From assembly GCA_031406795.1 (NCBI GenBank), contig JANOHV010000255.1:1-11933 (forward strand): a stretch of 11,933 nt of DNA. The letters run 5' to 3'. The stretch is from DATDCY01 sp031406795 [NCBI: Candidatus Rokuibacteriota bacterium]. GTDB lineage: Bacteria > JAUVQV01. Each line of letters opens with the position of its first letter. The first letter of the stretch is position 1. The translations under genes were made by a program, and so were the position numbers. Below, in pieces: positions 1-11,933 of this stretch. The notes under the pieces are model-generated. The model saw only the letters and a program-made list of their open reading frames with translations, had not been told where the DNA came from and did no database searches.

Positions 1-270
1 CGCCTGCTCTTCGACCAGGACGCCCCAGGCGCCGCGCCGCAGCGCATCACCGACGAAGCGGTGGCCGTCGAGCACGACCCGCACCGGCTGCTCGCGCGGA
101 CCGGCCAGCGCGACGAACAACTCGCCGCGGGCGAGCGTGCGGCTGTCCGTCGAGACGCCCCCGGCCGCCGACCCTGCGGTCGGGCAGGCCCGCACCACTC
201 CGGCCGTTGCCGCGAGCACGTCCGTCACGGCGAACCGCGCTGCCGTCGCGGGCAACGTCACCGCGGACAT
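1..270 (-). CDS. murF: UDP-N-acetylmuramoyl-tripeptide--D-alanyl-D-alanine ligase MurF (5' part, runs off the window)
   Basis: MurF adds D-Ala-D-Ala to the UDP-MurNAc-tripeptide in the cytoplasm, the last soluble step of peptidoglycan precursor synthesis. Only the first 90 residues are in the window. They contain the Mur ligase N-terminal pattern STDSRTLARGELFVALAG (about residues 40-57) followed by DGHRFVGDALRRGAWGVLVE (68-87), as in MurF and MurE N-terminal domains. The start is the ATG at 270, with GGAGG four bases upstream, and it overlaps the murE stop by 13 bp. MurF rather than a second MurE is inferred from its position directly after murE in the standard dcw order. The ATP-binding and catalytic domains lie outside the window. 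Confidence 0.88.
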   Translation of the reverse strand, partial: MSAVTLPATAARFAVTDVLAATAGVVRACPTAGSAAGGVSTDSRTLARGELFVALAGPREQPVRVVLDGHRFVGDALRRGAWGVLVEEQA

Positions 271-1742
271 CGGACCTCCTCGAGCGCGCGCCGCGCTTCT
301 TCACGGTCGGAAAATTGCCGGATCGCTCCGCCGACGATCTGGGTGTCCTCGTGACCCTTCCCCGCGATCAGCACCAGGTCCCCCGCGTCGCTCTCGCGAA
401 TCGCGGCGCGAATCGCCGCGCGCCGGTCCACGATCACCTGCAGCGCGGCCGCGCCCCCGCTCGCCCTGGCCCCCGCGGTGATCTGTTCCAGGATCGCCGA
501 AGGCTCCTCGCTGCGCGGGTTGTCGCTGGTGAGATACACGCGGTCCGCGAGCCTCGCGGCCGCGGCCCCCATCAGCGGCCGCTTCCCGCGGTCGCGGTCC
601 CCGCCGCAGCCGAGCACGACCGCGAGCCGTCCTGCGCAGAGGCTTCGCGCGACCCGCAGGGCGTTCTCCACCGCCTCCGGAGTGTGCGCGAAGTCCACCA
701 GCACCAGCGGCCCGGTTGCGGAGCCGACGCGCTCGAAACGCCCCGGCACCAGCGCGCAGGCCGCCACTCCCGTCTGCACCGCATCCCAGGACAGGTTGAG
801 CGCCCGCGCCGCGGCGGCGGCGGCGAGGATGTTCGCGACATTGTGCCCGCCGAGCAGGGGGGACGCGATCGGGAGGCGACGGCCCTCGGCTGCGATGACG
901 AAGCGCAGGCCGGCGGCGTCGGCGACGATGTCGACGGCGCGCACCGCCGCCGCTTCGCCCCGTCCATAGGTGACGACCCGGCCGGCGGCCGCCGCGACCA
1001 GGCGGGCGCCGAAGGGGTCGTCGATGTTGATCACGCTCACCCCCGGGGCGAACTCGCTGAAAAGCCGCGCCTTGGCCGCGCCGTACGTCTCGAGATCGTG
1101 GTGGAAATCGAGATGATCGCGGCCGAGGTTCGTGAAGACGGCGACGGCGAAGCGGCAGCCGATCAGCCGGTCGAGTTCGAGCGCGTGCGAGGAGGCCTCG
1201 AGCGCGGCGATCTGGACGCCATCAGAAACCATCTCGCGCAGCAGTCCCTGCAATTCGGGCGCCTCCGGCGTGGTGTTGGCCGCCGGGCATTCCCGCGCTC
1301 CCCAGCGGCAGAGAATGGTCCCGATCACCCCGGGAACTTGCCCCGCGGCGCTGACGATCGCCTCGAGAATCCAGGTGACGGTGGTCTTGCCGTTCGTCCC
1401 CGTGACCCCGACAAGCTGGAGGTCCCCCGTCGGGTGGTCGAAGAAACGGTCCGCCATCGCCCCGAGCGCGCGGCGCAGGTTCGCCGCCTCCACGAGGGCG
1501 ACTCCCGGGGGCGCGTCGGCGCCCTGCCCCGCTTCGACGAGCGCCGCCACCGCGCCGGCGGCCGCCGCGGCGCCGAGGAAACGGTGACCGTCGGCCTGCC
1601 GTCCGGCGAGCGCGGCGAACAGCGCGCCGGGGCGCACCGCCCGCGAATCGGTGGCGATTGCGCTGATGCCGGTCTGCGGCGCACCGCGCACGATACGCGC
1701 CGTCCCGCCGGCGGCCGCGACAAGCTCGCCGAGGCTCTTCAT
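258..1742 (-). CDS. murE: UDP-N-acetylmuramoyl-L-alanyl-D-glutamate--2,6-diaminopimelate ligase MurE
   Basis: MurE uses ATP to add meso-diaminopimelate to UDP-MurNAc-L-Ala-D-Glu in the cytoplasm. The 494 residues match the usual family length. The N-terminal domain has TDSRAVRPGALFAALAG (31-47). The central ATPase domain has the P-loop GTNGKTT (115-121), LEASSHALELDR (181-192), FTNLGRDHLDFH (203-214) and the lysine expected to be carbamylated in YGAAKARLF (K224). The C-terminal domain has DNPR (407-410), the signature for meso-diaminopimelate rather than lysine, and GKGHED (461-466). This specificity agrees with the dap genes at the other end of the window. The ATG overlaps the ftsI stop in ATGA, suggesting translational coupling, and the end overlaps murF by 13 bp. 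Confidence 0.97.
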   Translation of the reverse strand: MKSLGELVAAAGGTARIVRGAPQTGISAIATDSRAVRPGALFAALAGRQADGHRFLGAAAAAGAVAALVEAGQGADAPPGVALVEAANLRRALGAMADRFFDHPTGDLQLVGVTGTNGKTTVTWILEAIVSAAGQVPGVIGTILCRWGARECPAANTTPEAPELQGLLREMVSDGVQIAALEASSHALELDRLIGCRFAVAVFTNLGRDHLDFHHDLETYGAAKARLFSEFAPGVSVINIDDPFGARLVAAAAGRVVTYGRGEAAAVRAVDIVADAAGLRFVIAAEGRRLPIASPLLGGHNVANILAAAAAARALNLSWDAVQTGVAACALVPGRFERVGSATGPLVLVDFAHTPEAVENALRVARSLCAGRLAVVLGCGGDRDRGKRPLMGAAAARLADRVYLTSDNPRSEEPSAILEQITAGARASGGAAALQVIVDRRAAIRAAIRESDAGDLVLIAGKGHEDTQIVGGAIRQFSDREEARRALEEVRCPR

Positions 1743-3484
1743 TCCCCGGCCTCCGGGAAAGCCCGCACGAGGAGCACCTGCTCGCGCGCCTCGGTGGGCA
1801 CATTGAGGTAGCGCAGCGTCCGCTGCACGACTTTCTGGAAGACCGGGCCCGCCACGCTGCCGCCGTAGTTCGCGCCCTTCGGTTCGTCGATCATGACCAG
1901 GACCACCAGCCGCGGGTCGCGCGCCGGGGCCACCCCGATGAACGACGCAAGGTACTTGTGCGACGAGTAGGTTTTCAGCAGCGGGTCGTACTTCTGTGCC
2001 GTGCCGGTCTTGCCCCCGATGGCGTAGCCTTCGACGGCGGCGGCCTTGCCGGTCCCCTCCTCGACGACGTGCACGAGGGTCTCGACGACCTGACGGCTGG
2101 TCTCGGCGGAGATCACCTGCCGCACCTTCTGCGGCTCGAAGCTCTTGAGCACCACCCCCTCCGGGCTCACCAGCTCACGCGCGACGCGGGGTCGCCAGAG
2201 CACTCCGCCGTTCACCGCGGCCGCAAACGCCGTCGCCATCTGCACCGGCGTCACGGAAATCTCCTGGCCGATGGCGACCGAGGCGATCGAGCGCCCCGAC
2301 CACCGGGACACCGGCCGCAACATGCCGATGGCCTCCCCGGGCAGGTCGATCCCGGTCTTGTCGCCGAAGCCGAAGGCCTTGAGGTACTGGTGGTATTTTT
2401 CCGCACCGACGCGCATGGCGATCTTTGTCGAACCGATGTTGCTCGACTTGCCGATGATGTCGTTCACGGCGAGCACGCCGTAGGGGTGCACGTCGTGGAG
2501 CGCCCCGCCCTGGAACGGCATGGAGCCGTTCTCGCAGTTGAACAAGGTCTCGCGGGTCACCACCCGCTCCTCGAGCGCCGCGGAGAGCAGGAAGGTCTTC
2601 ATGATCGAGCCCGGTTCGAGCGCGTCGCCGATGCTGCGGTTGCGCAGCGCAGCCTGGGTGCAGGCGGCCGGCTCGTTCGGGTTGAAGAACGGGACGTTGG
2701 CCATCGCGAGAACCTCGCCGCTGCGCGGGTCGAGCACGACGATGCTGCCGCCGGCGGCCCGGGCCGACTCGACGCCGCGCCCGAGTTCCTCCTGCGCGAT
2801 GAACTGGATGACTTCATCGAGCGTGAGCCGCAGCTCGTCCCCCTCGCGCAGCGCTTCCAGCGGCGGTCCGGAAACCATGATGTCCTTGCCGAAGGCGTCC
2901 TGCTCGGCCATGACGACGACTGCCGCGCGCGCGAGATCCCGGTCATACCCCAGCTCGAGCCCGGAGAGCCCCTGGCTATCCATCCCGGCGATGCCCAGGA
3001 CCTGCGCGCCGAACTCGCGCTGCGGGTAGAAGCGGCGGTTTTCCTTCCTGAACCCCACACCCTGCCAGCCCATCGCGGCGATGCCGCTCGAAACCGCCGG
3101 GGAGACCCGCCGCTCGAGCCAGACGAACGGCCGCTTCTTCTCGAGCTCCCGCGTGTACCGGGCTGCATTCTTGCCGGTGGCGGCCGCGAGGCGCTGGGCG
3201 ACGGCCCGCTTGTCGACGATCTGCGCGGGGACGCCGTAGACCGAGTCGACCTCGACGTCGACCGCCAGGCGCCGCCCCGCCCGGTCCGCGATGATGCCGC
3301 GCTTGGGGAGAAACTGGATTTCCTCGGCGAGTTGCTCGGCGGCCCGCGCGGAAAGCCGCTGATGCCCCGTCACCTGCAGCGAGAAGAGCCGGCCGATGAT
3401 GGCCGCGGCGACCAGCACGAGGCACCCGGTGATCAGCAAGATCCGGCTTCTGACCTGCCGGCGCAGCTGCCGCTCCATCGCCAT
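1739..3484 (-). CDS. ftsI: Septal peptidoglycan transpeptidase FtsI (PBP3, class B penicillin-binding protein)
   Basis: FtsI cross-links peptidoglycan at the division septum. The 581-residue protein has a short basic cytoplasmic start, one membrane segment (about 14-34) and a PBP dimerisation region beginning RGIIADRAGRRLAVD (62-76). The transpeptidase domain carries all three active-site motifs: SIMK with the nucleophile S293, SSN at 347-349 and KTGT at 492-495. The protein ends soon after this domain, so no PASTA repeats are present, unlike some related proteins. The ATG at 3484 is preferred over the ATG two codons later because AGGGAAG lies at suitable spacing upstream. It sits 9 bp after ftsL and its stop overlaps the murE start. 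FtsI rather than a sporulation homologue is inferred from the dcw context. Confidence 0.96.
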   Translation of the reverse strand: MAMERQLRRQVRSRILLITGCLVLVAAAIIGRLFSLQVTGHQRLSARAAEQLAEEIQFLPKRGIIADRAGRRLAVDVEVDSVYGVPAQIVDKRAVAQRLAAATGKNAARYTRELEKKRPFVWLERRVSPAVSSGIAAMGWQGVGFRKENRRFYPQREFGAQVLGIAGMDSQGLSGLELGYDRDLARAAVVVMAEQDAFGKDIMVSGPPLEALREGDELRLTLDEVIQFIAQEELGRGVESARAAGGSIVVLDPRSGEVLAMANVPFFNPNEPAACTQAALRNRSIGDALEPGSIMKTFLLSAALEERVVTRETLFNCENGSMPFQGGALHDVHPYGVLAVNDIIGKSSNIGSTKIAMRVGAEKYHQYLKAFGFGDKTGIDLPGEAIGMLRPVSRWSGRSIASVAIGQEISVTPVQMATAFAAAVNGGVLWRPRVARELVSPEGVVLKSFEPQKVRQVISAETSRQVVETLVHVVEEGTGKAAAVEGYAIGGKTGTAQKYDPLLKTYSSHKYLASFIGVAPARDPRLVVLVMIDEPKGANYGGSVAGPVFQKVVQRTLRYLNVPTEAREQVLLVRAFPEAGE

Positions 3485-3493
3485 GGCGCTTCC

Positions 3494-3901
3494 CTAGTCC
3501 CGCCGCGCCGCAGTCAGCGGCAGCGGCGCCGCCTGGGCGAGCGGCACGCCGGCGCTCGCGCGCACCACGACCACCTGGCCCGCATCGGGAAAGACCATGC
3601 CCATGCGCCCGACAGCCTCTCGCTGAACGGTCGCCAGGTCTTGAATGCTCGCCAACTCCACCTCGAGACGCTCGCGCTCCGCCTTGACTTCGCGGAACCG
3701 GTTCTGGACGCGGTCGATCTCGTACCCCATCCGGATCACCTGGATGCCCTGCGTCACATAGAGCAGCAGTGAGCCGAGCAGGAACGAAGTCGCCAGCGCC
3801 CAGACGACCATCGCGCGCCGACTCAGGCGCGAACGCTCCCGGCGCACGCCGCCGTTGGTGATTTCGCTCCCGCACCACTCGCGCGGCAGGGCTTGGGGCA
3901 T
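3494..3901 (-). CDS. ftsL: Cell division protein FtsL
   Basis: FtsL is a small bitopic membrane protein of the divisome that partners FtsB and FtsQ and helps activate septal wall synthesis. The family is poorly conserved, so the call rests on architecture and place. The 135-residue protein has a basic cytoplasmic N-terminus (residues 20-30 rich in Arg), one hydrophobic segment (about 31-50) and a charged, coiled-coil-prone stretch (about 52-92) with many Arg and Glu. It then has GRMGMVFPDAGQVVVV (98-113), resembling the conserved end of FtsL proteins. It lies between rsmH (15 bp upstream) and ftsI (9 bp downstream), the usual position. A purine-rich GGAAGAGG directly precedes the ATG. The C-terminal Ala/Pro-rich tail is not informative. 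Confidence 0.88.
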   Translation of the reverse strand: MPQALPREWCGSEITNGGVRRERSRLSRRAMVVWALATSFLLGSLLLYVTQGIQVIRMGYEIDRVQNRFREVKAERERLEVELASIQDLATVQREAVGRMGMVFPDAGQVVVVRASAGVPLAQAAPLPLTAARRD

Positions 3902-3916
3902 CCTCTTCCCTCTCTC

Positions 3917-4840
3917 TCAGGCGGCGCGGGCGATCGCCCGCAGTCGAGCCGAACGCGAACGTGGATTGCGCTGGAGTTCTTCGGCGCCCGGACGCTCGGG
4001 GCGCTTGGTGAGCACCGTGAATGCCCGGGGCCCCGCCGCCCGGCCGATGGGCGCCAGCGCGCGGAACGCCCGCTTTACGGCGCGGTCCTCGAGCGAGTGG
4101 TAGGCGATCACGCAGGCGCGGCCGCCGGGGGCCAGGATGGCGGGGAGCGCCGTCAGCAGCGCCGCGAGCGCCGCGAGTTCGCCGTTGACCGCAATCCGCA
4201 GCGCCTGGAACGTCAGCGTTGCCGGGTGGATGTGTCCACCCCGTGGTCCCCGGCCGCCGACGGCCCCGGCGACGGCGTTGGCCAGCTGCTGCGTCGTCAA
4301 TACGCCACCGCGCCCGCGCTCGTTGCAGATGGCGCGGGCGATGCGCCGGGATTTCCGCTCCTCCCCGTACAGGTAGATGATGTCCGCAAGCTCTTCCTCG
4401 CTCGCCGTCGCAAGCAACTCGAGGGCCGTGCCCGGCTCGCCGCGGTCCATGCGCATGTCGAGCGGAGCGTCGGAGCGGAAGGAAAAGCCCCGCTCTGGCA
4501 GGTCAAGCTGCAGTGACGAGAGTCCGAGATCGACCAGCAGCCCATCCACCGGCCCCCTCCCCGCGTTCGCCAGAATCGCTTCCACATCACCGAAATTGCC
4601 GTGCACCAGTTCGAACCTTCCCGCATAGGGCGCCAGCCGCGCCGCCGCCAGGCCCAGGATTTCCGTGTCGCGGTCGATGCCGAGCAGGAAACCGTCCGGC
4701 GAACTGCGCTCCAGCAGGACCGCCGCGTGCCCCCCCGCGCCGAGCGTGGCGTCCACCCAGAAACCGCCGGACCGGCAGCCGAGCGCGTTCACCGCCTCGG
4801 CGACCATGACCGGCTCGTGGACCGCGGCCGCCGGCTCCAT
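3917..4840 (-). CDS. rsmH: 16S rRNA (cytosine(1402)-N4)-methyltransferase RsmH (MraW)
   Basis: RsmH uses S-adenosylmethionine to methylate N4 of C1402 in the 16S rRNA decoding centre. The 307-residue protein has the full set of family motifs: HEPVM (8-12), the cofactor-binding DATLGAGGHA (30-39), GIDRD (54-58), VDLGLSSLQLD (103-113), RGFSF..DAPLDMRMD (117-132), the HIHPATLTFQALRIAVN block (203-219), VIAYHSLEDR (244-253) and the C-terminal NPRSRSARLR (292-301). The ATG follows the mraZ TAG stop with no gap (TAGATG), so translation is probably coupled to mraZ. Its place as second gene of the dcw cluster is standard. Confidence 0.97.
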   Translation of the reverse strand: MEPAAAVHEPVMVAEAVNALGCRSGGFWVDATLGAGGHAAVLLERSSPDGFLLGIDRDTEILGLAAARLAPYAGRFELVHGNFGDVEAILANAGRGPVDGLLVDLGLSSLQLDLPERGFSFRSDAPLDMRMDRGEPGTALELLATASEEELADIIYLYGEERKSRRIARAICNERGRGGVLTTQQLANAVAGAVGGRGPRGGHIHPATLTFQALRIAVNGELAALAALLTALPAILAPGGRACVIAYHSLEDRAVKRAFRALAPIGRAAGPRAFTVLTKRPERPGAEELQRNPRSRSARLRAIARAA

Positions 4841-5281
4841 CTACAGCCCGAACTCGGAGAGCTTCGCCGCGATGGCTTCGAAGTTCTCCGTCGACTGCTG
4901 GTAGAAACTGTCCCACCGCGCCTTGCTCCAGACTTCGATGCGATTGGCGACGCCCAGCAGAACGACGTCTTTTTCCAGCCCCGCGTCCTCGCGCAGTGTC
5001 GGCGGGATCAGGATGCGCCCCTGCCGATCGACCGGGCACTCCTGCGCGCCGGAGAAGAAGTAACGCGTGAAAGCGCGCACGTCCTTCTGGAGCATGGAAA
5101 GCCCGCGGACTTTTTCCTCGAGCAATTCCCATTCGTCCGAAGGGAAGCCGGCGAGGCAATTGTCGAAATTCGTCAGGATCAGCGTCTCTTCGCGGTGTTG
5201 GGCGAGTAGTTCACGAAAGCGGGAGGGGACACTCAGTCGTCCCTTGGCGTCCAGCGTGTGCAGGTAGCGTCCCTTGAACAT
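4841..5281 (-). CDS. mraZ: Transcriptional regulator MraZ
   Basis: MraZ is a ring-forming DNA-binding protein that typically represses its own dcw operon. The 146 residues hold two SpoVT/AbrB-like modules: the first contains LDAKGRLSVPSRFR (10-23) and the second VDRQGRILIPPTLRE (84-98), the duplicated D-x-x-GR-[IL]-x-[IV]-P pattern of the family. MFKGRY is a typical start. The ATG at 5281 has a strong GGAGG six bases upstream. It is the first gene of its unit, preceded by a matching MraZ operator (5307-5331) and a sigma70-type promoter, so autoregulation is very likely. rsmH begins immediately after its stop. Confidence 0.97.
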   Translation of the reverse strand: MFKGRYLHTLDAKGRLSVPSRFRELLAQHREETLILTNFDNCLAGFPSDEWELLEEKVRGLSMLQKDVRAFTRYFFSGAQECPVDRQGRILIPPTLREDAGLEKDVVLLGVANRIEVWSKARWDSFYQQSTENFEAIAAKLSEFGL

Positions 5282-5306
5282 GACCTTCCTCCGGGCTGGG
5301 CGGGCA

Positions 5307-5331
5307 TCCCACTAATCCCCACCTTATCCCA
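5307..5331 (-). promoter_or_regulatory. MraZ operator: three TGGGN repeats at 10-bp period
   Basis: Read on the minus strand, TGGGA (5331-5327), TGGGG (5321-5317) and TGGGA (5311-5307) are separated by exactly 5 bp each. This is the TGGGN-N5-TGGGN-N5-TGGGN arrangement known for MraZ binding sites. The box begins about where transcription from the near promoter should start and ends 25 bp before the mraZ start codon, so bound MraZ would block promoter clearance. The repeats and spacing are seen directly; repression is inferred from the family. Confidence 0.9.
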
Positions 5332-5339
5332 CTTCCCGA

Positions 5340-5368
5340 AGTGTAGTGCACGCGCACAGGCGTGTCAA
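5340..5368 (-). promoter_or_regulatory. Sigma70-type promoter P1 of the mraZ (dcw) unit
   Basis: On the minus strand a perfect -35 box TTGACA (5368-5363) is followed by a 17-bp spacer and the -10 box TACACT (5345-5340, four of six matches to TATAAT). An A/T-rich tract with runs of T lies just upstream of the -35, as in an UP element. The predicted start near 5333 abuts the MraZ operator. This is a sequence match only. Confidence 0.75.
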
Positions 5369-5398
5369 GAAGAAAAATGATCCTGTAACACACTGATT

Positions 5399-5427
5399 AT
5401 TATGGATTACTTATTTGCAAGTGCCAA
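5399..5427 (-). promoter_or_regulatory. Candidate second sigma70-type promoter P2 of the mraZ unit
   Basis: On the minus strand TTGGCA (5427-5422, five of six to the -35 consensus), a 17-bp spacer and CATAAT (5404-5399, five of six to the -10 consensus) line up. The predicted start is near 5392, upstream of P1. The -35 box lies in the left arm and loop of a 7-bp inverted repeat (5419-5438), so a protein binding that palindrome could affect it. AT-rich DNA yields chance matches, so it is less certain than P1. Confidence 0.5.
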
Positions 5428-5438
5428 GTGGGGCACTT
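5419..5438. repeat. Inverted repeat AAGTGCC / GGCACTT with 6-bp centre
   Basis: The arms 5419-5425 and 5432-5438 are perfect 7-bp inverted repeats around AAGTGG. No T-run follows on either strand, so it is not a convincing intrinsic terminator. It overlaps the -35 of candidate promoter P2 and could be an operator, but no regulator can be named. Confidence 0.5.
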
Positions 5439-5542
5439 ATTACGGCACTACTCTATGTCACAGCTGAATAAATATTCTTTAGCCTGATATTACACCTGTT
5501 CCCGTTACGCCGATGAAAAGTGCATCTGCGGCGCTGGGCTTC

Positions 5543-5624
5543 GGGGTGGCGTGGAGGGGAGGTCTCCATCGGCGGAACGAGCACGATGGAGGTCCGCAGC
5601 GACAGGACCCCGCAGCCCGCACGG
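5543..5624. repeat. Intergenic structured repeat, copy A
   Basis: This 82-bp element recurs at 9501-9608. The left block (5543-5574) matches copy B at 29 of 32 positions and the right block (5582-5624) at 40 of 43, with a variable centre. On the plus strand it can form an outer stem GGGGT (5543-5547) with ACCCC (5607-5611) and an inner stem TCTCCATCG (5563-5571) with CGATGGAGG (5584-5592), closing a 12-base loop. It lies 39 bp beyond the panD stop. Function and family are unknown to me; a structured RNA or a REP-like DNA element are both possible. Confidence 0.7.
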
Positions 5625-5663
5625 GCTATGGGGTCACCGAGAACAAAGGTTGTTGGAGTTATG

Positions 5664-6020
5664 TCAGCTGAGTTTTGTTATGCGATTGTGCTCGTCGACG
5701 AGCGCCACGCGCGGCAGGAAGCCGGGCAGTTCGGCATCCGCAAGAAGCGCGTAATTCGCGACGATGATCTTGTGGCCAATCTCCACCAGGTGGGCCGCAG
5801 CGCCGTTCACGCAGATGGTGCCCGTTCCCCGGGGACCGGCGATCGTGTAGGTCTCGAATCGCTGGCCTTGAGTGACGTTGTACACCTGGATCTGCTCGTG
5901 GGGCAGCAGACCCACCGCGTCCATGAGATCCTGGTCAATCGTCAACGAGCCTTCGTAGTCGAGGCACTTGTCGGTGACCGTTGCGCGGTGGATCTTGGCT
6001 CTGAGCATGATCCGCATCAT
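5664..6020 (-). CDS. panD: Aspartate 1-decarboxylase PanD (proenzyme)
   Basis: PanD decarboxylates aspartate to beta-alanine for pantothenate synthesis, using a pyruvoyl group made by self-cleavage. The 118-residue protein has IHRATVT (10-16), the cleavage region LDYEGSLTID with the Gly24-Ser25 bond, YNVTQGQRFETY (47-58) and ICVNGAAAH (69-77), then LVDEHNRI near the end. Ser25 would become the pyruvoyl residue. The ATG at 6020 overlaps the panC stop as ATGA; ATGs at residues 2 and 5 are possible alternatives. PanC condenses its product with pantoate, so the order panB-panC-panD forms a complete branch. Confidence 0.97.
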   Translation of the reverse strand: MMRIMLRAKIHRATVTDKCLDYEGSLTIDQDLMDAVGLLPHEQIQVYNVTQGQRFETYTIAGPRGTGTICVNGAAAHLVEIGHKIIVANYALLADAELPGFLPRVALVDEHNRITKLS

Positions 6021-7213
6021 CGATGGGCGGTCCCCTTCCCTGCAGTCGCCTTGCCCTTTACCGCAGGAACCGCCGCGGACTTCACCACGGGCTTCACCAC
6101 GGGCTTCATCACCGGCTTGGCGACCGGCATTGCCGCAGCCCCGGCACCCGGTTTGCCCGCGGGTTTCGCCGCGGGCTTCGCCGCCGGCTTGACCGTCGGC
6201 TTGACCGCCAGCTTCTCTGCGGAATCCGCCGCGGGCTTCGCTGCAGGTTTCGGCGTGGCCTGGGCCACCGTCTGCGAGCCGACACCCTCGGGCTTAGCCG
6301 CGGCGGGGGCCTTCGCCGGCTTCTTCAGATCGGCGCGCTGACTCAGTTCGCGCAAGTCAAAGAGCGTGTTGTCGATCAGGCGGGCGCGCCCGATGCGCAC
6401 CGCCAGCGCGACGAGGGTGCGGACCTCGATGGTGTCCAATTCGTGCAGCGTCTCCGGATGGCAGATCGAGATGTATTCGATCTCCGCACCCGGCTGGGCG
6501 CGGATCACTTCGCGCAGGTTCGAGGCGACCTTCGCCGCCGAACGCTCGCCCTTGGCCATGATCCGGGCGGCGACGTGCAGTGCCTGCTGCAGCGTCAGCG
6601 CCGCCGGTCGCTGTTCTGGGGTGAGATAGGCGTTGCGCGACGAGAGCGCCAGGCCGTCGGCCTCGCGCACGGTGGGCACGTCGAAGATCTCGACCTCGAA
6701 ATTCAGGTCGCGGGCCATCCGGCGCACGATCAGCAGCTGCTGGTAGTCCTTCTGGCCGAACCAGGCATGGTGCGGCTGGACGATCGCGAAGAGCTTGGCG
6801 ACCACGGTGGCCACGCCACGGAAATGCGTCGGACGCGCCCGGCCGCAGAGCCGCTGCGAAAGGTCGTCGACATCGACGTGCGTGCGGTGGCCGGGGGGGT
6901 AGATCTCGGAAGCGTCGGGGGTGAACACGGCTGCGACGCCGAGCTCCTGAAGCTTGGCGATGTCCCCGGCCAGATCGCGCGGATAGGCCGAGAGGTCCTC
7001 GCGCGGCCCGAATTGAAGGGGGTTGACGAAGATGCTGACGACGACCGTATCCGCCTTCTGGCGCGCCGCTCCGACGAGCGCGAGATGCCCCGCGTGAAGC
7101 GCACCCATCGTCGGCACCAGGGCGATCCTGGCCCCGCGCTTGCGGGCATCGGCGCTGAAACGGCGCATCTCGGCGATGCTCTTGACGACCTTAACCGTAG
7201 CTGTGTTCTTCAT
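6017..7213 (-). CDS. panC: Pantothenate synthetase PanC with a Lys/Pro/Ala-rich C-terminal tail
   Basis: PanC joins pantoate and beta-alanine with ATP to give pantothenate. The catalytic part has [14 protein letters not shown] (34-47, the HxGH nucleotide motif), [20 protein letters not shown] (61-80), FGQKDYQQL (152-160) and [15 protein letters not shown] (183-197), ending around [12 protein letters not shown] (276-287). That is the usual full length. A further 110 or so residues follow, with repeated KPxxKPxx units, no Cys and many Lys, Ala, Pro and Val, resembling histone H1-like tails. The tail is in frame and overlaps panD by ATGA. The ATG at 7213 is chosen because GGGGAGG lies about 10 bases upstream; an ATG at 7240 has no such site. 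The start lies inside the end of panB (23-bp overlap). Confidence 0.95.
6080..6214. repeat. 12-bp tandem repeat region encoding the PanC tail
   Basis: CTTCACCACGGG occurs twice in exact tandem (6080-6091, 6092-6103), followed by two degraded units to 6127. A second block of 12-bp-like units spans about 6152-6214. Each unit encodes four residues of the KPVV/KPAA type on the minus strand. Because 12 is a multiple of three, unit gain or loss would change tail length without breaking the frame. Confidence 0.75.
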
Positions 7214-8021
7214 CAGGAAAGAGCCCTCCCCGTACCTCATCGCAGAACTGCCGCACTGCCCGGCCCGCCTCGTCGCCGCAGGCGGCGTACCTCTTCACAA
7301 ACTTCGGCCGGTGCCCGCCCCAGAGCCCCAACAGATCGTGGAGCACGAGCACCTGACCGCCGCACTCCGGTCCGGCGCCGATGCCGATCGTCGGCACGCC
7401 GAGGGCGGCGGTGACGCGCGCCGCCAGCTGCCGCGGCACCCCCTCGAGAACGACGCCGAACGCGCCGGCCTCCTCGAGGGCGCGGGCGCCGTCGATGATC
7501 TCGCGCGCCCGGTCCTCGTCGCGTCCCTGCACCCGGTAGCCGCCCATGGCGTGCACCGACTGCGGCGTCAAGCCGACGTGACCGAGTACGGGCACCCCCA
7601 TGGCGACGATCGACGCCACAGTTGCGGCGATTTCCGCCCCGCCCTCGAGCTTCACCGCCGCCGCGCCGCCCTGCTGGAGAAACCGCCCGGCATTGCGCCG
7701 CGCCTCCTCGGCGCTGATCTGGTAGGAGAGAAAGGGCATGTCGGCGACGACCAGCGCGCGGCGCGTGCCGCGGGCGACCGCCCGCGTGAACACGAGCATG
7801 TCGTCCATCGTGACGGGCAGCGTGCTGTCGAGGCCCAGGGCCACGATCCCGAGCGAGTCACCGACGAGCACGATGTCGACGCCGGCGTCGTCGGCGATCC
7901 GCGCGAGAGAATAGTCGGTCGCGGTAACCATGACGAGCCGCTCGCCGGCGGATTTCTTCGCGCGAAGCGTGGCGATCGTGACCTTCTCAGCGTTCATGCC
8001 GCCCCCCGTTCCCGCGGTCAT
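7191..8021 (-). CDS. panB: 3-methyl-2-oxobutanoate hydroxymethyltransferase PanB
   Basis: PanB transfers a hydroxymethyl group from 5,10-methylene-tetrahydrofolate to alpha-ketoisovalerate, the first step to pantothenate. Seen are [10 protein letters not shown] near the start, the metal ligand regions VGDSLG (D55), VVADMPF (D94) and VKLEGG (E126), HVGLTPQSV (148-156), VLEGVP with the likely catalytic E193, and TIGIGAGPE (211-219). The usual CDGQ after this reads CGGQ (220-223), and TAYDYS reads TATDYS (33-38); both are small departures. The ATG at 8021 overlaps the kinase stop as ATGA; the ATG at 7997 would give the more typical family length and is a real alternative. The 3' end overlaps panC. 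Confidence 0.96.
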
Positions 8022-8683
8022 CTCTTCCCGACCGAGCGCGGCGGCGTGTAGTACTCGGTGCCGCGCTTGGCGCGCAGAATCTGGTTCGCCAGGTCGTCGA
8101 GATCGACCGGGTTCTGCACGAAATCGATCACGTTGGTGTAGATGACCAGCAGGGGCGTCGCTGAATAGTGGAAGAAGAAGTAGTTGTACGCCTGGTTGAG
8201 TTCCTCGAGATATTGCCGCGAAAGGTGCTTCTCATACGCGCGGTTGCGCCGGGCGATGCGCTCCACGAGAACTTCCGTGCTCGCCTGCAGATAGATCACG
8301 ACGTCCGGCACCGTGATCCGGGTCTTGAGCAGCCCGTAGATCTGCTCGTAGAGGGCCAGTTCGTTGTCGTCGAGGTTCAGATAGGCGAAGATCCGGTCGC
8401 GGTCGAAGAGATAGTCGGCGACGATGAACTGCTGGAACAGGTCCTGCTGGGCCAGCTCCTGCTGCTGGCGAAACCGGGAGAGCAGGAAGAACAGCTGGGT
8501 CTGGAAGGCATGCCGCTTCTTGTCGTCGTAGAACTGCGGCAGGAAGGGGTTCTCATCAGCCGCCTCGAGAATCTTCTTGGCTGAAAAGCGCTTGGCCAGC
8601 AAATTGACGAGGCTCGTCTTGCCGACGCCGATGGGCCCTTCGATGACGATGTACTTGCCCTTCTCCATCGGCGACGAACTCAC
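8018..8683 (-). CDS. Deoxynucleoside kinase family protein (dGK/dCK-like)
   Basis: Proteins of this family phosphorylate deoxynucleosides using ATP, salvaging them for DNA synthesis; the preferred base cannot be read from the sequence. The P-loop GPIGVGKT is at residues 16-23 of this start, followed by [13 protein letters not shown], a DRDRIF segment in the position of the family's DRS-type motif, and a basic lid [12 protein letters not shown]. No membrane segment is present. The start is set at a GTG (8683) because GGGGAGG lies six bases upstream. A GTG at 8701, overlapping the folK stop, lacks a site, and ATGs at 8689 and 8668 are badly spaced. It sits between folK and panB, an arrangement I associate with Geobacter-like genomes. 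Confidence 0.88.
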
Positions 8684-8700
8684 ACCCATCCTCCCCGGCA

Positions 8701-9276
8701 CTACCGGTCAAACGTCACCCAGGCGCCCCAGGGCCTGACGCGCTCGCCGGACCCGAGCCCGGCAGCGATGTTCGACACCGCGCGCCGCAGACCCGGGTGA
8801 AGCACCCGGCCCGCAATCTCGGCAAGCGGTTCGAGCACGAACCGCCGGTTGTGCATCCTCGGGTGCGGGACGATCAACCCGCTCTCGTGGACCAACCTCT
8901 GCCCATAGAGCACCACGTCGATGTCGATGCGCCGGGGACCGTTGCGGAACGGGGTGCTCTTCCCCATTCGCACTTCGATCTTCTCGAGGCGATCGAGCAG
9001 GTCCCGTGGACCCAGGAGCGTCCTCAACTCCAGAACCCCATTTATGAATTTCCGTTGCGCAGTATAGCCCACTGGCGTTGTGGTGTAAAGGAGCGAGGCC
9101 CGGACGACCCTGATTCCGGGTTCCCGGGCGATTAAATCGAGTGCTATGCGGAGATTACCAGGCCGTCTGCCGACATTCGACCCAAGGGAGAGAAAGACGC
9201 GTTCCCGCCCGGTTCCCGGACGGCAACCGTCACCTCCCCGACATCCCACCGACGATGCGGCCGCTTTTCCGGACAT
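8701..9276 (-). CDS. folK: 6-hydroxymethyl-7,8-dihydropterin pyrophosphokinase FolK (HPPK)
   Basis: FolK transfers pyrophosphate from ATP to hydroxymethyldihydropterin in folate synthesis. The motifs FLSLGSNVG (28-36), YTTTPVGYTAQRKFING (64-80), the metal-binding RRIDIDVVLYG (115-125, with D118 and D120) and IVPHPRMHNRRFVLEPL (135-151) are all present. The protein is 191 residues, longer than the common 160 or so, mainly through about 25 residues before the conserved VFLSLGSN. No other start in this stretch has a good ribosome-binding site, and the one before the ATG at 9276 is weak (AAGG, too far), so the N-terminus is uncertain. It is the first gene of the folate/pantothenate cluster, and its folate product supplies the PanB cofactor. 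Confidence 0.95.
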   Translation of the reverse strand: MSGKAAASSVGCRGGDGCRPGTGRERVFLSLGSNVGRRPGNLRIALDLIAREPGIRVVRASLLYTTTPVGYTAQRKFINGVLELRTLLGPRDLLDRLEKIEVRMGKSTPFRNGPRRIDIDVVLYGQRLVHESGLIVPHPRMHNRRFVLEPLAEIAGRVLHPGLRRAVSNIAAGLGSGERVRPWGAWVTFDR

Positions 9277-9414
9277 TGGAATATTCTAACACCTTGTTTT
9301 AAAATACATATAATCTTCTCTGCCCATACCTCGCCCCTCAGTCAACCGGGCAGGGCTTCCTTGTTAAAACTAAGGGCATCCGAATACGGACAGGGCTTGT
9401 CGCTTTCGGCACAT

Positions 9415-9447
9415 GGGCGACGCTCCTCGTTCGGCGAATAGTCGCCC
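9415..9447. repeat. Inverted repeat GGGCGAC / GTCGCCC
   Basis: The arms 9415-9421 and 9441-9447 are perfect 7-bp complements around 19 bases that contain the small palindrome TTCGGCGAA. No T-run follows on either strand. It could be a leader hairpin upstream of folK or an attenuated terminator; nothing in the sequence decides. Confidence 0.5.
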
Positions 9448-9500
9448 CTGCTCCAGTCAGGTCGGTCAAGTTGCGCGATCCTCCGGGCGGCAAGGTCGAA

Positions 9501-9608
9501 GGGGTGGCGCGGAGGGGAGGCCTCCGTCGGCGCACCGCAGGGAGTACCCGCTCGGGGGGCATAAACACGATGGAGGTCAGCAGCGTCAGGACCCCGCAGC
9601 CTGCACGG
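9501..9608. repeat. Intergenic structured repeat, copy B (with 26-bp insertion)
   Basis: This is the partner of 5543-5624, in the same orientation. The outer stem is GGGGT (9501-9505) with ACCCC (9591-9595) and the inner stem is CCTCCGTCG (9521-9529) with CGATGGAGG (9568-9576). Two of its differences from copy A fall in the inner stem and both keep pairing on the plus strand (A-T to G.T, and T.G to C-G). The inner loop is 38 bases against 12 in copy A; the extra 26 include a possible small hairpin GGG-AGTA-CCC (9540-9549). It lies 23 bp beyond the dapL stop. Confidence 0.7.
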
Positions 9609-9631
9609 TAACGACGGGCCCTGACGACGTG

Positions 9632-10804
9632 CTACAGGACTTTGCCGATCCGCTCCACCGCCTCCTCGAGGCGCGACACTTCGACGGACAGTGCGAAGCG
9701 AACATAGCCTTCGCCGTGAGCGCCGAAACCGTTTCCCGGGGTACAGACGACGTCCGCCTTCTCGAGCAGGAGGCCCGAGAAAGACTCCGACGTGTGGCCG
9801 GGGGGGACCTCGCACCAGAGGTAGAAGGAGGCCTGGGGCTTCTTCATCTTGAGGCCGAGCTTGCGCAGCCCGCGGTAGAGGACGTTGCGGCGTTTCTGGT
9901 AGAGCCGGCGCATCTTCTCGACCGGCTTCTGGTCGCCGAGGAGCGCCGCGATCCCCGCGTCCTGCACCGCGCCGAATGCGCCCGAGTCGATGTTGGCCTT
10001 GATGTGTCCGAGCCCCTTGATCACGCTGGCGTTGCCGACGACGAAACCGAGGCGCCAGCCGGTCATGTTGTACGTCTTGGAGAGCGAGTGGAACTCGACC
10101 CCGACTTCCTTCGCACCCGGGGCTTCGAGGAACGAAGGCGGCCTCGCGCCGTCGTAGTACATCTCGGAATAGGCAGCATCGTGGCAGACGACGACGCCGG
10201 TCCGCCTCGCGAAGTCCACGACCTTGCGGTAGAAATCCAGATCGGCCACCGCCGCGGTCGGGTTGTTCGGGTAGTTCAGGAACAGCAGCTTCGCGCGCTG
10301 CAGGGCTTCCTGCGGGATCGCCTCGAGGTCGGGGAGAAAATCGTTCTTCTTCAGCAGCGGCAGCATGTACGGCTCGCCGCCGGCGAGGAGCGTCGCCGCG
10401 CTGTAGACCGGGTAGCCGGGGTTCGGGACGAGCACGACGTCGCCCGGATCGACGAAGGCGAACGGGATGTGCCCGATCCCCTCCTTCGAACCGATCAGCG
10501 TCAGGACCTCCGTCGCCGGATCAAGGATGACGCCGAAGCGCTCCCGATACCACTGCGTGACCGCCGTGCGGAAGGAGAGCTTGCCCGTATAAGAAGGATA
10601 CTGATGGTTCCCCGGTTCGGCGACGGCGGTTTTGCCCTCGCGGACGATGTGCCTGAAGGTCGGCTGGTCGGGGTCGCCGATGGAGACGTCGATGAGGTCG
10701 GCGCCCTTTGCCTTGGCCTCGGCCTTCAGCGCGTCGATGCGGGCGAAGAGATAGGGCGGCAGCTTGGCGAGGTTGCGGGCGAGGCGAGGCGTGAAATCGG
10801 TCAT
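9632..10804 (-). CDS. dapL: LL-diaminopimelate aminotransferase (DapL-type, class I/II aminotransferase)
   Basis: DapL converts tetrahydrodipicolinate and glutamate directly to LL-diaminopimelate, bypassing the succinylated or acetylated routes. The 390-residue protein is a fold-type I PLP enzyme: DVSIGDPDQPT (39-49), SKEGIGHIPFAF (106-117), NPGYPVY (128-134), LNYPNNPT (176-183), CHDAAYSE (207-214), SLSKTYNMTGWRLGF with PLP lysine K243 (240-254) and YVRFALS with the carboxylate-binding R369. The ATG at 10804 has AAGGAG five bases upstream; an upstream extension lacks this. The DapL function is inferred from its place 16 bp after dapB and from its resemblance to Geobacter-type DapL. An alanine/aspartate aminotransferase is the main alternative. 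Confidence 0.87.
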   Translation of the reverse strand: MTDFTPRLARNLAKLPPYLFARIDALKAEAKAKGADLIDVSIGDPDQPTFRHIVREGKTAVAEPGNHQYPSYTGKLSFRTAVTQWYRERFGVILDPATEVLTLIGSKEGIGHIPFAFVDPGDVVLVPNPGYPVYSAATLLAGGEPYMLPLLKKNDFLPDLEAIPQEALQRAKLLFLNYPNNPTAAVADLDFYRKVVDFARRTGVVVCHDAAYSEMYYDGARPPSFLEAPGAKEVGVEFHSLSKTYNMTGWRLGFVVGNASVIKGLGHIKANIDSGAFGAVQDAGIAALLGDQKPVEKMRRLYQKRRNVLYRGLRKLGLKMKKPQASFYLWCEVPPGHTSESFSGLLLEKADVVCTPGNGFGAHGEGYVRFALSVEVSRLEEAVERIGKVL

Positions 10805-10820
10805 GGGGTCTCCTTGAAGG

Positions 10821-11630
10821 TCATTTAAGGCCGAGCACATCCATCATGTCGTAGAGTCCCGGCACGCGGCCGACGACCCATTTTGCGGCGCGCACCGCCC
10901 CGCGCGCGAAGGTGTCGCGCGAATGCGCGCGGTGCGTGATCTCGATGCGTTCGCCGAGCCCCGCGAAGGTCACCGTGTGGTCGCCGACGATGTCGCCGCC
11001 GCGCACGGCGAAAATGCCGATCTCCTGGGTCGTGCGCTCGCCGACCATCCCCGAGCGCCCCGGCACGGCGACCTTGTCGAGATCGCGACCCAGCGTCTCG
11101 GCGATCACCTGAGCCATCTTCTTCGCCGTTCCCGATGGCGCGTCCTTCTTGAAGCGGTGGTGCGCCTCGACGATCTCGACATCGTACGAGTCGCCCAGCA
11201 CGGCGGCAATATCCCCGAGCACCTTGAAGAGCAGGTTGACCCCGACGCTCATGTTCGGGGCGTAAACAATCGGGATCTTCCGCGCGGCCTTCTCCAGAAC
11301 CGCCACCTGCGCCGCATCCAGACCGGTGGTGCCCAGCACCAGAGCCTTCCCCAGCTGCACGGCCAGCGCGACGTGCCGCAGCGAGGCCTCCGGCGCGGTG
11401 AAATCGATGAGCACGTCCCCGCGGGGCAGGACGAGTTCCATCCGCTCCTCGATCAGGACATCCTCGAGGCGGATGCCGGCCGTGATCCCGGCGTCGCAGC
11501 CGAGCGAAGCGTGCCCCGGGCGTTCGCAGGCCCCGGACAGCGCGATGCCCTGCTGCCCGTCGAGGGCGGCGATGATCCTCTGGCCCATGCGCCCGCCGGC
11601 GCCGGCGACGACTGCGCGAACCTGTTCCAT
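10821..11630 (-). CDS. dapB: 4-hydroxy-tetrahydrodipicolinate reductase DapB
   Basis: DapB reduces the DapA product to tetrahydrodipicolinate using NAD(P)H in the lysine/diaminopimelate pathway. The 269-residue protein has the nucleotide-binding VAGAGGRMGQ (8-17), DFTAPEASL (76-84), LGTTG (99-103), YAPNMSVGVN (123-132) and the substrate-binding and catalytic EAHHRFKKDAPSGTA (155-169), including the His-His and Lys of the active site. The start at 11630 is chosen because AGGGGG lies seven bases upstream; an ATG two codons earlier is too close to it. It follows dapA by 11 bp and precedes dapL by 16 bp, so the three genes probably form one transcript. Confidence 0.97.
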   Translation of the reverse strand: MEQVRAVVAGAGGRMGQRIIAALDGQQGIALSGACERPGHASLGCDAGITAGIRLEDVLIEERMELVLPRGDVLIDFTAPEASLRHVALAVQLGKALVLGTTGLDAAQVAVLEKAARKIPIVYAPNMSVGVNLLFKVLGDIAAVLGDSYDVEIVEAHHRFKKDAPSGTAKKMAQVIAETLGRDLDKVAVPGRSGMVGERTTQEIGIFAVRGGDIVGDHTVTFAGLGERIEITHRAHSRDTFARGAVRAAKWVVGRVPGLYDMMDVLGLK

Positions 11631-11641
11631 GTGCATTCCCC

Positions 11642-11932
11642 CTAGCCGCCGAGGAGGCCCGCGGCCCGCAGCACCCCGGCCAGCCGTTCCTGGTTCTTCT
11701 CGCTCATCGGGCACAGGGGCAGCCGGAACTCCGGCGCGATCTTCCCCATCAGCGCAAGCGCGGTCTTGACCGGAATCGGGTTGGTTTCCAGGAACATCGC
11801 GTCCGAGAGCGGCAGCAACCGGTAGTGCGCTTCGCGGGCGGCGCGGTAGTCCCCGGCGAAGAAGGAGTCGACAAGGGTCGCCATCAGGGCGGGCGCCACG
11901 TTCGACACGACCGAGATCACCCCCTTGCCGCC
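11642..11932 (-). CDS. dapA: 4-hydroxy-tetrahydrodipicolinate synthase DapA (3' part, enters from outside the window)
   Basis: DapA condenses pyruvate with aspartate semialdehyde, the first committed step to diaminopimelate and lysine. Only the last 96 residues or so are here. They begin GGKGVISVVSNVAP, the family's conserved segment after the barrel core, and continue with LETNPIPVKTALALMG and LRAAGLL at the end, matching DapA C-termini. The Schiff-base lysine and the pyruvate-binding motif lie beyond the edge. The GTG at 11920 is an internal codon, not a start, because family homology continues upstream of it. It ends 11 bp before dapB. Confidence 0.93.
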   Translation of the reverse strand, partial: GGKGVISVVSNVAPALMATLVDSFFAGDYRAAREAHYRLLPLSDAMFLETNPIPVKTALALMGKIAPEFRLPLCPMSEKNQERLAGVLRAAGLLGG

Positions 11933-11933
11933 G

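Follow-up and report, generated by a model that had tools for sequence, protein, structure and literature searches.

A dispersed hairpin repeat, probably REPIN-like, that folds on the strand antisense to the genes behind which it lies

Two copies of a hairpin element in the window

The window, the whole stretch of 11,933 nucleotides analysed here, carries two direct copies of one hairpin element (Table 1), a short one in the gap between the stop codon of panD and the start codon of mraZ and a longer one in the gap between the stop codon of dapL and the start codon of folK. Each copy is antisense to the gene whose stop it faces, and both belong to the kind of placement that we call codirectional antisense. 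The preliminary description, made from the sequence alone, had placed the elements at 5543-5624 and 9501-9608 in the same orientation, and alignment bore this out. With the tails to 5624 and 9608 included, 69 of 75 positions agree outside the variable centre, the same figure on recounting as had been given. Unlike this tail, which is common to the two window copies, the flanks vary among other copies of the family. The reported distances to the stops of panD (5664) and dapL (9632), 39 and 23 bp, are right when measured from 5624 and 9608 and become 51 and 35 bp with the ends set by the covariance model; NCBIfam matches established the identities of both genes.

The outer stem GGGGT/ACCCC folds as claimed, and so does the 9-bp inner stem, which reaches 11 bp once G.U pairs are counted. 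Compared with dinucleotide shuffles, the plus-strand folds of copies 1 and 2 had z-scores of -3.24 and -2.04, and 1 and 4 of 200 shuffles, respectively, folded as well. No third copy was found in the window at E 0.05 (model R2, see below). Rfam gave no match in the window at the gathering score, in agreement with the earlier remark that the repeat fits no family that could be named, and 15 related loci searched at E ≤ 1 yielded one weak Rfam match, outside the element. TIGR00018 spans residues 16-294 of PanC (window 6017-7240), whose C-terminus extends as a tail of some 110 residues, rich in Lys, Pro and Ala and containing short repeats.

Table 1. Element copies, their parts and the facing genes in the window
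Feature	Coordinates	Strand	Basis
Copy 1, short form, 71 nt	5542..5612	+	alignment; model R1, 85.3 bits (training copy)
Copy 1 outer stem, 5' side GGGGT, pairs with 5607-5611	5543..5547	+	fold; A2 pairs
Copy 1 inner stem, 5' side, pairs with 5584-5594	5561..5571	+	fold; A2 pairs
Copy 1 inner stem, 3' side	5584..5594	+	fold; A2 pairs
Copy 1 outer stem, 3' side ACCCC	5607..5611	+	fold; A2 pairs
Copy 1 tail, common to copy 2	5613..5624	+	alignment
panD, aspartate 1-decarboxylase; stop faces 3' end of copy 1	5664..6020	-	NCBIfam TIGR00223
Copy 2, 97 nt, longer apical part	9500..9596	+	alignment; model R1, 83.6 bits (training copy)
Copy 2 outer stem, 5' side GGGGT, pairs with 9591-9595	9501..9505	+	fold; A2 pairs
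Copy 2 inner stem, 5' side, pairs with 9568-9578	9519..9529	+	fold; A2 pairs
Copy 2 inner stem, 3' side	9568..9578	+	fold; A2 pairs
Copy 2 outer stem, 3' side ACCCC	9591..9595	+	fold; A2 pairs
Copy 2 tail, common to copy 1	9597..9608	+	alignment
dapL, LL-diaminopimelate aminotransferase; stop faces 3' end of copy 2	9632..10840	-	NCBIfam NF006756/TIGR03540

Distribution, architecture and folding strand of the family

A pattern scan of genome contigs gave two matches, in a contig of a 'Nitrospirae' MAG (L001) and in a contig of a 'Chitinivibrionia' MAG (L002). The latter holds one copy together with an inverted second copy, and their inner stems differ by compensating changes. When the class to which the L001 genome belongs was searched with a covariance model built from the five copies in the window, L001 and L002 (R1), 8 of 269 genomes had matches. 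With a second model built from 22 copies (R2), matches at E ≤ 0.05 numbered 26 in G001, 5 in G002, 19 in G208, 33 in G283, 34 in G281, 16 in G280, 5 in G097, 6 in G368 and 1 in G134. At E ≤ 0.001, R2 matched at least 37 of 395 genomes in the phylum of G001 (the 'Nitrospirae' MAG) and at least 10 of 80 in that of G002 (the 'Chitinivibrionia' MAG), counts that include some genomes that supplied training copies, and eight large-contig genomes had at least 1 to 6 matches each at E ≤ 0.01. These three sets of counts are lower bounds because the scans scored only 12, 59 and 150 candidates per genome, respectively.

In the scan of 80 genomes, E-values reached 2e-12 in genomes without training copies. 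As the same structure recurs in other genomes, the likeness of the two window copies is more than chance, and the many copies per genome in relatives agree with the suggestion that the element is dispersed genome-wide. Exact-pattern searches of the relatives returned the known copies and five matches without the surrounding element, and two patterns had no match in viral contigs. Misbinning of the first contigs was considered and rejected: the tetranucleotides of the L001 contig resemble those of its MAG, those of L002 less clearly so, and both MAGs hold further copies. An origin from phages or plasmids was also set aside, the matches being weak and partial (copy 1 in plasmids, copy 2 in phages). 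For the DapL protein of the window, the best match over its length was 62% in 61 genomes of the phylum of G001, where one fragment of 129 residues had 66%, and 49% in 80 genomes of the phylum of G002.

The family has a fixed frame, GGGU-GR-CGCC...GGCG-RCAGG-ACCC, around an exchangeable interior, and its members are mostly about 70-118 nt long, the commonest length being 114 (129 matches). Among 155 copies, which were found by a model that expects this frame, GGGTG(R) occurs at the 5' side in 142, CAGGACC near the 3' end in 142 and both in 132. From the base upwards, the fold consists of the outer stem, an internal loop of GR against RCAGG, a second helix that begins with CGCC/GGCG and, above it, a G-rich step followed by a third helix whose top varies.

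For the five first copies covariation was weak, 31 of 500 shuffles reaching the same score. In A4, an alignment of 22 copies made without the model, the outer pair of columns 3-141 is G-C in 11, C-G in 6, U-A in 2, U-G in 1 and unpaired in 2. Two-sided changes affect 11 of 19 pairs (47 cells) in A5, with 22 copies and none of 500 shuffles as good, and 15 of 19 pairs (292 cells) in A6, with 129 copies, where the covariation score was 0.313 as compared with 0.104 for shuffles and at most 0.047 for slid versions. Both alignments were fitted to the structure, so that the counts lean towards it, and the slid controls answer this in part only. The two-part stem is real and supported by covariation. 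According to the preliminary description, its reading would fall if the genome held just the two copies and relatives showed no covariation, or if the hits were remnants of a known transposon or gene; the search that it proposed, with a covariance model in relatives and a covariation test, produced many copies, a covarying stem and no such remnants.

The two inner-stem differences between the window copies had been taken as a hint, though a weak one, that pairing is kept on the plus strand, through G.T or C-G, and large sets of copies agree. Over 2259 cells of paired columns read on the plus strand, G.U occurs 146 times and A.C 20 times; once the training copies and the single pair with a G.U consensus are left out, the figures are 60 and 15 of 1758 (p=1.6e-7), and a further 33 distinct rows show a small excess, 17 and 7 of 600. 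Of 152 copies, 129 have the lower-energy fold on the plus strand with RNA parameters and 145 with DNA parameters. The preponderance of G.U over A.C marks the plus strand as the folding strand, and together with the lower plus-strand folding it indicates that selection, on the copy or on its spread, saw this strand single-stranded. GGGUGRCG...RCAGGACCC, on the plus strand, is thus the strand kept foldable.

Placement and turnover at gene ends

Gene neighbourhoods were taken from a simple, crude custom gene caller, which put 21 of 165 copies inside genes and gave 128 copies a scorable neighbour on each side. Of the latter, 49 lie in convergent gaps, 52 are codirectional antisense, 12 codirectional sense and 15 divergent; an earlier count on 120 copies gave 46, 48, 12 and 14. 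The convergent and codirectional antisense copies together place the 3' end towards a stop, antisense to that gene, in 101 of 128 cases, in agreement with the earlier observation that the elements lie just beyond gene ends, and 79 of these 101 are within 60 bp of the stop. The bias holds within codirectional gaps alone (52 antisense, 12 sense, p=5e-7), and in the 49 convergent gaps the 3' end is the one nearer to a stop in 35 cases as against 13 (p=0.0005). Of 109 copies, 50 have the 3' end at most 15 bp from a stop and 85 at most 60 bp; for the 5' end, a stop lies at most 15 bp away in 12 of 65. Convergent gaps make up 41 of 108 element-bearing gaps and 19 of 128 element-free gaps of at least 60 bp.

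Proximity to stops is, by itself, ordinary: stem-loops are described as generally enriched in convergent gaps and behind stops (PMC1590033, in part), and an effect on translation is reported for Escherichia coli REPs that lie no more than 15 nt from a stop codon (PMC12306157, in part). What is unusual is the antisense bias combined with plus-strand folding. For 52 of the 128 scorable copies, both neighbouring genes run antisense to the folding strand, and the 15 nt upstream of the copies carry no strong signal in base composition. Among the 80 copies that lie no more than 60 bp from a stop, 3 have the run of 4 A in 12 nt that would read as a U-tract in the gene sense. On these grounds single-stranded DNA is at least as likely as RNA to be the form in which the strand was read. 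Of the earlier proposal of an RNA read against the neighbouring genes, the strand asymmetry is supported and the RNA nature is not. An intrinsic terminator was rejected because the U-tract is absent.

Sites were treated as orthologous when a neighbouring protein was at least 60% identical and a copy lay within 120 bp of the same gene end. This rule yields 29 orthologous pairs of copies. Five genomes share 20 of these pairs among themselves, and independence would predict about 2.4; the genomes are related, so inheritance explains part of this excess. In nine of the 29 pairs identity is below 0.75 though each member has a relative of at least 0.85 identity elsewhere in its genome; identity is 0.85 or more in 4 pairs, and 16 fall into neither class. 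A looser rule gave 38 pairs, with a median identity of 0.69 as compared with 0.64 for random pairs between genomes. Agreement in the orthologous pairs has a median of 0.86 in the arms and 0.62 in the interiors, and shared ends often carry different subfamilies with similar arms. In the alignments of L121/L137, L120/L113 and L153/L129, flanks and arms are similar and the interiors between them differ; the L125/L115 copies are near-identical. Orientation is kept: among 26 stop-side pairs, both 3' ends lie at the stop in 23, both 5' ends in 3 (one pair is counted in both) and the ends are mixed in 1. Candidate empty sites inspected among the fetched loci gave no clear, clean case. The orthologous-site data are compatible with independent re-insertion, with conversion through the arms and with deep inheritance, and do not separate the three.

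The end of tenA has a copy in four genomes (L103, L131, L138 and L185, with L138 and L185 0.86 identical) and the end of gatB in three (L075, L094 and L192). These pairs mostly differ in subfamily, and the family search named the gene at L138, L185 and L192 only.

Eleven neighbouring matches lie within 100 bp of each other; their 5' ends face in 8 cases and their 3' ends in none, and 3 are in tandem, some of the tandem neighbours being partial matches. Some copies are enclosed in further shells: ACCCGTTGC/GCAACGGGT surrounds 13 of 164 copies (0.0 in shuffled flanks) and GGGTGRC/GCGACAGG surrounds 8 of 164 (0.5 in shuffled flanks). In L002 (6667-6881) an inverted pair of elements lies inside purL with the reading frame open and coincides with an extra stretch of PurL, residues 127-206, where in one alignment a solved chain has 7 residues.

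The ACCCGTTGC...GCAACGGGT module was seen around copies at L076, L082, L084, L085, L087, L093, L095, L096, L103, L111, L120 and L135, and a similar module without a copy inside seems to interrupt L015:1765-1908. This module may be a repeat in its own right that acts as a target.

Relation to known repeats and interpretation

Like REPs, REPINs and BIMEs, the family is dispersed and intergenic, often near stops and in inverted pairs, and it shares with them conserved ends around a variable spacer, compensatory changes and the lack of a transposase of its own (PMC3116915, PMC3733652, PMC12306157, each in part). The dispersed intergenic palindrome with inverted pairs and compensatory changes is a mark of REPs and REPINs that the family displays. 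REP units measure 20-40 bp, whereas the copies studied here are rods of 70-118 nt with conserved internal loops, anchored antisense by their 3' ends and built on the same frame in two phyla. Many small palindromic repeats have been classed by GTAG/CGTC tags and RAYT transposases (PMC3733652, in part). The tag is an unpaired tetranucleotide at one end, and the association with a RAYT gene concerns the GTAG families, those with CGTC being said to lack one. In the end windows of 154 copies GTAG/CTAC occurs 13 times (31.9 in shuffles) and CGTC/GACG 17 times (46.4 in shuffles). The RAYT domain PF01797 (Y1_Tnp) was matched in 10 of 20 genomes with the element and in 14 of 20 genomes without a listed match, with no association; it was absent from the first two genomes checked and from G077, a single-contig genome with 6 copies. 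This distribution led us to reject a link to Y1/RAYT enzymes. The element works most like a REPIN but lacks two marks of the tagged REP families.

Other hairpin repeats resemble the family less. ERIC, NEMIS and the Yersinia and Enterococcus repeats also lie near gene ends, and they are described as cotranscribed with flanking genes (PMC1590033, in part); this description sets them apart from a family that folds on the antisense strand in most codirectional gaps. Direct repeats of 5-8 nt, the target duplication that marks DDE-type MITEs, flank none of 154 copies, and repeats of 3 and 4 nt flank 2 and 3 of 154 (2.6 and 1.2 in shuffles), a result that holds for the borders set by the model, which may be off by a few nt. 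The Rickettsia RPEs are palindromic elements that lie in frame inside genes. The inverted pair inside purL recalls them (RPE: PMC3733652, in part), whereas the family as a whole is mostly intergenic. The frame strings, searched in the literature, matched only two human-genetics papers, and no title or abstract on palindromic repeats in Nitrospira or Nitrospirae described the family; most subscription journals lay outside both searches. The palindrome counts predicted for Nitrospira moscoviensis (PMC12306157, in part) may include copies of it.

We consider it probable, with some reserve, that the window copies are members of a REPIN-like family of dispersed hairpin repeats that is strand-specific and stands apart from the tagged REP families. 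Of the alternatives, a chance resemblance among GC-rich palindromes has a negligible probability: hairpins do form easily in GC-rich genomes, and the idea is refuted by the low E-values in non-training genomes, the covariation and the placement bias. In integrons, the folded bottom strand of an attC site is antisense to the gene and abuts its stop codon, and the R core box has the consensus RYYYAAC/GTTRRRY. A recombination site of this type would account for the 3' end of the folded antisense strand pointing towards the stop, the unpaired central loop, the strand-specific folding and the variable terminal structure (the last two as in PMC8946536, in part). It is nevertheless very improbable, with a core box near an end in 1 of 154 copies (6.0 in shuffles), no gene-cassette arrays, which in integrons lie next to an IntI integrase, by eye in 20 loci with neighbours listed, and ordinary housekeeping genes as the named neighbours; membership in attC was rejected on the absence of the core box. 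It also seems improbable, if less so, that the copies are, or once were, small antisense RNAs or RNA processing signals directed from the plus strand against the neighbour. The RNA-like internal loops, the conserved unpaired GR/RCAGG and the G.U excess fit such an RNA. Against it stand the many scorable copies for which neither neighbour transcribes the plus strand, the featureless 15 nt upstream, and interiors that differ at the same site, unlike those of an RNA gene.

A host-selected element that is not mobile, but is inherited at fixed places at gene ends and homogenised by gene conversion, deserves more weight, although we think it rather unlikely. It might act in ending or insulating transcription, in protecting mRNA 3' ends or as a DNA site for gyrase or another protein, as BIMEs of E. 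coli do for gyrase or another protein. The tight spacing to stops, the preference for convergent gaps and the copies that orthologous genes carry at the same end in the same orientation, including the ends of tenA and gatB, all favour it. The foldable strand, however, is antisense to the gene, which speaks against a terminator or an mRNA end, since these would need the other strand; an equivalent of the U-tract is rare near stops, and the close inverted pairs, the shells and the inverted pair in purL look like insertions. The conserved sites and orientation could equally reflect a host function or the REPIN-like repeat that we prefer. Against the latter, the analysis revealed neither a transposition event nor a clean empty site, a transposase or a target duplication at the borders set by the model, and the 1 to 6 matches in large-contig genomes (150 candidates scored per genome) are few for an active mobile repeat.

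The mobility and function of the REPIN-like family are matters that we infer. As a non-autonomous hairpin it would spread and be renewed in the manner of REPINs, and it may be recognised as a single strand, in DNA exposed at replication or transcription. The recognising enzyme would act in trans and is presumably not an obvious Y1 transposase. The preference for gene ends might mean that insertion is targeted to them, is tolerated there or provides a useful hairpin at the end of the gene, and the conserved arms could allow copies within one genome to be homogenised. A bolder proposal, which we put forward only tentatively and regard as rather unlikely, is a strand-specific hairpin recombination system in which a trans-acting enzyme, neither a RAYT nor an integron integrase, would recognise the single-stranded GGGUGRCG...RCAGGACCC fold, place it antisense behind stops and allow exchange of the interior in place, in at least two phyla.

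The observation from which this work started, a repeat with a shared two-stem fold beyond the 3' ends of genes, is confirmed, and its interpretation is partly supported. The family has neither GTAG/CGTC tags nor a link to RAYTs, yet it has one covarying architecture across phyla; it shows a strong antisense bias at gene ends, and often the interior has changed between arms and at a site that are kept. Hairpins of this kind behind genes point to an unrecognised way of spreading or keeping them, and the family offers a clear, searchable case for studying the spread of such hairpins, the strand that is read and any gain to the host.
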